Below, one piece after another: positions 1 through 64,000 of a DNA stretch of 64,000 nt. Each line of letters begins with the position of its first letter. Position 1 is the stretch's first letter. A program made the position numbers and the translations under genes. The notes beneath the pieces were generated by a model. The model searched no databases. It was not told where the DNA came from and was given only the letters and a program-made list of their open reading frames with translations. This stretch comes from Hymenobacter sp. 15J16-1T3B (GTDB lineage: Bacteria > Bacteroidota > Bacteroidia > Cytophagales > Hymenobacteraceae): NCBI RefSeq assembly GCF_020711235.1, contig NZ_JAJFAV010000001.1, positions 496,001-560,000 on the forward strand, read 5' to 3'.

Positions 1-1
1 G

Positions 2-64
2 GCCGAGCCCGAAGGCCTGTACCGGGCCCTCTACGAACGGCAGCTGCAGAGCGAGGAGGCTTAG
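2..64 (+). CDS. C-terminal fragment of an upstream gene
   Basis: An open frame enters from the left edge and ends at a TAG at 62-64, giving about 20 residues ending in LQSEEA. The only in-window support is the open frame and its position upstream of a convergent gene. The tail, with GLYRALYERQ, resembles the extreme C-terminus of many ABC exporter ATPases, but this is too little sequence to assign a family. Confidence 0.4.
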   Translation, partial: AEPEGLYRALYERQLQSEEA

Positions 65-103
65 GCAGGCTACGCTTCGCGGCTTGCGGCTAATATCCGC
101 CTC

Positions 104-125
104 GCGGGTCGTTTCCGCGACCCGC
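104..125. terminator. hairpin between convergent genes
   Basis: An 8-bp perfect stem (GCGGGTCG at 104-111 with CGACCCGC at 118-125) and a six-base loop lies in the 77-base gap between the gene fragment on the left and the end of the FAD oxidoreductase. No clear T run follows on either strand, so termination activity is a guess. Confidence 0.35.
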
Positions 126-141
126 AGGGCACAGCTTCGCG

Positions 142-1281
142 CTACTGCATCAGCAACTCCGCCGCCCGTTGTCCGCTCCGGGCTCCCATGGCCACGCCCA
201 TGCCGTTGCAGCGCAGGGCACCGTAGATACCCGGCGCCAGCTCCCCGACAAACGGCTCCAGCTCCTGCCCGAAGCCCATCACCCCGCTCCAGCGGTGCTC
301 GATGGCCACGTCCCGGCCGGGCAAAATCACCTCGCGCAACAGTTGCTCCAGCCGGCCTTGCACCAGCGGCGTCAGGCCCGGCTCGGTGGTGGCTTCGGCG
401 GCGAAGTCCAGGTTGCGCCCCCCGCCGAGCAGTAGACGCCCGCCGGGCAGGGGCCGGAAATAGTAGTAGCCCTTGTCGTAGTGGAAGGTACCGGGCAGAT
501 CAAGCCCCGGCACGGGCGCCGTCACCAGCACCTGCCCGCGGCCGGGCGTCACGTCGAGGTCAGGGAAGAATTGCCGGCTGAAGGCGTTGGTAGCCAGTAG
601 CACCCGTCCCGCTTCGAGGCCGGCCAGCGGAGTGCGCAGCTTCACCGCCGTAGGGCCGCTTTCCAGGCTTTCGACGGGCACGCCGTGCAACACTACCACG
701 CCTTCCTGCCAAGCCAGGCGCAGCAGTGCGTGGAGCATGCGGCCGGTATCGAGGGCGCCTTCGGCCACGTTTTCGAGGATGCCGTGCACGCCCGCAAACC
801 CGAAGTGGGCCCGCCGGTGGCTGGCTTCGCGAAAGATTTCCGGCTCGCCGACGATAGGCCCGAGCAGCTGGTTGTAGTAATCGAGCCGGCTGCGGCACTC
901 GGCCGCCAGCGCGGCCTCCTCGTTGCGAAACAGCTCGAAGCCGCCCAAGGGTTCGTAGCCAATGGCCGCGTCGCCAAGCAGCTCGCGCAGCAGGCGCAGG
1001 CCTTCCCAGCGGTAGCGCACCACCGCCAGCAGCGCGGCCGTGCCACCCCGCTGCTCCTGTTCCATCAGCTCTGACACGCTGCCGAAGCAGGCAAAACCGG
1101 CGTTTTTGGTGCTGGCCCCGTTGGGCAGCACGTCGCGCTCCAGCACCAGCACGCGGGCCGTGGGGCGCAGTCGCTTGGCGAAGATGGCCGCCGTCAGGCC
1201 CACCAGTCCGCCGCCGACCACGGCCACGTCGAAGCCCTGCAGAAACGTCTGTTTTTCCCAGTAAGACAGCAATGTGGGCAT
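142..1281 (-). CDS. FAD-dependent oxidoreductase, DAO/DadA-like family
   Basis: Predicted flavoprotein of 379 residues in the D-amino-acid/glycine oxidase superfamily, probably oxidising an amine or amino acid; the substrate cannot be told. The N-terminal dinucleotide fold shows VVGGGLVGLTAA (GxGxxG, around residues 18-29) followed by the acidic end of beta-2 (LVLERD). The C-terminus has the conserved CNGMGVAMGARSG segment that closes over the FAD. The ATG at 1281 (MPTLLSYWEK) was chosen; a longer frame to 1320 would run back into the terminator of the next gene. No signal peptide, so cytoplasmic. It is read alone, downstream of a terminator. Family call is firm, substrate is not. Confidence 0.85.
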   Translation of the reverse strand: MPTLLSYWEKQTFLQGFDVAVVGGGLVGLTAAIFAKRLRPTARVLVLERDVLPNGASTKNAGFACFGSVSELMEQEQRGGTAALLAVVRYRWEGLRLLRELLGDAAIGYEPLGGFELFRNEEAALAAECRSRLDYYNQLLGPIVGEPEIFREASHRRAHFGFAGVHGILENVAEGALDTGRMLHALLRLAWQEGVVVLHGVPVESLESGPTAVKLRTPLAGLEAGRVLLATNAFSRQFFPDLDVTPGRGQVLVTAPVPGLDLPGTFHYDKGYYYFRPLPGGRLLLGGGRNLDFAAEATTEPGLTPLVQGRLEQLLREVILPGRDVAIEHRWSGVMGFGQELEPFVGELAPGIYGALRCNGMGVAMGARSGQRAAELLMQ

Positions 1282-1301
1282 AGAACGCGGGAGAAATTCA
1301 C

Positions 1302-1333
1302 AAAAAAGCCTCCCGGCCACGAAGCCGGGAGGC
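1302..1333 (-). terminator. Rho-independent terminator of the small exported protein gene
   Basis: A 10-bp perfect stem (1308-1317 with 1324-1333, GCCTCCCGGC type) is followed on the minus strand by six T residues (1307-1302). It lies 25 bases after the stop of the gene at 1359-1730 and just upstream of the oxidoreductase start. Confidence 0.9.
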
Positions 1334-1358
1334 GCAAAATAAGGCCGAACAGCGGAGC

Positions 1359-1730
1359 TTACTGGCCCAGCGTGACGCGGCGCATAAAGGTCTTATCGGC
1401 GACGGAGCAGCGCACCACGTAGCTGCCGTTGGGCAGGTTGCCGAGCGGCACCGACATGGCCGCGCCGTTGGCCGACAACGCCTTGGTCAGCACCGGCCGG
1501 CCGTCGGCGTCGTTGACCTCTAACTGCATGGGTCCCTTGGCGTTGGTGCGCACCCGCAAGGTGTTGTTCACCGGGTTGGCCTCCACGTTGAAGGTGATGG
1601 TGGGCGCGTCCACTTTGGTCTGCTCCGCTCCGGCCGTAATCAGGGCGGTGGGTTTGTCCGTGGTGGACGTTTGGGCCAGGCCGACCACCGGCAGGGCCAT
1701 TAAGAGAAACGAGTAAACAAACGCTTTCAT
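1359..1730 (-). CDS. small exported protein consisting mainly of a T9SS-sorting-like C-terminal domain
   Basis: A 123-residue protein with a clear signal peptide (MKAFVYSFLLMALPVVGLAQ, cleavage after LAQ). The rest is dominated by a segment resembling type A sorting domains of T9SS substrates: an ANPVNNTLRV start, a middle LEVNDADGRPVL strand and a final LPNGSYVVRC...TFMRRVTL strand pair. Normal substrates carry this fold after a large passenger; here almost nothing precedes it. It may be a tiny secreted adhesin-like protein or a periplasmic beta-sandwich unrelated to sorting. The ATG at 1730 is used instead of a TTG two codons upstream. It is a single-gene unit ending in a strong terminator. 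Confidence 0.65.
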   Translation of the reverse strand: MKAFVYSFLLMALPVVGLAQTSTTDKPTALITAGAEQTKVDAPTITFNVEANPVNNTLRVRTNAKGPMQLEVNDADGRPVLTKALSANGAAMSVPLGNLPNGSYVVRCSVADKTFMRRVTLGQ

Positions 1731-1896
1731 AGGCAAAAACGACGGCGTTTTGACGGCGCTAAGATACAGGATTGACGGCGCTTAGCCGTGGTTATCAGTC
1801 CGCAACGCGCCCGCGCAGCGGTTTCAAACGCTGAGTGGCCAATTTTCGTGCCCGAAAAGAACCTTGTGCTTGCTGAAAAAAATCTTGCCGGCGGGG

Positions 1897-1928
1897 TTGC
1901 ATCAATGAAAGTTTAGCATGTACATTTG
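1897..1928 (+). promoter_or_regulatory. Bacteroidota-type promoter for the tRNA-Pro genes
   Basis: TTG at 1897-1899, a 21-base spacer and a perfect TAnnTTTG (TACATTTG, 1921-1928) match the primary sigma factor consensus of Bacteroidota. The first tRNA begins 19 bases after the -7 element. Confidence 0.8.
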
Positions 1929-1947
1929 CACCCACATTGTCCGAAAA

Positions 1948-2021
1948 CGGGGTGTAGCGCAGCCCGGTAGCGCGCTACGTTCGGGACGTAGAGGCCGTAG
2001 GTTCGAATCCTGCCACCCCGA
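1948..2021 (+). tRNA. tRNA-Pro (anticodon CGG)
   Basis: A 74-base cloverleaf: acceptor stem CGGGGTG/CACCCCG, anticodon stem CTACG/CGTAG around the loop TTCGGGA (CGG at positions 34-36), and T-arm GTTCGAATC. The discriminator base is A and CCA is not encoded. It is the first of two tandem proline tRNAs that together read CCN codons starting with a strong third-position G or pyrimidine, matching the GC-rich codon use here. Confidence 0.95.
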
Positions 2022-2104
2022 CTACAACAAAGCAGTAGCCATCATACCAGGCGACTACTGCGGAGGACAATGTACCGGCGCCTTTCCCGAAAGGCGCCAA
2101 CGCT

Positions 2105-2178
2105 CGGGGTGTAGCGTAGCCTGGTATCGCGCCAGCATGGGGTGCTGGAGGTCGCAGGTTCGAATCCTGCCACTCCGA
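2105..2178 (+). tRNA. tRNA-Pro (anticodon GGG)
   Basis: A second 74-base proline tRNA, 83 bases after the first. Acceptor stem CGGGGTG pairs with CACTCCG (one G-U pair). The anticodon stem CCAGC/GCTGG encloses ATGGGGT, placing GGG at 34-36. CCA is not encoded. It is probably cotranscribed with the first copy, since a promoter precedes the pair and a terminator follows. Confidence 0.95.
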
Positions 2179-2183
2179 CGACA

Positions 2184-2218
2184 AAAGCCCGCTGAACTAC
2201 GGTTCGGCGGGCTTTTTT
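2184..2218 (+). terminator. terminator of the tRNA-Pro unit
   Basis: A stem AAAAGCCCGC (2184-2193) with GCGGGCTTTT, ending in a run of six T residues, six bases after the second tRNA. The complementary A run makes it potentially bidirectional towards thrC. Confidence 0.85.
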
Positions 2219-2310
2219 GCGTTTGGTCGGTATTGGTCGCCGGTGTGCTGCCCTATTTCAGCCACCGGCTGCTTCGCTAACGAGGAATTCACCCGGACGT
2301 GGGTTCAGCT

Positions 2311-3630
2311 TTATGCTGCTTCTTGGCGCAACAGCCAGGTCTTGAACGCCGCAAACTCGGCGGGCAGCGCAGTTCGTTGCTCTGGGCGGCCGGCCAGCGC
2401 GGCAGCAGCGGCGGGCAACGGTATGCGAGCGGCAATGTCGGCGGGGAATACGTCCGGGAACTTGCAGGGGTGGGCCGTGGCCAAAAACACCCCGACCACG
2501 GCCTCCTGCGGGTGCACCTGCCGCCACTGCTGCCAAGCCCGCCAGGCAATGGTCGTGTGCGGGCACAGTACGTAGCCGTGCTCATCGAATACCCGGCGGA
2601 TAGCGGCGCGGGTGTCGTCGTCGGAGTAGCTGTAGCCGGTGATGAGGCCACTCAGGGCGGTGGGGTCGGCGCGCAGCAACTCCGTAATGCGGACCCAATT
2701 GCTGGGGTTGCCCACGTCCATGGCGTTGGAGAGCGTGGCTACCGAGGGCTTGGGCTGATACTGGCCGGTGCGCAGGAAGGCGGGCACGGTGTCGTTGGCG
2801 TTGGTGGCGGCCAGAAACTGGCGCACGGGCAGGCCCAGGCGCCAAGCCAGCACCCCGGCGCCCAGGTTGCCGAAGTTGCCGCTGGGCACCGAAAACACCA
2901 CGTCGCGGTGGCCCTGCCGCAGCAGTTGGGCGTACGCATGGACGTAGTAAAAGGCTTGCGGAATCAGGCGGGCAATGTTGATAGAGTTGGCCGACGTCAG
3001 CCGGAAATGCTGGTTTAGCTCGGCATCGGCAAAGGCCTGCTTTACCAGGGCCTGGCAGTCGTCGAAGGTGCCTGCTACCTCCAGCGCGCGGATATTCTGG
3101 CCGTTGGTGGTCAGCTGCTGCCGCTGAATGGGGCTCACCTTGCCGCGGGGGTACAGAATGGTGACGCGCACGCCGGGCACGCCCAGGAAGCCCAGAGCCA
3201 CGGCGCCGCCGGTGTCGCCGGAAGTGGCCACTAGCACGTCGAGGGGCCGGCCGCCTTCCTGGGCCAGGAAGTAGCTCATCAGCCGGCTCATAAAGCGCGC
3301 CCCGAAGTCTTTGAACGCCAATGAGGGGCCGTGAAATAGCTCCAGCACGTAGGTATCGGCCGCCAGGGCCACAACCGGGGCCGGAAAATCAATGGCCTCG
3401 TCGACGATGCGCCGCAGTTCTTCGGGCGGTAGGGCATCCGGTAGCAGGGCGTGGGCTAGTTCGTAAGCTATCTGCGCGAAGCTCAGGTCGGGCAGCTGCG
3501 CCCAAAAGGCCGCCGGCAGCCGCGGAATGTCGACGGGCAAGTACAGGCCGCGGTCGGCGGGCTGGCTGGTAAACAGGGCTTCGCGAAACGGCACGCGCAG
3601 GGCGCGGTTGTTGGTGCTGTAGAAGGGCAT
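2311..3630 (-). CDS. thrC: threonine synthase
   Basis: PLP enzyme converting O-phosphohomoserine to threonine, the last step of the pathway. 439 residues, normal for the bacterial type. The PLP lysine lies in SLAFKDFGARF (around residue 110), followed by ATSGDTGGAVALGF, which binds the phosphate; the C-terminal half has the family segment CPHTTIAWRAW. The ATG at 3630 (MPFYSTNNRALRVPF) matches the usual family N-terminus; the open frame extends 16 codons further without similarity. thrB lies 101 bases upstream on the same strand, and the pair may be cotranscribed. A T run at 3652-3658 read on the minus strand lies in the gap but has no clear hairpin. Confidence 0.95.
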   Translation of the reverse strand: MPFYSTNNRALRVPFREALFTSQPADRGLYLPVDIPRLPAAFWAQLPDLSFAQIAYELAHALLPDALPPEELRRIVDEAIDFPAPVVALAADTYVLELFHGPSLAFKDFGARFMSRLMSYFLAQEGGRPLDVLVATSGDTGGAVALGFLGVPGVRVTILYPRGKVSPIQRQQLTTNGQNIRALEVAGTFDDCQALVKQAFADAELNQHFRLTSANSINIARLIPQAFYYVHAYAQLLRQGHRDVVFSVPSGNFGNLGAGVLAWRLGLPVRQFLAATNANDTVPAFLRTGQYQPKPSVATLSNAMDVGNPSNWVRITELLRADPTALSGLITGYSYSDDDTRAAIRRVFDEHGYVLCPHTTIAWRAWQQWRQVHPQEAVVGVFLATAHPCKFPDVFPADIAARIPLPAAAAALAGRPEQRTALPAEFAAFKTWLLRQEAA

Positions 3631-3731
3631 GTTAATCAAAAACGACCCTGGAAGGACAAAAAAACGGGAGGGCGGCAAGCGGGTATTGACGGCCCCAAAA
3701 CCAGGAGCTAGGCCTCGCTACCTCTTCGGTG

Positions 3732-4667
3732 TTAGTCGATTACCCGCGGCCCTTGTTGATTAACCGCCGATACATACCCTTCGCTGCCCACGCCCAAGCC
3801 CGCCAGGTGGCGTTGCAGCTGCTCGGTAATAGCGGCAGCGGTGGCCTCGTCGGGGGCGAAGGCGAAGACGGAGGGGCCGGAGCCCGAAATGCCGAAGCCC
3901 ACGGCGCCGGCGTGCATGGCCAACTCGCGCAGGCGGTAAAAATCGGGGATGAGCATGGCGCGCACGGGCTCGACTAGCACGTCCTGCATGCTGCGGCCGA
4001 TCAGTCCGATATCGTTTAGAAACAGGCCGCTGACCAATCCGGCTACGTTGCCCCACTGCGTGACGGCGTCGTGCAGCGGCACGGTGCGCCGGATAAGCTG
4101 GCGGGCGTCGCGGGTGGCGACTTCCACGTGCGGGTACACGATGGCGCAGTGCAGCGGCGGCGCGGGCAGGCGCACCACCTCCAGGGGCGCGTAGCTGCGG
4201 ATGAGCACCACCCCGCCGAGCAGGGCCGGGGCTACGTTGTCGGCGTGGCCGGTGCCGCAGGCCAGCTCCTCGCCCTGCATGGCAAAGGGCAGCAACTCCA
4301 GCGGCGTCAGGGGGCGGCCCAGCAGCTCGTTGATGGCCCACAGGCCCGCCACGGTGCTGGCCGCGCTGCTACCCAGCCCGCTGCCGATGGGCATTTGCTT
4401 GTGCAATTCGATGTCGACGCCGAAATCGGCATCGCGGCCGAGGTGACGCAGCAGCATCTGCACGCTGGCGCTGACGGTATTGCGCTCCGCCGCCAGCGGC
4501 AGCCGCCCATCGTCGCCCGTGATGCGGGTGACGCGCACGCCCGGCGCGGCGCGGCGGGTCATCCGTACTTCGTCGCCGGGCCGCTCAACGGCCAGGCCCA
4601 GCACATCGAAGCCACAGACGAGGTTGGCCACGGTGGCGGGAGCGAATACGCGGACGGAATCGGGCAT
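3732..4667 (-). CDS. thrB: homoserine kinase
   Basis: GHMP-family kinase phosphorylating homoserine, the substrate supplier for ThrC. 311 residues. Visible motifs: N-terminal VFAPATVANLVCGFDVLGLA, the ATP-binding PIGSGLGSSAAS loop (around residues 92-103) and the C-terminal motif GFGISGSGPSVFAF. Start at ATG 4667 (MPDSVRVFAPATVANL), the classical GHMP N-terminus. It is followed by thrC, but thrA, which normally heads this operon, is 5.5 kb away. A near-consensus -7 element lies about 57 bases upstream, so thrBC probably has its own promoter. Confidence 0.95.
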   Translation of the reverse strand: MPDSVRVFAPATVANLVCGFDVLGLAVERPGDEVRMTRRAAPGVRVTRITGDDGRLPLAAERNTVSASVQMLLRHLGRDADFGVDIELHKQMPIGSGLGSSAASTVAGLWAINELLGRPLTPLELLPFAMQGEELACGTGHADNVAPALLGGVVLIRSYAPLEVVRLPAPPLHCAIVYPHVEVATRDARQLIRRTVPLHDAVTQWGNVAGLVSGLFLNDIGLIGRSMQDVLVEPVRAMLIPDFYRLRELAMHAGAVGFGISGSGPSVFAFAPDEATAAAITEQLQRHLAGLGVGSEGYVSAVNQQGPRVID

Positions 4668-4723
4668 AGGGTAAATAGGCAAACCGTTGGACAGGAAACC
4701 CAGCATGACGCTTGGTGGAACGG

Positions 4724-4731
4724 TAAAGATA
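4724..4731 (-). promoter_or_regulatory. candidate -7 element for thrBC
   Basis: Read on the minus strand the sequence is TATCTTTA, one mismatch from TAnnTTTG, placing a start site about 50 bases before the thrB ATG. No convincing TTG lies at the expected upstream spacing. The leader between it and thrB contains no run of threonine codons. Confidence 0.4.
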
Positions 4732-4928
4732 GAAGCTCTGGCAAGGCACAGGTATTCCGGCCTACGCTGCTCCGCTGCTGCTGCGGAGCTGCGTGTGCAG
4801 ATCTAAAGCCAAGCCACGCGCTTTATCACGAGAGGGGCGCAATACAGTGGCAGCACTGATGCGCGGTATCTAGCGGCTTGTCAGCTTTGCCGGGTCAAAC
4901 GCACTGAACCCTAACCTCGAAAGCACTC

Positions 4929-6581
4929 GTGAAAACACTTTTACTGTCTACTAAATGCTGGGGGCTGCTATGCGTAGCCCTTTTTTCGCAGCTGGTAGCC
5001 CACGCTCAACTGGAGCTATTGACGATTACAAAATCGCCTCAAACTACCTCGACCCAAACCATTGTAATTCCACAATCGGCCACCATACTGGACAATAGTG
5101 TACAGCAGGAAAGAAATTATAACGCCCAATTAATCGACACGACTCCACTGCCCAAACCACCGGCCTCCAGTTTGCCTCTTATTCAAGCAAACGTTACCCG
5201 AAAAGTAATTCAAATTGACTCGTTGAGCTCTATTCGGGACCAAGCAAAAGCACTCAAGCAGGCCAAAGAAGTCGAGCGCATTCAAGATGTTATTGAATAT
5301 TATGATCGGCAGAAAACGCAGCTAGTGGCCGATTACGAACGGCAAAAAGCAGAAGAAGCGGAACTGCGTCGCAACATGACCAAGGTACAGGAAGCCTTGA
5401 AGCGTCAGATACGCGACATCTACGAAGACCAGCTAAGCAAGCTGCGGGCAGACGTAACGAAAAATAGTCTGTTGCTCAAGGAATCGTTGGACTCCCACAC
5501 CACCGAAATACAAAAGATCAAGCAATTCAAGGACAGCCAGACCCCTGCCGATTCGCTCGACAAAGACCTTACGGCCACCTGGTACAAAGCGTACCGCGGC
5601 TTTGATGCGGACGTCCGAAACCTGGAGCTGAGACTAGCCGACGCCACTGCTTCCTACCGAGATTTTGCCAAAGTCACCAGCGCATTCGCGAGCTACAAGA
5701 TCGGGGCTATTGACACCTCCAGCGCGCAGAAGAAAGAATACAACCAGCAAATTACCAATGTTCAGCGCGCAACAACTGACTTAACGCTGAAGCTGGATTC
5801 GGTGCGTTTTCAACTCACTGCCTACAATCAAAAGCTCAAGGACTGGGCCGAAAGCTTCCGCAGCCAGCAAGCTGCCAAGGCCAAACTAGCGGCAGCAGCT
5901 AGCAACGAAAGCAACCTAACCGCTTTGCCGGCGCTAACCGGTATTAAAGGCACTGGGCTATTTATTCCCGCAGTGTCACTTATTGGCAGCCGGCGCAATG
6001 GTACTGCAGAAAGCCCGCATATGTATTCGCTGCGGTTGTTTACAGCTCTGGGGGGCACCGACAATGCGAATGATGTGCCCAGTAAGCGCGGCACCGAACG
6101 CCTGTTCATTGCGGATGCCAGCTCGTTTGGCTTTAGTGGCAATGCGGTATGGGCAATGAAGTATGGAAAAAGGCCGGATGCCGTTATGGGTGTCAGTTTC
6201 GGCGCTGCTTACCTCGACAAGCTGATGACGCCGGATACCATTACGCACTTCACGAGCGGGGTGGCAACCATGCGCGCCGGCTTGGAGTGTTACCTGATTC
6301 CCAATGTACTGTTGCTATATGGTGGGGTAAATAGCCTTAGCTTTCTAACCAACCGCAACCAAATAGCCTCTCATTTTACGGATACGCGCCCCAAAGACGT
6401 CTATTTTTATCCCGACGCCGGGGCACGGGCCATTTTAAATGTAAGTCAGAAAAGCGGCGTGACTTTTCTCTTTGAATTAGGTTTTGTGGTCAAGAATAAT
6501 GATGTGCGCAAGTTTGTCCCCAACGACGATTTCGTTATTACCACACTGCGGGCTACGCTGGCCAAGAATTTTGCGCTGTAA
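4929..6581 (+). CDS. exported coiled-coil protein with C-terminal outer-membrane-like region, unknown function
   Basis: 550 residues starting at GTG (VKTLLLST...). A signal peptide ends at AHA|Q near residue 26. Residues about 90-320 are charged, heptad-like helical sequence rich in Glu, Lys, Gln and Arg, with very few Pro or Gly (for example RQKAEEAELRRN), so probably coiled coil. Residues about 345-550 alternate aromatic and polar residues with Gly-rich turns, ending in ...LAKNFAL, consistent with a small outer-membrane barrel. I recognise no named family. Base composition is visibly less GC-rich than its neighbours and codons such as TTA, AAA and ATA are common, suggesting transfer. It lies between thrB and the metalloprotease gene, on the opposite strand to the thr genes. 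Confidence 0.75.
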   Translation: MKTLLLSTKCWGLLCVALFSQLVAHAQLELLTITKSPQTTSTQTIVIPQSATILDNSVQQERNYNAQLIDTTPLPKPPASSLPLIQANVTRKVIQIDSLSSIRDQAKALKQAKEVERIQDVIEYYDRQKTQLVADYERQKAEEAELRRNMTKVQEALKRQIRDIYEDQLSKLRADVTKNSLLLKESLDSHTTEIQKIKQFKDSQTPADSLDKDLTATWYKAYRGFDADVRNLELRLADATASYRDFAKVTSAFASYKIGAIDTSSAQKKEYNQQITNVQRATTDLTLKLDSVRFQLTAYNQKLKDWAESFRSQQAAKAKLAAAASNESNLTALPALTGIKGTGLFIPAVSLIGSRRNGTAESPHMYSLRLFTALGGTDNANDVPSKRGTERLFIADASSFGFSGNAVWAMKYGKRPDAVMGVSFGAAYLDKLMTPDTITHFTSGVATMRAGLECYLIPNVLLLYGGVNSLSFLTNRNQIASHFTDTRPKDVYFYPDAGARAILNVSQKSGVTFLFELGFVVKNNDVRKFVPNDDFVITTLRATLAKNFAL

Positions 6582-6610
6582 CAGACTGTTGCCCGGCACG
6601 GTCTGACTCG

Positions 6611-6645
6611 CAACGCCCGCTCCGTTAGCACCTGAGCGGGCGTTG
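6611..6645 (+). terminator. hairpin after the coiled-coil protein gene
   Basis: A 12-bp perfect stem (CAACGCCCGCTC at 6611-6622 with its complement at 6634-6645) lies 30 bases after the stop codon. Only a weak T-containing tail follows. Confidence 0.6.
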
Positions 6646-6811
6646 CTGATTGGATATTGCCCTCATCCTATGTGTATTACCCTGATAGCAACAGCCCGTT
6701 ATGACGCCGGCTCCGGCCACGGTAGCGGGGCGTATTTGCGGCTCTAGCCCCTGTTACTTTTCACGCGTAGTTGTTTTGCTTACAAGCAGCTATATCCTTT
6801 TTTATCCTCCT

Positions 6812-6819
6812 TACATTTG
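6812..6819 (+). promoter_or_regulatory. -7 promoter element of the metalloprotease gene
   Basis: Perfect TAnnTTTG (TACATTTG). The predicted start site, about 6825, excludes the TTG at 6817 as a start codon because it lies inside the promoter, and supports the TTG at 6850. Confidence 0.65.
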
Positions 6820-6849
6820 GCTAATCACACTCACTCAACCCCAACCAAC

Positions 6850-9800
6850 TTGAAACACCGTTACCTACCCGCTTCGGCGCGCCCGCTGCTGAGTGGTGCG
6901 GCGCTGCTGCTGGCCCTGAGCAGCGCCCGGGCCCAACAGCCGGCGGCCACCTTGTTGCGCGACGCCGAGCCCACCGCGTCGCCCTTGGCGGCGGCTTTGC
7001 AAAGCGCCCGCCCGCTGCTGCTGGACCCGGCCACGGCCCGCGCCGTGCTGGCTACTGCCCCGCCCGAAACCCGCGCCGGCGCCCAGCCGCTGGTGTTGAG
7101 CCTGCCTCTGCCCGACGGCAGCACGCAGCGCTTCGCCGTGTGGCAAAGCAGCGTGATGGCGCCGGGGCTGGCCGCCCGTTACCCCGACATTCAGACCTAT
7201 ACCGGCCGCGGCCTCGACGAGGCCTCGGCCACCGTGCGCTTGGACCTGACGCCGGCTGGTTTTCACGCCCAGGTACTCTCGCCAGCGGCCGGCACCGTGT
7301 TTATCGAGCCGGCGCGCCGCGGCGACACCCAGCACTACCTGAGCTTTAACAAGCGCGACATCCGGGACGGCGCCGTGGAGCAGCAACCCTGCAGCTTCCA
7401 GCCGGCCGCCAAAGCTGCGGCCCGGCAGGCCAGCGGCTTCGCGACGGCCCTGCCGGCTTACAACGGCACGGCGGCGCAGGTAGCCGGCGGCGGGCAGCTC
7501 CGCACCTACCGCGTGGCCGTGGCCACCACGGGCGAGTACGCGGCCTTCCACGGCGGCACGCTGCCGCTGACCTTGTCGGCCATCGTCACCAGCGTCAACC
7601 GGGTGGTGGGCGTGTACGAGAAGGAATTGGCCGTGCGCTTGGTGCTGGTGGCCAACAACGACCAAATCGTGTACCTCAACGCCAGCACCGATCCGTACAC
7701 CAACAACGACGGCTCGACCATGCTGGGCGAGAACCAGACCACCGTGGACAACCTCATCGGTCCGGCCAACTACGACATCGGGCACGTGTTCAGCACCGGC
7801 GGCGGCGGCGTGGCCGGCTACGCGGTGGTGTGCCGCAACGGGAACAAAGCCCGCGGCGTGACCGGCAGCTCCTCGCCGGTAGCCGACGCCTTCGATATCG
7901 ACTACGTGGCCCACGAAATGGGGCACCAGTTCAGCGGCTCGCACCCCTTCAACGGCAACGCCGGCAGCTGCGGCGGCGGCAACCGCAGCGCCAGCGCGGC
8001 GTGGGAACCGGGCTCGGGCTCGACCATTATGGCCTACGCCGGCATCTGCGGCACGGCCCAAAACCTGCAGCGCAACTCCGACGCCTTCTTCCACGTGGGC
8101 AACTACGAGGAGATGCGCGCCTTTATCGTGACGACGCCCTGCGCCGTTGTTTCCCCTTCGAACAACGCGGCGCCGGTGGTGAGCATTCCGGCCGCCAAGG
8201 CGCTGCCCATCAGCACGCCCTTTAAGCTGACGGCCAGCGCCCTGGACATCGACGGCGACGCGCTAACGTACAGCTGGGAAGAAATTGACCGCGGTTCGGC
8301 CGGCTCGCCCACGGCCACCCAGACGGCCAACAACAACGTACCGCTGTTCCGCTCCTGGGTGCCGACTACCTCGCCCACGCGCTACTTTCCGCGCCTCTCG
8401 GATTTGGTCAACAACACCGTCGTCATCGGGGAGCGGCTGCCCACCGTTACGCGCCGCCTGACCTTTAAGTGCACCGCCCGCGACCAGCACAACGGCCCGC
8501 TGGGCGTTATCGGCGGCGTGAGCAGCAGCGACTCGCTGAAGCTGACGGTAACCAACGCGGCCGGCCCCTTCGTGGTGACGGCCCCGACGGCCGCGGGCCT
8601 GAGCTGGGCCGGCGGCAGCTCGCAAACGGTGACCTGGGACGTGGCCAACACCACCGCCGCGCCGGTGAGTTGCGCCACCGTCAACGTGCGCCTGAGCACC
8701 GACGGCGGCCTGACCTACCCCACCATCTTGGCTGCGGGCGTGCCCAACAACGGCACCGCCACCGTGACGGCGCCGAACGTGGCCACCACCACGGCCCGCA
8801 TCATGGTGGAAGCTGCTGACAACTACTTCTTCGACATTTCCAACGCGGACTTTGCCATTACGACGGCCAGCCCCTGCGCCCCGGCCACGGCGCTGGTCAT
8901 CAGCAACGTCACCAACACCGGCGCCACGCTCAGTTTCACCACGGCCAGCGGCGCCGCGCAGTACGTGGTGACGACCACGCCCGCCAGCACCACCCAAACG
9001 GTGAGCAACGGCCCGGTGAGCTTCACGGGCCTGACGCCGGGCACCACCTACACGGTGCAGGTGGTGAGCAGCTGCGGCACGGGCAGCACCTCGGCGGCGG
9101 CCACCGTGAGCTTCACCACCACCGCCCCCACGCCCTGCCTAGCGCCTTCGGAGCTGGCAGTGACCAACATCGGGCTGACTTCGGCTACGCTCACCTTCCT
9201 GGGCTCGCCCGGCGGCGGCAGCTACACCATTACCACGGTGCCCGCCACCACTACCCGCACGGTAACGGCCGGGCCGGTGACGCTGACGGGGCTTTCCTCG
9301 GCCACCAACTACGTGGTGCGCGTGGCCGGCACCTGCACCAGCGGGGCTACCTTCCCGACGGCCAGTGTCAACTTCCGCACGCTGGCGCCGCCGCCCGCTA
9401 ATGACGCTTGTGCCAACGCCTTGGCGCTGGCTTGCGGCACCACCGTAACGGGCACCACCGAGGGCGCCACGGCAACCGGCGACCCCACCGCTACCTGCAG
9501 CACCACCATCGACCAGGGCGGCGTGTTTTACCGCATCACCGGCACGGGCGCGCCCATCACGCTGAGCACCTGCTCGGCTACCACGAACTTTGACACCAAG
9601 CTGTTCGTCTTCACCGGCACTTGCGGCAGCTACACCTGCGTGACGGGCAACGACGACGCCAGCCCCAGCTGCGGCGCCAACTCGGTGGCCTCGACGGTTA
9701 ACTTCAATTCCACCCTGGGCACCAGCTACTTGGTAATGGTGTCGGGCTGGGACGACGAGGTGGGCAACTTCGCCCTGACGGCTAACTGCACCCCGCTGGC

Positions 9801-10062
9801 TGCTAAGGACGCGGCCGCCACGGCCTTCCAGGTATGGCCCAACCCGGCCGGCACCCAGGCCGCCTTCCACGTGACGCTGCCCGCCCCGGCGACGGCCGCT
9901 ACCGCTACCCTGCGCAACGTGCTGGGCCAGCGTGTGGCCGAGCGCAGCTTCAGCGGCACGGCCACGGAAGTATCGACCACGGGCCTCGCGCCGGGCACTT
10001 ACCTGCTCACGGTGCAGGTGGCCGGCCAAGCCCCGGCCGTGCGCCGCGTGGTGGTTGAGTAA
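6850..10062 (+). CDS. secreted reprolysin-like zinc metalloprotease with FnIII domains and T9SS sorting domain
   Basis: 1070 residues, exported through Sec and then probably T9SS to the cell surface or medium. TTG start at 6850 (MKHRYLPAS...) gives a signal peptide ending ARAQ. After a propeptide-like region, the catalytic domain has HEMGHQFSGSH (HExxHxxxxxH, about residues 355-365) and a downstream met-turn (STIMAYAGIC). Further on are an Ig/PKD-like part, two fibronectin III-type repeats (PCAPATALVISNVT and PCLAPSELAVTNI starts), a Cys-rich PPC-like domain, then a type A sorting domain (AFQVWPNPAGTQ...GLAPGTYLLTV...RRVVVE). Very GC-rich codon use. It is convergent with thrA across a shared terminator. 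Substrate unknown. Confidence 0.9.
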   Translation: MKHRYLPASARPLLSGAALLLALSSARAQQPAATLLRDAEPTASPLAAALQSARPLLLDPATARAVLATAPPETRAGAQPLVLSLPLPDGSTQRFAVWQSSVMAPGLAARYPDIQTYTGRGLDEASATVRLDLTPAGFHAQVLSPAAGTVFIEPARRGDTQHYLSFNKRDIRDGAVEQQPCSFQPAAKAAARQASGFATALPAYNGTAAQVAGGGQLRTYRVAVATTGEYAAFHGGTLPLTLSAIVTSVNRVVGVYEKELAVRLVLVANNDQIVYLNASTDPYTNNDGSTMLGENQTTVDNLIGPANYDIGHVFSTGGGGVAGYAVVCRNGNKARGVTGSSSPVADAFDIDYVAHEMGHQFSGSHPFNGNAGSCGGGNRSASAAWEPGSGSTIMAYAGICGTAQNLQRNSDAFFHVGNYEEMRAFIVTTPCAVVSPSNNAAPVVSIPAAKALPISTPFKLTASALDIDGDALTYSWEEIDRGSAGSPTATQTANNNVPLFRSWVPTTSPTRYFPRLSDLVNNTVVIGERLPTVTRRLTFKCTARDQHNGPLGVIGGVSSSDSLKLTVTNAAGPFVVTAPTAAGLSWAGGSSQTVTWDVANTTAAPVSCATVNVRLSTDGGLTYPTILAAGVPNNGTATVTAPNVATTTARIMVEAADNYFFDISNADFAITTASPCAPATALVISNVTNTGATLSFTTASGAAQYVVTTTPASTTQTVSNGPVSFTGLTPGTTYTVQVVSSCGTGSTSAAATVSFTTTAPTPCLAPSELAVTNIGLTSATLTFLGSPGGGSYTITTVPATTTRTVTAGPVTLTGLSSATNYVVRVAGTCTSGATFPTASVNFRTLAPPPANDACANALALACGTTVTGTTEGATATGDPTATCSTTIDQGGVFYRITGTGAPITLSTCSATTNFDTKLFVFTGTCGSYTCVTGNDDASPSCGANSVASTVNFNSTLGTSYLVMVSGWDDEVGNFALTANCTPLAAKDAAATAFQVWPNPAGTQAAFHVTLPAPATAATATLRNVLGQRVAERSFSGTATEVSTTGLAPGTYLLTVQVAGQAPAVRRVVVE

Positions 10063-10110
10063 GGGCAAGAATTGGTTGCTCTTCCTCTGCCCTACCCACC
10101 TGGTTTTGCA

Positions 10111-10154
10111 GTAACAAAAAGCCCCGGCCGGATTCGGTCGGGGCTTTTTGTTAC
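10111..10154. terminator. bidirectional terminator between metalloprotease gene and thrA
   Basis: A long perfect stem (10111-10126 with 10139-10154; core GCCCCG/CGGGGC flanked by A5 and T5) with a 12-base loop. It can stop transcription from both convergent genes. Confidence 0.9.
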
Positions 10155-10182
10155 GTAGCAGTCGGGTTCCTCCTACCCTTCT

Positions 10183-12636
10183 TCACCGCGTGCCCACGTT
10201 CACCAGGTCGGCAAATACACCGGCGGCGGTGACTTCGGCGCCGGCCCCGGGTCCCTTTACCACCAGGGGGCGCTCCTTGTACCGTTCGGTGGTAAAGGAA
10301 ACGACGTTGTCGGCGCCGGACAGCTGGTAGAAGGGATGCTGCTCGTCGACCATCTGCAGGCTGATGCGGGCCTGCCCGTCGGCGAGCTGACCGATGTAGC
10401 GCAGCACCTTGCCCGCGGCGGCGGCGCGGTCTTTCAGCTCGTTGAAGTAGCCTTCGTGCGCCCGCAGCTGCTCGTAAAATGCCGCCGCCGTGGGCGCCTG
10501 CAGGCAGGCCGCGGGCAGCATGGGCTCGATGACGACGTCGTCGGGCTCCAACGGGTGGCCGGCGTCGCGGGCCAGGATGAGCATCTTGCGCATGAAGTCG
10601 CGGCCGTTGAGGTCGTCGCGGGGGTCGGGTTCGGTGTAGCCGCGCTGCTGGGCCTCCCGCACGATGTCGTGGAAAGACGCCGCACCGCGGAAGTTGTTGA
10701 AGATAAACGAGATGGTACCCGACAGAATGGCCTCGATGCGCTCCACCCGGTCGCCGGAGGTGCGCAGGTCGCGCAGGGTACGGATGATGGGCAGGCCGGC
10801 GCCCACGTTGGTTTCGTAGTAGAAGTCGGCGCCGTGCTGGCGGGCGGCGTCGCGCAACTCGCGGTACTGCTGGTAGGGGCCGGAGTTGGCTATTTTGTTG
10901 CAGGTCACCACCGAAATGCTGTGGCGCAGCGCTTCGGCGTAGTAGGCGGCCGGCTCCGGGGCAGCGGTGTTGTCGAGGAGCACGCAGTTGGGCAGGTTCA
11001 GCTGCTTCATGTGGGCCACGAAACGGGCGAGGTCGGCCGGCTCCGAGTGGCCGTTTTCCAGCGCGGCTTCCCAGCCGTCGAGGGGCAGGCCGCCCGCGTC
11101 AACGACCATGCGGCGCGAGTTGCTCAAGCCCACCACCCGCACCTGCACGCCGTTTTGTTCGCGCAGAAAGTCCTGGTGGGCGTGCAGCTGCGCGAGCAGG
11201 GTGCGGCCGATGTTGCCGGTGCCCAACGCGAAGACGTGCAGGGTCTTGGTCAGCGCCACGAAAAACGCATCATGCACCGCGTTCAGGGCCTTGGCCAGAT
11301 CGGCCCGGCCGATGATGACGGATATGTTGTACTCCGAGGAGCCTTGCGCAATGGCCCGCACGTTGACGCCGTTACGGCCCAGGGCCTGAAACAGCTTGCC
11401 CGCAATGCCCGGCGTCTGCTTCATGTTCTCGCCTACAATGGCCAGCACCGCCAAATCCTCCTCAATGCCGGGCAGCTCCAGCTTGCGGGCCTGCAGCTCC
11501 AGCTCAAATTCTTGCCCAATCAACTCCTGAGCCCGCACCGCGTCGTGGGGCGCCACCGCGAAGGTGATGCTGTGCTCCGACGAAGCTTGGGTGATGAGGA
11601 TGACGTTGATTTGCTCCCGGGCCAGCAGGGAGAACAGGCGCCCGCTGAACCCCGCCTTGCCCACCATACCCGAGCCCTCCACGTTGATGACGCTGATGTC
11701 GTTGATGCTCGATATGCCCTTGATGGGCAGGGCCGAGGGCTGGCAGTCGTGCCGGATGGTGGTGCCGGCGAAGCTCAGGTCGAAGGTGTTTTTGATGACG
11801 ATGGGAATGCGGCGCATGAAAGCCGGAATCATCGTGGGCGGGTAGATGACCTTGGCCCCGAAGTACGACAGCTCCATGGCCTCGGTGTAGCTCAGCTCGG
11901 ACAGCGAAAATGCCTTGTTGACCATGCGCGGGTCGGCCGTCATCATGCCGTTGACGTCGGTCCATATCTGGATTTCCCGCGCCCCCAGCGCCGCCCCGAG
12001 GATGGCAGCGGTGTAGTCGGAGCCGCCGCGGCCCAGCGTGGTAATGCGGCCCTGCAGGCTGCGGGCGATGAAGCCCGTCACGAACAGCAGCCGACCGGGG
12101 TGCTCCTGCACGAAGCCGCGGATGAGCTGCTCGGTCAGCTCCGTTTCCACCCGCGCCTGCCCGTGGTGCGCGTCGGTGCGGATCAGCTCGGTGGCCTCCA
12201 CGCACAGCGCCTCGGGGAAGCGCACTGCGGCTAGGGAGCTGACCAGAAAGGTGGCGCACCGCTCGCCGTAGCTCAGCACCCGGTCCAGGGTCTGGGACGT
12301 CAATTCGCGCAGGCTAGCTATGCCCAGCAACAAGTCCTCCAGCTCGTTAAAGAGCAGCTTCAGACGGGTAAGCACGGGGTTTTGGCGGGCCGCGTCGAGC
12401 AAGGACTTGACCACCCCGAAGTGGCGGTTTTCCAGTTCCATCAGCATGGTGGTGACGGGCCGGCCCGCGGCGGCGGCTTCGGCGGCGGCCAGCAGCAGGT
12501 TGGTCACCCCGCTCATGGCCGACAGCACCACGACGGGCCGCTCGCCACGAGCTGTTTCCTGGGCCACCACTTCCAGCAAGGTGCTGATGCTGGCGACGGA
12601 GCCGACGGACGTGCCGCCAAATTTGAGAATGTTCAT
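10183..12636 (-). CDS. thrA: bifunctional aspartate kinase / homoserine dehydrogenase I
   Basis: Fused enzyme of 817 residues catalysing the first and third steps from aspartate to homoserine. N-terminal kinase begins MNILKFGGTSVGS, with the catalytic KFGGTS at residues 5-10. Two ACT domains follow (around 315-385 and 400-470; VEGSGMVGKAGFSGRLFSL and AIVGENMKQTPGIAGKLF), the usual threonine-feedback site. The dehydrogenase has a Rossmann start ALGTGNIGRTLL (about 470-482) and the family segment YETNVGAGLPIIRTL. The ATG at 12636 is certain from MNILKFGGTSVG. Expression is probably controlled by the attenuator immediately upstream. The partner genes thrB and thrC are on the same strand but beyond a 5.5-kb block of opposite-strand genes. 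Confidence 0.96.
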   Translation of the reverse strand: MNILKFGGTSVGSVASISTLLEVVAQETARGERPVVVLSAMSGVTNLLLAAAEAAAAGRPVTTMLMELENRHFGVVKSLLDAARQNPVLTRLKLLFNELEDLLLGIASLRELTSQTLDRVLSYGERCATFLVSSLAAVRFPEALCVEATELIRTDAHHGQARVETELTEQLIRGFVQEHPGRLLFVTGFIARSLQGRITTLGRGGSDYTAAILGAALGAREIQIWTDVNGMMTADPRMVNKAFSLSELSYTEAMELSYFGAKVIYPPTMIPAFMRRIPIVIKNTFDLSFAGTTIRHDCQPSALPIKGISSINDISVINVEGSGMVGKAGFSGRLFSLLAREQINVILITQASSEHSITFAVAPHDAVRAQELIGQEFELELQARKLELPGIEEDLAVLAIVGENMKQTPGIAGKLFQALGRNGVNVRAIAQGSSEYNISVIIGRADLAKALNAVHDAFFVALTKTLHVFALGTGNIGRTLLAQLHAHQDFLREQNGVQVRVVGLSNSRRMVVDAGGLPLDGWEAALENGHSEPADLARFVAHMKQLNLPNCVLLDNTAAPEPAAYYAEALRHSISVVTCNKIANSGPYQQYRELRDAARQHGADFYYETNVGAGLPIIRTLRDLRTSGDRVERIEAILSGTISFIFNNFRGAASFHDIVREAQQRGYTEPDPRDDLNGRDFMRKMLILARDAGHPLEPDDVVIEPMLPAACLQAPTAAAFYEQLRAHEGYFNELKDRAAAAGKVLRYIGQLADGQARISLQMVDEQHPFYQLSGADNVVSFTTERYKERPLVVKGPGAGAEVTAAGVFADLVNVGTR

Positions 12637-12646
12637 GGCAGGGGCA

Positions 12647-12680
12647 TAAAAAAACGCCTTCCCGGGCGGCGGGAAGGCGT
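12647..12680 (-). terminator. attenuator terminator upstream of thrA
   Basis: A perfect 10-bp stem (ACGCCTTCCC at 12654-12663 with GGGAAGGCGT at 12671-12680) with a seven-base loop, followed on the minus strand by seven T residues (12654-12648). It lies between the threonine-rich leader and the thrA start codon, so a transcript must read through it to express thrA. This is the terminator half of an attenuator. Confidence 0.9.
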
Positions 12681-12707
12681 TGGCTGAAAGGTGCGAAGCA
12701 GGTTTGA

Positions 12708-12791
12708 TTAGCCCCCGATGCGCGCGCCGCCGTCCCACCCGCTGCGGGCGGTTGTGGTGGTCGTGGCGGTTGTGGTCAGGCCGAAGCGCAT
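12708..12791 (-). CDS. thrL: thr operon leader peptide
   Basis: A 27-codon frame from ATG 12791 to TAA 12708. Codons 6-14 read T-T-T-A-T-T-T-T-T, eight threonines in nine codons, using ACC, ACA and ACG. The rest (MRFGL at the start, ARSGWDGGARIGG at the end) is not recognisable. It lies 27 bases before a terminator hairpin and 71 bases before thrA. The logic is that of enterobacterial thrL: scarcity of charged tRNA-Thr stalls the ribosome, frees the G-rich codons 18-26 to pair with the C-rich loop region of the terminator, and lets transcription continue. Codons GGC GGC (21-22) complement GCCGCC in the terminator loop. The enterobacterial leader also mixes Thr with Ile; here only Thr is enriched, apart from one Ile codon near the end. 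Too short for routine gene finders. Confidence 0.88.
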   Translation of the reverse strand: MRFGLTTTATTTTTARSGWDGGARIGG

Positions 12792-12954
12792 AGCAAGTGA
12801 GGGGGCGTTGGGCTAAAGAAAGGCAGTCAGCGGGTTATACGCAAGTTTTTGTCGACTACGTGCAACGAATAAATAATAGCGGAACACTATTTGATGATAC
12901 CGCTCGGCGTCGCCGCGGGCGGCGGCTTCCTGTTTTCCTTACCCTTCCTATCCC

Positions 12955-13689
12955 ATGAAAACAAAACTACTCGCGCTGTTGCTGGCCGGTTTGGCCTGGC
13001 ATCAGCAAGCGGCGGCGCAACGCGGCGCGCGTTGCGTACCCCGTGCGGCCATTTACCCCGCGTTCTACCTGATGGGCTACGGCCACCACCGTGGCAGCGC
13101 CTGCGCCGACACCGTGGAGCGCCCCTTCGAACCCAGCCGCTGGGGCGCCTTCTTCGGACTGGCCGGCGCCCAAACCCGGCACGGCAGCCTCGGCGGGGCC
13201 GAATTTGAGGGCAATTACCGCCTCGGCCCCAAGGCGCAGACCGGGCTGGTAGCCAACGTCCTCGTGCCGCGGCGCATCCAGTCGAATCTGGGCGTGGCTG
13301 ATGCGGCCAAGCCTATGCTCGGCCTCTACTCCCTCACGGGCCGCGCCCGCCTCTTCGTGCTCGACAACGCCCGCTTGCGCCTGGCCCTGCTCACCGGCGC
13401 CGGGGCTGGGGTGGCCACCCTCGCCGACCGCAGTCAGCAGGTCGCCGACAAGGGTCAGGACGCCGGCTGCGGCTGCGAGCCGAGCACCCACGCCAAGACG
13501 CTGGGTACCTCGGTGGGGCTGGTGGCCCTGGGCGGCACCTCGCTCACCTACAAGCTGCGCTCCGACCTCTGGCTGACCGCCAACGCCTACTACCAGCAGT
13601 GGGCCGGCGCCACCCGCTTCGGCCGCCAGGCCGACGTCTCGCCCTGGCTTGTCAGCGTGGGCCTGACCATGCCGGACCGCTGGAAATAG
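12955..13689 (+). CDS. exported protein, probable outer-membrane beta-barrel, unknown function
   Basis: 244 residues with a signal peptide (MKTKLLALLLAGLAWHQQAAAQ, cleaved near AAAQ). After a Cys-containing N-terminal stretch, the protein alternates short hydrophobic strands and Gly/Asn turns, and ends in a strand with aromatic character (SVGLTMPDRWK), as in small barrel proteins. Cysteines at CGCEP around residue 178 may form a disulfide. ATG 12955 follows directly from the signal peptide. It diverges from the thr leader, sharing the 163-base intergenic region. No named family recognised. Confidence 0.65.
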   Translation: MKTKLLALLLAGLAWHQQAAAQRGARCVPRAAIYPAFYLMGYGHHRGSACADTVERPFEPSRWGAFFGLAGAQTRHGSLGGAEFEGNYRLGPKAQTGLVANVLVPRRIQSNLGVADAAKPMLGLYSLTGRARLFVLDNARLRLALLTGAGAGVATLADRSQQVADKGQDAGCGCEPSTHAKTLGTSVGLVALGGTSLTYKLRSDLWLTANAYYQQWAGATRFGRQADVSPWLVSVGLTMPDRWK

Positions 13690-13834
13690 CCGTCTACGGC
13701 CGCTATCCTTCGCGGCTCCGTGTCCGCCCGTTGTGCTCCTGGCGCAGCGGGCGGCTTGTTTTTGGCGGGGCGGGGCTGCTATTTATTATGTTCTTTGCCC
13801 GATTACAGCACTAATTGTTCATCGGAGCTTATTT

Positions 13835-14527
13835 ATGAAATACATTTTCTTGCCGGCGGCCCTGCTATTGGTGGCTGCCGGAGGCCGGGCTCAGACGGCA
13901 GCCGGAGGTCTATTGCTGAGCGGGAGCGTGGGCTACATCAACACCAAAGGAGAAACAACCGCCCCCGCTTCCGCCGCGCTCAATCAAACCACCCAGAATC
14001 AACGGTTTAATTTCTCGCCCCGGGTCGGCTACTTCCTGTCCGACAAGCTGACCGTGGGCTTGCTGCTCGACCTGAGCCGGACGAAGCTGCAGGAACCGGA
14101 TTTCTACCCCAGCGGCCAGCCCGTCACGCGCGTGACCAACGACCACCTAACGCAGGTGGGCCCGTTCGTGCGCTACTACTACGCGGTGAGCGACAAAGCG
14201 GCGTTCTACGGGCAGTTGGCCGGGGGCTACGCCAAGCTCAAAGAAGAAGTCAGCTACGAAGCCGGGGGCGCCAACCAAACAACCTACGAACCCAAGGGCG
14301 GCTTTGCGGATCTAATGCCGGGCTTCGTGTTTTTCCCCACCAGCAAGTTGGGGCTGGAGCTTACGCTCGGCAGCCTGAGCTATAACTACCTGGTTGGCAC
14401 GCTAGCCAATGCCAACGCCCCGGGCATTAACCCCGAACTGAAGGTTTCGTCCTGGGAAGCCCGCTTTGGGCTCACCCAACTCATGCTGGGGGCCTCGTTC
14501 TACCTTGGCGGCTCAGGCAGCAAGTAG
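13835..14527 (+). CDS. outer membrane beta-barrel protein
   Basis: 230 residues; signal peptide MKYIFLPAALLLVAAGGRAQ. The mature part looks like the OmpW/Omp_b-brl families: GSVGYINTKGE, then FSPRVGYFLSDKLTVGLLLDLS, then VGPFVRYYYAVSDKAAFYGQLAGGYAKL, and LMPGFVFFPTSKLGLELTLGSLSYNY, with a final strand ending FYLGGSGSK. Regular 10-residue alternating strands support an eight-stranded barrel. ATG 13835 chosen over upstream in-frame codons because the signal peptide starts there. The 145-base gap to the previous gene holds no clear promoter match. Function unknown; convergent with the GyrI-like gene. Confidence 0.8.
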   Translation: MKYIFLPAALLLVAAGGRAQTAAGGLLLSGSVGYINTKGETTAPASAALNQTTQNQRFNFSPRVGYFLSDKLTVGLLLDLSRTKLQEPDFYPSGQPVTRVTNDHLTQVGPFVRYYYAVSDKAAFYGQLAGGYAKLKEEVSYEAGGANQTTYEPKGGFADLMPGFVFFPTSKLGLELTLGSLSYNYLVGTLANANAPGINPELKVSSWEARFGLTQLMLGASFYLGGSGSK

Positions 14528-14596
14528 CCCGCCGGTTATTTGGCCCGACTATGCGGCCCTCGGTCGGCTGTCGAGCGGGGCCTCCTCGGCTACTGA

Positions 14597-15127
14597 CTAC
14601 TTCGGTCCCGCCACCACCAGCAGCATCTCGGCCGGCGCATCCTCCGGAAACTGCTCCAGGAAGACGTTCTGCGAAGTCAGCTTGCGGGCTTTCACGGCCT
14701 CCTGCAGCGCCGGATACAGCCGACCCGGCGCCAGCATGAAGTTGGCCTTCACGCGGGCGCGCAGCACCCGCTGCCCAGCCGCGAAGGTGCGGTAGCGGTA
14801 GCCCACCGGCAGCGGCTGGCTCACCGTATCGGGCACTACTACGCCCACGAAGGCGTCGATTTCCTCGCCCTCGGCCACGGCGTCGTTGTAGTAGATGTTG
14901 CCGAGCGTGCCCTTCAGCGTGCCCTTGCGGTACAGCTCGTTGGCCTCGGCGAAGAGCTTGCCGAACTGCTTGTCGGGAATGCCCTTGTACGCTTTGCCGG
15001 CCAGGAAGACGGGGCGCTCGGTGGTAACTAAGTCAATCTGCGGGGTGCTGAAACCGCCCAGCCAGGCGTAGACCCCGGCGAAAATCAGCAGCAGCGCGGC
15101 GCCGATCAGGAAAAACCAACGGGACAT
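14597..15127 (-). CDS. membrane-anchored GyrI-like (effector-binding) domain protein
   Basis: 176 residues: one N-terminal membrane segment (residues 3-24, WFFLIGAALLLIFAGVYAWLG), then a domain resembling the SOUL/GyrI-like small-molecule-binding fold (VTTERPVFLAGKAYKGIPDKQF... and the closing VFLEQFPEDAPAEMLLVVAG). Such domains bind hydrophobic ligands or drugs in MerR-type regulators; here there is no DNA-binding part, so it is more likely a ligand-binding or enzyme-like protein facing the periplasm. It lies downstream of the ABC exporter on the same strand, with a palindromic repeat in the gap. Role unknown. Confidence 0.7.
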   Translation of the reverse strand: MSRWFFLIGAALLLIFAGVYAWLGGFSTPQIDLVTTERPVFLAGKAYKGIPDKQFGKLFAEANELYRKGTLKGTLGNIYYNDAVAEGEEIDAFVGVVVPDTVSQPLPVGYRYRTFAAGQRVLRARVKANFMLAPGRLYPALQEAVKARKLTSQNVFLEQFPEDAPAEMLLVVAGPK

Positions 15128-15128
15128 T

Positions 15129-15222
15129 GAAAAGGTGAAATGGTGAAATGAAGAAGTTGTGCAGCTGTAAGCGGCCCGGGTGAAGTCGTGCGGTTCACGA
15201 TTTCACCTTTCACAACTTCGCC
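15129..15222. repeat. intergenic palindromic repeat, GTGAAAGGTGAAAT family (copy 1)
   Basis: Fills the gap between the GyrI-like and ABC exporter genes. The right arm (15196-15222), read on the minus strand, starts directly after the exporter stop codon and matches the left arm of the copy at 49892-49964 with only a few differences (GGGCGAAGTTGTGAAAGG then TGAAATCGTGAA). The left arm at 15129-15161 is a less exact inverted copy. No transposase or coding potential. Confidence 0.7.
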
Positions 15223-15223
15223 C

Positions 15224-17002
15224 TTAGTCCGTCACGTACTGCATCTGGTAGAGCTGGGCGTAGTAACCGCCCGGCAGGCGCAGCAGCTCCTCGTGCTGCC
15301 CGCTTTCCTTGATTTCGCCGCGGTCGAGCACGATGATGCGGTCGGCTTTCTGGATGGTGCTCAGGCGGTGGGCAATGACCAACGAGGTGCGGCCCTGCAT
15401 CAGCTTCTCGATGGCCTGCTGAATCATTTCCTCCGTCTCCGAGTCCACCGAGGAAGTGGCTTCGTCGAGGATGATGATGCGCGGGTCGTACACCAGGGCG
15501 CGCACGAAGCTGATGAGCTGGCGCTGGCCGACCGACAGCGTAGAGCCGCGCTCCATCACCTTGTACTGCAGCCCGCCGGGCAGCCGCTCGATAAACTTAT
15601 CGGCCCCCACGAGCTGGGCCGCGTGCCAAATCTGGGCCTCCGTGATGTCGTCGTTGCCCAGGGTGATGTTGTCCTGAATGGTGCCATTGAAGAGGAACAC
15701 GTCCTGCAGCACTACGCCGATGTGCTTGCGCAGCGCTTTCAGGTCGTACTCGCGCAAATCGTGGCCGTCGACGCAGATTTCGCCCTGCTGAATGTCGTAG
15801 AAGCGGCTGAGCAGGTTGATGATGCTGGTTTTGCCCGCCCCGGTAGCGCCCACGAAGGCCACGGTCTGCCCGGGCTTCACGTCAAAGTTGATGTCCTTGA
15901 GCACCCACTCCGGCTCGTTGTAAGCGAACCACACGTGGCGAAACTGCACCTCCCCGCGCAGCGTGGCGGGTCGGCGCGTGCCTTCGTCGGGGATGAAGTC
16001 CTGGCTGTCGAGCAGCTTGAGCAGGCGCTCGGTGCTCACCAGGCCCAGCTGCAGGGTGTTGAACCGGTCGGCAATCTGCCGAATGGGCCGGAAAAACAGC
16101 GCGTTGTACATGATGAAGGCAATGAGCGCGCCCTTGGAGATGGTGCCCTCGATTTGCCCGTGCGAGGCGTACCACACCAGCAGGCCCACGCCCACCGCGC
16201 CCAGCACCTCGGCTACCGGGAAGTAGATGCTGTAGTAGAGCACCGAGCGGATGTTGGCGCGGGTGTGCTCCTGGTTGAGCTTTTCAAACTTGCGGAACTC
16301 GCGCTGCTCGTTGTTGAAAATCTGCACGATGTTCATGCCTGTCAGGTGCTCTTGCACGAAGGCGTTGAGGTTGGCCACCGCCGTGCGCACCTCCTGGAAC
16401 GACTTCTTGACCTTCTCCTTGAACACGTAGGTGCTGAAGAGCAGCGGCGGAATTACCGAGAGGCTCACCAGGGTCAGCCGCCAGTCGATGTAGAACATGA
16501 AAGCCATGATGAACACCAGCTGCAGGATGTCGCCAATCATGGCCGCCAGCCCCTCGCTGAACACGTCCGACAGCGTTTCCACGTCCGAAATGTTGCGCGT
16601 GACGAGCACCCCGATGGGCGTGCGGTCGAAGAACTGCAGGCGCAGGTTCAGGATGTGGCGGTAGAGGTCCACGCGGATGTCGCGCACGATGTACTGGCCC
16701 AGCCAGCCACCGTAGTAGGTCTGCAGGTAGCTCACGCCGGTATGAAGCACCAGCAGGCCCAGCAGCAGGGCAAACATGCGGTTTAGCCCCGGCCAGTCGC
16801 CGTTGCTGATCTGCACATCCACCATCTGCTGAATCAGAAAGGGGCGCACCGTGCCCAGAGCGGCGGTGGCAATGGTCAGGACGATGAGCAGCGCAAACAC
16901 GCCGCGGTAAGGCCGGATATAGACCATCAGGCGCCGCAGCACCTGCCAGTCGAAGATGTTGCCGGCTTTGGCGGAGGTAGCGGCGGGCGCAGCAGATTCC
17001 AC
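15224..17002 (-). CDS. ABC exporter, fused membrane and ATPase domains (MsbA/MdlB-like)
   Basis: 592-residue half-transporter that would act as a homodimer in the inner membrane. Six membrane helices span about residues 40-320; the NBD starts near 350. Walker A is GATGAGKTSIINLL, the signature LSVGQRQLISFVRAL, Walker B RIIILDEATSSVD, and the H-loop IAHRLSTI. The C-terminal LYQMQYVTD is typical for exporters. Starts at GTG 17002 (VESAAPAATSAK). It resembles the lipid/multidrug exporters widespread in Bacteroidota; the substrate cannot be inferred. Its stop codon abuts a palindromic repeat, and the GyrI-like gene follows. Confidence 0.93.
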   Translation of the reverse strand: MESAAPAATSAKAGNIFDWQVLRRLMVYIRPYRGVFALLIVLTIATAALGTVRPFLIQQMVDVQISNGDWPGLNRMFALLLGLLVLHTGVSYLQTYYGGWLGQYIVRDIRVDLYRHILNLRLQFFDRTPIGVLVTRNISDVETLSDVFSEGLAAMIGDILQLVFIMAFMFYIDWRLTLVSLSVIPPLLFSTYVFKEKVKKSFQEVRTAVANLNAFVQEHLTGMNIVQIFNNEQREFRKFEKLNQEHTRANIRSVLYYSIYFPVAEVLGAVGVGLLVWYASHGQIEGTISKGALIAFIMYNALFFRPIRQIADRFNTLQLGLVSTERLLKLLDSQDFIPDEGTRRPATLRGEVQFRHVWFAYNEPEWVLKDINFDVKPGQTVAFVGATGAGKTSIINLLSRFYDIQQGEICVDGHDLREYDLKALRKHIGVVLQDVFLFNGTIQDNITLGNDDITEAQIWHAAQLVGADKFIERLPGGLQYKVMERGSTLSVGQRQLISFVRALVYDPRIIILDEATSSVDSETEEMIQQAIEKLMQGRTSLVIAHRLSTIQKADRIIVLDRGEIKESGQHEELLRLPGGYYAQLYQMQYVTD

Positions 17003-17212
17003 AGGCAGCGGGTGGGATTAAGTGGGCAGGAGAATGGGTTCGGCAGTAAACCGCCCAAACGCGCCGCAAGTTACGCCGGCCAGCCCGTAGGAGTGACTAT
17101 CGACCCGTCAAGCCGAACAACACTTGTCCACTCGTAGCACTATAATAAGCAAACATATTCGACGCTATAATTGACGAAGTGCACCTATCGTTTTTTGCCT
17201 GATTATCCAGTG

Positions 17213-17602
17213 TCAAAGCGTTTTTATTGTTTCAAAGGAAATTGTTTTACAGTTCACATAAAACCTGGATTTTAGGTGCTCTTCGCGGGTATTTGCAGGT
17301 ATGATATAAGGAGCAAAATCAGCTATTACGCTTTCATCAACATCTGATATATATAACTGTGCCCAACCGATAACTGAATTATTATCTAAATCAAGTTTAT
17401 TTATATATTCAAAAACATCGAAGAATTTTAATTCTACTATTTCCCAACTCTCCGCTTCATAATTATATACTTCTATTTGAGTACAAATGTCTGTCATTGA
17501 ATCTAATAGCACAACGCTTACATTTCGGATGATACAGTCGTCAAGCTCTTGATACATAGCGCAAAACTGCGCTATAGACGAATTACTCCCCATGGATTGC
17601 AT
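17213..17602 (-). CDS. low-GC orphan protein, unknown function
   Basis: 129 residues from ATG 17602. The frame continues open upstream into the reverse side of truA, but the AT-rich composition and normal-looking protein begin here, just downstream of truA. The protein is acidic and non-exported: IAQFCAMYQELDDC, then VVLLDSMTDICTQIEVYNYEAESW and SVIGWAQLYISDVDES. Composition is far lower in GC than every neighbour, with ATA, AAA and TTA codons. Small acidic single-domain proteins of this style are often immunity proteins of toxin systems, but I see no toxin gene nearby and do not claim it. Recent acquisition is likely. Confidence 0.6.
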   Translation of the reverse strand: MQSMGSNSSIAQFCAMYQELDDCIIRNVSVVLLDSMTDICTQIEVYNYEAESWEIVELKFFDVFEYINKLDLDNNSVIGWAQLYISDVDESVIADFAPYIIPANTREEHLKSRFYVNCKTISFETIKTL

Positions 17603-17649
17603 TGCTGTTTCATCATGCCCTTTATTGGCAACAAACTTTTGATTACACC

Positions 17650-18495
17650 TTAATATGAAGAGCCTTTTCCCTCGGTCTGCTGCCAGTAGAAAGGCCGCAG
17701 CTCGGCGTCCGTCACGAAGAAGGGCTTCTCCGCCGGTTCCTGGTCCGGCAGCAGCACTTCCGGCGGATACTCCACCCGGCTCAGGAATAGTCCCTGCGCC
17801 GGGGCCGCGCCGCTGGCCGCAATGCGCTGCTGTTGGTGCAGTACCTCGGCAAACTGCGCGGGCGTGAGCCGGCCGCGGCCCACGTCGAGCAGGGTACCCA
17901 CCACGAGGCGCACCATGCCGCGCACGAAGCGGTTGGCCCGGATGCGAAACATCAGCCCGTGCGGCGTGGGGTGCCAGCCGGCCTCGTGTACCCAGCAGAC
18001 GTAGTGCGTCTCGGCCCCCTTCACCTTGGAAAACGCCGTGAAGTCGCGCTGCCCGACGAGGTGCTGGGCCGCCTCGTTCATGGCCGTCACGTCGGGGGCT
18101 TTGTCGAGCCACAGGGCCTGGTCGCGGCGAAACGGGTCCCGGCGCAGCGCCACGTGGTACTCGTAGGAGCGCGCCACGGCCGAAAAACGGGCGTGGGCCT
18201 CGGGCTGCACCGGCGTGAGGGCGTAGGCGCCGATGTCGTGCGGCAGGGCGCGGTTGAGACGGTAGAGCAGCTGCTCCAGGGTCAGCCCCGCGGGCAGTTC
18301 GGCATCGAAATGCGCCACTTGGTGACTGGCGTGCACGCCCGCGTCGGTGCGGCCGCTGCCCAGGGAGTACACCGGCTGCCGCAAAATCTGCGTGAGGCGA
18401 CGGTCCAGTTCCTGCTGCACGCTCGGCGCGTTGGGCTGCATCTGCCAGCCGCAGTAGCCGGTGCCGTCGTAGGCGAGTTCGAGGAAGTAGCGCAA
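17650..18495 (-). CDS. truA: tRNA pseudouridine(38-40) synthase
   Basis: Converts U38-40 in the tRNA anticodon arm to pseudouridine. 281 residues. N-terminal RYFLELAYDGTGYCGWQMQPNAPSVQQELDRRL and the catalytic Asp in GSGRTDAGVHASHQVAHF (around residue 50) are decisive, with RMVRLVVGTLLDVGRG near the C-terminus. Start chosen at TTG 18495 (MRYFLEL), where similarity begins; the frame is open to 18549, but that extra part is encoded by a palindromic repeat. It lies in a minus-strand run downstream of the GNAT gene. Confidence 0.93.
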   Translation of the reverse strand: MRYFLELAYDGTGYCGWQMQPNAPSVQQELDRRLTQILRQPVYSLGSGRTDAGVHASHQVAHFDAELPAGLTLEQLLYRLNRALPHDIGAYALTPVQPEAHARFSAVARSYEYHVALRRDPFRRDQALWLDKAPDVTAMNEAAQHLVGQRDFTAFSKVKGAETHYVCWVHEAGWHPTPHGLMFRIRANRFVRGMVRLVVGTLLDVGRGRLTPAQFAEVLHQQQRIAASGAAPAQGLFLSRVEYPPEVLLPDQEPAEKPFFVTDAELRPFYWQQTEGKGSSY

Positions 18496-18498
18496 AGG

Positions 18499-18583
18499 AA
18501 ATTGGGAATTATGAATGCGGCAGTGGCTTGGTGCCGGCCGGTTTGTCAATCAGCCACCCATTCCCAATTCCGCATTCAGAATT
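18499..18583. repeat. intergenic repeat with AATTGGGAAT / TGAATGCGG words
   Basis: The 54-base gap between truA and the GNAT gene, and the ends of both genes, hold two inverted copies of the words AATTGGGAAT and TGAATGCGG (left part 18499-18520, right part 18560-18583). The right part encodes the last residues of the acetyltransferase; the left part touches the truA start. A, T and G-rich wording differs from the GC-rich genes. Insertion of a small repeat at a gene junction is the simplest reading. Confidence 0.55.
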
Positions 18584-19131
18584 AACGAGTAGAGCAGGCC
18601 GTCGACGGTTTGCCCGTCCTTGGTGATGCTCTTGCGCAACCGGCCTTCCAGCGCAAAGCCAGCCTTTTCAAGCACGCGCGCCGAGGCAGGGTTGTACTCG
18701 AACACCGTCGCGTAAAGCCGGCACAGGTCGAAATGCGTCAGCGCGTAGGCGGACAGCGCTTCGACGGCCGCCGTGCCGATGCCGCGGCCCCAGCAGACAC
18801 GGCCCAGCCAGTAGCCAATTTCGGCCGAGCGGCGGCTGATGTCGTCCTGAAACAGCACGCTGATGGAACCGGCCGCCTCGCCGTCCACCTCAATGCACAG
18901 GTGTAGGTCGCGGCTGCCGTCGGCATTCACAAAGCGCACGTACCACTCGGCGTCGGCCAGGGTGTAGGGGTGCGGAAACCGGTCGCGCAGGTTGCGCCAA
19001 ATGTCCCAGTCGTTGGCGTGACGGGTCAGCGCAGGCGCGTCGGCGGGAGCAAAGGGCCGCAGGCGCGCGCCGGCCACGGGCAGCGGCAGCACAGGCCGCA
19101 GCAACTCCGAGGAGGCCGGCGCGGCCGCCAT
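18550..19131 (-). CDS. GNAT family N-acetyltransferase (RimJ/RimL-like)
   Basis: 193 residues. Resembles ribosomal-protein-alanine acetyltransferases: GARLRPFAPADAPALTRHANDWDIWRNLRDRFPHPY at the front, then EIGYWLGRVCWGRGIGTAAVEAL, where the acetyl-CoA pyrophosphate loop is R/Q-x-x-G-x-G/A (WGRGIG), and ASARVLEKAGFALEGRLRKSITKDGQ near the end. The ATG at 19131 overlaps the thiolase stop codon by one base (TAATG), implying translational coupling. Its last residues (AELGMGG) are encoded within a repeat, so the C-terminus may have been altered. Substrate unknown. Confidence 0.85.
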   Translation of the reverse strand: MAAAPASSELLRPVLPLPVAGARLRPFAPADAPALTRHANDWDIWRNLRDRFPHPYTLADAEWYVRFVNADGSRDLHLCIEVDGEAAGSISVLFQDDISRRSAEIGYWLGRVCWGRGIGTAAVEALSAYALTHFDLCRLYATVFEYNPASARVLEKAGFALEGRLRKSITKDGQTVDGLLYSLILNAELGMGG

Positions 19132-20330
19132 TACAGCTTCTCGTAGATGACCGCAGCCCCCTGCCCTACCCCGACGCACATGGTGGCCAGGCCGTAGCGC
19201 ACGTCGTCGCGGCGCTGCATCTCGTGCAGCAACGTGGCCGTGATGCGCGCGCCCGAGGCCCCCAGCGGGTGGCCAATGGCAATGGAGCCGCCGTTGACGT
19301 TGATTTTGGCCGGATCCATGTCCAGCGCGCGGCAGCAGGCAATGACCTGGGCGGCAAACGCCTCGTTCAGCTCGATCAGGCCGATGTCGTTGATGGTCAG
19401 GCCGGCGCGCTGCAAGGCTTTCTGAGTGGCCGGAATCGGCCCCACGCCCATCACGGCCGGATCAACACCCGCCACGGCCGCCGACACCACCCGGGCCAGC
19501 GGCTTCAGGTTCAGACGCTTCACGGTTTCCTCGCTCACCACCAGCGTGGCAGCCGCGCCGTCGTTGATGCCGGCCGAGTTGCCGGCCGTCACGGTGCCGT
19601 TCGGGATGAAAGCCGGCTTCAGGGTAGCCAATTTCTCCAGGGCCGTGGCGCGCGGGTGCTCATCGGTGTCGAACATCACGGCCTCGGTCTTGGGCTGGGC
19701 CACGAACACCGGCACGATTTCGCGGCGGAAACGGCCCTTCTCAAACGCCCGCTGGTATTTACGCTGCGAGTCGAAAGCCCACTGGTCCTGCTCCTCGCGG
19801 GTGACGCCGTACTGCTTGGCCACGTTCTCGGCGGTTTCGCCCATGGAGTACGGGTGGTGCAGCTTGGCCAGTTTGGGGTTCACGAAGCGCCAGCCCAGCG
19901 TGGTGTCGTGGGCGGTGAAGTCGCGGCCGAAGGCCGTTTCCGACTTGGCCATGACGAACGGGGCGCGGGTCATGCTCTCGGCCCCACCAGCCAGGTACAC
20001 GTCGCCGTCGCCGGCACGTACGGCGCGGGTAGCGTCGATGATGCTCTGCAGGCCCGAGGCACACAGGCGGTTCACCGTCACGCCAGCCACCGACAGCGGC
20101 AGGCCCGCCAGCAGCGCGGCCATGCGGGCCACGTTGCGGTTGTCCTCGCCCGCTTGGTTGGCGGCGCCGATGATAACGTCTTCGATGGTGTTGGGGTCGA
20201 TGGTCGGGTTGCGGCGCAACAGTTCGCGCAATACGACGGCGGTCAGGTCGTCGGGGCGCACGGCGCTGAGGGCGCCGCCAAACTTGCCGACGGGCGTGCG
20301 CACCGCGTCGACGATATAGGCTTCGGGCAT
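19131..20330 (-). CDS. acetyl-CoA C-acyltransferase (thiolase)
   Basis: 399 residues, thiolase superfamily: cleavage of 3-ketoacyl-CoA in beta-oxidation, or the reverse condensation. The acylated Cys is in NRLCASGLQSI (about residue 90), the His in GGSIAIGHPLGASGARI (about 350) and the second Cys in TMCVGVGQGAA (about 382). The N-terminus EAYIVDAVRTPVGKFGGAL is typical of FadA/PcaF-type enzymes. An acyl-CoA dehydrogenase and an electron-transfer module lie elsewhere in the window (39.3 and 25 kb), compatible with fatty-acid oxidation but not linked by operon. It begins the coupled pair with the acetyltransferase. Confidence 0.92.
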   Translation of the reverse strand: MPEAYIVDAVRTPVGKFGGALSAVRPDDLTAVVLRELLRRNPTIDPNTIEDVIIGAANQAGEDNRNVARMAALLAGLPLSVAGVTVNRLCASGLQSIIDATRAVRAGDGDVYLAGGAESMTRAPFVMAKSETAFGRDFTAHDTTLGWRFVNPKLAKLHHPYSMGETAENVAKQYGVTREEQDQWAFDSQRKYQRAFEKGRFRREIVPVFVAQPKTEAVMFDTDEHPRATALEKLATLKPAFIPNGTVTAGNSAGINDGAAATLVVSEETVKRLNLKPLARVVSAAVAGVDPAVMGVGPIPATQKALQRAGLTINDIGLIELNEAFAAQVIACCRALDMDPAKINVNGGSIAIGHPLGASGARITATLLHEMQRRDDVRYGLATMCVGVGQGAAVIYEKL

Positions 20331-20362
20331 TGGAGTAATGCGGGTTAGCGGAGTCTTTTGGC

Positions 20363-20370
20363 TACTTTTG
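20363..20370 (+). promoter_or_regulatory. -7 promoter element of the DUF4293 gene
   Basis: Perfect TAnnTTTG (TACTTTTG), 40 bases before the start codon, in the gap shared with the divergent thiolase gene. Confidence 0.65.
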
Positions 20371-20410
20371 CCGGCCGTCGTCGGCCTGCCATTCGCTCAT
20401 AACAACAAAG

Positions 20411-20878
20411 ATGATACAAAGAATTCAAAGCGTTTTCCTGCTGCTGCTTGCCATCTGCATGGCCTGCGTCCTGTTCCTGCCGATCTGGGCCAAAACCGAC
20501 CCGCAAACCAACCAGACCGTCACGCTCACGGCCACGCAGCTGACCCCGACCAACCCGGCGCAGGCCCCCATTGCCACGTACGCCATTGCTGCCCTGGCCG
20601 TCCTCTCGATTGTGGTGGCCCTGGCCGAAATTTTCCAGTACAAGAAGCGCATGACCCAGCTCATGCTCGGCTCGCTGAATCTGCTGCTCATCTCGGCCAC
20701 CATCGGCGCGGCGTTCTACTATTCGTCGCAGGGCGAGCAACTGGTCAACGTGAAGATGCCCGGCACCTTCGAAGCCGGTTTCTACCTGCCCACGCTGGCC
20801 TTGCTGCTCAACCTGCTGGCCAACCGCTTCATCCGCCGCGACGAGAAGCTGGTGCGCTCCATGGACCGCCTGCGCTAA
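20411..20878 (+). CDS. DUF4293 family membrane protein
   Basis: 155 residues of a Bacteroidota-specific four-helix inner-membrane family with a characteristic start (MIQRIQSVFLLLLAICMACVLFLP). Membrane segments lie at about 7-25, 55-75, 83-102 and 117-137. The C-terminus is basic (RRDEKLVRSMDRLR), placing it in the cytoplasm. Function unknown. Single-gene unit with its own promoter and a very strong terminator. Confidence 0.88.
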   Translation: MIQRIQSVFLLLLAICMACVLFLPIWAKTDPQTNQTVTLTATQLTPTNPAQAPIATYAIAALAVLSIVVALAEIFQYKKRMTQLMLGSLNLLLISATIGAAFYYSSQGEQLVNVKMPGTFEAGFYLPTLALLLNLLANRFIRRDEKLVRSMDRLR

Positions 20879-20915
20879 GCTCCGCTGACCGGCTTACAGG
20901 CCGAAGAGCTTGTCC

Positions 20916-20964
20916 GTAACAACAAACGCCCCAACGCTAGCTGCGTTGGGGCGTTTGTTGTTAC
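20916..20964. terminator. bidirectional terminator
   Basis: A perfect 22-bp stem (20916-20937 with 20943-20964) and a five-base loop, with A-rich and T-rich outer ends, lies between the convergent DUF4293 and DUF4476 genes. Confidence 0.92.
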
Positions 20965-20986
20965 GGCCGGCGGCGGTGGTAGCGGG

Positions 20987-21928
20987 TTACGCGCCGCGGT
21001 TCTGCTCGATGAACTGCTGCATTTCCCGCACGCTAGCATCGAAGGTAAACACGTCGTAGACGCGGTAGAAGTTCTGCCGGTCGGCCACGCGGCCGTAGGC
21101 AAACTTGGCCAGTTCCACGCGGCCCCGGTCGAAGTCGAAGCCCTGCAGCAGGCGGCGCAGGTCCTCGCTGCGGATGTCGCTTTCGGCCAAGGCTTGCTTG
21201 GCCAACAGCACTTTCTGGTCTTCAAAAGACCGCGCCTTCACCGCCTGAAACAGCTGCTCGGTTTCCTGCGGCGTCAGCAAGTGGCGCTGGTTGGCGTAGC
21301 CGCCGTTGCCATAGTCGTGGTTGGTATAGGTCCCGTTGCCGTAGCCGCCGCTGTTGCCCGGGCCCGGCTGCGGATAGCCGCCACCGTAATTGCCGGCCGG
21401 CGGCTGGGTGCTAGGTCCGGGGTGGTTGCTGCCGTAGCCGCCGTTGTCGTAGCTGCCCTCGTCGTTGCGACCGTACCAATCGTCGCGGGTGCCGGGGGCG
21501 GGCCAGCTGCTCGGGCCGCCGAAGGGCGTGGGCTGGCACTGGTAGCCGTAGTCGTCGGGGCGGCCGGGCCCGCGGCCGCCGGCCCAGCCGGACAGCGGCG
21601 CCTCACTCACGCGTTGCAGCACGGGCGGGTAGCCCCGGCGCGTCACCAGCACGAAGCGGCTTTCGCGGCCGGGCACCAGGTCGACGCGGGTGCGGAAGCT
21701 GAGCACTCCGCCGTTGGCCGGCAGCTGAAACTCGGCCCAGTGCTGACCCGGGGCCAGTCGTTCGAAGCGCACGTCGGTCATGCCCGCGCGCCCGCCGATG
21801 CGGTAACCGTCGAGACGCAGGCGGAAGGGCAAGCCGCGCTCGGAGCGCACGGCCAAACCCGCTGGAATGGCCAGGGCCACCTGCACCGTCAGCAGCAGGC
21901 TCAAGCCCAGTAGTAAGATGTTTTTCAT
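20987..21928 (-). CDS. exported DUF4476 domain protein with Gly/Tyr/Asn-rich linker
   Basis: 313 residues with a signal peptide (MKNILLLGLSLLLTVQVALA). Residues about 25-115 form a beta-rich domain (LPFRLRLDGYRIGG...HWAEFQLPANGG...SRFVLVTRRG). Residues about 120-215 are a low-complexity linker of G, Y, N, P and S. The C-terminal 90 residues (LTPQETEQLFQAVKARSFEDQKVLLAKQALAESDI...) are the DUF4476 helical domain, common in Bacteroidota exported proteins. Role unknown, probably envelope-associated. The linker has GGYGNG- and NYGGGY-like units but no exact repeats. Confidence 0.85.
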   Translation of the reverse strand: MKNILLLGLSLLLTVQVALAIPAGLAVRSERGLPFRLRLDGYRIGGRAGMTDVRFERLAPGQHWAEFQLPANGGVLSFRTRVDLVPGRESRFVLVTRRGYPPVLQRVSEAPLSGWAGGRGPGRPDDYGYQCQPTPFGGPSSWPAPGTRDDWYGRNDEGSYDNGGYGSNHPGPSTQPPAGNYGGGYPQPGPGNSGGYGNGTYTNHDYGNGGYANQRHLLTPQETEQLFQAVKARSFEDQKVLLAKQALAESDIRSEDLRRLLQGFDFDRGRVELAKFAYGRVADRQNFYRVYDVFTFDASVREMQQFIEQNRGA

Positions 21929-22045
21929 AGCTGTAAGAGGGCGAAGCGCCGCTTCCAGAGTGGCAGCGGCTGCGAGGCGCTAAGCCAACATCTGTGCCAA
22001 TTCCGCGCACGATTCAGCACGAGCCAGCGTCTCCCCGAAAACAAA

Positions 22046-22074
22046 AGCCCCCGCACCAGGTCGGTGCGGGGGCT
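22046..22074 (-). terminator. terminator of the PorE-like gene
   Basis: A 12-bp stem (AGCCCCCGCACC at 22046-22057 with its complement at 22063-22074) followed on the minus strand by TTTTGTTTTC, 26 bases after the stop codon. Confidence 0.88.
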
Positions 22075-22099
22075 CAAGAAGCGCTGCGGTTGCAGACGC

Positions 22100-24154
22100 T
22101 TAGTTGGTCGTCGAGGGCGTGGCGTTGATCTTGGTCACCTTGAACTCCGTGCGACGGTTCTTCTGGTGCTCTTCCTCGGTCTTCGCGTTCTTAATCACCG
22201 GCTTCGTTTCGCCGTAGCCCTTAGCCGTGATGCGAGCGGCCGGCACCCCTTTCGAAATGATGTAGTCCACGGCCGACTGCGCACGCTTCTGCGACAGGGT
22301 CTGGTTGAAGGCATCTTTACCGCGCGCGTCGGTGTGCGAGCTAAGTTCGATGTTGATGTCCGGGTTGTCCACCAGCGTCTGCACCAGCTTGTCCAGCTCC
22401 GTGGCTGCATCCGGGCGGATGTCCCACTTGTTGTAATCGTAGAAGATGTTCTCCACTACGATGGCCTTGTTCACGACGATTTTGTCGAGCGTCAGGGTCA
22501 CCGGCACGGTGATGTCGTTCTGCTCGTTGGGCAGCTGATCCTGCGTTGGGGTCTTGCCCACGGTGCTCACGTTCTGACGAGCCGTGAAGTAACCGCCGCG
22601 GTCAGCCATAAAGGTGTACGTAGCCGAGGTATCAAGCTTCACCTTGAACGAGCCGTCGGCAGCCGTTCTCACGTCCTGCTTTTGCCCGTTGCCCGCGGTG
22701 ATGGTCACCGTTTCATCAGCCAGCGGCTCGGTAGCGCCGGTCTTGGCGTCCTTGCCCAGCACCTTGCCTTCGGCGTAGAAGGTCACGAGCTTGAGCGGCT
22801 TCTTGCGGAACATGTACAGGTCGTCCGAACCCTTACCACCGGAACGGTTCGACGAGAAGATGCCCATGTCGTTGCCGGTCAGGTACGGCGCGAAATCGTC
22901 GCCGGTGCTGTTGATCGGCGTGCCCAGGTTGGCCACTTTGCCGTTCTTCTCCACGCGGAACAGGTCGAGCTTGCCGAAGCCCGGGTGCCCGTCGGACGAG
23001 AAGTACAACGTGCCATCCGGGCCCACAGCCGGGAAGTTCTCGTTACCGGGGGTGTTGATCTGGTCACCCAGGTTCTCGGGAGCCGAGAAGCGGTTGTTGG
23101 CGCCCAGCGTAGCCTTGTACAGGTCGTTGCCGCCCTGCCCGCCGGGGCGCGACGAAGCGAAGTACAGCGTCTGCCCGTCGGGCGAGAGCACCGGCGAGAA
23201 GTCGTCGGCCTTGCTGTTGTTCACGCCGCGCACCAGTTCGGGCTCGGTCCAGGTGCCGCCGCGGAAATACGACACGAACAGGTCCACGCTCAGCAGGCCT
23301 TTCTTCGAGCCGTCGTTCGAGCGGGCGAAAATCATCATTTTGCCGTCAGGCGAAAACGTCGCCGAGGCCTGGTGCATGTTCGGCTTGTTGAACACCGGCT
23401 TGCCGGCGTCCTTGTCGTTCTTGGCCGGAGCCGCCGGGGCCGGCGTAGTGCCGGTGGCACCAGCGGCAGGCGCCGGCGCAGCGGCGGCACCACCCATGGC
23501 CACCGTTTCGTAGGGCATTACCGTACCGCCAGTCATCTTCTCCGCGTCATCGAACTTGATGGCGTAGAGGTGGTTGAAGCCTTCACCGTTGCCGGGGTAT
23601 TTTTTCCCGTCGCGGCCCGAGGCAAACACCAGCTCTTTGGTGTCGGGCTTGATGGTGGCGCTAAAGTCGGACGAGGCCGTGTTGATCTGGTCCAGCGGGG
23701 TCACCTCGTTGTTGTTGCGCATGGCCATCAGGCCGGGTACGGCCTTGGCGTTCTGCGCTTCGCGCTCGGCGCGGGCTACCAGCGTGCGGTTGGTGCCGCT
23801 GGTGGAGTACTGCTCAAACTGGGTAGCGGCCTCCTCGTACTTGCCGTTGGCTTTCAGGGCCAGGCCGTAGTAGAAAGGCGCATCGGCATTCTTCACCCCA
23901 CCATCCAGCGCAGCCTTGTAGTACTGCTCGGCCTGCTCGATGCGGTTCGACATGCGGTAGGCCTCGGCGATTTTGTAGTTGGCCGTGGCAATGTCCTTGC
24001 CCTTAGCCACATCGGCCTTGTAGAGTTCAATGGCGGTTTCATACTCGCCACGGGCAAAGCGCTTATCGGCTTTGCTCAGCCCGCCCGACGCGGCGCAACC
24101 GCCCAGGACGGCCACCGAGCCAGCCGCTGCGCAAGCAACGATGAGGTTCTTCAT
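22100..24154 (-). CDS. OmpA-family lipoprotein with TPR, PD40 propeller and CRD domains (PorE-like)
   Basis: 684 residues. The lipobox is VAVLGGC, with Cys20. TPR-like repeats fill about 25-115 (KADKRFARGEYETAIELY, YYKAALDGGVKNADAPFYYGLAL). PD40/beta-propeller blades follow at about 130-440 (FSPDGKMMIFARSN, LSPDGQTLYFASSRPGG, VGPDGTLYFSSDG). A carboxypeptidase-regulatory-like domain spans about 455-545, and an OmpA C-terminal peptidoglycan-binding domain about 570-684 (IELSSHTDARGKDAFN, LSQKRAQSAVDYIISKGV). This exact order is that described for PorE, the peptidoglycan-anchored lipoprotein of the type IX secretion machinery, although paralogues with the same architecture exist. The T9SS-type substrate at 6.9 kb gives it a plausible job. 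The 5' leader is CCA-rich. Confidence 0.85.
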   Translation of the reverse strand: MKNLIVACAAAGSVAVLGGCAASGGLSKADKRFARGEYETAIELYKADVAKGKDIATANYKIAEAYRMSNRIEQAEQYYKAALDGGVKNADAPFYYGLALKANGKYEEAATQFEQYSTSGTNRTLVARAEREAQNAKAVPGLMAMRNNNEVTPLDQINTASSDFSATIKPDTKELVFASGRDGKKYPGNGEGFNHLYAIKFDDAEKMTGGTVMPYETVAMGGAAAAPAPAAGATGTTPAPAAPAKNDKDAGKPVFNKPNMHQASATFSPDGKMMIFARSNDGSKKGLLSVDLFVSYFRGGTWTEPELVRGVNNSKADDFSPVLSPDGQTLYFASSRPGGQGGNDLYKATLGANNRFSAPENLGDQINTPGNENFPAVGPDGTLYFSSDGHPGFGKLDLFRVEKNGKVANLGTPINSTGDDFAPYLTGNDMGIFSSNRSGGKGSDDLYMFRKKPLKLVTFYAEGKVLGKDAKTGATEPLADETVTITAGNGQKQDVRTAADGSFKVKLDTSATYTFMADRGGYFTARQNVSTVGKTPTQDQLPNEQNDITVPVTLTLDKIVVNKAIVVENIFYDYNKWDIRPDAATELDKLVQTLVDNPDINIELSSHTDARGKDAFNQTLSQKRAQSAVDYIISKGVPAARITAKGYGETKPVIKNAKTEEEHQKNRRTEFKVTKINATPSTTN

Positions 24155-24230
24155 AAGGTGGTAGAAAGAGAGAAGGGGTGGTGGTGGAGGTGGTGGTGGT
24201 CCGGGTGGAACCTGCCCAAATTGGGGCTAG

Positions 24231-24256
24231 CAATAATACTAAGTTTACATAGTATT
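24231..24256 (-). promoter_or_regulatory. candidate promoter and operator-like palindrome upstream of the PorE-like gene
   Basis: On the minus strand TATTATTG (24238-24231), one mismatch from TAnnTTTG, overlaps a 7-bp inverted repeat (AATACTA at 24235-24241, TAGTATT at 24250-24256). A CCA-rich tract lies between this and the start codon (about 24173-24208). Confidence 0.4.
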
Positions 24257-24279
24257 CCGCCGCTACTCCGGATTTTTTC

Positions 24280-24774
24280 CTAGCTGCCAGCAAAATAACG
24301 AGCCAGCCAGGTCGTTGCGGCCGGCGCAGGCCAGGCCGTTTCCAGGGCGGCGCGCTGGCTCACGGTGTTGTCGAAGTAAGGCGAATCGGGGCGCAGCACG
24401 CCGGCCTGCACGGCCTGCTTCAACTCGCGGCGCGGCACCAGCAGCACCTGCCCGTCGGGGTTCAAAAAGGCCATGTCTTCCTTGGCCAGCAGCTGCACGC
24501 CCAGGGCGGCTTCCAACTCGCGCACGAAGCGCACGGAAGCGTCGATGGAGCAGCCGCTGGCGTCGGCCACGGCTTCGTCGAGGCCGATGACGAGGAATTG
24601 CCGGTGGCGAAACTCGGCTGAGGCGCGTAGGGTGCGGCCGTGGCTGGTCCAGGCTTCGGAAAACTGCTGCAGGGCGGGCTGCACGGCGGCTAGCTCGGCG
24701 TCGGTGAGGGGGCGGCTAGCCTGATAAATCCAGACGCGGGCCGTGGCGGGGAGTTCGTGAAAAGCGACGAACAT
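24280..24774 (-). CDS. conserved Bacteroidota protein of unknown function (often mislabelled ABC transporter ATPase)
   Basis: 164 residues from ATG 24774 (MFVAFHELPATARVWIYQASRPL). A conserved DASGCSIDASVRFVRELE segment is present at about residues 68-85, followed by FLNPDGQVLLVPRRELKQAV. Homologous proteins in this phylum commonly carry the label ABC transporter ATPase, but there is no Walker A, signature or Walker B here. The paired Cys/Asp/Ser in GCSID may be an active site. No signal peptide. Not obviously in an operon; a hairpin separates it from the next gene. Confidence 0.75.
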   Translation of the reverse strand: MFVAFHELPATARVWIYQASRPLTDAELAAVQPALQQFSEAWTSHGRTLRASAEFRHRQFLVIGLDEAVADASGCSIDASVRFVRELEAALGVQLLAKEDMAFLNPDGQVLLVPRRELKQAVQAGVLRPDSPYFDNTVSQRAALETAWPAPAATTWLARYFAGS

Positions 24775-24842
24775 GGTAAGAAGTAAAGGTCGGGGCCGCA
24801 GCAACGAGGCCGGTTTTGAACCGGGCGCGGCCCAAAATGAGA

Positions 24843-24884
24843 AGGCCCGCGCCCCGGACAAAAGTTCCGGCGGCGCGGGCCTGA
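24843..24884 (-). terminator. hairpin after the CCG-domain protein gene
   Basis: A GC-rich stem AGGCCCGCGCC with GGCGCGGGCCT, with an inner CCGGA/TCCGG stem, lies 30 bases past the stop codon of the gene at 24914. A short T run (TTTT) follows on the minus strand. Confidence 0.7.
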
Positions 24885-24913
24885 AAGGTAGCAGGTTTGG
24901 CCGTAGGGCCGGG

Positions 24914-25813
24914 CTAGGCGTTGAGGCCTTCGGCGGAGGCCACCAGTTCGGCCAGGTCAAACACCTGCACGTTGTTTTCGCGCTCCTTGTTCTTCACCCC
25001 GTCGCTCATCATGGTCATGCAGAAGGGGCAGCCCACGGCGATAATGCCGTTATCGGACTTCTTGGGCGAGGGCGTGGCGCCTTCGTTGCCGCTTTCCACG
25101 CCGTAGAGGGCATCCAAGGCGGCCGCGTTGCCGTCGAGGGTGGCCAGGGCTTCCTCGGTGCGCTCCACGTTGATGTCCTTCTTGCCGGGCTCGGGTTCTT
25201 TCCACATCTGCGCGCCGCCGGCGCCGCAGCACAGGCCGTTGGCTTTGCTGCGCTTCATTTCCACCAAGTCGGCATCGAGGGCGGCCAGCACTTCGCGCGG
25301 AGCCTCGTAGATGTTGTTGGCGCGGCCGAGGTAGCAGGAGTCGTGGAAGGTGATGCGGCGGCCCTTGTACGATTCGCCGCCCTGCACTTTCACGCGGCCC
25401 TCGTTGATGAGCTGCTGCAGGAAGGTGCTGTGGTGAATGACCTCGTAGTTGCCGCCCAAGGCGGGGTACTCGTTCTTGATGGTATTGAAGCAGTGCGGGC
25501 AGGCCGTCACAATCTTCTTGATGCCGTAGCCGTCGAAGGTGGTGATGTTCTGCATGGCCTGCATCTGAAACAGGAACTCGTTGCCGGCGCGCTTGGCCGG
25601 GTCGCCGGTGCAGGTTTCTTCCATGCCCAGCACGGCGTACTTCACACCCACGTGTTCCAGAATGCGCACAAAAGCGCGGGTCACGCGCTTGTACCGGTCG
25701 TCGAAGGCGCCGGCGCAGCCGACCCAGAACAGCACTTCGGGCTGCTCGCCGCGGGAAGCGAGGTCGGCCATCAGCGGCACGGAAACTTGGCGTTTGGCTA
25801 CTTGCTCAGCCAT
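24914..25813 (-). CDS. (Fe-S)-binding protein with two CCG domains (HdrB/GlpC-like subunit)
   Basis: 299 residues, soluble, with two cysteine-rich CCG domains. The first includes FWVGCAGAFDDR, ETCTGDPAKRAGNEFLF and TACPHCFNTIKNEY; the second HDSCYLGRANNIYEAPREVL, LCCGAGGAQMW and GCPFCMTMM. These coordinate unusual Fe-S clusters in heterodisulfide-reductase-type electron carriers. It is the C-terminal half of a module whose membrane part is the next gene upstream on the same strand. The likely task is accepting electrons from a flavoprotein and passing them to menaquinone; the donor is not identified. A palindromic repeat fills the gap between the subunits. Confidence 0.9.
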   Translation of the reverse strand: MAEQVAKRQVSVPLMADLASRGEQPEVLFWVGCAGAFDDRYKRVTRAFVRILEHVGVKYAVLGMEETCTGDPAKRAGNEFLFQMQAMQNITTFDGYGIKKIVTACPHCFNTIKNEYPALGGNYEVIHHSTFLQQLINEGRVKVQGGESYKGRRITFHDSCYLGRANNIYEAPREVLAALDADLVEMKRSKANGLCCGAGGAQMWKEPEPGKKDINVERTEEALATLDGNAAALDALYGVESGNEGATPSPKKSDNGIIAVGCPFCMTMMSDGVKNKERENNVQVFDLAELVASAEGLNA

Positions 25814-25855
25814 ATTATCGGTTGACAGTTGTCAGTTAATCGTTGTTTATCAGCC

Positions 25856-25967
25856 CGTCATGTCGAGCGTAGTTGAAACATCTTGCCGGATAGTAATCTG
25901 TTCATTGAACGAGAAATTTACTATCCCACATCAGCTCGCGAGATGTCTCGACAAGCTCGACATGACG
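25856..25967. repeat. palindromic repeat, TCATGTCGAGC family
   Basis: The arms CGTCATGTCGAGC..GTTGAAACATCTTGCC (from 25856) and its near-complement ending CGACATGACG (to 25967) share also the inner words GGATAGTAA/TTACTATCC. The whole is about 112 bases, fills most of the 178-base gap between the two Fe-S subunit genes, and would fold into one long imperfect hairpin. A second short palindrome (TTGACAGTTGTCA) lies at about 25822. No coding potential. Confidence 0.75.
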
Positions 25968-25991
25968 TTCTTTTATTCTCTTTCTTCTGCC

Positions 25992-27359
25992 CTACTTCTC
26001 AGCCACGTACAGGTCGTCGGCCCAGTTGAAACGGTCGGAGGGCGAGAAGGCCCAGGGCGCCCCGTTGTTTTCGATGTTGGAGAACATCACGTTCAGCGAG
26101 TTCGGGGCGGCCGACTCTTCCAGCACCAGGTAGCGGCGCATCTCGATGATGCTGTCCAGCGGGTTGATGTTGACGGGGCAGGCTTCCACGCAGGCGTTGC
26201 AGGTGGTGCAGGCCCACAGCTCCTCGGGCGTCACCTTGCCGCGCACCAGCGTGCCTTCTTCGTCCACGTGCACGCGCTCCTCGCCCTGGTACTTGTTGGG
26301 CTCGAAAATCAGCGGCGACTCGTATTTCTCCTCGATCCGGTCGCGCGTGTCCATGATGATTTTGCGCGGCGAGAGCAGCTTGCCGGTGATGTTGGCCGGG
26401 CACACCGAGGTGCAGCGGCCGCACTCGGTGCAGGAGTAGGCGTTGAGCAGGTTCAGCCAGGAAAGGTCGTCGGCGTCTTTGGCGCCGAAGCGCTGCACCA
26501 CCGGGTTGCCCTCGGCATCCACGGGCGGGGCGGGCACCGGGTAGCTCGGATCGAGCATGGCCTTCACCTCGTGGGTGATGCTGTCGACGTTGGAGAACTG
26601 CCCCTGCGGGACCAACCTCGTGTAGTACACGTTCGGGAAGGCCATGATGATGTGGAAGTGCTTCGACGAGGGCAGGTAGTTCAGGAAGGCCAGAATGCCC
26701 ACGATGTGAATCCACCAGCCCACGCGCTCCAGCACGTGCAGGGCCGTTACGTTGTCGGGCATCAGGCCCACCAGCAGCGAGCTGACGGGGAAGGTGCCGG
26801 GCAACTCCACGCCTTCGAGCTGGTGCAGCTTCAGGTCGGCCGAGTTCATGGTGAACAGGGCCAGCATCAGCGCTACCTCCACGTAGAGGATAATGTTGGC
26901 GTCGAGCTTGGGCCAGGCGCGCAGCTCCACGCCGGTAAAGCGGCGCACGGGCTGCGTGCGGTTGCGGCGCCACCAGAAGGCGGCTACGGCGATGATGACC
27001 AAGGCGCCGAGCACTTCGTTGGTGGCCATCAGCACGTCGTAGAGCGGGCCGAGGAAACGCAGGACGCGGTGGGTGCCGAAGATGCCGTCAATCATAATTT
27101 CGATGACCTCGATGTTGATGACGAGGAAGCCGACGTAGACCACGAGGTGCAGCAAGGCAGGCGTGATGCGCTTGAACATCTTCTGCTGGCCGAAGGCAAC
27201 GAGCAGCGTCTTGTTGATGCGCTCCGACACGGAGCCGCCCATGTCGCGGTCCTTGCCGCGCAGAATGTTGGCGCGAATCTTTCGCACCTGCCACGCAAAC
27301 AGCCCGATGCCCAGGGCTGCGACGAGCAGAAAGAGAATTTGTTGAAGCACTTGTACCAC
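25992..27359 (-). CDS. membrane 4Fe-4S dicluster oxidoreductase subunit (HdrC/EtfD N-terminal type)
   Basis: 455 residues from GTG 27359. Membrane helices lie at about 5-22, 62-85, 98-125, 155-178 and 208-232, as in nitrate-reductase gamma/HdrE-like cytochrome subunits, with possible haem or quinone-site His residues (LLHLVVY, WWIHIVG). The soluble part holds two 4Fe-4S motifs, CTECGRCTSVCPANITGKLLSP and CTTCNACVEACPVNINPL. Together with the CCG subunit it makes the same set of domains found in single-chain ETF:menaquinone oxidoreductases (EtfD), but split in two genes. It probably feeds electrons from flavoproteins into the quinone pool. The promoter shows a perfect -7 box inside a palindrome. 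Confidence 0.9.
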   Translation of the reverse strand: MVQVLQQILFLLVAALGIGLFAWQVRKIRANILRGKDRDMGGSVSERINKTLLVAFGQQKMFKRITPALLHLVVYVGFLVINIEVIEIMIDGIFGTHRVLRFLGPLYDVLMATNEVLGALVIIAVAAFWWRRNRTQPVRRFTGVELRAWPKLDANIILYVEVALMLALFTMNSADLKLHQLEGVELPGTFPVSSLLVGLMPDNVTALHVLERVGWWIHIVGILAFLNYLPSSKHFHIIMAFPNVYYTRLVPQGQFSNVDSITHEVKAMLDPSYPVPAPPVDAEGNPVVQRFGAKDADDLSWLNLLNAYSCTECGRCTSVCPANITGKLLSPRKIIMDTRDRIEEKYESPLIFEPNKYQGEERVHVDEEGTLVRGKVTPEELWACTTCNACVEACPVNINPLDSIIEMRRYLVLEESAAPNSLNVMFSNIENNGAPWAFSPSDRFNWADDLYVAEK

Positions 27360-27402
27360 GGAACGGGGGGGAATGGTGGGCCGGCAAGATAGTAGGCATG
27401 CC

Positions 27403-27433
27403 GAATACTTTTGCTACGCTTACAAAAGTATTC
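27403..27433. promoter_or_regulatory. 11-bp inverted repeat carrying opposed -7 elements
   Basis: GAATACTTTTG (27403-27413) and CAAAAGTATTC (27423-27433) form a perfect inverted repeat with a nine-base spacer. The right arm contains, on the minus strand, a perfect TACTTTTG -7 element that would start the Fe-S membrane gene about 60 bases upstream of its GTG. The left arm holds the same element on the plus strand. It may be an operator for a dimeric regulator or a pair of facing promoters. Confidence 0.65.
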
Positions 27434-27467
27434 CGTTTTCGCCGCAAGATTTTTTTTGTTCAAAAAC

Positions 27468-27497
27468 TTGCTTTGTGAATCTCGCTGCGTAGTTTTG
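27468..27497 (+). promoter_or_regulatory. promoter of tRNA-Phe
   Basis: TTG (27468-27470), a 19-base spacer and a perfect TAGTTTTG (27490-27497) match the Bacteroidota consensus, 26 bases before the tRNA. Confidence 0.8.
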
Positions 27498-27523
27498 CGC
27501 TCCATTCAGCCACCAAGGCAACT

Positions 27524-27596
27524 GGTGATGTAGCTCAGCTGGTAGAGCAAAGGACTGAAAATCCTTGTGTCGGCGGTTCGATTCCGTCCATCACCA
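27524..27596 (+). tRNA. tRNA-Phe (anticodon GAA)
   Basis: A 73-base cloverleaf: acceptor GGTGATG/CATCACC, D-arm AGCTCAGCTGGTAGAGC, anticodon stem AAGGA/TCCTT around CTGAAAA (GAA at 34-36), T-arm GGTTCGATTCC, discriminator A. CCA is not encoded. It has its own promoter and terminator. Confidence 0.96.
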
Positions 27597-27600
27597 CAGA

Positions 27601-27637
27601 AAACCCACTCCGCATTGTGCAGAGTGGGTTTTTGCTT
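27601..27637 (+). terminator. terminator of tRNA-Phe
   Basis: Stem AAACCCACTC (27601-27610) with GAGTGGGTTT (27622-27631), continuing into TTTTT, five bases after the tRNA. Confidence 0.88.
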
Positions 27638-27763
27638 TTTGTCAGTTTTCATTTCGGCCCGACGCGGTCGGCGGGAAGCGGCGCGGAGTGCCGGGCAACC
27701 AGTGACCAACCGCATGGACTCTCAAGCGCCGGATGCGCATGCTACTCAAGAACTACCGCCAGC

Positions 27764-30472
27764 TCAGCCAGAAGCAGCCGGCAGCGGGATGCGGATGCGC
27801 ACAAAGGTGCCCACGGCGGGCGACGAGCCCGTTTCCATGTGCCCGCCGAGCAGCTCTACCCGGTCGCGGATGCTGCGTAGGCCCAGGCCAGCTCCTTTGG
27901 GCTCCGCGGGAAAGCCCACCCCGTTGTCTTCGGCGCGCAGCAGCACGTAGCCGGGCACCACTTCCAGCGCCAGGCTGGCTTCCGTGGCGTGGGCGTGCTT
28001 GACCACGTTCTGAGCCAGCTCCTGGGCCATGCGGAACAGGGCCACTTGCAGCGGCTGGGGCAAGGACCGCGGCAGCTCTTCCAGCTCCAGGTGGCAGTCG
28101 AAGCGCAGCTGCTTGGTGCTAATCGTGCGGCAGATATCCTGCACGGCGGCCTCCAAACCGTACTCGTTGAGCACCATGGGCACCAGCTCGTGCGAGAGGG
28201 CGCGGGTTTGGCGGATGGCGTCGGCCAGCAACTCGGTGGCGCGCCGCCACACCGGCGAGGCATCGGCGGGCTGCAGCTGGTCGAGCTGCAGCTTGGTGGC
28301 GTAGAGCACTTGGCCGACGCCGTTGTGCAGTCCCTCGGCAATGCGCCGGCGCTCCGTTTCCTGGGCGTCGAGCACGGCGTTGAATAGGGTTTGTTGCTGC
28401 TGCAGGCGCATGCGCAGGTTTTCCTGCTCCAGACGGTGCACGTCGGATACGTCCGCATCCACGCCCAGCAGGCGCACCGGCCGGCCGGCGGCATCGGGCA
28501 GCACCACGACTTTTACGCGCACGGTTTTCTCGACCGGGCCCACGCGCAGGCGCAGGGTTTCCTCCAGGTCGCAGGGGGCCTTGGTGAGGCAGTGCACGAG
28601 GCGCTCGGCGGCGGGGCGGTCCTCGGCCACCACGTAGTCGAGGTAGAGCGCCGGGTACACGGGGTGCCCGGGCGGAAGCTGGAAGAGGCGGTACATGCCC
28701 GCCGACCAGCGCATGCGTTCCGCGGCCGGCTCGTACTCCCAGCTGCCCAGCTGCGCTACCGCTTCGGCCTGCTCCAGCAGGGTAAACCGGCGCAGGTGCT
28801 CTTGCTGCGCGTGTTTAAGCGCCGTAATGTCGGCCGTGGTGGTGGCCACGCCGTCGTTTAGCCTCACCGTGGATTGGGTAAACCAGCCGTCGAACTGTTC
28901 GTGGGCGTAGTGCCGCTCGCTGCGGTCGGGCTGGCCGGTTTCGACGACCTGCTTGAGCGTGTCGAAGATGCCCACCTCGACCACGCCGGGGTTGCAGACG
29001 AGCAGGAGCTGGCCGATGACGTCGCCGTAGGTCTGCTCCGCCACGGCGTTGTTGAGCACCCAGCGGAAGTCGATGATGTCGCCCTGCTCGTTGCGCACGG
29101 CTTCAAACACCTGAATCATGTCCAGGGAGCTGTCGATGGTGGCTTGCAGCAGCGCTCGGCTGGCTTGCAGTTCCTGCTCGGCCTGCTTGCGGGGCGTGAT
29201 GTCCTCGGTGTTCATCACGAATCCGTCGCCCAGCTGCACCAGGGTCTGGTGAAACCAGCCGTCGAACTGCTCATAGCCGTAATACACCTCGTGGTCGACG
29301 GGCACGCCGGTTTCCGTCACTTGCACAAATAGCGCGAACAGGCCGGACTCAACTACGCCCGGGTTTTGCGTCAGCAGGCGCTTGCCCACCACGTTGCCGT
29401 GCTGCGACACCCAGACCTTGTTGGTGAACACCCAGGTGAAGTCGACGATGCGGCCCTGCTCGTCGCGCACGGCTTCGAAGGCCTGCACGCTGAAGAAAGA
29501 GCTGTCCAGGGTGGCCTGCAGCCGCTGGGCGGCCGTGTGCCAATGCTCCTCGGCGTGCTTGCGGGCGGTGATGTCGCTGCCCGTGCCGATCCACTCCACC
29601 AGCTCGCCGCGGGCATCGAGCACCGGCATGGCCCGCGAATGCACCCAGCCCACCGAGCCGTCGGCCAGGAACACGCGGTGCTCCAGCTCAAAGATGCTTT
29701 TGCTGCGGATGGCCTGCTCGATGGCGGCGGACACCACGGGCCAGTCTTCCGCCGGAATATAGGCCTGCAGCCACGAGTCGGTGGTGGTCGGCGTATCGGC
29801 CATCACCCGTTGGCCGGCCAAGCGGTACATCTGCCGCCAGTCGGCGCTCATCTGGTAAACCACGTTCAGGCTGGCCGTTACGAACAGGCGAAACTGCTCC
29901 TGCGAAGCCAGCAGGGCCTGCGCAGTGCCTTGCCGCTCGGTCTGGTCCTGCACCACCCCTTCCAGCCGCAGGGGCTGCCCGGCCGCATCGACGACCACCC
30001 GCCCGTGCGACTCCAGCAGGCGCCACTGCCCGTCGGCGCGCCGGATGCGGCGGGTGTACTGATAGGGCTGACGCTGCGCTATGGCCTGCGCCAGCACCCG
30101 CTGCACGGCGGCCGCGTCGTCGGGGTCGGAGCGGGCATCAAGCCAGGCCAGGGACGGGGCAAAGGTGCCGGGCTCTTGGCCGAACAAGCGGCACATGCCG
30201 TCGGAGAAGTGAATGGCGCCGGTGGCCACGTCCAGCTCGTAGCTGCCCAGTTGGGCCACGGCTTCGGCGGCCTTCAGGCGGGCTTCGCTCGCCCGGAGTT
30301 GCTGCTGGGCCTGGCGCAGCTGCTGGTTTTCCCGGTGTAGCTTGTCCTGCCGGGCCTGCAGCTCGGCAATCAGCGCCTGGGCCTGGGCCAGGCTGGTGAC
30401 AGCAGCGGCCGGTGGCGGTGTGGGGCCGGGCGGCTCGTGTGGAAGACGCCCGGCAAACAGTGGTTCTTCCAT
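27764..30472 (-). CDS. multi-PAS sensor histidine kinase (HisKA_3/NarL-type)
   Basis: 902 residues, soluble, no membrane segment. Five PAS-type domains fill about 60-675. The third and fourth (starting LQATLDSSFFSVQAFEAVRDEQ and LQATIDSSLDMIQVFEAVRNEQ) are clear duplicates of each other. The kinase is of the HisKA_3 class: ERRRIAEGLHNGVGQVLYATK carries the phospho-His (near residue 705), and the HATPase ends with NGVGFPAE, GAGLGLRSIRDRVELLGG. Such kinases normally partner NarL/LuxR-type regulators; none is adjacent. ATG 30472. It diverges from the receiver-kinase and receiver-CRP genes, so a shared sensory cluster is possible. Signals could be oxygen, redox or small molecules bound by PAS domains; none can be named. 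Confidence 0.93.
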   Translation of the reverse strand: MEEPLFAGRLPHEPPGPTPPPAAAVTSLAQAQALIAELQARQDKLHRENQQLRQAQQQLRASEARLKAAEAVAQLGSYELDVATGAIHFSDGMCRLFGQEPGTFAPSLAWLDARSDPDDAAAVQRVLAQAIAQRQPYQYTRRIRRADGQWRLLESHGRVVVDAAGQPLRLEGVVQDQTERQGTAQALLASQEQFRLFVTASLNVVYQMSADWRQMYRLAGQRVMADTPTTTDSWLQAYIPAEDWPVVSAAIEQAIRSKSIFELEHRVFLADGSVGWVHSRAMPVLDARGELVEWIGTGSDITARKHAEEHWHTAAQRLQATLDSSFFSVQAFEAVRDEQGRIVDFTWVFTNKVWVSQHGNVVGKRLLTQNPGVVESGLFALFVQVTETGVPVDHEVYYGYEQFDGWFHQTLVQLGDGFVMNTEDITPRKQAEQELQASRALLQATIDSSLDMIQVFEAVRNEQGDIIDFRWVLNNAVAEQTYGDVIGQLLLVCNPGVVEVGIFDTLKQVVETGQPDRSERHYAHEQFDGWFTQSTVRLNDGVATTTADITALKHAQQEHLRRFTLLEQAEAVAQLGSWEYEPAAERMRWSAGMYRLFQLPPGHPVYPALYLDYVVAEDRPAAERLVHCLTKAPCDLEETLRLRVGPVEKTVRVKVVVLPDAAGRPVRLLGVDADVSDVHRLEQENLRMRLQQQQTLFNAVLDAQETERRRIAEGLHNGVGQVLYATKLQLDQLQPADASPVWRRATELLADAIRQTRALSHELVPMVLNEYGLEAAVQDICRTISTKQLRFDCHLELEELPRSLPQPLQVALFRMAQELAQNVVKHAHATEASLALEVVPGYVLLRAEDNGVGFPAEPKGAGLGLRSIRDRVELLGGHMETGSSPAVGTFVRIRIPLPAASG

Positions 30473-31346
30473 GACAAACGACCCAGTCTATGATGGTGCT
30501 TGCCAAAGAACTGCCTGCGTAACCGGGCTTTTCTGCAGACGAGCCAAGGAGATGAAAGGGCGTGGCGGCACACGCGCTGCTGCTAAGTACGGCTCAGCAA
30601 GCAACAAGATCTGCTGGCAGCAGGCAAGCTCGGCCTGCTTTCGGTGGGCTGCTGCGGGCTTCGCCTGCTGAATCAGCAGGGCTGACCATCCGGAAAACGG
30701 TTCTGAAGCCTCCCAAACCGCTGCGGAAGACATCGGACGAAGCCGGACGTTCTGCGTTGCTTTCGGACCCTTTCCCAAAAAATCAGTCAACTCCTGCGTT
30801 TGCTTGTTCTCCCCTCAATGCTGTCGACATCGACCGGCGCGGCGTTGCGGGCTGACGCCTGCCCCAAAGGGTGCCGGCAATTATTACCACCGAAGCGGCG
30901 CTGTAGCGGACCGCACCGGTACCGGCTACGGGGTTGGTCGGAGAAAATCGGGCCGGCTGGCAAAACCGGGTAATGGTGCCCGCAGCGTCACGGCCCTCGT
31001 CCTGATGACCGGTAATGGTGGTCCGCTCCTACCCTGCGGTTGAGCTACCCGGGCCGCAAATTCCCGGGCTGCGCAGCCGCGGCATTCGGTGCGCCGGTTC
31101 ACCCAGGTTGGTTGCGCCGGTTTCCGCACTGCCATGCCATGAACGACGTGTGGCACGACGATAACCGGCTTTAGTTGAAACGGCTGTGCTTACCCGGCAT
31201 ACGTATAAGGCCTGAAATACAGTATCTTGGTACGTACGTCAGCCGCCGCTGAACCTGTCAGGCGCCCCCTCGCCTCCCGCCCCCGCCGGCTAGCGCGCAT
31301 TCAGCCTTTTCCCAACCGCCGGGCTCAGACGGTACTGCACCGCGCC
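30473..31346. other. gene-free region between divergent signalling genes
   Basis: About 870 bases with no convincing protein: the open frames here overlap on opposite strands and match nothing I recognise. Visible elements are two direct copies of GGTAATGGTG (30969-30978 and 31011-31020), 42 bases apart, and a one-mismatch -7 element (TATCTTGG, 31223-31230) before the receiver-kinase gene. It could hold regulatory sites, a small RNA, or the remains of a lost gene. Confidence 0.5.
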
Positions 31347-32556
31347 ATGAGCACCCCTACCCGCATTTTGCTGGCCGACGCCGGCTCTGCGTTTCACGAG
31401 CGGCTGCGCCCCCTGCTGCTGGGCCCGCACCCGCCGTTTTCGCTGGACTGCCCGAGCACGCCCGCGGCCGCCCACTACGCCATTCGCTGCGCCGCCCACG
31501 ATGTGTACCTAATCGACCAGCACTGGGGCCCGCAGGGCGGTTTGGCCTTCGTGGGCGAAGCGCTGCGCCGGGGCAGTTGCGGCCCGTTTATCCTGCTGAC
31601 CGATCGGCCCAGCGGCGGCCTGGAGCCTCTGGGCAGCCCGGCCGGCCGCGTATACTGCCTGCCCACCCGCCAGCTGGCGCTGGAGCAGCTGGTGCCGCAG
31701 CTGCACAGCGGAGTACAACTGACGCGCGAGTTGTTGCGGCGGCACCAGCTCAGCGCCGCCCTGCTGCGGCAGGTACAGCACCAGGCGCACGAACTGGAGC
31801 AAAACGCCATCCGCGGTCAGGTGCGGGCGGCCCAGGCCCAGCAAGCCTTGCGGCGCGAGCGGGAATTGAACGAGCTGAAGTCGCGCTTCCTGACCATGGC
31901 CTCGCACGAGTTTCGCACGCCCATGAGTACGATTCTCTCCTCTGCCGCTCTCATCGAGCGCTACACCAGCGGCGAAGACGACGCCAAACGCCGCAAGCAC
32001 GTGCTGCGCATCCGCTCGGCCGTGGCCAACCTCGACGGCATCCTGCGCGACTTCCTCGTGCTCGACGGCCTGAACCAAGCCAAGGTGCCGTACCACCCGG
32101 TGGCCGTGCCCCTGCCCGCTTTCGTGGCCGATGTAGCCGAAGAGGCCCAGCAGGTCGCCCGCCCGGGCCAGCAGGTAAGCTATGCCCACGTGGGCGCGGC
32201 CGGCACGGTGCTAACCGATGCGCAGATCCTCAAGAACATCCTGCTCAACCTGCTCTCCAACGCCAGCAAGTACTCGGACCAGGGCCAGGAAATTCGCCTG
32301 ACCTCGGAAGCCACCCCCACCGAGCTGGTGCTGACGGTGCAGGACGAAGGGATGGGCATTCCGCACGACGAGCAGCCGCGGCTGTTCACCGATTTTTTCC
32401 GGGCCCGCAACGCCGCGCGTATTCAGGGCACGGGCCTGGGCCTGTACCTCGTCAAGCGCTACGTGGAGCGCCTCGGCGGCCGCATCAGCTTCCTGAGCGA
32501 GCCGGACATAGGCTCCACTTTCACCGTACGGCTGCCCCTGCAGCCGCCCCCCAGCC

Positions 32557-32579
<23 letters not shown>
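31347..32579 (+). CDS. receiver-like domain fused to a HisKA histidine kinase
   Basis: 410 residues. The N-terminal ~120 residues resemble a response-regulator receiver (RILLADAGSAFHERLRPLL...DVYLIDQHWGPQGGLAFV...GPFILLTDRP), with Asp in LIDQ as the possible phosphoacceptor. A coiled linker follows (about 130-185), then HisKA with FLTMASHEFRTPMSTILSSA (His near 195) and HATPase (NLLSNASKYS, DEGMGIP, GTGLGLYLVKRYVERLGG). No membrane segments, so input comes through the receiver. ATG 31347 chosen because the receiver starts there. It overlaps the next gene by 23 bases, so the two are coupled and probably form a phosphorelay. Confidence 0.9.
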
Positions 32580-33591
<1,012 letters not shown>

Positions 33592-33671
33592 GGCCTCGCA
33601 TAAGCGCGTGCCCGAAGTAGCCCTCAACACCCGCCGAGGTCGACTTACCCGAGCTATTCGATGGTGCCGGG

Positions 33672-34706
33672 CTAGACGATGGGGCGCAGCGCCGGCGCCA
33701 CCCGTGTGCCGATCAGCTCGATGGACTGCAGCACCTTCTCGTGCGACAAGGCGGCCACGTCCTGCTGAAACGTCACCCGCGAAATGCCGCCGAGGGCTTC
33801 GCTGTGCCGCTGAATTTTGGCCGTCATCTCCTCGGGACTACCTACCAGCAATGCGCCCAGCGGCCCGGCTTGCGCATCGAACTGCGGTCGGGTGATGGGC
33901 GCGCCGCCCCGCTCCCGGGCCCGGGCCGAAAAGGTGCGGGCGTAGCCGGGAAAGAACTCTTCCCGGGCCTGCTCCGAGGTTTCGGCCACGTAGCCCAGGG
34001 AATGCAGCCCCACCTGCAGCTGCTCCGGCGCGTGCCCGGCGCGGCGGCCGGCTTCGCGGTACAGGTCGACGAGCGGGCGGAAGCGGTGGGTTTCGCCGCC
34101 GATGATGGCCACCATCAGCGGCAGCCCCAGCGTGCCGGCGCGGGCAAAGGACTGCGGCGTGCCGCCCACCCCAATCCACACCGGCAAGGGCTGCTGCACG
34201 GGCCGCGGATACACGCCCTGCCCGGTCAGCGCCGGCCGAAACTTGCCCGACCAGCGCACGTGCTCGTGGGCGCGTACCTGCAGCAGCAGCTCCAGCTTCT
34301 CGGCGAAGAGCGCGTCGTAGTCGTCGAGGTCGTAGCCAAACAGCGGGAAAGCCTCCACCGACGAGGCGCGGCCCACCACCAGCTCGGCCCGGCCCCGCGA
34401 AATCAAATCCAGGGTGGCAAACTGTTGAAACACCCGTACCGGGTCGGCGGCGCTGAGCACCGTCACGGCGCTGGTCAGCCGGATGCGCTTGGTGCGCGCC
34501 GCCGCTGCCGCCAGGATGACGGCCGTAGCCGAGTCGAGGTACTCGGGGCGGTGGTGCTCCCCGATGCCGAACACGTCGAGGCCCACTTGGTCGGCATACT
34601 CAATGCGCGCCAGCAGTTGTTCGAGGGCGTCGGCCCCGCCGAGCTGGGTACCCACCCCGTTGTCTACCACACTCGCCGCGGCGAAGCTGTCAATTCCGAT
34701 TTGCAT
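33672..34706 (-). CDS. LLM-class flavin-dependent oxidoreductase (luciferase-like monooxygenase)
   Basis: 344 residues, F420- or FMN-dependent bacterial luciferase-like TIM barrel. Visible: LARIEYADQVGLDVFGIGEHHRPEYLDSATAVILAAAAART (the EHH motif near residue 50), LTSAVTVLSAADPVRVFQQFATLDLISRGRAELVVGRAS and a late LPVWIGVGGTPQSF. Substrate not predictable. ATG 34706 is just after the short intergenic gap. It points towards the two-component genes and is convergent with them. Confidence 0.9.
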   Translation of the reverse strand: MQIGIDSFAAASVVDNGVGTQLGGADALEQLLARIEYADQVGLDVFGIGEHHRPEYLDSATAVILAAAAARTKRIRLTSAVTVLSAADPVRVFQQFATLDLISRGRAELVVGRASSVEAFPLFGYDLDDYDALFAEKLELLLQVRAHEHVRWSGKFRPALTGQGVYPRPVQQPLPVWIGVGGTPQSFARAGTLGLPLMVAIIGGETHRFRPLVDLYREAGRRAGHAPEQLQVGLHSLGYVAETSEQAREEFFPGYARTFSARARERGGAPITRPQFDAQAGPLGALLVGSPEEMTAKIQRHSEALGGISRVTFQQDVAALSHEKVLQSIELIGTRVAPALRPIV

Positions 34707-34791
34707 AGCCTTGCAATTGCCGCAGCCGGGCTTTTGTTTTCGCCGGGCCAGCCGGCCCGGCTATCCTGGCGGAAAGCCGTGGGCCACGCGG

Positions 34792-35952
34792 TTACGAGCC
34801 GCCTTGCCGTTCCCCACCGCAGGGTCCGCGGCGTTGGGCATCGGTGGCCGGGAAATAGCCGAGCTGCGAGCCGCGCCGAAACAGCTCGCAGGCTGCGCTG
34901 CCCCGGCCCTGCTTCTGCGCCACGCGGCCCAGCAAGAAATAAATCTGTCCGCTGCGGGGCCGCAGCAGCAGCACCTGCTGGTAGTCGGCCAGGGCCGCCG
35001 GGTAGTCCCCGGCCTTGAAATAGGCCAGCCCGCGGTAGGTGAGCCACTTGGCCGAGGGCGCACGCTGCCCCGCCTGCAGGCGTAGGCCCGCGCTCAGGTC
35101 GCTGGCGGCCGAGACGAATAGGCGCTGCTCGAACAGACGCACTTCGCCGCGGGCCAGCCAAGCTGGGCTCAGCGTCGAATCGAGCACCACTGCCCGCGAG
35201 AAATGATCCAGCGCCAAGCGCGTGCGTTTCTGGCCCGCGGCGCACTGCCCGAGGCGGTAATACAGCTCGGCGGCGGCGTGGCGGTTGCGGGTCAGGCGCA
35301 GGGCCGCGGTATAGTCGAGACTGGCTTGCAGGTAGTTGCGGTACACCAGTTGCTCGATTTCGGCGCGGCGGCGCAACGCTCCCACGTGCCCGGGCTTGAA
35401 GGCCAGGGTTTCGCTGAAGTAGCTGTGGGCCGTGCCCCACTGCTGCTGGGTGTAGGCCCGCAGCCCGTTCTGGTAGTTGTTGCTGGCCGCTACCCGGTCC
35501 ATCACCCACTTGGTGCCCAGCCCAAACAGCAGCAGCCCTACCAGAATGCCGATGACCAGCAGCCAGTCGCGTCGGGTGAAACGCAGGCTCTTCTGGTGGC
35601 GCACGTAGTGCCGCTCGGCCGAGGAGGCCGGCGGCCGGGTGCGCAACGGTGCGGGCGGGGGCATGGGCACTCCGTACACGTGCTGGCTTTGGGGCCGGTA
35701 CTGCTGGGCGCGTCGGGCTTCCTCGGCCCGCAACCGGGCCTGGCGCAGCTGGTGGTCGTAGTGGGCGCGGCGGCCGGGGTCCGACAGCACTTGGTAGGCG
35801 GCGGCCACGGCCTTGAACTGGTCTTCGTAGAGGCGGCTGCCGCCGTGGCGGTCGGGATGGTAGCGCAGGGCCAGTTGTTTATAGGCCTGCTTGATGTCGG
35901 CCAGCGGGGCCGTAGGCTCGACGCCCAGCACCTGATAAAGAGTTTGGCTCAC
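34792..35952 (-). CDS. membrane protein with N-terminal DnaJ domain and TPR repeats
   Basis: 386 residues from GTG 35952 (VSQTLYQVLGVEPTA). J domain at 1-68 with the HPD motif in LALRYHPDRHGG, so it could stimulate DnaK. A charged, Gln/Arg-rich linker follows, then one membrane helix (WLLVIGILVGLLLFGLGTKWV, about 145-165) and about five TPR-like units to the C-terminus (NNYQNGLRAYTQQQWGTAHSYF; TYRGLAYFKAGDYPAALADYQQVLLLRPRSGQIYFLLGRVAQKQGRG). The TPRs are predicted in the periplasm and the J domain in the cytoplasm. It may act as a membrane-anchored co-chaperone. The frame extends upstream to 36147, but that part is not DnaJ-like and overlaps the next gene. Confidence 0.85.
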   Translation of the reverse strand: MSQTLYQVLGVEPTAPLADIKQAYKQLALRYHPDRHGGSRLYEDQFKAVAAAYQVLSDPGRRAHYDHQLRQARLRAEEARRAQQYRPQSQHVYGVPMPPPAPLRTRPPASSAERHYVRHQKSLRFTRRDWLLVIGILVGLLLFGLGTKWVMDRVAASNNYQNGLRAYTQQQWGTAHSYFSETLAFKPGHVGALRRRAEIEQLVYRNYLQASLDYTAALRLTRNRHAAAELYYRLGQCAAGQKRTRLALDHFSRAVVLDSTLSPAWLARGEVRLFEQRLFVSAASDLSAGLRLQAGQRAPSAKWLTYRGLAYFKAGDYPAALADYQQVLLLRPRSGQIYFLLGRVAQKQGRGSAACELFRRGSQLGYFPATDAQRRGPCGGERQGGS

Positions 35953-35973
35953 GTTGGCTGACGGGGGTGATGG

Positions 35974-35981
35974 TAAAAGTA
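35974..35981 (-). promoter_or_regulatory. candidate -7 element of the dnaJ-TPR gene
   Basis: TACTTTTA on the minus strand, one mismatch from TAnnTTTG, 22 bases upstream of the GTG. Confidence 0.45.
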
Positions 35982-36118
35982 CGGCGAAGTTCAGACGCCG
36001 TCTGGGCTTTTCCGTAGAAACCCTCGGCTTGCTGAACACCGCTACCCCGTAGCGGGTTCGGCCGGCCGCGCCGCTACCCGCCTTTCTCCTTGTTCCAACC
36101 CCCAATTTTCGCCGCTGC

Positions 36119-36484
36119 ATGGCTACCGAAGATCCTACGCCCCGCAACGACTCGTTGATGAAGAATCTGATGGGCTACATCGACACGCGCATCGACCTGG
36201 TGCGCCTGGAGGTGCAGGAAAAAGTCAAGACCATCTTCGTCGGCGTAGCCCAAGGCGCCACCCTGGCCATTCTGGGCCTGCTGTTTGTGGTATTTCTGAG
36301 CATCTTCGCCGGCTTGGCCCTCAACGCCGCCCTCGACAGCCCATATTGGGGCTTTGGCATCGTGGCCGGCTTCTATTTGCTGCTACTCATCATCTTTGTG
36401 GTGGGCGTGGGCAAGAAGCTCTACCAGGGCCTGGCCGATAAAGTCCTGACCGACACCATCTACAAATCGGACAAGCGCCAATAG
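36119..36484 (+). CDS. holin-X superfamily (DUF1469/YqjE-like) membrane protein
   Basis: 121 residues. An N-terminal amphipathic part (MKNLMGYIDTRIDLVRLEVQEKVK) is followed by two membrane helices (about 45-70 and 79-104, ILGLLFVVFLSIFAGLALNAAL and GFGIVAGFYLLLLIIFVVGVG). The family resembles phage holin superfamily III but is a common chromosomal inner-membrane protein without lysis function. Next gene follows after 20 bases, and they probably form an operon with the GGGP synthase. Confidence 0.85.
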   Translation: MATEDPTPRNDSLMKNLMGYIDTRIDLVRLEVQEKVKTIFVGVAQGATLAILGLLFVVFLSIFAGLALNAALDSPYWGFGIVAGFYLLLLIIFVVGVGKKLYQGLADKVLTDTIYKSDKRQ

Positions 36485-36504
36485 TCCCCACACTTTTTAG
36501 CGCG

Positions 36505-37236
36505 ATGAGCGAACTACACAACCCGCTGTTCGACGACGAACGGGAGTTTCTGGAGCGCCAGAAGCTGGAATACGAGCGCGCCCTGCTGGGCGACGTGGAC
36601 CACCTCAAAGAGCAAACCTCGCGCGTCGGCAAGTACGTGGCCATCGGCGCGGCCCTGCTGGGCGGCTTCTGGCTCGTCAGCAAGGTTATCGGCCGGGGCG
36701 ACGAGGACGAAGACGACGAGGACTACCGCCCGCGCCGCAAGGTGAAGGGCAAAAAGCCCAAGCGCCGCCCCCACCTCGTAGCCCAGTCCGAGGATTATGA
36801 GTTTGGCTCGGGCCGCACCGACGTGCACCCGCGCGCCCACCTCGCCCCACCCGTCTACCACGCCACCGCTCCGTCGGCCGATTCGGACCCGTTTCCGGCC
36901 TTCGATGCCTCGACGCCGCCCGGTTCGGCCTCAAGCTTGGCGCCTACCTCGGCGGCCGGCTACCGGTCTTCGTACCGGGCCGCCCCCGAGCCCGAACCGC
37001 GCAACTCCGTGGTGTGGGACGCGGTGCAGATGTTTGCCGCCTCCGACACCGGCAAGATGATTATCGGCCAGGTATCGGGCGTCTTGATTGCCCTCGTCAC
37101 GCGCAAGCTCAACGAGTTGATGGATGTAAGCAAAAATTCGGACCTTGCAGCTTCGGCCACGGAGCCGGAAACCAAGGATATCGACTTTGTCATCCACCAC
37201 GACGACGCGCATGCGCCCGACGCCCCTGCTCGATGA
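36505..37236 (+). CDS. membrane-associated protein, unknown function, in holin-X/GGGPS operon
   Basis: 243 residues. Charged N-terminus with a helix (ERQKLEYERALLGDVDHLKEQTSRV), one possible membrane segment at about 44-63 (YVAIGAALLGGFWLVSKVIG), then an acidic/basic tract and a Pro/Ala/Ser linker, and a C-terminal helical part (VVWDAVQMFAASDTGKMIIGQVSGVLIALVTRKLNELM). No family recognised. It is 20 bases after the holin-X gene and overlaps the next by 26 bases, so the three are translated as a unit. Confidence 0.75.
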   Translation: MSELHNPLFDDEREFLERQKLEYERALLGDVDHLKEQTSRVGKYVAIGAALLGGFWLVSKVIGRGDEDEDDEDYRPRRKVKGKKPKRRPHLVAQSEDYEFGSGRTDVHPRAHLAPPVYHATAPSADSDPFPAFDASTPPGSASSLAPTSAAGYRSSYRAAPEPEPRNSVVWDAVQMFAASDTGKMIIGQVSGVLIALVTRKLNELMDVSKNSDLAASATEPETKDIDFVIHHDDAHAPDAPAR

Positions 37237-37984
37237 CCTGTGCCACCGCCGCCTGCACGGCCAGAAGTCCCTGGCCGTCTTGCTCGACCCCGACGACCTC
37301 GACGAGGCCGGCACGCGGCGCATTCTGGCGCTGAGCGAGGCGCATTCCGTTGATTATTTCTTCGTAGGGGGCAGCTTGGTGACGTCGCAGCACCAAGCTG
37401 CCCTTCTGCGTTTGCTCAAGGCCCACTCGGCGGTACCAGTGGTGCTCTTTCCCAGCAACAGCCTGCATATCGATACCCAGGCCGACGCCATCTTGCTGCT
37501 CAGCCTGATTTCGGGCCGCAACCCCGACTTCCTCATTGGCCAGCACGTGGTGGCCGCTCCGTTGCTGCGCGCCAGCCAGCTCGAAATCCTGCCCACCGGC
37601 TACATGCTCGTCGACTCGGGCCGGCAGACCACCGCCAGCTACATGAGCGGCACCACGCCCCTGCCCCACGACAAGCCCACCATTGCCGCCTGCACGGCCT
37701 TGGCCGGCGAGCAGCTCGGCCTGCGCCTCACCTACCTCGACGGGGGCAGCGGGGCCCAGCAGCCCGTATCGGCTGCCATGATCCGGGCCGTGCGCCAGGC
37801 CGTTGAGTCGCCCATCATCGTGGGTGGCGGCCTGAACACGGCCGAAAAAGCCCACACGGCCCTGGCTGCCGGCGCCGACGTCATTGTGGTTGGCAACCAG
37901 ATTGAGCGCGACCCTGACTTTCTGCCGGAGGTTTCCCGCGTGGTCCGCTCGTTCAACACGGTGCGCAGCGCGGCGCTAAACTAG
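37211..37984 (+). CDS. geranylgeranylglyceryl/heptaprenylglyceryl phosphate synthase family protein
   Basis: 257 residues, TIM-barrel prenyltransferase that joins glycerol-1-phosphate to a long prenyl diphosphate. Motifs: SLAVLLDPDDLDEAGTRRIL, DYFFVGGSLVTSQHQ, VVLFPSNSLHI, LPTGYMLVDSG, TYLDGGSGA and PIIVGGGLNTAEKAHTALAAGADVIVVGNQIE. It is the archaeal ether-lipid enzyme type, of which certain Bacteroidota carry the larger form. ATG 37211 overlaps the previous gene by 26 bases. The product would be an ether-linked prenyl glycerol phosphate; what it becomes here is not known. Confidence 0.9.
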   Translation: MRPTPLLDDLCHRRLHGQKSLAVLLDPDDLDEAGTRRILALSEAHSVDYFFVGGSLVTSQHQAALLRLLKAHSAVPVVLFPSNSLHIDTQADAILLLSLISGRNPDFLIGQHVVAAPLLRASQLEILPTGYMLVDSGRQTTASYMSGTTPLPHDKPTIAACTALAGEQLGLRLTYLDGGSGAQQPVSAAMIRAVRQAVESPIIVGGGLNTAEKAHTALAAGADVIVVGNQIERDPDFLPEVSRVVRSFNTVRSAALN

Positions 37985-38077
37985 GCTGGCGCCGACGTGT
38001 TTACTCGGACTCCAAATCCCATAGCCCACAGGTGGTCGACCACGAAGCAGACGCTTAAGCCAACCTTCTGGCACCTC

Positions 38078-38127
38078 CCAACAACGCAACAGCCCCGACC
38101 ATCAGGCCGGGGCTGTTGCGTTGTTGG
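38078..38127. terminator. bidirectional terminator
   Basis: A perfect 20-bp stem (38078-38097 with 38108-38127) and a ten-base loop lies between the GGGP synthase gene and the convergent AraC regulator. Confidence 0.9.
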
Positions 38128-38176
38128 AACCGGTCACGGCGTCCGCGAACCGGAGGAAGGCATAGCCAGCCTATGC

Positions 38177-39100
38177 TTAGATGTTCATAGCCGATTCGCG
38201 GCGGCGCATCTTGCCGGCCGGAATGCCGAACATCATCTTGAAGCGGCGGCAGAAGTACGCGGTGTCCTTGTAGCCCACCTCTTTGCCGATGTCGCGGATG
38301 CTCTTCTTGGTGGTGCGCAGCAGGAACACGGCGCGTTCCATGCGCTGGTACTCGATGTAGTCCTGCGGGTTGATGCCCGTCAGCATCTTGAAGTACTGCC
38401 CCACGTAGTCTTCCGACACGTTGGCCACACCCGACAGCACCTTGTTCGACAGGTCGCCGCCCAGGTTCTCCTTGATGTAGTTGAACAGGTCGATGAGGCG
38501 CGGGTCCTTGAAGTAGGTGCTGTTCGTGGCCAGTTGCTCCACAAACATCTTGTTCTTCAGGATGTAGCGAATGATTTCCACGACAATATTCTCCGTGTAA
38601 ATCGAAATCAGACGCTCCCGACCCGGCAGGTCCTGCAGGCTTTCTTCCACCACCTTGATGACCAGGTTGGCCAGCTTGGAGTTGCCGCTGATCATGAAGG
38701 CGGGCACGTCCAGCGACGCAAAGAAGTTCACCGAGTCGAACACCTTGGCCTCAAACGACACAAACGAGTGGCTCTCGTCGGCGTCCGAAATCAGGTCGAG
38801 GTCGGCGTTGGAGTGGAAGAACTTATCCTTGTTGCTAATCAGGTCGTCGTTGGTGATGGTCTTGCCGCCGGTTTCGCCGTAGCTCACGCGGGTAGCGCGG
38901 CCGCCGGGAATGAACAGCATGTCCCCTTCTTCCACCACTTGGTCGTCGTCGCCGAAGGAGATGCGGCCTTTGTGCAGCAGAATCAGGTTGTTGCCAACAT
39001 CGTAGTAGTTGCGCACCGTGAACGGCTGCTGCAACACCAGATTTTTGGCTTTGATGTAACGAACCCCCAGGGATTCTATCACTTTATTGTAATCCTCCAT
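38177..39100 (-). CDS. AraC-family transcriptional regulator, conserved in Cytophagales
   Basis: 307 residues from ATG 39100 (MEDYNKVIESLGVRYIKAKNL). An N-terminal cupin-like sensory part covers about 1-150 (VLQQPFTVRNYYDVGNNLILLHKGRISFGDD, MLFIPGGRATRVSYGE). The C-terminal AraC double helix-turn-helix is clear: LSGVANVSEDYVGQYFKMLTGINPQDYIEYQRMERAVFLLRTTKKSIRDIGKEVGYKDTAYFCRRFKMMFGIPAGK (cut here in the middle: residues about 225-300). An upstream frame would add 21 residues from TTG 39163 or ATG 39148, but the sequence there is not like the family. Effector and targets are unknown. Confidence 0.88.
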   Translation of the reverse strand: MEDYNKVIESLGVRYIKAKNLVLQQPFTVRNYYDVGNNLILLHKGRISFGDDDQVVEEGDMLFIPGGRATRVSYGETGGKTITNDDLISNKDKFFHSNADLDLISDADESHSFVSFEAKVFDSVNFFASLDVPAFMISGNSKLANLVIKVVEESLQDLPGRERLISIYTENIVVEIIRYILKNKMFVEQLATNSTYFKDPRLIDLFNYIKENLGGDLSNKVLSGVANVSEDYVGQYFKMLTGINPQDYIEYQRMERAVFLLRTTKKSIRDIGKEVGYKDTAYFCRRFKMMFGIPAGKMRRRESAMNI

Positions 39101-39195
39101 ATTCCGGTACAGTGTTGGGTGGCTGACTATCAGCGGACTATCCCACATCCGCCGTATAGACAATGCAAATTAAGATATAAAAATTCACAAAAACG

Positions 39196-39225
39196 AAAAC
39201 CCAGCTAATTTTTTAGCTGGGTTTT
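39196..39225 (-). terminator. terminator of the acyl-CoA dehydrogenase gene
   Basis: A 13-bp perfect stem (AAAACCCAGCTAA at 39196-39208 with its complement at 39213-39225) ends in T-rich sequence on the minus strand, 32 bases past the stop codon. Confidence 0.88.
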
Positions 39226-39257
39226 GTGCAAGCTTTCTGACTTTAAGGCAATTCCGT

Positions 39258-40397
39258 TTACTTCAGAATTTCCCGCGAGATTACAATTTTCTGAATCTCA
39301 GAGGTTCCCTCGTAAATCTGGGTGATTTTAGCGTCGCGCATCATGCGCTCCACGTGGAATTCTTTCACGAAGCCGTAACCTCCGTGTACCTGTACGGCTT
39401 CCACCGCGGTATCCATGGCCACCTTCGACGCGAAAAGCTTGGCCATGGCCCCCGATTTGGCGTAGTCCATGCCAGCGTCCTTGTCGTGGGCGGCTTGCAG
39501 GCACAACAGGCGAGCAGCGTCAATGTTCGTGGCCATATCGGCTAGCTTGAACTGAATGGCTTGGTGCTGCGAAATCGGCACGCCGAAGGCTTTGCGCTCC
39601 TTGGAGTACTTCACAGCCAGCTCGTAGGCGCCTGAGGCAATGCCCAGCGCCTGCGCAGCAATACCGATGCGGCCGCCGGCCAGCACCTGCATGGCGAACT
39701 TGAAGCCGAAGCCGTCCTCGCCGATGCGGTTTTCCTTGGGAACCTTCACGTCGGTGAACATCAGCGAGTGCGTGTCGGAGCCGCGGATGCCGAGCTTATT
39801 TTCCTTCGGGCCCACCACGAAGCCGGGCGTGTCGCGCTCCACAATGATGGCGTTGATGCCGCGGTGCTTCTTAGCCGGGTCGGTCTGGGCAATGACCAGG
39901 TACACCGAGGCCGAGGAACCGTTGGTAATCCAGTTCTTGGTGCCGTTCAGCAGGTAATAGTCGCCCATGTCTTCAGCGGTGGTGCTCTGCGAGGTGGCAT
40001 CCGAACCAGCTTCGGGCTCCGACAGGGCAAAGGCCCCGATCATTTCGCCGGTAGTCAGCTTGGTCAGGTACTTCTGCTTCTGCTCCTCGGTACCGTATTT
40101 CTCCAGGCCCCAGCACACCAGCGAGTTGTTCACCGACATGATAACAGAGCAGGAGGCATCCACCTTGCTGATTTCCTCCATGGCCAGCACGTACGACACG
40201 GTGTCCATGCCGCCGCCGCCGTACTCGGGGCTCACCATCATGCCCAAAAAGCCCAGCTCGCCCATTTTCTTCACTTGCTCGGTGGGGAATTTCTGGTGCT
40301 CGTCGCGCTCGATGACGCCGGCCCACAGTTCGGACTGGGCAAAATCGCGGGCCGCGGCTTGCACGGCGAGTTGTTCTTCGGTGAGCTGAAAGTTCAT
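39258..40397 (-). CDS. acyl-CoA dehydrogenase
   Basis: 379 residues, short/medium-chain FAD enzyme that oxidises acyl-CoA to enoyl-CoA and delivers electrons to ETF. Motifs: GMMVSPEYGGGGMDTVSYVLAMEEISKVDASCSVIMSVNN, MIGAFALSEPEAGSDATSQ (the FAD-binding segment), IGIAAQALGIA, KERKAFGVPISQHQAIQFKLADMAT, and the catalytic Glu in HVERMMRDAKITQIYEGTSEIQ (about residue 365). Own terminator follows. It is a likely electron donor, through ETF, to the split EtfD-like complex at 25-27 kb, but the gap between them is large. Confidence 0.94.
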   Translation of the reverse strand: MNFQLTEEQLAVQAAARDFAQSELWAGVIERDEHQKFPTEQVKKMGELGFLGMMVSPEYGGGGMDTVSYVLAMEEISKVDASCSVIMSVNNSLVCWGLEKYGTEEQKQKYLTKLTTGEMIGAFALSEPEAGSDATSQSTTAEDMGDYYLLNGTKNWITNGSSASVYLVIAQTDPAKKHRGINAIIVERDTPGFVVGPKENKLGIRGSDTHSLMFTDVKVPKENRIGEDGFGFKFAMQVLAGGRIGIAAQALGIASGAYELAVKYSKERKAFGVPISQHQAIQFKLADMATNIDAARLLCLQAAHDKDAGMDYAKSGAMAKLFASKVAMDTAVEAVQVHGGYGFVKEFHVERMMRDAKITQIYEGTSEIQKIVISREILK

Positions 40398-40441
40398 GTG
40401 GGAATGGGAGTTGGGAGGCTGCAGAACGTTCGTTAGCCTGG

Positions 40442-40449
40442 CAAACGTG
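40442..40449 (-). promoter_or_regulatory. candidate -7 element of the acyl-CoA dehydrogenase gene
   Basis: CACGTTTG on the minus strand, one mismatch from TAnnTTTG, about 45 bases upstream of the start codon. Confidence 0.35.
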
Positions 40450-40595
40450 TCGCGAAATTAATTAGTTGCCGGGTGGTTATCAACCAACACCGCGGATTAA
40501 TGCATGGCAGGGGCCGCAAGATATGCGCGGCGCCCCGCGCTGCTTCGGCATGCCGGCTACTCGGGCCCCGCTCGCGGATAGGAGGGGTAAGCAAA

Positions 40596-40616
40596 ACGCC
40601 CGGCCAGGCCGGGCGT
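40596..40616 (-). terminator. terminator of the metallopeptidase operon
   Basis: An 8-bp stem (ACGCCCGG at 40596-40603 with CCGGGCGT at 40609-40616) followed by TTTT on the minus strand, 24 bases after the stop codon. Confidence 0.75.
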
Positions 40617-40639
40617 CCGCGCTTCGATGGCGGCGAGGC

Positions 40640-41332
40640 TTAGTTGTTGCGGCGGCCGCCCAGCAGGAAGCTGCCGTAGTACAGCAGCGTGGCCAGGGAG
40701 CTGACAGCAGCCACTACGTAGGTCATGGCCGCCCAGCGCAGGCCGTCCTTGGCAATGGCGTGTTCCTGCGAGGAGACAATGCCGCGCCGCTCCATCCAAG
40801 CCAGCGCCCGCTTGGAGGCGTCAAACTCAACGGGCAGGGTGACAAAGCTGAAGAAGGTGGCAAAGGCAAACAGCGCTACCCCGATGCCCAAGGGCAGCGG
40901 CGTCACGCGCAGCAGCAGCACGCCGGCCAACAGCAGCAGGGGCATAAAGCGCGACACCGCGCTCAGGGCCGGCACCATGGCCGAGCGAAACTGCAGCATG
41001 CTGTAAGCCGTGGCGTGCTGCACGGCGTGGCCGCACTCGTGAGCCGCCACGGCCGCCGACATGGCCGAGCGGCCGTGGTACACCTCGTCGCTGAGGTTCA
41101 CGGTTTTATCAGCCGGGTTGTAGTGGTCAGACAGCCGGCCCTCGGTCGATATCACCCGCACGTCGCGGATGTTGTTATCGGCCAGCATCATTTCGGCCAC
41201 TTGCTTGCCCGAGAGCTGCGAGTGCAACGCAATGTGGGAGTACTGGGAAAACTTGCTGCGGAGGCGCCATTGGATGAACACGCTGATCAGCGTCAGCGCA
41301 ATCATCAACAAGTAAAAGGGATTGATCATCAT
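40640..41332 (-). CDS. YugP-like membrane zinc metallopeptidase
   Basis: 230 residues. One N-terminal helix (INPFYLLMIALTLISVFIQW), then an AVAAHECGHAVQHAT motif (HExxH in ECGH, about residues 97-105) and two helical hairpins (about 125-165, 205-225). This is the Zn peptidase 2/YugP family of inner-membrane proteases. Conserved middle: FVTLPVEFDASKRALAWM and a C-terminal pair of membrane helices. Function in protein turnover unknown. It ends a minus-strand run after the heptose-phosphate adenylyltransferase gene. Confidence 0.88.
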   Translation of the reverse strand: MMINPFYLLMIALTLISVFIQWRLRSKFSQYSHIALHSQLSGKQVAEMMLADNNIRDVRVISTEGRLSDHYNPADKTVNLSDEVYHGRSAMSAAVAAHECGHAVQHATAYSMLQFRSAMVPALSAVSRFMPLLLLAGVLLLRVTPLPLGIGVALFAFATFFSFVTLPVEFDASKRALAWMERRGIVSSQEHAIAKDGLRWAAMTYVVAAVSSLATLLYYGSFLLGGRRNN

Positions 41333-41410
41333 GGGGTTGAGAGAGTAAAAACCAGCGGAGCCTTTGCGCCCGAAGCGGGGAGCCGAAGGACCGTCTGTTC
41401 CTCTCTCCCG

Positions 41411-41908
41411 TTACCCGGCCGCCGAGCCGCCGAGCGTTTGGCGCACGCGCTCCACAATGCGCGTGGTGCTGTAGCCAGTCACCAGGGGTACGGTGAGCAC
41501 CTGTCCCCCGTTGGCTAACACCAGTTCGTGGCCCACGATTCCGCTGACGGCGTAATCGTCGCCCTTCACCAGCACGTCGGGCCGCACCAGCTGAATGAGC
41601 TCCAGCGGGGTCGGCTCGTCGAACAGCACCACGGCATCCACAAACAAAAGCGAGGCCAGCACCCGCGCGCGTGACACTTCGTCCTGCAACGGGCGGCCGG
41701 GCTTTAAGCGACTGACAGATTGGTCGGTATTCAGGCCCACCACCAACGCGTCGCCTAGGGCGCGGGCTTTTTCGAGGTAGTCGACGTGGCCGAGGTGCAG
41801 CAGGTCGAAGCAGCCGTTGGTAAACACGATGCGGCGCCCTTGCTGGCGCCAGCTGTCGAGCACGGCGGGCAGCTGCGCGCGGGTCAGGATTTTTTCTTTA
41901 CTCCACAT
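41411..41908 (-). CDS. rfaE2: D-glycero-beta-D-manno-heptose 1-phosphate adenylyltransferase
   Basis: 165 residues, nucleotidyltransferase making ADP-heptose for the lipopolysaccharide core. FTNGCFDLLHLGHVDYLEKARALGD carries the HxGH motif (about residues 36-39). The later RPDVLVKGDDYAVSGIVGHE and GYSTTRIVERV (ISSTxI-like) match the HldE C-terminal domain. This is the stand-alone adenylyltransferase; the kinase is not in the window. The start at ATG 41908 overlaps the upstream gene by 11 bases, so the two are coupled. Confidence 0.9.
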   Translation of the reverse strand: MWSKEKILTRAQLPAVLDSWRQQGRRIVFTNGCFDLLHLGHVDYLEKARALGDALVVGLNTDQSVSRLKPGRPLQDEVSRARVLASLLFVDAVVLFDEPTPLELIQLVRPDVLVKGDDYAVSGIVGHELVLANGGQVLTVPLVTGYSTTRIVERVRQTLGGSAAG

Positions 41909-42965
41909 CGGCTACCACGGCGGTTTCGTCCAGCAGGGGTTCTTCGGTGAGGCCGCGCAGGCCCTTGCCGGTCTTGAGCATGCTCACCACGAAGCTGATG
42001 CCGCCCATGAGCACCACCAACAGCGTTTGGGCACCGTGCACCACCAGGGCGTAGGCAATGCCGGCTTCGGGCGAGATGCCGAAGGCCAGCAAGATGCTCT
42101 GCACCAGCAGGTGGAAGGTGCCGATGCCGCCCGATACCGGGGCAGCCATGCCCACGGCGCCGAACGTGAGGGCGGCCAGGCCGGCGCGCCAGCCCAAGTT
42201 GTAGGTTTCGGGGAAGGCAAAGAAGGCCAAGTAGTCCATCAGGAAGTACACCAGCCAGGTGAAGAACGTGTGGAAGAGAAACAGCCACTTGTTTTCGATG
42301 CGGCGGATGCTGAACACGCCGGCCAGCAGGCCCCGCAGGAAATTGAACAGGCGGTTGAACAGCGCGTTCTGCCGCAGGCGCTCCAAGTTGCGCACCAGGG
42401 CCCACAGCACGCTCAGACCCAACACCACCGCAATGCCCGCCGCAATGAGCAGCGGGGTGCGGTTGCGCGACATGGCATCGACGGTGGCGCCCCCGCCCAG
42501 GATTTTATCGACGGTAAAAGCCCAGAACTTGTTGAAATCCAGCATCAATGTAGCCCCAAGCAAGCAGAAGAGCACAAACACATCGATGACGCGCTCGGTG
42601 ATGACCGAGCCCAGGCCGACTTGCACCGGCACGCCGCCGTTGCGCCGCAGCACCGAGCAGCGGATGACTTCGCCCATGCGCGGCAGCACCAAGTTGGCCA
42701 GGTAGCCCACCATCATGGCGTGGTACACCTCCCAAAAGGAGGCTTTCTGCCCGGCCGCGTCGAGCTGCATCTTCCAGCGGTAGCCCCGGCTGAAGTAGCC
42801 CAGCGCCGACAGAATCATGGTCAGCCCCATCCAGAAATAATTGGCCTCCCGCATGTACTGCCCGATGCGGCTCAGGTCCTGTCCGCGCACGGCGTACACC
42901 ATCAGGGCGCCGGAAAACGCCAGCAGCAGGGCGTATTTGATGATGTTCAGTAGTTTCTTGCCCAT
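41898..42965 (-). CDS. lysylphosphatidylglycerol synthase/flippase-like transmembrane protein (UPF0104/YbhN)
   Basis: 355 residues with about seven to eight membrane helices (from LLNIIKYALLLAFSGALMVYAVRG to LVVLMGGISFVVSMLKTG). The family signatures SRGYRWKMQLDAAG, VGYLANLVLPRMGEVIRCSVLRR and GSVITERVIDVFVLF are characteristic. Only the transmembrane half is present, without the aminoacyl-transferase domain, so it is more likely a lipid flippase-type protein than an MprF. It lies between panD and rfaE2, with overlapping genes downstream. Confidence 0.88.
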   Translation of the reverse strand: MGKKLLNIIKYALLLAFSGALMVYAVRGQDLSRIGQYMREANYFWMGLTMILSALGYFSRGYRWKMQLDAAGQKASFWEVYHAMMVGYLANLVLPRMGEVIRCSVLRRNGGVPVQVGLGSVITERVIDVFVLFCLLGATLMLDFNKFWAFTVDKILGGGATVDAMSRNRTPLLIAAGIAVVLGLSVLWALVRNLERLRQNALFNRLFNFLRGLLAGVFSIRRIENKWLFLFHTFFTWLVYFLMDYLAFFAFPETYNLGWRAGLAALTFGAVGMAAPVSGGIGTFHLLVQSILLAFGISPEAGIAYALVVHGAQTLLVVLMGGISFVVSMLKTGKGLRGLTEEPLLDETAVVADVE

Positions 42966-42998
42966 AAGTGCGGTGCTGGTATGCGAGGCGGCATAAGA

Positions 42999-43024
42999 AA
43001 GCCAACGACGCGGGTCGTTGGCTT
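42999..43024 (-). terminator. hairpin after panD
   Basis: An 11-bp stem (AAGCCAACGAC at 42999-43009 with GTCGTTGGCTT at 43014-43024) followed by T-rich sequence on the minus strand, 17 bases after panD. Confidence 0.7.
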
Positions 43025-43040
43025 GATGACGGATTGAGGA

Positions 43041-43388
43041 CTAGACCAACCGGTTGTGCTGGTCGGGAAATATCACGGTAGGTTGGTGGGCCCGGGCCTC
43101 GGCAAAGTCGACGAGGGCGTAGGAAAAAACGATGATGATGTCGCCCACGGCCACGCGGCGGGCGGCCGGCCCGTTCAGGCAAATCATGCCCGAGCCCCGC
43201 TCACCCTTGATGGTGTAGGTTTCGAGCCGCTCCCCGTTGTTGACGTTGACCACGGTCACCTTCTCGTTTTCCACCATGTTGGCCGCGTCGAGCAGGTCTT
43301 CGTCGATGGTGATGCTGCCCACGTAGTGCAGCTCCGCCTGCGTGACCTTAACGCGGTGAATTTTCGATTTGAGAACCTCGATGTGCAT
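43041..43388 (-). CDS. panD: aspartate 1-decarboxylase precursor
   Basis: Makes beta-alanine from aspartate for pantothenate. 115 residues, normal length. The self-cleavage site is Gly24-Ser25 in HYVGSITID, which yields the pyruvoyl group. Later [34 protein letters not shown] is the family core. ATG 43388 ([21 protein letters not shown]). Placed 148 bases after panC on the same strand, so the two may be cotranscribed, supplying both halves of pantothenate. Confidence 0.94.
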
Positions 43389-43536
43389 GGGAAAAGCGAG
43401 CGGGTGATTTTGGGCCGCAAAGATACACAGTTAGGGTGTGAGAGTAAGAGGGAACGGGGGCAGGAGTTGTTAGAGGCATCCGGGCAAGTCCTGAGCGGTA
43501 AACCACCCCTTCTTTTTGCCCCGCCTTCACACCTGC

Positions 43537-44391
43537 TTACCCCACGCCAACTAGCACGTTGTCGATGAGGCGCACGCCGCCGAGCCACGCGGCCAGGCAA
43601 ATCACCAGCGGCTGTTCGGCCGAGGGGCCCGCCCAGGCCGGCTGCAGGGTCTGCGCGTCGGCCACTTCCAGGTACTCCAGCTCGATGTCGGGAAACTGCT
43701 GCAGCCACTCCGCGCCTTGTTGCTGGGCCTCGCCCGGCGAGCTGCCCGCGTGCAGGGCCGCGGCGGTGAGCTGCAGGGCCTCGTAGAGGCGCGGCGCCAC
43801 GGCGCGGGCCTCCGGGCGCAGCCGCCGGTTGCGCGAGGACATGGCCAGGCCGTCGTCTTCCCGGATGGTGGGGCAGCTGACCAGCTCCAGGTCGAAGCTC
43901 AGATCGGCCAGCAGCTGCCGCACCACGGCCACCTGCTGCCAGTCTTTCTGCCCGAAGTAGGCCCGGTGCGGGCGGCTGAGGTGAAATAGCTTGCTAACCA
44001 CCGTGGCCACCCCGTTGAAGTGCCCGGGGCGCTTGGCGCCTTCCATCACCCGCTCCAGCGGCCCGAAATCGAAGCGCACCACGCTCGGGCGCGGGTACAT
44101 CTGCTCCACGGTGGGCGCAAAAATCACCGCGGCGCCCGTGCCCTGCAGCAGTTCCGCGTCGGATTCGAGGGTGCGGGGATAGAATTTGAAGTCGTCCGCG
44201 TTGTTGAACTGCGTCGGGTTGACGAAGATGCTAACCACGACCACGTCGTTTTCGGCCGCAGCGCTGCGCACGAGCTGTAAATGCCCTTCGTGCAGGGCGC
44301 CCATGGTGGGCACAAAGCCAATGCGGCGGCCCTCCCGGCGCCAGGTTTCGGTGAGGGTTTGCAACGCGTCGGCGGTTTCAAGTATCTCCAT
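43537..44391 (-). CDS. panC: pantothenate synthetase
   Basis: Joins pantoate and beta-alanine in an ATP-dependent reaction. 284 residues. Motifs: FVPTMGALHEGHLQLV (HxGH-type nucleotide binding), VSIFVNPTQFNNADDFKFYPRTLESD, GQKDWQQVAVVRQLL, and SSRNRRLRPEAR (the KMSKS-like counterpart). ATG 44391 (MEILETADALQTLTE). The open frame continues upstream to 45501, but that is only the reverse side of the GT5 gene. A GC-rich hairpin lies 13-31 bases before the start codon (44404-44422). It diverges from the GT5 gene. Confidence 0.95.
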   Translation of the reverse strand: MEILETADALQTLTETWRREGRRIGFVPTMGALHEGHLQLVRSAAAENDVVVVSIFVNPTQFNNADDFKFYPRTLESDAELLQGTGAAVIFAPTVEQMYPRPSVVRFDFGPLERVMEGAKRPGHFNGVATVVSKLFHLSRPHRAYFGQKDWQQVAVVRQLLADLSFDLELVSCPTIREDDGLAMSSRNRRLRPEARAVAPRLYEALQLTAAALHAGSSPGEAQQQGAEWLQQFPDIELEYLEVADAQTLQPAWAGPSAEQPLVICLAAWLGGVRLIDNVLVGVG

Positions 44392-44403
44392 GTCAGCGAG
44401 ACG

Positions 44404-44422
44404 CCCCCGGAAGTTCCGGGGG
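44404..44422 (-). promoter_or_regulatory. hairpin in the panC 5' leader
   Basis: CCCCCGG (44404-44410) and CCGGGGG (44416-44422) form a stable 7-bp stem close to the panC start codon; it could limit ribosome access. Confidence 0.45.
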
Positions 44423-44443
44423 GAGTATAATGGATTTATCGGG

Positions 44444-44461
44444 CAAAATTGTTTAATTTTG
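44444..44461. promoter_or_regulatory. overlapping divergent promoters of panC and the GT5-glmS genes
   Basis: CAAAATT (44444-44450) and AATTTTG (44455-44461) form an inverted repeat. Read forward, TAATTTTG (44454-44461) is a perfect -7 element for the GT5 gene. Read in reverse, CAATTTTG (44451-44444) is a one-mismatch -7 element for panC, so the two promoters overlap. Confidence 0.6.
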
Positions 44462-44508
44462 TGCAGCCCAATGGTGTTCCCTTTTTCTAACCCCTCCATT
44501 ACGCCCGT

Positions 44509-45321
44509 ATGTCGAAGCTGAGAATCCTCTACGCCGCCACGGAAATCAACCCGTTTCTGCAAACGACTCGGGTAGCTGAGTTCCTGCGGCGCCTGCCCCA
44601 AGGTATGCAGGAAATGGGGATGGAAATCCGCATTTTCGTGCCCCGCTTCGGCATCATCAACGAACGGAAGAACCGCCTGCACGAGGTGGTGCGCCTCTCC
44701 GGCATCAACATCGCCGTGGGCGAAGATGAAAAGCCGCTGATCATCAAGGTGGCGTCGATTCCGAACGCCAAGCTGCAGGTGTACTTCATCGACAACGAGG
44801 ACTACTTCCACCGCAAATCGGTGCTGCGCGACAAGAACGACCAGTTCCACGCCGACAACGACGAGCGCGCCATCTTCTTCTGCAAGGGCGTGCTCGAAAC
44901 GGTGAAGAAGCTCGGCTGGTCGCCGGACATCGTGCACTGCAACGACTGGATGACGGGCCTGATGCCCCTGTACCTGAAAACGACCTACAAGAAGGACCCG
45001 ATTTTCAAGGACGCCAAGTCGATTTTCACGGTCTACAACAACGAGTTTGACCACAAATTCGAGGGCAACATCATCGAGAAGGCCAAGATGCTCGACATCG
45101 ATGACTCGATGCTGGCCGCGCTGGAATCGGCCGACTTTGCCGGCTTCGTGAAGATTGGCATGGAGTACGCCGATGCCGTGGTGCGTTCCGACGAGGACTT
45201 CAGCGAAAACCTGAATGCCCTGTTTCAGGAGTACGCTACCCGCCACAATCTCGGCCAAGTGGCTGACGATGAGAACCTGCTGAGCTCTTACTACGCGCTG
45301 TATAATGAATTGGCCAACTAG
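44509..45321 (+). CDS. stand-alone GT5 starch/glycogen synthase N-terminal domain protein
   Basis: 270 residues. It resembles the N-terminal Rossmann domain of glycogen/starch synthases (GT5), e.g. RILYAATEINPFLQTTRVAEFLRRLP, EIRIFVPRFGIINERKNRLHEVVRLSG, and SPDIVHCNDWMTGLMPLYLKTTYK. The usual KxGG of full enzymes at the front is changed here to NPFLQTTRVAEF, and the whole C-terminal half, which binds ADP-glucose, is missing. So it cannot be a normal glycogen synthase. A conserved Bacteroidota partner of DUF4270 and glmS; its function is open. Starts at ATG 44509; the DUF4270 gene overlaps its end by 17 bases. Confidence 0.88.
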   Translation: MSKLRILYAATEINPFLQTTRVAEFLRRLPQGMQEMGMEIRIFVPRFGIINERKNRLHEVVRLSGINIAVGEDEKPLIIKVASIPNAKLQVYFIDNEDYFHRKSVLRDKNDQFHADNDERAIFFCKGVLETVKKLGWSPDIVHCNDWMTGLMPLYLKTTYKKDPIFKDAKSIFTVYNNEFDHKFEGNIIEKAKMLDIDDSMLAALESADFAGFVKIGMEYADAVVRSDEDFSENLNALFQEYATRHNLGQVADDENLLSSYYALYNELAN

Positions 45322-46771
45322 GCTGTTTCCCGTTCGGACGTCGATGGCATTGCTGTTGACGTCCGCATTGTTTTCGCTCGCTTCGTGCGAGGACACCAAC
45401 GAACTGGGCGTTGACTTGCCGGGAACTACGCCCATCAACACCGAATTCGAGGAATTCCCGGTTACTGCGTCCACCACTCGGCTGGATTCGCTGCCGACCA
45501 CCCAGAAGGACCACTTCCTGGTGGGTCAGCTGCAAGACGGCAACACCGGCGGCCTGCTGGAGGCCCGGTCGTTCTTGGAAGTAGCCGCGTCTACCGACTC
45601 GCTGCCCTCGCAGTACGCGTCGCTGAATCCCAAGCTGGATTCGGTGGTGATACTGGCCGGGTTCGACCGCGTGTACGGCAGCACCACGGCGCCCATGCGC
45701 CTGACGCTCTACGACCTGCAGCAGCCGCTGGACGACTTCACGACTTACAACTCCACCAGCACCATTCCGCTGGGGGCAGCCATTGCGTCGAACGTGGCGG
45801 TGAACTTGAACCGGACCGTACGCGACAAAATCAACACGCTGGACAGCCTGCAGAACCTGCCGGCCCGGATTCCGCTGTCGGCCGATCCGGCAAACCCGAC
45901 GACGTGGGCGCGGCAGCTGTTTGCCAAGCTGCTGTCGACGTCGTCGGTTACGCTCACGGACACGGACCTGCGCACGGTGTGGAAGGGCATCGGGCTGGTA
46001 GCCAATAGCTCGGGCACGGCCGTCGGCTTTAGCCGTTCGGTGCTCTCGTCGGTGTACGTGTACTACCATTTGCCCATCACCGCCAGCGTGAACAAGCGCA
46101 AGGTGTACCGCATCCTGTTCGGCGACCCACTGCAAGTGGCGTCGTCGCCGCGCTACTTCTCCAACATTCGCTACACGCTCAACACGCCCGGCTCGCCGTT
46201 CAACGCGCTGCAGGGCAACGGCCGGGCGCAGGTGGCTTCGACGGCCTCCGGCGACGTGGTCTACAGCCAAGACGGCACCGGCCTGACTACCAAGCTGGTC
46301 ATTCCGGGCCTGGACGTGCTGAAGGCGCGACAGGCGCAGGGCAACCTAATCATCAACCGGGCGGAGCTGATTGTGCCGGTCAAGTCGTACAGCACGGCGC
46401 AGTTTAGCGCACCCGCGCAGCTGTACCTCTACGAGGCCAACAACGACAACAACCGCATTCTGCTCTACAACAACGGCTTGCTTCAGTATGACCGTTTGGT
46501 GCAGCAGGAAGGCTACCTCGTGCCGACGGCCAACCTTCCGCAGGCATTGTCACTGGTTGAGGCCAACGCCACCACCAAGTACTACCGTACCTTGCTGACC
46601 GGCTACGTGCAGGCCTACGCCAAAGGCCAGCTGCCCGCGCCGGCCCCGACGGCGCTGCTGCTCTCGCCCACGCGCCGGCGTTCTGGCGGAGAGCTGACGC
46701 TGGACCGCGCGGCAATCGATGCGCCAAATATCAAGCTGCGCGTATACTACTCGAAGACGACGGCGCGCTAG
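45305..46771 (+). CDS. DUF4270 family lipoprotein
   Basis: 488 residues. Signal peptide with lipobox (LFSLASC, so an N-terminal lipoprotein; MALLLTSALFSLASCEDTNELGVDLPG). Beta-rich throughout, with DSLPTTQKDHFLVGQLQD, SLNPKLDSVVILAGFDRVYGSTTAPMRLTLYDL, NIRYTLNTPGSP and LVIPGLDVL, and a C-terminus with repeated strands (NNDNNRILLYNNG). DUF4270 proteins are Bacteroidota-specific envelope proteins of unknown role. Start at ATG 45305 overlaps the GT5 gene; an in-frame ATG at 45344 would give a cleaner signal peptide. It lies between GT5 and glmS, suggesting a cell-envelope job. Confidence 0.88.
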   Translation: MNWPTRLFPVRTSMALLLTSALFSLASCEDTNELGVDLPGTTPINTEFEEFPVTASTTRLDSLPTTQKDHFLVGQLQDGNTGGLLEARSFLEVAASTDSLPSQYASLNPKLDSVVILAGFDRVYGSTTAPMRLTLYDLQQPLDDFTTYNSTSTIPLGAAIASNVAVNLNRTVRDKINTLDSLQNLPARIPLSADPANPTTWARQLFAKLLSTSSVTLTDTDLRTVWKGIGLVANSSGTAVGFSRSVLSSVYVYYHLPITASVNKRKVYRILFGDPLQVASSPRYFSNIRYTLNTPGSPFNALQGNGRAQVASTASGDVVYSQDGTGLTTKLVIPGLDVLKARQAQGNLIINRAELIVPVKSYSTAQFSAPAQLYLYEANNDNNRILLYNNGLLQYDRLVQQEGYLVPTANLPQALSLVEANATTKYYRTLLTGYVQAYAKGQLPAPAPTALLLSPTRRRSGGELTLDRAAIDAPNIKLRVYYSKTTAR

Positions 46772-46775
46772 CCCT

Positions 46776-46783
46776 TACTTTTG
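46776..46783 (+). promoter_or_regulatory. -7 promoter element of glmS
   Basis: Perfect TAnnTTTG (TACTTTTG), 70 bases before the glmS ATG, so glmS can be transcribed independently of the upstream genes. No glmS ribozyme is visible in the leader. Confidence 0.65.
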
Positions 46784-46853
46784 CAGTCTGGCCCGAGCTT
46801 TGCCTCGGGCCGGACTTTCCATTTCCCCTGACTTTTTACTTTCCTGACCCCGT

Positions 46854-48689
46854 ATGTGCGGAATAGTAGCTTACATCGGACACCGTGAGGCTTGTCCCAT
46901 CATTTTGAAAGGCCTGCACCGCCTGGAGTACCGCGGGTACGACTCGGCCGGCATTGCGCTGCTCAACGGCGAACTGAACGTCTTCAAGAAGAAAGGTAAA
47001 GTAGCCGATTTGGAGTCGTTTATTGCCGACAAAAACGTGCACGCGCACATCGGCATGGGCCACACCCGTTGGGCCACCCACGGCGAGCCGAACGACGTCA
47101 ACGCGCACCCGCACTACTCCACCTCGGAGCGCATTGCCATCATCCACAACGGCATCATCGAGAACTACGCCGCCCTGAAGCAGCACCTGCAGCACCAAGG
47201 CCACGAGTTCCACTCCGACACCGATACGGAGGTGTTCGTGAACCTGATCGAGGAAATCCAGAAGCAGAACAACTGCTCGCTGGAAGAGGCCGTGCGCCTG
47301 GCCCTGCACGAGGTGGTGGGCGCCTACGCCATCGTGGTGCTGAGCAAGGACAACCCCGGGCAGCTGATTGCCGCTCGCAAAGGTTCGCCGCTGGTTATCG
47401 GCGTTGGGCAGGAGGAGTTTTTCCTGGCCTCGGACGCGACGCCCATCATTGAGTACACCAACGAGGTCGTGTATGTAAACGACTACGAAATTGCCGTCAT
47501 CCGCGACGGGAAGCTCGACATCCGCACCAAGGAAGACGTACAGCAGACGCCCTACATTCAGAAGCTGGAGCTGGAGCTCGACAGCATCGAGAAGGGCGGC
47601 TACGAGCACTTCATGCTGAAGGAAATCTTCGAGCAGCCGAAGTCGATTCTGGATTCGATGCGCGGCCGCCTGGAGCTGGAAGCTTCGCACCTGAACATGG
47701 GCGGCGTGCGTGCCTTTGAGCAGAAGTTCTTGAACGCGCAGCGCATCATCATCGTGGCCTGCGGCACCTCCTGGCACGCCGGCCTGGTGGCCGAGTACCT
47801 GCTGGAGGATCTAGCGCGCATCCCGGTGGAAGTGGAGTACGCCTCGGAGTTCCGCTACCGCAACCCGGTGCTGTCGGAGCGCGACATCGTTATTGCCATT
47901 TCGCAGTCGGGTGAGACGGCCGACACCCTGGCTGCCATCGAACTGGCTAAGAGCAAGGGCGCTACCATTTTCGGCATCTGCAACGTGGTGGGTTCGAGCA
48001 TTGCCCGCGCCACCGACGCGGGTGCGTACACCCACGCCGGCCCGGAAATTGGCGTAGCCTCGACCAAGGCCTTCACGGCCCAGGTGACGGTGCTGACGCT
48101 GCTGGCCATGATTGTGGGCCACCGCCGCGGCACGCTCTCCGACCAAAAGCTGCGCGAGCTGATGATGGAGCTGTACACCATTCCGCAGAAAGTGGAAAAG
48201 GCGCTGGAGCTGGACACCGAGATTCGCCAGATTTCGGAAATCTTCAAGGACGCCACCAACTTCCTATACCTGGGCCGCGGCTACAACTTCCCGGTAGCCC
48301 TGGAAGGCGCGCTGAAGCTCAAGGAAATCAGCTACATCCACGCCGAGGGCTACCCCGCGGCTGAGATGAAGCACGGCCCCATCGCGCTGATTGACGAGAA
48401 CATGCCGGTGGTCGTTATTGCCACCCGCGACAGCTCCTACGAAAAGATCGTGTCGAACATCCAGGAGGTGAAAGCCCGCAAGGGTCGCATCATCGCCGTG
48501 GTGAGCGAGGGCGACACGACCATCCCGCCGATGGCCGAATTCGTGGTGGAAGTGCCCCATACCTCGGAGGCCCTGACCCCGCTGGTGTCGGTGATTCCGC
48601 TGCAGTTGCTCTCATACCACATTGCCGTGCTCCGCGGCTGCAACGTGGACCAGCCCCGCAACCTGGCTAAGTCGGTAACGGTGGAGTAA
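46854..48689 (+). CDS. glmS: glutamine-fructose-6-phosphate aminotransferase (isomerising)
   Basis: Makes glucosamine-6-phosphate from fructose-6-phosphate and glutamine, first step to UDP-GlcNAc for peptidoglycan and lipid A. 611 residues. The catalytic N-terminal Cys2 is in MCGIVAYIG; glutaminase GMGHTRWATHGEPNDVNAHPH and LEYRGYDSAGIA. Two SIS sugar-isomerase domains follow (CGTSWHAGLVAEYLLE, SQSGETADTLAAIE; YLGRGYNFPVALEGALKLKEISYIHAEGYPAAEMKHGPIALI). C-terminus ends CNVDQPRNLAKSVTVE, as is standard. It is the last gene of the GT5-DUF4270-glmS run and has a strong terminator. Confidence 0.96.
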   Translation: MCGIVAYIGHREACPIILKGLHRLEYRGYDSAGIALLNGELNVFKKKGKVADLESFIADKNVHAHIGMGHTRWATHGEPNDVNAHPHYSTSERIAIIHNGIIENYAALKQHLQHQGHEFHSDTDTEVFVNLIEEIQKQNNCSLEEAVRLALHEVVGAYAIVVLSKDNPGQLIAARKGSPLVIGVGQEEFFLASDATPIIEYTNEVVYVNDYEIAVIRDGKLDIRTKEDVQQTPYIQKLELELDSIEKGGYEHFMLKEIFEQPKSILDSMRGRLELEASHLNMGGVRAFEQKFLNAQRIIIVACGTSWHAGLVAEYLLEDLARIPVEVEYASEFRYRNPVLSERDIVIAISQSGETADTLAAIELAKSKGATIFGICNVVGSSIARATDAGAYTHAGPEIGVASTKAFTAQVTVLTLLAMIVGHRRGTLSDQKLRELMMELYTIPQKVEKALELDTEIRQISEIFKDATNFLYLGRGYNFPVALEGALKLKEISYIHAEGYPAAEMKHGPIALIDENMPVVVIATRDSSYEKIVSNIQEVKARKGRIIAVVSEGDTTIPPMAEFVVEVPHTSEALTPLVSVIPLQLLSYHIAVLRGCNVDQPRNLAKSVTVE

Positions 48690-48707
48690 GCTCCGGGCTT
48701 AAAATGC

Positions 48708-48741
48708 AAAAGCCGCTTCGGTTCTCCGAAGCGGCTTTTTT
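48708..48741 (+). terminator. glmS terminator
   Basis: Stem AAAAGCCGCTTCGG (48708-48721) with CCGAAGCGGCTTTT (48726-48739) and six T residues, 18 bases after glmS and 15 before the convergent gene's stop. Confidence 0.92.
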
Positions 48742-48756
48742 GTTGCGGTTTTGCCT

Positions 48757-49443
48757 CTACAAGTCAAATGACTCACCGCGCAGGGCCAGGCGCTTGAGCA
48801 GGGGGCAAATGTGGTAGCGCGGGTCGTGAGTGTCGTCCCACAGCATGCTGAGCACGTCGTGCAGGCGGGCAACGCCTACGGCATTGGCTTGGGCCAGCAG
48901 GTTGCCGAGGACGGGCGTCAGCGCCGCGCTGGCGCCCGCGGGGCTGACAAGGCCTTCTTGCAGGGCAAAGCAAGCCTCATTGACGCTCAGGGCCAGCAGG
49001 CGAGGCGTAAACAGGCCCACGCGGTCGGCTACCAGGCAGTGCGCGGTGCCGAGGCGGGCGCACACATCGGCCAGTTGGTCGGCATCGTCGGCGTCGTAGG
49101 CGCTGACTTCGAGCAAGGGCCGGTTGAGCAGCGTGGGCAGGCCGCAGAAGCCGAACACCGGGTACGCGGGCTTGTCGGCCCCAAAGCGGCCGGCCAGGGA
49201 TTCGGTGGCGGCTTCGACGAAGGCCACAATGCCCTCTTTTTCCTCGTAGAGCGGGCCGTAGTTGCCAAAATCGAACACGACGTCGGCGGTGGGTAGCGCA
49301 TCGTCGAGTAGGGGCATGGCCTCCTCGATTTCGTCGACGAGGCGGCCGGGGCCGGCGGGCACAAAGGTGTACTGATGCGCAGAACCGAACTTCTGGCGAA
49401 ATTCGGCCGCAAGGTGGGCGCCGTCGAGGATGAGCAGGTGCAT
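48757..49443 (-). CDS. small protein related to the C-terminal domain of 3-hydroxyacyl-CoA dehydrogenase
   Basis: 228 residues starting MHLLILDGAHLAAEFRQKFG (ATG 49443). Its C-terminal part (ALSVNEACFALQEGLVSPAGASAALTPVLGNLLAQANAVGVARLHDVLSMLWDDTHDPRYHICPLLKRLALRG) (residues about 140-228) closely follows 3HCDH C-terminal domains, but the N-terminal part has no GxGxxG dinucleotide fold. So it may be a degenerate or non-catalytic relative, or a Bacteroidota-specific companion of a fatty-acid enzyme. No operon partner on its strand. Confidence 0.75.
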   Translation of the reverse strand: MHLLILDGAHLAAEFRQKFGSAHQYTFVPAGPGRLVDEIEEAMPLLDDALPTADVVFDFGNYGPLYEEKEGIVAFVEAATESLAGRFGADKPAYPVFGFCGLPTLLNRPLLEVSAYDADDADQLADVCARLGTAHCLVADRVGLFTPRLLALSVNEACFALQEGLVSPAGASAALTPVLGNLLAQANAVGVARLHDVLSMLWDDTHDPRYHICPLLKRLALRGESFDL

Positions 49444-49499
49444 GGTTTTGGGTAAGTTCGGCCCGCAAATTAGGGCCGCGCGGCCCGTTCCCTTTTCCC

Positions 49500-49886
49500 A
49501 TGGCAAACACCATCATCAACTCGCCCGAGGCTCCGGCCCCTATCGGGCCTTACAGCCAGGCCGTGCAGGCCGGCAACACCATCTACGTATCGGGCCAGAT
49601 TGCCCTCGACGCCTCGGGTGGGCAGCTCATCGGCGAAGGCGACGTGCAGGCCCAAACCCACCAGGTGATGCGCAACGTGCAGGCCGTGCTGGCCGCCGGC
49701 GGCTACACCTTGCAGGACGTGGTGAAGTGCAGCATCTTCGTCAAGGACCTTGGTCACTTCGGCACCATCAACGAAATCTACGGCTCCTACTTCGGCCAGG
49801 GCCCCTACCCCGCCCGCGAAACCGTGGAAGTAGCCCGCCTACCCAAGGACGTGCTGGTAGAAATTTCCTGCATAGCTGTCAAGTAG
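49500..49886 (+). CDS. ridA: RidA family protein (2-iminopropanoate/2-aminoacrylate deaminase)
   Basis: 128 residues. Removes reactive enamine/imine intermediates of PLP enzymes. The signature IGPYSQAVQAGNTIYVSGQIALD is at residues 15-37, and the active-site Arg and Cys/Glu region is GQGPYPARETVEVARLPKDVLVEISCIAV. Trimeric cytosolic enzyme. ATG 49500. A palindromic repeat starts a few bases after its stop codon. Confidence 0.93.
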   Translation: MANTIINSPEAPAPIGPYSQAVQAGNTIYVSGQIALDASGGQLIGEGDVQAQTHQVMRNVQAVLAAGGYTLQDVVKCSIFVKDLGHFGTINEIYGSYFGQGPYPARETVEVARLPKDVLVEISCIAVK

Positions 49887-49891
49887 CCAAG

Positions 49892-49964
49892 GGCGAAGTG
49901 GTGAAAGGTGAAATTGTGAAATGCCAGAACGTCACTTCACAAATTCACCTTTCACCACTTCGCC
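49892..49964. repeat. intergenic palindromic repeat, GTGAAAGGTGAAAT family (copy 2)
   Basis: Left arm 49892-49920 and right arm 49936-49964 are inverted complements over 28 of 29 positions, with a 15-base loop. The left arm begins six bases after the RidA stop (GGCGAAGTGGTGAAAGG) and is nearly identical to the arm after the ABC exporter stop at 15222. No coding content. Folds into a very stable hairpin, which could act as a terminator or mRNA stabiliser. Confidence 0.85.
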
Positions 49965-49977
49965 ATTTGCGTATTCG

Positions 49978-49985
49978 TACCTTTG
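49978..49985 (+). promoter_or_regulatory. -7 promoter element of gltX
   Basis: Perfect TAnnTTTG (TACCTTTG), 51 bases upstream of the start codon and just after the repeat. Confidence 0.65.
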
Positions 49986-50036
49986 CGCCGCGTTTGGGCC
50001 CGGGCAGTTAGCCGGGGCCCGAAATTGTCGTTTCGT

Positions 50037-51593
50037 ATGGAAAGAGAAGTTCGGGTGCGTTTTGCGCCCAGTCCGACCGGGCCGCTGCACATCGGCGGCG
50101 TGCGCACTGCGCTCTACAATTACCTGCTGGCCCGCAAGCTGGGCGGCAAGATGCTGCTGCGCATCGAAGACACCGACCAGAACCGCTTCGTGCCCGGCGC
50201 CGAGCAGTACATCATGGACTCGCTGCGCTGGTGCGGCATCGAGATTGACGAAGGCATCGAGCAAGGCGGCCCGCACGCGCCCTACCGCCAAAGCGAGCGG
50301 AAACCCATGTACCGCCAGTACGCCGACCAGCTCATCAAGGACGGCTATGCCTACTACGCCTTCGATACGCCCGAGGAGCTGGACGCCATGCGCGCCCGTC
50401 TGACGGCCGCCAAGGTCACCAGCCCGCAGTACAACAGCATCACGCGCACCCAGATGCGCAATTCGCTGACCTTGCCGGAAGAGGAGGTAAAGCAGCTGCT
50501 GGAAAGCGGCGCGCCTTACGTCATCCGCCTGAAGGTGCCGCGCAAGGAAGAAGTGCGCTTCAACGACCTGATCCGCGGCTGGGTGGTGGTGCATTCGTCC
50601 TCCATCGACGATAAAGTGCTGATGAAGTCGGACGGCATGCCGACCTACCACTTGGCCAACATCGTGGACGACCACCTGATGGAAATTACCCACGTGATTC
50701 GCGGCGAAGAGTGGCTGCCCTCGGCCCCGCTGCACGTGCTGCTGTACCGCTACCTGGGCTGGGAAGACACCATGCCGCAGTTTGCCCACCTGCCCCTGCT
50801 GCTCAAGCCCGACGGCACCGGCAAGCTGAGCAAGCGCGACGGCGACAAGCTCGGTTTCCCGGTGTTCCCGCTCGAATTCCACGGCAAAGACGCCGAAACC
50901 GGCGAGCCGACGGTGAGCAGCGGCTACCGCGAATCGGGCTACCTGCCCGAGGCCTTCGTGAACTTCCTGGCCTTCCTGGGTTGGAACCCGGGTACTACGC
51001 AGGAAATCTTCTCAATGGACGAGCTCATCGAGGCCTTCTCGATTGAGCGCGTGAGCAAGTCGCCGGCCCGCTTCGACCAAAACAAAGTGCGCTGGTACAA
51101 CGAGCAGTACCTGCGCGCCAAGCCCGACGCCGAACTGGCCAAGTACCTCACCGACGCGCTGCAAGCTCAGGGCATAGCCGCCGAGCTGCCGGCCGAGAAG
51201 GCCGAGCAGATTGCCGGCCTGGTGAAAGAGCGCGCCACCTTTCCGGCCGATTTGGCCCGCGAAGCCCGTTTGTTTTTCGAGCGCCCGACGAGCTACGACG
51301 AACAAATCGTCAGCAAGAAGTGGAATGCCCAGGTAGCGGCCGCCTTCACGGCCTTTGCCGAGGCGCTGCCCGCTGCCCCGGACACCACGCCCGACGGCCT
51401 CAAGGCCCTGCTCACGCAGGTAGTCGAAGGCCAGGGCATGAAGCTGGGCCAGGTGCTGCAGGCCCTGCGCATGGCCGTGACGGGCTCCGGCGCCGGCCCC
51501 GACCTGATGCACATCATGAGCATTCTGGGCCCGCAGGAAACGGCGGCGCGGCTGCAAGCAGCCGTGACTGCGCTGGCGGCTCACGCCGGCTAA
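50037..51593 (+). CDS. gltX: glutamyl-tRNA synthetase
   Basis: Charges tRNA-Glu. 518 residues from ATG 50037 (MEREVRVRFAPSPTG). Class I motifs HIGH-like in PSPTGPLHIGGVRTALYNYLLAR and KMSKS-like in GKLSKRDGDKLGFP (residues about 260-275). The rest, RIEDTDQNRFVPGAEQYIMDSLRWCGIEIDEG, is the family core. The C-terminal anticodon-binding part ends with MHIMSILGPQETAARLQAAV. The start codon follows a perfect -7 promoter element. Essential housekeeping gene. Confidence 0.97.
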   Translation: MEREVRVRFAPSPTGPLHIGGVRTALYNYLLARKLGGKMLLRIEDTDQNRFVPGAEQYIMDSLRWCGIEIDEGIEQGGPHAPYRQSERKPMYRQYADQLIKDGYAYYAFDTPEELDAMRARLTAAKVTSPQYNSITRTQMRNSLTLPEEEVKQLLESGAPYVIRLKVPRKEEVRFNDLIRGWVVVHSSSIDDKVLMKSDGMPTYHLANIVDDHLMEITHVIRGEEWLPSAPLHVLLYRYLGWEDTMPQFAHLPLLLKPDGTGKLSKRDGDKLGFPVFPLEFHGKDAETGEPTVSSGYRESGYLPEAFVNFLAFLGWNPGTTQEIFSMDELIEAFSIERVSKSPARFDQNKVRWYNEQYLRAKPDAELAKYLTDALQAQGIAAELPAEKAEQIAGLVKERATFPADLAREARLFFERPTSYDEQIVSKKWNAQVAAAFTAFAEALPAAPDTTPDGLKALLTQVVEGQGMKLGQVLQALRMAVTGSGAGPDLMHIMSILGPQETAARLQAAVTALAAHAG

Positions 51594-51611
51594 GCAACCC
51601 TGCTCAGATTG

Positions 51612-51655
51612 AAACGCAACCGCCCGGTGGCCTTCGCTACCGGGCGGTTGCGTTT
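51612..51655. terminator. gltX terminator
   Basis: A 17-bp perfect stem (AAACGCAACCGCCCGGT at 51612-51628 with its complement at 51639-51655), 18 bases after gltX, with A-rich and T-rich ends. Confidence 0.9.
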
Positions 51656-51807
51656 AAGGACGAGCCATAACCGGCCGCCGAGCTGGCAGCTACCTGCGGA
51701 TGCATCCGTAGTGCGGCCGCTTGCGTAGTTGGGAAGCTGTGCAGCGCGTCGGCAGCCCAGAAGAGCCCGCCGGCCGGTGCACCACCCACCTTTAGCCACG
51801 ATGCATC

Positions 51808-52179
51808 ATGGCCAAGAAACCCGTCAAAAAGAAGCAGCAGGACCCCGACAAAAAGCCTAAGGTCCACAAAGAGCTGGAAGGCTTTGAAATCAAGGTGAAC
51901 CCGCTGGGCGAAATCACCTCCTCGTACAGCATCGAGCAGATCAACGAGTTTTTGAACCGCCACGTGCGCGACAAGAAGCTGGTGAACCGCGACGGGCAGT
52001 TCGGGGAGAAAGCCGCCGAAGATGCCGCCGTCGAGGACGACGAGGACTTCCCGGTGGAAGACGGCCGCGCCGAGGAGCCCGAGGAGTCCGACGAGGACTT
52101 TATGCGCCGCAGCTCCCGCGAAGCCAAGAAACCCAAGAAAGCCGACGAGGAGCCCCTGGCCCCGGACACCGACGAATAA
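51808..52179 (+). CDS. small highly charged conserved Bacteroidota protein
   Basis: 123 residues. A basic N-terminus (MAKKPVKKKQQDPDKKPK), a folded-looking middle segment (VHKELEGFEIKVNPLGEITSSYSIEQINEFLNRHVRDKKLVNRDG), then acidic tracts (EEPEESDEDF) and a Lys-rich tail. Proteins with the HKELEGFEIKIN core are found in many Bacteroidota, single copy; function unknown, perhaps an RNA- or ribosome-associated factor by charge pattern (speculative). Single gene between two strong terminators. Confidence 0.78.
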   Translation: MAKKPVKKKQQDPDKKPKVHKELEGFEIKVNPLGEITSSYSIEQINEFLNRHVRDKKLVNRDGQFGEKAAEDAAVEDDEDFPVEDGRAEEPEESDEDFMRRSSREAKKPKKADEEPLAPDTDE

Positions 52180-52210
52180 GCCGGCTTAGCCGCCCGCAGG
52201 CTTCGGCAAA

Positions 52211-52262
52211 CGCCGCCGGCCGGGTTTTCCTGCGCGGAAAGCCCGGCCGGCGGCGTTTTTAC
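52211..52262 (+). terminator. terminator after the charged protein gene
   Basis: A 14-bp GC-rich stem (52211-52224 with 52242-52255), with an inner TTTTCC..GGAAA helix, followed by TTTTT, 31 bases after the stop codon. Confidence 0.88.
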
Positions 52263-52274
52263 TACCGACTTCGC

Positions 52275-52282
52275 TATACTTG
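52275..52282 (+). promoter_or_regulatory. candidate -7 element of the AIM24-family gene
   Basis: TATACTTG, one mismatch from TAnnTTTG, 28 bases before ATG 52310. Confidence 0.45.
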
Positions 52283-52309
52283 CCACCGTCACCAATTCCT
52301 TCTACCCGC

Positions 52310-53092
52310 ATGAATTCCCACGACGTTGACTACCGCATTCTGGGCCACGATATCCAAGTGTTGGAAATTGAGCTGGACCCCGGCGAATCCGTCATTGCCG
52401 AAGCCGGCACCATGGTCTACATGGAAGAAGCCATTGCCTGGGACACCCGTATGGGCGACGGCTCCGAGCCCGATCAGGGCTTTTTTGGCAAGCTCATGCA
52501 GGCCGGCACGCGCCTGATTACCGGCGAGTCGCTGTTCATGACGCACTTCACCCACGCCGGTCGGCACGGCAAGGCGCACGTGGGCTTCTCAGCGCCCTAC
52601 CCCGGCACCATTATGCCGCTGGATTTGCGCACCATGCCGCAGGGCCTGATCGTGCAGAAAGACGGCTTCTTGGCCGCAGCGCGGGGTACCAAGCTCTCCA
52701 TTCACTTCAACCAACGCCTGGGCTCGGGCTTCTTCGGCGGCGAAGGATTTATCCTGCAGAAGCTTACCGGCGACGGTAAAGCGTTTATTCACGCCGGCGG
52801 TACCGTTATCGAGCGGCAGCTGCACAACGAAGTGCTGCGGGTAGATACCGGCTGCGTGGTGGCTTTTGAGCCCAGCATTGACTTTAGCGTGGCCCGCGCC
52901 GGCAACCTCAAGTCGATGATTTTTGGGGGTGAGGGGCTGATGCTGGCCACCCTGCGCGGCACGGGCCGCGTGTGGCTGCAGTCGATGCCGGTGAAGAAGC
53001 TGATTCAGGCCCTGATGCCCAACGGAGCCAACGCCCGCAAGGAAAGCGGCAGCGTCCTTGGCAACTTCGTCGGCAACATTCTCGACGAATAG
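52310..53092 (+). CDS. TIGR00266/AIM24 family protein
   Basis: 260 residues, beta-prism-like conserved protein of unknown biochemical role, with mitochondrial AIM24 as a distant relative. Motifs: [114 protein letters not shown] and [23 protein letters not shown]. The C-terminal tail is helical. ATG 52310; no signal peptide. Single-gene unit. Confidence 0.92.
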
Positions 53093-53107
53093 CCGCGGCT
53101 GGCAACG

Positions 53108-53139
53108 CGCCGGCGGCGCCCCGCGGGGTGCCGCCGGCG
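53108..53139. terminator. GC-rich hairpin between convergent genes
   Basis: CGCCGGCGGC (53108-53117) and GCCGCCGGCG (53130-53139) form a 10-bp stem, 15 bases after the AIM24 stop; weak T tail follows. Confidence 0.6.
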
Positions 53140-53149
53140 GTTGATTGTA

Positions 53150-53377
53150 TTAGAGGGAATCGGCCACCACGGCGGTGGTTTCTTCGTCAGATTGGCCCGG
53201 GCCGAGCTGCGCGGCAATGATGCCGAGGCTGATAAGCAGCGCCAGCACTAGCAGCCCCAACAATCCCAAAACGGAACGAGTGCTGAGCAAATCTTTTACG
53301 CCCTGACGACGGCGGGGCCGCTTGCGACGCGAAACGTACGGCTTCGAAGCAGCTTCAGAGACAGTAAGGGTGGGCAA
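53150..53377 (-). CDS. small single-helix membrane protein, unknown function
   Basis: 75 residues with a basic N-terminal region (RRKRPRRRQGVKDLL) and one membrane segment (SVLGLLGLLVLALLISLGIIAAQLG, about 35-59), then a short acidic tail. Topology predicted N-in. Start at TTG 53377; no in-frame ATG is present, so the start is uncertain. No named family. It lies alone, convergent with the AIM24 gene, downstream of an AT-rich gap. Confidence 0.5.
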   Translation of the reverse strand: MPTLTVSEAASKPYVSRRKRPRRRQGVKDLLSTRSVLGLLGLLVLALLISLGIIAAQLGPGQSDEETTAVVADSL

Positions 53378-53603
53378 AGCGAACGGGTGGGTTGAATGAT
53401 GAGATGCACTAATATATAAATTTTACCATGATTTATCCAATGACATGGGACAATTTTCATCCCTTCCGATGCATTTTATTTGAAGGATTGGGCAATAAGT
53501 CGATTTAATCCAGGATTAATGCAGAGGCTGAAAATAGCCGGCTGCGTCAGCCCGTGACTCACTACAACGCGGTATTTCGGCCCGCTACTCAGCTGCGCGC
53601 TTG
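53378..53603. other. AT-rich gap with no gene
   Basis: 226 bases, clearly more AT-rich than the surroundings, with no convincing coding frame. Contains a 7-bp palindrome with one-base spacer, TTAATCC-A-GGATTAA, at 53505-53519. Could include the promoter of the small membrane protein or be a remnant of transferred DNA. Confidence 0.5.
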
Positions 53604-54059
53604 TTAACGGGGCCCTACGCCACGCGCGGCCCGCCAGCCCTTATCGTACAGCTCCCAATTGCTGGCTTTGCCGGTGCTGTCGTAGAGCTGCCAGAGGCCG
53701 TACCAGTAAAAGCGCACGGTATCCGGCTCGACCACTACCCGCGCCTGACCCTGGCGGGCCAATTGCCCATTGGGCCGGTAGTAGCGGATGCTGATGCGGC
53801 CCCGGCGGTGGTAACGCTCGGTATGGTCAAGCACGCCTTCGGGCCGGTAGTAGCGCCAGTGCCCCGTGGGATGGTCGCGGCGGTAGTGGCCGCGGGTGGC
53901 CAGGCGCGTATCGGCCTGGTCGTAGTAGGTGCGCCAAGGCCCCTGACGGGAACCGTCGACCCGCACCCGGTTACGCGACCAAAACCCAATTGGTGGCCGA
54001 ACGGTGGTGCAAGCAGCCGCCAGCAACACACCACTTAATGCCAATAATAGCAGACGCAT
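53604..54059 (-). CDS. YwqK-like MORN-repeat lipoprotein
   Basis: 151 residues from ATG 54059 (MRLLLLALSGVLLAAAC), with a lipobox (LLAAAC) giving a lipid-attached protein. The mature part has MORN-variant repeats: GPWRTYYDQADTRLATRGHYRRD, HPTGHWRYYRPEGVLDHTERYHRRG and ISIRYYRPNGQLARQG, WLYDSTGKASNWELYDKGW. Such YwqK-type proteins are common in this phylum and have been annotated as toxin-antitoxin components without good evidence. Located 48 bases downstream of the GH3-like gene. Role unknown. Confidence 0.85.
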   Translation of the reverse strand: MRLLLLALSGVLLAAACTTVRPPIGFWSRNRVRVDGSRQGPWRTYYDQADTRLATRGHYRRDHPTGHWRYYRPEGVLDHTERYHRRGRISIRYYRPNGQLARQGQARVVVEPDTVRFYWYGLWQLYDSTGKASNWELYDKGWRAARGVGPR

Positions 54060-54107
54060 GAAAGGGCTCAACGATGATGTCTGCCCTTAAACTAAGAATT
54101 TAGTTGA

Positions 54108-55634
54108 TCATTCCCCAGCCGTTCCGAGCAGCTCTTCTATCAGCTCCCGGGAATTGCTCAGGCGCGGGACTTTGTGCTGCCCGCCCAACTTGCCGCGGCG
54201 GGCCAGCCACTGCTCAAACGTGCCGGCCGCGGCCACCGTCAGCACCGGGGGCTGCAGGGCCAGGTCGCGGTAGCGCTTGGCGTCGTAGTCGGAGTTGAGC
54301 TGGCGCAACGTCGCGTCGAGCACCTGCCCGAACTCAGCCTCGTCCTTGGGCGGCTGGGTGAATTCGATTAGCCACTGGTGCCCGCCGCGCGACTGGGCCC
54401 CGCTGCCGAAGTACACCGGGGCGGCGGTGTAGTCGCGCACCAGCGCGCCGGTGGCGGCGCAGGCAGCGGCCACAGCGGCTTCGGCGTTTTCCACCACCAC
54501 TTCCTCCCCGAAAGCATTCAGGAAGTGCTTGGTGCGGCCCGCAATGCGGATGCGGTAGGGCGCCAGCGAGGTAAAGCGCACCGTGTCGCCAATCTGGTAG
54601 CGCCAGAGGCCGGCGTTGGTGCTGATAACCAGCGCGTAAATCGGCCCTATTTCGACCTGCTCCAGGGTGAGGGTGCGCGGGTGCTCCCGCCCGATTTCTT
54701 CCACCGGCATAAACTCGTAATAGATGCCGTGGTCGAGCAGCAGCAGCAGGTCCTGGGAGTCGGGTTCGTCCTGAAAGGCGAGGTAGCCCTCGGAAGCGTT
54801 GTAGATTTCGAGGTAGCGCATGCGCTCATCGGGGATGAGCTGGCGAAACAGCTCCCGGTAGGGCCCGAAAGCCACGGCGCCGTGCATAAACAGGCGCAGG
54901 TTCGGCCAGACTTCCGTCACGGGCACGCCCCCGGCCAGCTCCGACACGCGCCGCAGCAGCACGATCATCCAGGTGGGCACGCCAGCCAGGCAGGCCACGT
55001 TTTCGGTGAGCACGTGCCGGGCCATGCGCTCCAGCTTTTCCTCCCACTCGCCCAGCAGCGCCAGCTCCAGCGGCGGCGTGCGCCGCGACTCGGCCCACAC
55101 CGGCAGGTTGTGCATGATGATGGCCGACACGTCGCCGATGTGGGAAGCGGGGTCGTCGGGGCGGAAGGTGTTGGGCCCGAGCGAGCCGCCGAGGGCCAGG
55201 GTTTTGCCGCGCAGCACGCCCGCGTCGGGGTAAAGCGTCTGGGCCACGGCCACCATGTCGCGGCCGGCGCGGTAGTGGCAGTCTTCCAGCGAGGCGGCCG
55301 TGACGGGAATGTACTTGCTGCGGGCGTTGGTGGTGCCGCTGCTCTTGGCAAACCACTGCACGCGGCCGGGCCAGAGCACGTCGTCCTCGCCGCGCAGGGT
55401 GCGCTCAATCCAGGGGTACAGCTGCTCGTAGCTGCTCACAGGCACGCGCTGGGCCAGCTCGCGGGGCGAGAGGTCGTCGGCGTAGCCGTAGAGCCGGCCC
55501 CAGTCGGTGTGGCGGGCGGTGCGCAGCAGCTCCTGCAGCAGCTCGGCCTGCACGGCGTGGGGCTCGGTGCGGATGCGCTCCAGCCGGGCGAGGCGGGGCT
55601 TGACCATCCAGGTGAGCAGGGTATCAATGACCAC
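54108..55634 (-). CDS. GH3 auxin-responsive promoter family protein
   Basis: 508 residues. Related to plant GH3 acyl-acid-amido synthetases (adenylating, ANL-like fold). SSGTTNARSKYIPVTAASLEDCHYRAGRDMVAV carries the P-loop-like SSGTT motif (about residues 100-105). Later STNAGLWRYQIGDTVRFTSLAPYRIRIAGRTKHFLNAFGEE is a conserved C-terminal part that includes the DxxRF-like segment. Bacteroidota GH3 homologues have no known substrate. Starts at GTG 55634. It is downstream of lptB on the same strand, with a 226-base gap. Confidence 0.92.
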   Translation of the reverse strand: MVIDTLLTWMVKPRLARLERIRTEPHAVQAELLQELLRTARHTDWGRLYGYADDLSPRELAQRVPVSSYEQLYPWIERTLRGEDDVLWPGRVQWFAKSSGTTNARSKYIPVTAASLEDCHYRAGRDMVAVAQTLYPDAGVLRGKTLALGGSLGPNTFRPDDPASHIGDVSAIIMHNLPVWAESRRTPPLELALLGEWEEKLERMARHVLTENVACLAGVPTWMIVLLRRVSELAGGVPVTEVWPNLRLFMHGAVAFGPYRELFRQLIPDERMRYLEIYNASEGYLAFQDEPDSQDLLLLLDHGIYYEFMPVEEIGREHPRTLTLEQVEIGPIYALVISTNAGLWRYQIGDTVRFTSLAPYRIRIAGRTKHFLNAFGEEVVVENAEAAVAAACAATGALVRDYTAAPVYFGSGAQSRGGHQWLIEFTQPPKDEAEFGQVLDATLRQLNSDYDAKRYRDLALQPPVLTVAAAGTFEQWLARRGKLGGQHKVPRLSNSRELIEELLGTAGE

Positions 55635-55860
55635 GGATTACGACGAGTTGTTCCGGATTAGCCGGAGGTGGTGAACGATGGGCGCCGGGCGCCGGTGTCG
55701 CATACGTATGGAGCGGCTGTCGGGCTACTGCGCAGCCGCTCGGGGCAAATTACCACTTTCCCCGCCACGGCTCCGGGCCGCCCGGTTGGCGGGCGGCAAC
55801 GGCAGTACGCGCCCGAACCGGCCGGCTCCGCAACCCCCAAAATCCGCGGCAGGCCAAGAG
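55635..55860. other. gap between lptB and the GH3 gene
   Basis: 226 bases without a gene. No perfect TAnnTTTG is visible for the GH3 gene; the nearest, TAATTTG at about 55745-55751 on the minus strand, has the wrong spacing. I see no hairpin of note. Confidence 0.4.
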
Positions 55861-56592
55861 CTAGATTTTGCGCTTCAGCTCGAAGTGCTTGCCCAGGTAC
55901 ACGCGGCGCACCATCTCGTCGGCGGCCAGCTCTTCGGCGGTGCCGGCCTTAAGCAGCTTGCCCTCGAAGAGCAGGTAGGCCCGGTCGACGATGCTGAGCG
56001 TCTCGTTCACGTTGTGGTCGGTGATGAGGATGCCGATGTTTTTGTGCTTGAGCTTGGCCACAATGCCCTGGATTTCCTCAACGGCAATGGGGTCGACGCC
56101 GGCGAAAGGCTCGTCGAGGAGCACGAATTTGGGGTCGACGGCCAGGGCGCGGGCAATTTCGGTGCGGCGCCGCTCCCCGCCCGACAGCACCCGGCCGAGG
56201 TTTTTGCGCACGTGGTTGAGGCTGAACTCGGTGAGTAGTTCTTCCACCTTGTCGCGCTGGGCCTGCTTGGGCAGCTTGGTCATTTCCAGCACCGAGAGGA
56301 TGTTTTCCTCCACCGTCAGGTCGCGGAACACCGACGCTTCCTGGGCCAAGTAGCCGATGCCGCGGCGGGCGCGCTGGTAAATGGGCAGGGAGGTAATGTC
56401 CTCGTCGTCGAGGAAAATGCGGCCTTCGTTGGGTTTCACCATGCCCACCGTCATGTAGAACGAGGTGGTTTTGCCCGCGCCGTTGGGCCCGAGCAAGCCC
56501 ACGATTTCGCCCTGCTCCACGTGCAGGCTCATGTCGTTGACGACGGTGCGTTGCTTGTATTTCTTAACGAGGTGTTCGGCGCGCAGAATCAT
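55861..56592 (-). CDS. lptB: lipopolysaccharide export ABC transporter ATPase
   Basis: 243 residues. ATPase of LptB2FG, which pulls LPS from the inner membrane. Walker [25 protein letters not shown]-loop [24 protein letters not shown], signature [16 protein letters not shown], Walker [21 protein letters not shown] and H-loop [12 protein letters not shown]. The [17 protein letters not shown] and IAVEEIQ segments are specific for LptB. ATG 56592 ([20 protein letters not shown]) is standard. A perfect -7 element lies 7 bases upstream, implying a leaderless or nearly leaderless mRNA. Confidence 0.95.
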
Positions 56593-56598
56593 GGGGGG

Positions 56599-56606
56599 CA
56601 AAGTTA
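56599..56606 (-). promoter_or_regulatory. -7 promoter element of lptB
   Basis: Perfect TAnnTTTG (TAACTTTG) on the minus strand, separated from the lptB ATG by only six bases, so transcription should start at or next to the start codon. Confidence 0.6.
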
Positions 56607-56705
56607 ACATTCTCGCCCGCGGCAGGGGAAACGGTCGAGTTGGCACGAATAATGGGCTTGCAACGCTATTAAACGCCATTTTTGCACTACATGCCCAACA
56701 CTTTT

Positions 56706-57254
56706 ATGTCCGTCCACCGTATTTTTTCACTCACTGCTGTGGCCGCCGTCCTCAGCCTGCTGCCGCGGCTAACTCAGGCCCAAGCCGTTACCGACGTAGC
56801 CCGCGCCACCCAAGCCCGCGACTCAGTGCTGCTGCGCGCCAACACTTACCGCCAGACCATCGAGCAGCAGGCCGCCCGGTTTGACGTGACGGTGCACCGC
56901 CTGGGCAAGCGCCGCCGGGTGGTGCACGGCTACTACCTGAAGAAAAGCACCAACCCAAATTCGCTTAACGCCGGCGTGGTATCGACCAAGCGCGAAAAGG
57001 CCTGGAAACACGTCACGCGCACGCTGGCCACCGGTGTGGTGCGTGAGCGGTACCTGGGCTACCTCGACGGGCAAAAAGTGCTCGAAGAAACCCGCACCAA
57101 CCACCAGACGACCTTCGTGCGCGTGTCGCGGGTGGTGCGCGCCTCGGGCATCAACCTCGTCATGGGCCGCGCCCGGCAGGGCCTGCTCACCAGCGAGGGG
57201 TACGTGCAGTGGGGCCGGGAACAGTTCCTGCTCACCGCCCCGACCAAGTTGTAA
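56706..57254 (+). CDS. small exported protein, unknown function
   Basis: 182 residues from ATG 56706 (MSVHRIFSLTAVAAVLSLLPRLTQAQ), a signal peptide. The mature part is basic and mixed alpha/beta: TDVARATQARDSVLLRANTYRQTIEQQAARFDVTVHRLGKRRRVVHGYYLKKSTNP..., VVRERYLGYLDGQKVLEETRTNHQTTFVRVSR. Upstream in-frame starts at ATG 56691 and TTG 56682 are possible, but a CATTTTTG -7-like box at 56677-56684 would put them at the transcript end. No named family. It is divergent from lptB and convergent with the M61 peptidase gene. Confidence 0.7.
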   Translation: MSVHRIFSLTAVAAVLSLLPRLTQAQAVTDVARATQARDSVLLRANTYRQTIEQQAARFDVTVHRLGKRRRVVHGYYLKKSTNPNSLNAGVVSTKREKAWKHVTRTLATGVVRERYLGYLDGQKVLEETRTNHQTTFVRVSRVVRASGINLVMGRARQGLLTSEGYVQWGREQFLLTAPTKL

Positions 57255-57273
57255 CTCCCCAACAGCCTTTTAC

Positions 57274-57312
57274 GACGGCGGCCGGCTTCCCAGTGGGGAG
57301 CCGGCCGCCGTC
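57274..57312. terminator. GC-rich hairpin between convergent genes
   Basis: A 14-bp perfect stem (GACGGCGGCCGGCT at 57274-57287 with its complement at 57299-57312) in the 62-base gap before the M61 gene; no T run on either side. Confidence 0.65.
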
Positions 57313-57316
57313 GTTA

Positions 57317-59182
57317 TCAGCCCCGCTTGCCGAGCACCTGCCGGCGCAAGACCAGTTGTTCGGGCGTCGGGGTGGCGCTGGGCTCCAGGTAAAACGGAAT
57401 TTCCACGTCGTAGACCTGCGGCTTGCCCTCGATTTCGGTGGTGGCGGTGCCGCGGCGCACGGTCAGGCGCACGGCCGCGTCGGAGTTGGGCTCGTCGACC
57501 AGGGGGCGCAGCAGCTGCTCGGCGTTTTGCATGGTGACGGGCCGCCCGTCGACGGCCACGATGACGTCGCCGGGCTGCAGGCCGAAGGCGTTGGTCGGGG
57601 GCTTCACGTTCACGGCCTTGAACTCCTGCTTTTTGTCGTCGAAGGCGAAGCCGATCTGCCCGAACGCCTTGACCTTGGCCGGGGCGCGGTCGGCGTAGTT
57701 CCAGCCGATTTTGCTTAGGTATTCCTGCAGGGGCAGGGCTTCGGTGCCCACCACGTACCGGTCGAAAAATTCCTGCACTTGCGGGTGCGTGAGGGCCACG
57801 ATTTCCGGAATGAGCTGCGCGTCCTCGAAGGAGCGGGTGGGGCCGTACTTCTGGCGCAGGGCGAGCAGCACGTCGCGCAGGCTTTTTTGGCCTTTGGTCA
57901 GCTCCTGAATGCGGATGTCGAGCAGCAAGCCGATGAGGGCGCCCTTCTTGTACACGTTCTCATACATGTCGTCGTAGGGCTTTTCGAGGATGCGCCGGCT
58001 CATTTCGGTGAACGACACGCCCGCGGGGTACTTGCTGGCGTCCTGCACCTTTTCGCGCATGGTCTTGCGAAACTGTTCCTCCGTGGTCAGGCCCGCCTGC
58101 ACCTGCACGAGGTGGGCGAAGTACTCCGTCACGCCCTCGTACAGCCAGAGGTGCTGCGACATTTTCGGGTCGCGGAAGTCAAATTCGCCGATTTCGCGGG
58201 AGTGGATATTGAGCGGGGCCAGCATGTGCAGAAACTCGTGCGAGGCCACCTCGCGCACCATCCCGTTCAGCGCCGTCGGGTCGTCGCGCTCGGGCAAAAA
58301 GTACAGCGAGGAGTAGGAGTGCTCCATGGCCCCGAAGCCGCCGGTCTGCCGGTTGACCACCGTAGAGGTCTGGTAATCGGGGAAGTACATCAGAAACTGG
58401 TAGCGCGGCACCGGCATCTGCCCGAAAAACTGCCCCAGCGCCTCGGCCATGGGCCGCATGGTTTCGGCAATCTGCTGGGCCTTCACCTTGCCCTTCTCCG
58501 ATACCACCGCCACGCCGATGCGCGCCCCGCCGGCCACAAAGCTGGTGGTGTCGGGCTTGGCGTAGAGAATGGGGCCGTCGGCCAGAGTCACGTAGGAGTC
58601 GGCCGTGAAGGTGTCCTCGGTGCTGCCGCGGCGGGCGGGCAGGCCGGTGGCGGCGTACAGCTCGGGGGCGTGCTGCACCTTCACCTCGTAGGGCAGCATC
58701 TTGTAGCCTTCGAGGTAGCCGTAGAGGCCGTAGTGGTTGAGCACGTAGTTGGGGTGCTGGGGCGAGGCGTCGAAGTTGGTGCCGCCGGGCTGGAAGATGT
58801 AGCTGTCGTCCTGCTTGGCGTCCCAGGTGTCGTCGACGTGGTACTCCAGGCGCCGCAGCTTCTGGGCCTTGTCGATGACGAAGAGGTTTTGTCCCTCGCG
58901 CTTCACTTTCAGCTTCTTGCCTTTGTCGTCGTAGGCCACGAAGTCCTGCACAAAGCGGCCGTAGTCCTTTTTGGAGTACGAACCGGGCACCACGCTCGGC
59001 ATCACGTAGGTCACCTGCTCCTCGCGCACCGGCGGGGTATTCACCACGATGCGCAGCTGATCGGAGGCGGCCGCCGGCTGGGTGCTGACGCTGATGCGGT
59101 AGGTGCCGGCGGGCGGCGTTTGGGCCTGAACCGAGAAGGATAGCAGCGCGCCGAGGCCGGCGCCGAATAGGGAACGTGTCAT
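57317..59182 (-). CDS. M61 family glycyl-type metallopeptidase with PDZ domain
   Basis: 621 residues with a signal peptide (MTRSLFGAGLGALLSFSVQAQ). A beta-rich N-terminal domain is followed by the catalytic part with the zinc motif HEFLHMLAPLNIH (SHEFLH, about residues 310-316) and the third ligand region LWLYEGVTEYFAHLV. A C-terminal PDZ domain is at about 520-600 (GFAFDDKKQEFKAVNVKPPTNAFGLQPGDVIVAVDGRPVTMQNAEQLL). Family members are glycyl aminopeptidases. ATG 59182 chosen from the signal peptide; the open frame extends much farther without similarity. A one-mismatch -7 box lies 22 bases upstream. Confidence 0.92.
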   Translation of the reverse strand: MTRSLFGAGLGALLSFSVQAQTPPAGTYRISVSTQPAAASDQLRIVVNTPPVREEQVTYVMPSVVPGSYSKKDYGRFVQDFVAYDDKGKKLKVKREGQNLFVIDKAQKLRRLEYHVDDTWDAKQDDSYIFQPGGTNFDASPQHPNYVLNHYGLYGYLEGYKMLPYEVKVQHAPELYAATGLPARRGSTEDTFTADSYVTLADGPILYAKPDTTSFVAGGARIGVAVVSEKGKVKAQQIAETMRPMAEALGQFFGQMPVPRYQFLMYFPDYQTSTVVNRQTGGFGAMEHSYSSLYFLPERDDPTALNGMVREVASHEFLHMLAPLNIHSREIGEFDFRDPKMSQHLWLYEGVTEYFAHLVQVQAGLTTEEQFRKTMREKVQDASKYPAGVSFTEMSRRILEKPYDDMYENVYKKGALIGLLLDIRIQELTKGQKSLRDVLLALRQKYGPTRSFEDAQLIPEIVALTHPQVQEFFDRYVVGTEALPLQEYLSKIGWNYADRAPAKVKAFGQIGFAFDDKKQEFKAVNVKPPTNAFGLQPGDVIVAVDGRPVTMQNAEQLLRPLVDEPNSDAAVRLTVRRGTATTEIEGKPQVYDVEIPFYLEPSATPTPEQLVLRRQVLGKRG

Positions 59183-59203
59183 AAGCGGACGGATGAGCGG
59201 CGG

Positions 59204-59211
59204 CGAAAGTA
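59204..59211 (-). promoter_or_regulatory. candidate -7 element of the M61 gene
   Basis: TACTTTCG on the minus strand, one mismatch from TAnnTTTG, 22 bases before ATG 59182. Confidence 0.4.
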
Positions 59212-59333
59212 GCCCCCGCGGCGGGCTAATAACGCACAAACTGCCCAAGCTGCTGCATCGGCCCGACTGCGCGGCTACCAACACCCGCGCCGGCTGCCCC
59301 GTAGCAGGTAGCTCCAACCAACCTCGCTTCGTC

Positions 59334-59747
59334 ATGGCCCGTTTCGATAATTCGCCCCTTGTTGCCTGGGCGCCGCGCCTGCTCAGCGTGCTGCGCGTCG
59401 TGGCCGGCTTCCTCTTCCTGCTGCACGGCACCCAGAAGCTCTTCGATTTCCCGGCCGGCGGGCACGGCCCTGTGGAGCTGGCCTCGCTGATGGGCTTTGC
59501 CGGCATCCTGGAGTTGGCCGGCGGCCTGCTGCTCCTGCTGGGCCTCGTCACGCGGCCGGTGGCCTTGCTGCTGGCCGGCGAAATGGCCGTGGCCTACTTC
59601 AAAGCGCACTTTCCGCAGGCCCCGTTGCCGATTCAGAACGGCGGCGAAGGAGCCGTGCTCTTCTGCTTTATCTTCCTGTACTTAGCCGCCGCCGGCCCCG
59701 GCCCCTGGAGCCTCGACGCCTGGCGCCACCGGGCCAGCCGCCGGTAG
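59334..59747 (+). CDS. DoxX family membrane protein
   Basis: 137 residues, four membrane helices. VLRVVAGFLFLLHGTQKLFDFPAGG and LMGFAGILELAGGLLLLLGLVTRPVALLLAGEMAVAYFKAHFPQ, GGEGAVLFCFIFLYLAAAGPGPWSLD are DoxX family segments (about residues 15-35, 55-75, 78-95, 105-125). Some relatives are terminal-oxidase partners, but the family is broad and the role here is unknown. ATG 59334 (MARFDNSPLVAWAPRLL). It diverges from the M61 peptidase gene. Confidence 0.9.
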   Translation: MARFDNSPLVAWAPRLLSVLRVVAGFLFLLHGTQKLFDFPAGGHGPVELASLMGFAGILELAGGLLLLLGLVTRPVALLLAGEMAVAYFKAHFPQAPLPIQNGGEGAVLFCFIFLYLAAAGPGPWSLDAWRHRASRR

Positions 59748-59847
59748 CCGGCCGAAGCGGCGCGTATTGCTGAATACTAGCCGTTTGGGCTGCTCATTCG
59801 TCAGCCACGCTGCCCGAAGCCGACCTTCGCGCTACGGCGCGGCTGGT

Positions 59848-61572
59848 TTACTCGCCCCAGCCGATGTCCTTCAGGCGCAGTTGCAGGGACTTCTGCCCCC
59901 GCCACTCGTTCACGTCGATGTTGTAGCACACGCTGAACGGCTGGCCCTGGCTGATGCGCTGAAAATGCTCGGCCAGCCCGAAGCCAATGGCCTCGATGGG
60001 CGCCGAATCTTCCTGCATCAGGGTGAGCTTGAGGTGGGAGTTGCCCACGATTTTGGCCGAGCCGGGCACCGCGTACACCTGCTCCGACTCAAACACCGGG
60101 CTGCTGTTGCCCGGGCCGAAGGGCTCCATCTGGTGCAGCAGGTTGTAGAAGCTCCACGTCACCTCGCGCAGGCGCAAGGGCAGGTCGATGTCGACGGGCG
60201 GAATCATCTGCTCGTCGGTGAGGCGCGACGACACGACGGCTTCGAAGCGGCGGCGGAACTCGGGTACGTTTTCCAGCGGCAGCGTGAGGCCGGCCGCGTA
60301 CATATGCCCGCCGAACTGCTCCAGCAGGTCGGAGCACTCCAGAATGGCCTGGTGCACATCGAAACCCACCACCGAGCGGGCCGAGCCGGTGGCTTTGCCG
60401 TTCGACTCGGTGAGGATGACGGTGGGCCGGTAGTACTTGTCGAGGCAGCGCGAGGCCACGATGCCGATGACGCCCTTGTGCCAGTCCTGCTTGAAGAGCA
60501 CCGTGGAGCGGGAATTGCGCAGCAGCTCGTCCGTCTCGATCATCTGCAGCGCCTCTTCGGTGATGCGCGTGTCGAAGCCGCGGCGCTCGGTGTTGGTCTG
60601 GTCGACCACTGAGGCGGTGGCCAGGGCCTGCTCGGCGGTTTCGGAGAGCAGCATGGCCACCGAGCGTTTGGCGTCGCCGAGGCGGCCGGCGGCATTGATG
60701 CGCGGCGCAAAGCCGAACACCAGGCTGCTCACGTTCAGCGGCCCTTCGCGCAGGCCGGCCAGCTGCCGCAGCGCGTACAGGCCCGGCCGCGTCTCGATGG
60801 TCGGGTCATTGAGGCGGCGCAGGCCGTGGTACATCAGCAGGCGGTTTTCGCCGGTGATGGGCACGATGTCGGCCGCAATGCTGACGGCCAAGAGGTCCAG
60901 CAGTTCCAGCAGCGGCTGCTCGTCGAAGCCCTGGCTTTGGCAGAGCGCCTGCATGAGCTTAAAGCCCACGCCGCAGCCCGACAGCTCCTTGTAGGGGTAC
61001 GGGCAGTCGGGGCGCTTGGGGTCGAGCACGGCCACGGCGGGCGGCAGCTCTTCGCCCGGCAAGTGGTGGTCACACACGATGAAGTCCACGCCCTGCTGCA
61101 CGGCGTAGGTGATTTTGTCGACCGATTTCACCCCGCAGTCCAGCGCCACGATGAGCTTAAAGCCGTTTTTGGCCGCCCAGTCGATGCCCTGGGTGGAAAT
61201 GCCGTAGCCCTCCACGTAGCGGTCCGGGATGTAGTAATCAATGCGGGCCGGGCCGAAAAGGGTGCGCAGGTACGAGTACACCAGGGCCACGGAGGTGGTG
61301 CCGTCCACGTCGTAGTCGCCGTACACCAGCACTTTTTCCTCGTGGAACAGCGCGTCGGTGAGGCGCTGCACGGCCTTGTCCATGTCGCGCATGAGCATGG
61401 GGTCGGGCAGCTCCGCCAGGTCGGGGCGGAAGTAGGACTTAGCCTCGTCGTAGGTGCAGATGCCGCGCTGGCACAGCAGGCTGATAATGGCTTCGTTGAC
61501 GCGCAAGGCCTCGGAAAGGTGGCGGACCTGTTCCGGGTCGGGCGCGGGCTTACGAATCCAACGTTTCAGCAT
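59848..61572 (-). CDS. recJ: single-stranded-DNA-specific exonuclease RecJ
   Basis: 574 residues. 5'-3' ssDNA exonuclease used in recombination and mismatch repair. DHH family motifs: VLVYGDYDVDGTTSVALVYSYL (motif I with DxD), the DHH core in DFIVCDHHLPGEELPPAVAVLDPKRPDC (VCDHH, about 165), and SVAMLLSETAEQALATASVVDQTNTERRG. DHHA1 and OB domain follow (PFGPGNSSPVFESEQVYAVPGSAKIVGNSHLKLTLMQED). ATG 61572 (MLKRWIRKPAPDPEQV); a perfect -7 element lies 22 bases upstream. Housekeeping gene, diverging from the 37-residue protein. Confidence 0.96.
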   Translation of the reverse strand: MLKRWIRKPAPDPEQVRHLSEALRVNEAIISLLCQRGICTYDEAKSYFRPDLAELPDPMLMRDMDKAVQRLTDALFHEEKVLVYGDYDVDGTTSVALVYSYLRTLFGPARIDYYIPDRYVEGYGISTQGIDWAAKNGFKLIVALDCGVKSVDKITYAVQQGVDFIVCDHHLPGEELPPAVAVLDPKRPDCPYPYKELSGCGVGFKLMQALCQSQGFDEQPLLELLDLLAVSIAADIVPITGENRLLMYHGLRRLNDPTIETRPGLYALRQLAGLREGPLNVSSLVFGFAPRINAAGRLGDAKRSVAMLLSETAEQALATASVVDQTNTERRGFDTRITEEALQMIETDELLRNSRSTVLFKQDWHKGVIGIVASRCLDKYYRPTVILTESNGKATGSARSVVGFDVHQAILECSDLLEQFGGHMYAAGLTLPLENVPEFRRRFEAVVSSRLTDEQMIPPVDIDLPLRLREVTWSFYNLLHQMEPFGPGNSSPVFESEQVYAVPGSAKIVGNSHLKLTLMQEDSAPIEAIGFGLAEHFQRISQGQPFSVCYNIDVNEWRGQKSLQLRLKDIGWGE

Positions 61573-61593
61573 GGGTGGGGACGGCGTTATCTT

Positions 61594-61601
61594 CAAAAGT
61601 A
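61594..61601 (-). promoter_or_regulatory. -7 promoter element of recJ
   Basis: Perfect TAnnTTTG (TACTTTTG) on the minus strand, 22 bases before ATG 61572. Confidence 0.65.
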
Positions 61602-61655
61602 AGAAGAAAACCTTGGGATTCCACTGCCCAGCACGCATTGGCGCCCCCGTCTGCG

Positions 61656-61663
61656 TACCTTTG
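61656..61663 (+). promoter_or_regulatory. -7 promoter element of the 37-residue gene
   Basis: Perfect TAnnTTTG (TACCTTTG), 24 bases upstream of ATG 61688. Confidence 0.65.
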
Positions 61664-61687
61664 GGCCCGCACCGCCTCCCTCCTATC

Positions 61688-61801
61688 ATGCAGCGCCTCC
61701 GCGACTTTTACCGCCGTTACCGGCAGTACATCCTCTCCGATGGGCTGATGTACCTGGTATTTATCTTGGCGCTGGCGTTGATGTTTGTGTTTTTCGGGTA
61801 A
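61688..61801 (+). CDS. 37-residue single-pass membrane microprotein
   Basis: A short frame from ATG 61688 to TAA 61801: basic N-terminus (MQRLRDFYRRYRQYILSDG) and one hydrophobic helix (LMYLVFILALALMFVFFG). The frame is open upstream too, but only this part has a protein-like look and the start is preceded by a perfect -7 element. It ends seven bases before the convergent KptA gene's stop. Topology would be N-in. No family recognised. It is too small to be reported by standard gene finders, and expression is inferred. Confidence 0.6.
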   Translation: MQRLRDFYRRYRQYILSDGLMYLVFILALALMFVFFG

Positions 61802-61808
61802 GCGCCAC

Positions 61809-62369
61809 TCACGCTGGCTCTTGCAGAAACTGCGGCGGCACGCTTTCAGTCAGCCACACGCCGTTGTCGGACCGGAAGAACTGGTGGCCGTGCCGGTGCA
61901 TCTCGCCGGCCAGCACCGTCAGCACCACGGGGCTGCCGTGGCGCTGGCCCACGCGGCGGGCCGTGTCGGCGTCGGGCGAGAGGTGCACGTGGTGCCGCTC
62001 GCCGCGGCGCAGCCCTTCGGTGCGGATGCTGGCCAGGTGGCGGGTGGCCGTGCCGTGAAACAGCTGCTCGGGCGGCGTCTCTGGAGTATAGCCCAACTCT
62101 ACCTGCACCGAGTGGCCCTGGTTGGCGCGGATGCGCCGGCCGTCGGGGCTGAGGGCGAAGCGCTGTTTGTCGCTGTCGGCCACGAGCTTGTCGAGCAGGG
62201 CGCGGTCGACGGCGTGGCCGTGCTGGTTGAGGCGGTGGAGCAGGTCGTCTACGTCGGCCCAGCCGGCCGCGTCGAGGGCGAGGCCAATGGACTGGGGCTC
62301 GTGGCGCAAGACCAGGGAGAGGAACTTGCTGAGGCGGCGCAGCGGGTCGGGGGCGGCGGAAGTAGCCAT
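61809..62369 (-). CDS. kptA: RNA 2'-phosphotransferase (Tpt1/KptA family)
   Basis: 186 residues. Transfers a 2'-phosphate from RNA to NAD, giving ADP-ribose 1'',2''-cyclic phosphate; in eukaryotes it finishes tRNA splicing. Motifs: RRLSKFLSLVLRHEPQSIGLALDAAGWADVDDLL (N-terminal winged helix; LVLRHxP), DSDKQRFALSPDGRRIRANQGHSVQVEL, and LFHGTATRHLASIRTEGLRRGERHHVHLS, GSPVVLTVLAGEMHRHGHQFFRSDNGVWLTESVPPQFL. The residues H, R, H and R of the catalytic tetrad occur in these blocks. ATG 62369. Its in vivo RNA substrate in bacteria is not known. Confidence 0.93.
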   Translation of the reverse strand: MATSAAPDPLRRLSKFLSLVLRHEPQSIGLALDAAGWADVDDLLHRLNQHGHAVDRALLDKLVADSDKQRFALSPDGRRIRANQGHSVQVELGYTPETPPEQLFHGTATRHLASIRTEGLRRGERHHVHLSPDADTARRVGQRHGSPVVLTVLAGEMHRHGHQFFRSDNGVWLTESVPPQFLQEPA

Positions 62370-62441
62370 AACGGGAGCGGATTACGTAGGCGAAAATACC
62401 GTAAGGTAAGCTTGCGCCGGCCGCATTCTGGCCCGCGCTTG

Positions 62442-62449
62442 TACATTTG
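62442..62449 (+). promoter_or_regulatory. -7 promoter element of the DUF6970-like lipoprotein gene
   Basis: Perfect TAnnTTTG (TACATTTG), 24 bases before ATG 62474. Confidence 0.65.
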
Positions 62450-62473
62450 CCGCCCTTTCCTAGCGAGAAGCCT

Positions 62474-62944
62474 ATGCGCTCAGTTGCCGCTCTTACCTGT
62501 GTTGCGCTCTTGTTGGCCGGGGCCTGCGCCCGCCGCGTCGACCTGACCACCCCCACCGATACCTCGGAGCCCCGGGCTACGGCCAATCCCTCGACGCCCG
62601 CCCCCACGACCACGCCCACCACCATTCCGGTGCCCGAAACCAGCATCAAGGACCTGCCCTTCGACCAGCGCAATCGGCCTAAGTGGCTGGACGACAAGAT
62701 TCAGGCGCACCTGAACGCCAAGGCCGAAAACCCGCGCATCCGCATCCTGAGCTACCAGTACCGCGGCCAGACGGTGTACTACGAAACGTCGCCCTGCTGC
62801 GACCAGTACACCACGCTCTACGACGCCAAAGGCAACGTGCTCTGCGCCCCCGACGGCGGCATCACCGGCCGCGGCGACGGCAAATGCCCCGATTTCGAGA
62901 AAAACCGAACCGCCGAACAATTGGTTTGGCAAGACCCGCGCTGA
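62474..62944 (+). CDS. lipoprotein, DUF6970-like
   Basis: 156 residues from ATG 62474. Lipobox LLAGAC at the end of the signal peptide (MRSVAALTCVALLLAGAC). A Thr/Pro/Ala-rich linker (about 25-55) follows, then a compact domain with CCDQYTTLYDAKGNVLCAPDGGITGRGDGKCPDF, containing four Cys that could form disulfides. This segment is found in a family of Bacteroidota lipoproteins of unknown function. Single gene, diverging from kptA. Confidence 0.8.
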   Translation: MRSVAALTCVALLLAGACARRVDLTTPTDTSEPRATANPSTPAPTTTPTTIPVPETSIKDLPFDQRNRPKWLDDKIQAHLNAKAENPRIRILSYQYRGQTVYYETSPCCDQYTTLYDAKGNVLCAPDGGITGRGDGKCPDFEKNRTAEQLVWQDPR

Positions 62945-63033
62945 CGGGGAGTTGGTGGGTTAAGGCAGTGGTGGGTGTCGTTCAATTCACCAACACCTCA
63001 AACTCACTAGTTCCCTATTTCACTATTTCACCT
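62945..63033. other. intergenic gap with partial repeat
   Basis: 89 bases between the lipoprotein and DinB genes. The right end has CTATTTCACTATTTCACCT next to the start codon, a half-copy resembling the GTGAAAGGTGAAAT palindrome family, but no proper partner arm, so it is only a possible degenerate copy. Confidence 0.4.
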
Positions 63034-63513
63034 ATGATCAACACCATCGAAAAGCTCGGTGCCTACAACGTGTGGGCCAACGCCAAGCTCCTCGCTCACC
63101 TCGACGGCATCGTGGCCTCGGGCGCCGAACTGCCGGCCAAAGCTTTGCGTCTGTTTTCTCACGTACTCAATGCCCAGGCCATTTGGCTGGCCCGCCTCAC
63201 CGGCACCCAGAGCCCGGTGAAAGTGTGGCAGGAACACGACCTGGCCGGCCTGCACAAGCTGCACCAGCAAACCTCGCCCTCCCTGCACCAGTACATCCGC
63301 GACGCCGACGACGCGGAGATGACTCGCATGATCAGCTACGCCAACTCCCAGGGCAACAGCTACGACAGCCAGGTGTCGGACATCCTGACCCACGCCTGCG
63401 TGCACGCCAACTACCACCGCGCCCAGGTGGCCACCAGCCTGCGCGAAAGCGGCCTGGAGCCCATCAACACCGACTTCATCACCTACTGCCGCGAGCTGGC
63501 CGGGCAGGCCTAA
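63034..63513 (+). CDS. DinB/DUF664-like protein
   Basis: 159 residues, four-helix-bundle metal-binding family (bacillithiol/mycothiol transferase-like or DinB). MINTIEKLGAYNVWANAKLLAHLDG matches the typical start, with helix-borne His residues in LRLFSHVLNAQAIWLARLTG and the C-terminal HACVHANYHRAQVATSLRESGLEPINTDFITYCREL. The three His are probably metal ligands. ATG 63034. The substrate is unknown; the genus-specific thiol is not evident here. Confidence 0.88.
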   Translation: MINTIEKLGAYNVWANAKLLAHLDGIVASGAELPAKALRLFSHVLNAQAIWLARLTGTQSPVKVWQEHDLAGLHKLHQQTSPSLHQYIRDADDAEMTRMISYANSQGNSYDSQVSDILTHACVHANYHRAQVATSLRESGLEPINTDFITYCRELAGQA

Positions 63514-63547
63514 GCGCTGCGCTTACCTGCAGCTCACCGCCCCCACG

Positions 63548-63576
63548 AAACCCTTCCGCCCCCGGAAGGGTTTTTT
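63548..63576 (+). terminator. terminator of the DinB-like gene
   Basis: Stem CCCTTCCG (63551-63558) with CGGAAGGG (63563-63570) and six T residues, 34 bases after the stop codon. Confidence 0.9.
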
Positions 63577-63610
63577 GCTGACTTTTACCGGCCTACCAGC
63601 CGTTCTGCTT

Positions 63611-64000
63611 ATGACTTCGTCTGCTGCTTCCGCCGCCACTGCCGCGCCCGTGCTCACGCCGGAGCGCCTGGCCTCGGCCTACACCTACCTCACTTACCGC
63701 CAGCTCATCGACGAGCTGCTGGCCCAGGGCCGCACCACCGGCCCGAACCAGTCGGAGGCCCTCACGGCCTACGCCAAGCTCAACGAGCAGCGCATGTCGC
63801 GGCTTGACAAGACCGTGCAGCTGCTGCCGGAGCTGACCGACGAGCTGGCGCGCCTGCAGGGCCAGTACGTGTGGCTGGTGCTCACCGAAGGCTGGTGCGG
63901 CGACGCGGCCCAGATCGTGCCGGTGCTCGACACCATTGCCCGGGCCAGCGGCGGCCACCTGAGCACCCGCTACCTGCTGCGCGACGAAAACCTGGACCTG
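63611..64000 (+). CDS. thioredoxin-like family protein, truncated by the window end
   Basis: An open frame of 130 codons from ATG 63611 continues past the edge. After a short variable N-terminus it has a helical part (LTYRQLIDELLAQGRTTGPNQSEALTAYAKLNEQRMSRLDKTV), and then a thioredoxin-like strand and motif VWLVLTEGWCGDAAQIVPVLDTIARASGG. Only the first Cys of the CxxC is present (WCGDAA), so this is a thioredoxin-like family member rather than a classic disulfide reductase. C-terminus missing. Function unknown. Confidence 0.82.
   Translation, partial: MTSSAASAATAAPVLTPERLASAYTYLTYRQLIDELLAQGRTTGPNQSEALTAYAKLNEQRMSRLDKTVQLLPELTDELARLQGQYVWLVLTEGWCGDAAQIVPVLDTIARASGGHLSTRYLLRDENLDL

Follow-up and report, generated by a model that had tools for sequence, protein, structure and literature searches.

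The 64,000 nucleotides of Hymenobacter DNA analysed here (the window) carry a short threonine-rich reading frame and a hairpin with a T tract directly upstream of thrA, an arrangement that raises the question of whether this gene is controlled by transcription attenuation. Classical leader attenuation is known from the trp, his and thr operons of enterobacteria, and an earlier note on this DNA was right to call it best known from that group. We find that the element very probably controls thrA by ribosome-mediated transcription attenuation, with charged threonyl-tRNA as the signal sensed. Sequence comparison allows its putative parts, their conservation, a constraint at two levels (the amino acid in the Thr run, the RNA in the leader tail) and matched change in antiterminator and terminator to be recognized; we infer that the leader is translated, that ribosomes stall on it, and that read-through occurs and responds to threonine.

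Anatomy of the thrA leader

The locus comprises the following features, with the basis of each assignment in brackets.

12708..12791, minus strand: leader peptide frame of 27 codons plus TAA, MRFGLTTTATTTTTARSGWDGGARIGG (open reading frame; relatives)
12750..12776, minus strand: control codons 6-14, eight Thr and one Ala (translation; third-position variation)
12735..12751, minus strand: predicted protector hairpin CCGCCCG-CAG-CGGGUGG, spanning the last part of the Thr run through codon 19 (RNAalifold consensus; folding)
12728..12739, minus strand: putative antiterminator strand GGUGGGACGGCG, codons 18-22 (duplex; swap comparison)
12668..12679, minus strand: putative antiterminator partner CGCCUUCCCGCC, the terminator 5' arm plus two loop bases (duplex; swap comparison; folding)
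12653..12681, minus strand: intrinsic terminator stem-loop; the stem has 12 bp without a mismatch and the 5-nt loop is CCGCC (terminator scan)
12648..12654, minus strand: tract of seven T that completes the terminator, its first two bases shared with the end of the hairpin
10183..12636, minus strand: thrA, fused aspartokinase/homoserine dehydrogenase of 817 aa (ATG aligned in six leaders)

The leader runs from an ATG at 12791-12789 to a TAA at 12710-12708 on the minus strand, where the 27-codon frame of the earlier note is confirmed. Its eight Thr occupy codons 6, 7, 8 and 10-14, and these control codons would be the stall site of a threonine-starved ribosome. It is the sole frame of at least 10 codons with eight Thr in nine codons on either strand of the window, and mononucleotide shuffling of the 300 bases upstream, repeated 5000 times, never yielded such a frame on the minus strand. 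The perfect stem and seven T that had been reported also hold, while the spacing between the leader stop and the stem is 26 bases rather than 27, and the string given as the loop, GCCGCC, includes one G of the stem. As had been noted, thrA follows right after the terminator, with its ATG at 12636. A start at GTG 12738 was rejected; the longer frame would cross the terminator, and this start is not conserved. Two hallmarks of a leader-peptide attenuator, a run of cognate codons in a short frame and an intrinsic terminator before a structural gene, are present here.

A T tract is found on the minus-strand side of the hairpin only, with none on the plus-strand side. Scanning 501 bases on both strands returned four terminator-like sites against 0.6 expected, and the leader terminator has the longest stem among them (12 pairs versus 7, 7 and 5). 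With a z-score of -0.51, the free energy of the leader as a whole is unremarkable, so the evidence lies in anatomy and conservation, not in raw stability. No sigma-70 promoter was recognized in a scan of the minus strand; Bacteroidota promoters differ. The hairpin could have been the 3' end of an upstream gene, a reading that we reject in view of the divergent orientation of the neighbour, a plus-strand frame from 12955. The sole minus-strand frame of at least 100 aa just upstream (13491-12967) is antisense to this divergent gene, and for these reasons no neighbour seems to need the terminator.

A structured element that binds tRNA or a ligand and happens to contain the frame would look partly alike, given that T-boxes and riboswitches also use a terminator and an antiterminator. 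We consider such an element very improbable: no Rfam family reaches its cut-off (the best match under relaxed settings scores 20.3 bits against a cut-off of 45), no curated Rfam model of a T-box or metabolite riboswitch matches the leader region, and the run of cognate codons would be without a role.

Conservation of the leader among relatives

The earlier note had proposed looking for a Thr-rich leader and a hairpin upstream of thrA in related genomes. Genome contigs were scanned with the 817-aa ThrA, and the best 80 of 513 confirmed matches were taken as relatives. Five of them are genomes of Hymenobacter type, Solirubrum included, with 95 to 80 percent identity; the remaining 75 loci are from Mucilaginibacter, Pedobacter, Paradesertivirga, Sphingobacteriales or Bacteroidetes, and ThrA identity reaches down to 67 percent. 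The computed thrA start is not ATG at 15 loci, at which distances are approximate. Loci L102-L106, whose leaders are the same as those of the window, L022, L023, L025 and L026, were omitted from counts, as was L265. In L099, a Pedobacter locus, a Flavo-1 RNA (RF01705; 2555-2647, minus strand) precedes the thrA leader and is encoded on the other strand.

A Thr- or Thr/Ile-rich leader occurs at the same place before thrA in 80/80 of these best matches, and a terminator was scored in 79 of them (80/81 with the window) by a folding-based finder, which was used in place of one that allows loops up to 8 and misses the long hairpins of genus g4. By comparison, the relatives' flanks contain four short open reading frames with at least seven Thr/Ile in nine codons per 382,717 bp. 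Five of the eight genomes of the window's genus encode a fused ThrA, all five with the leader, and the other three have single aspartokinases only. These counts, together with the synonymous exchange of Thr codons and the co-varying antiterminator described below, bear out the proposal of Thr attenuation by ribosome stalling in Bacteroidota.

The two halves of the leader vary in opposite ways. Across five leaders including the window's, the variable columns of the Thr run at codon positions 1, 2 and 3 number 1, 1 and 6 of 9; variation thus falls mostly on third positions, which leaves most of the amino acids unchanged. In the tail (codons 16-27) of the same five leaders the pattern is reversed (3, 6 and 1 of 12), which suggests that its peptide is free and its RNA constrained. 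Among the 75 non-Hymenobacter-type loci, a terminal Gly-Gly-Arg is spelled GGA GGA AGA in 59 of the 64 leaders so ending, and GGAGGAAG is found with its exact downstream complement CTTCCTCC at 65. Nine of the 12 pairs of the terminator stem are identical across the six aligned Hymenobacter-type leaders, and the covariation term of their RNAalifold consensus is slightly unfavourable at +1.09.

These observations bear on whether an untranslated Thr-rich frame merely happens to lie beside an ordinary terminator. The genome is GC-rich and has ACC/CCA repeats elsewhere, for example at 24293-24063, which speaks for such a coincidence; against it stand the retention of the leader in every one of the 80 relatives, the mostly synonymous change of the Thr codons, and the lack of a neighbour in apparent need of a terminator. 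We regard chance as close to refuted and give it hardly any weight. The frame at 24293-24063 (minus strand, TTG start) was rejected as a second Thr-rich candidate: it is a CACCACC repeat without a visible terminator, apparently a low-complexity 5' stretch just preceding a gene with its ATG at 24154, which we take from its sequence to be OmpA-type.

Pairing of the leader tail with the terminator arm

The earlier note placed the antiterminator between codons 21-22 and GCCGCC. This pairing is exact in the window and in L023, two of the six Hymenobacter-type leaders, could be kept in L022 via one G-U pair, and appears as a folding alternative with stalls at codons 6-10. It is not the conserved antiterminator, and we replace it with a putative pairing of codons 18-22 with the terminator 5' arm, in which GGUGGGACGGCG (12739-12728) pairs with CGCCUUCCCGCC (12679-12668) at 11 of 12 positions, with one G-U. 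The best duplex between tail and terminator arm in the window, which contains GGUGGGACGGCG, has an energy of -24.6 kcal/mol (p 0.020 versus tail shuffles). At 100 distinct loci, from which 16 further loci with a leader and no terminator by the finder used were excluded, the duplex reaches p <= 0.05 versus shuffles in 81, and in 72 of the 75 that are not of Hymenobacter type. Within the six Hymenobacter-type leaders only the window's falls below 0.05, the others giving 0.055, 0.055, 0.119, 0.119 and 0.144.

The tails and terminator arms of 18 hand-picked lineage representatives, several of them related, were also compared in their own and in exchanged combinations. Cognate combinations have a mean residual of -3.23 kcal/mol, and 0 of 20,000 permutations were as good. 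The cognate arm ranks first in 4/18 and at rank 5 or better in 15/18, and poor fits are seen in L099, L025 and L117 (ranks 7, 9 and 13 of 18). Judged by this comparison, the leader tail has evolved in step with the terminator arm in the different lineages.

Folding with simulated ribosome positions

Folding of the leader in two states had also been suggested in the earlier note. We assumed a ribosome footprint of 18 bases before to 12 after the first base of the A-site codon, with only downstream RNA free to pair, and computed antiterminator probabilities before the terminator 3' arm exists. The probability is 0.01 without a ribosome; an A site placed at codons 6, 8, 10, 12, 13 and 14 gives 0.34, 0.36, 0.46, 0.60, 0.81 and 0.90, respectively. 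Stalls at codons 12-14 (0.60-0.90) favour the antiterminator. Loss of the antiterminator with the ribosome at the stop codon follows by construction from the assumed footprint. An antiterminator that occupies the terminator 5' arm, excludes the terminator and becomes available when a ribosome stalls at the control codons is in this way obtained computationally.

The predicted protector hairpin between the end of the Thr run and codon 19 has a probability of 0.50, 0.52 and 0.44 with stalls at codons 6, 8 and 10, of 0 at codons 12-14, and of about 0.45 without a ribosome. It is present in the six-leader RNAalifold consensus, in which one pair is changed on both sides, and four of its seven pairs are broken in L026. 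The complete terminator has a probability of 0.96 with the A site at codons 8, 12 or 14, at the stop, or with no ribosome. Since the finished terminator wins at equilibrium, the switch must be kinetic and decided while the 3' arm is being transcribed. The E. coli K-12 thr leader, once complete, likewise folds into its terminator at all eight stall positions tried.

The preference for the terminator at equilibrium is also what might be expected if the same leader and signal acted on another step, such as Rho-dependent termination or access to the thrA start, and the hairpin were a plain terminator of fixed strength. Thr/Ile leaders before thrA that mostly lack a T-tract terminator, found in families f19, f33, f34, f74 and others (see below), point the same way. 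A terminator of fixed strength would have no need for tail and terminator arm to change together across lineages, and we consider control at another step unlikely.

We therefore return to the attenuator, for which the following sequence of events is proposed. With ample threonine, a translating ribosome would pass codons 6-14 and reach the stop; codons 18-22 would then be behind or under it, or folded with the end of the Thr run into the protector, which may hide the antiterminator strand when no ribosome is there. The terminator could form, and RNA polymerase would halt before thrA. When threonine is short, a ribosome would wait at the late Thr codons 12-14 and cover the 5' arm of the protector, codons 18-22 could pair with the freshly transcribed terminator 5' arm, and the polymerase would continue into thrA.

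Gene context and evolution

Two further genes of threonine biosynthesis lie in the window.

3732..4706, minus strand: thrB, homoserine kinase (start 4706 or 4664)
2311..3678, minus strand: thrC, threonine synthase, directly after thrB (start 3678 or 3633; TIGR00260 match 2449-3432)

Both share the strand of thrA and lie about 5.5 kb beyond it, past two plus-strand frames at 4929-6581 and 6817-10062, the latter large and metalloprotease-like. In 77 of the 80 relatives (the best of 513 matches), thrB lies no more than 600 nt downstream of thrA in the same orientation, which implies that the attenuator heads a thr operon, and thrC was found in the locus in 74, some loci ending early. The exceptions for thrB are L022-L024, the nearest kin of the window; because thrB is not adjacent to thrA in this clade, it is not obviously under the attenuator. 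Probably thrA kept the attenuator when an ancestral thrABC operon broke up.

The closest ThrA proteins outside the window's genus g1 are those of f61 and of some g6 genomes (64-70 percent identity), and ThrA of genus g4, from the same family as the window, has about 50 percent. This unevenness across g4, g6 and f61 suggests transfer of thrA together with its leader. No leader was found before either of the two single aspartokinases of the genome (L011 and L017), nor, by the thresholds used, before its leuA.

Leaders in the wider phylum

A further 158 thrA loci, chosen as best matches and spread over genera rather than as a random sample, were searched for leaders with at least six Thr/Ile in nine codons. 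A leader was found in 50, 32 of those also with a terminator, and by this threshold none in 108. Family labels were assigned by tool, and the family names attached to them are inferred. Leader and terminator occur together in 24/49 loci of the window's family (f1), in 7/7 of f61, whose leaders resemble those of Mucilaginibacter, and in 1/3 of f23, where the match is weak; 34 loci of f4, f14, f15, f18 and f20 gave no leader.

A second architecture was identified in f19, f33, f34, f56, f74 and a few other families. Here, at the 3' end of the Thr/Ile leader, a small hairpin encloses or adjoins the leader's stop codon; its sequence is ACCCC..GGGGU or ACGGG..CCCGU, depending on the family. In many cases a CAUAU(A) box comes next, in many also a second, weak hairpin after that, and a T-tract terminator is usually lacking; examples are L174, L178, L234, L273 and L274, among others. 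CATAT occurs after the leader at 28 of 52 distinct loci (part of a larger set of 75) versus 6.2 expected from shuffles. A terminator was found at four of the 52, two of them weak and two, L296 and L302, classical in appearance; L295, from the same search, also looks classical in the printed sequence. At 30 loci hand-chosen as second-architecture-like, the stop-codon hairpin has a z-score below -1 in all 30 and the second hairpin in 20.

These leaders of other Bacteroidota families, mostly free of a T tract, make it probable that the phylum uses a second mechanism. It would have to act through a step for which leader attenuators offer no described precedent, perhaps involving Rho or a box-reading protein, and constitutes a more novel lead than the classical element of the window.

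His-rich leaders precede hisG in f74, which is presumably Flavobacteriaceae. Of 49 genomes with a match, 30 loci were fetched, and 19 of these have the leader (L331, L332, L336, L338-L351, L354 and L356). Like the window's element they have cognate codons, a T-tract hairpin (visible in most in the printed sequence) and a tail complementary by eye to the hairpin 5' arm, as with CUCAAGCG and CGUUUGAG in L339 and L344; unlike it, they concern histidine and another operon. In 8 of 20 His leaders, CATAT is found no more than 60 nt from the leader stop. In the genome of the window itself, a His-rich frame, MSLVASLRFSLSPAVPHWGAAAGHAGHHHHHSSPGEE (HAGHHHHH), ends 176 bases before a hisG match (L324; contig C1 207429-207974, minus strand). 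It is followed by ACGUAUAG, which is similar to the CAUAU box, and no T-tract terminator was seen. We put forward, tentatively and with some doubt, the idea that Bacteroidota have amino-acid leader attenuators for thr and his throughout the phylum, in two architectures, and that the element of the window belongs among them.

Comparison with known systems

The claim of novelty for the phylum made in the earlier note is only partly right. A 2021 transcriptome of Flavobacterium psychrophilum reports 'strong clues' for attenuation by leader peptides ahead of amino-acid operons (PMC9723704); it shares the phylum and the proposed principle with the window, and the passages considered name no operon and describe no anatomy. 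A 2020 map of B. thetaiotaomicron mentions short frames 'reminiscent of leader peptides'. Firmicutes have His leaders before hisS paralogs and hisZ, according to Naville and Gautheret 2010 (PMC2965389); these too lie outside Proteobacteria and Actinobacteria, in another phylum and before other genes, and 'Bacteroid-' has 0 occurrences in the main text of that paper. In our literature search no title or abstract dealt with a Bacteroidota threonine attenuator, a subject that Lopatovskaya et al. 2010 may cover. The mechanism itself is classical and already known, here in a little-described phylum.

The Rfam model of the threonine leader (RF00506, Thr_leader) has no match in the window, relaxed settings included, and the E. 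coli K-12 leader, as positive control, scores 122.1 bits against a cut-off of 55. The present comparison yields a ready annotation rule, absent from Rfam as used here, and places classical translation-coupled threonine attenuation in Hymenobacter-type bacteria, Mucilaginibacter and Pedobacter. Ribosomes of these bacteria mostly do without Shine-Dalgarno pairing. If these bacteria use leader attenuation, close coupling of ribosome and RNA polymerase is to be expected there too, and the leaders make this coupling directly testable.

The closest known counterpart is E. coli thrL of the thrLABC operon. Both have a short Thr-rich leader, an antiterminator in its last codons, a complementary terminator 5' arm (tail GGTGCGGGC and terminator arm GCCCGCACC in E. 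coli, in the same layout) and, next, a fused aspartokinase/homoserine dehydrogenase gene. In the window's clade, unlike E. coli, only thrA is directly downstream and not thrBC. The leaders of E. coli and Mucilaginibacter are Thr/Ile-rich, whereas the run in the window holds Thr only and no Ile, so this copy should sense threonine alone. Mucilaginibacter-type leaders (..ITTIITTG..GGR) are alike in layout to E. coli thrL (..TITITTGNGAG), a likeness that would fit a leader travelling with the thrABC operon.
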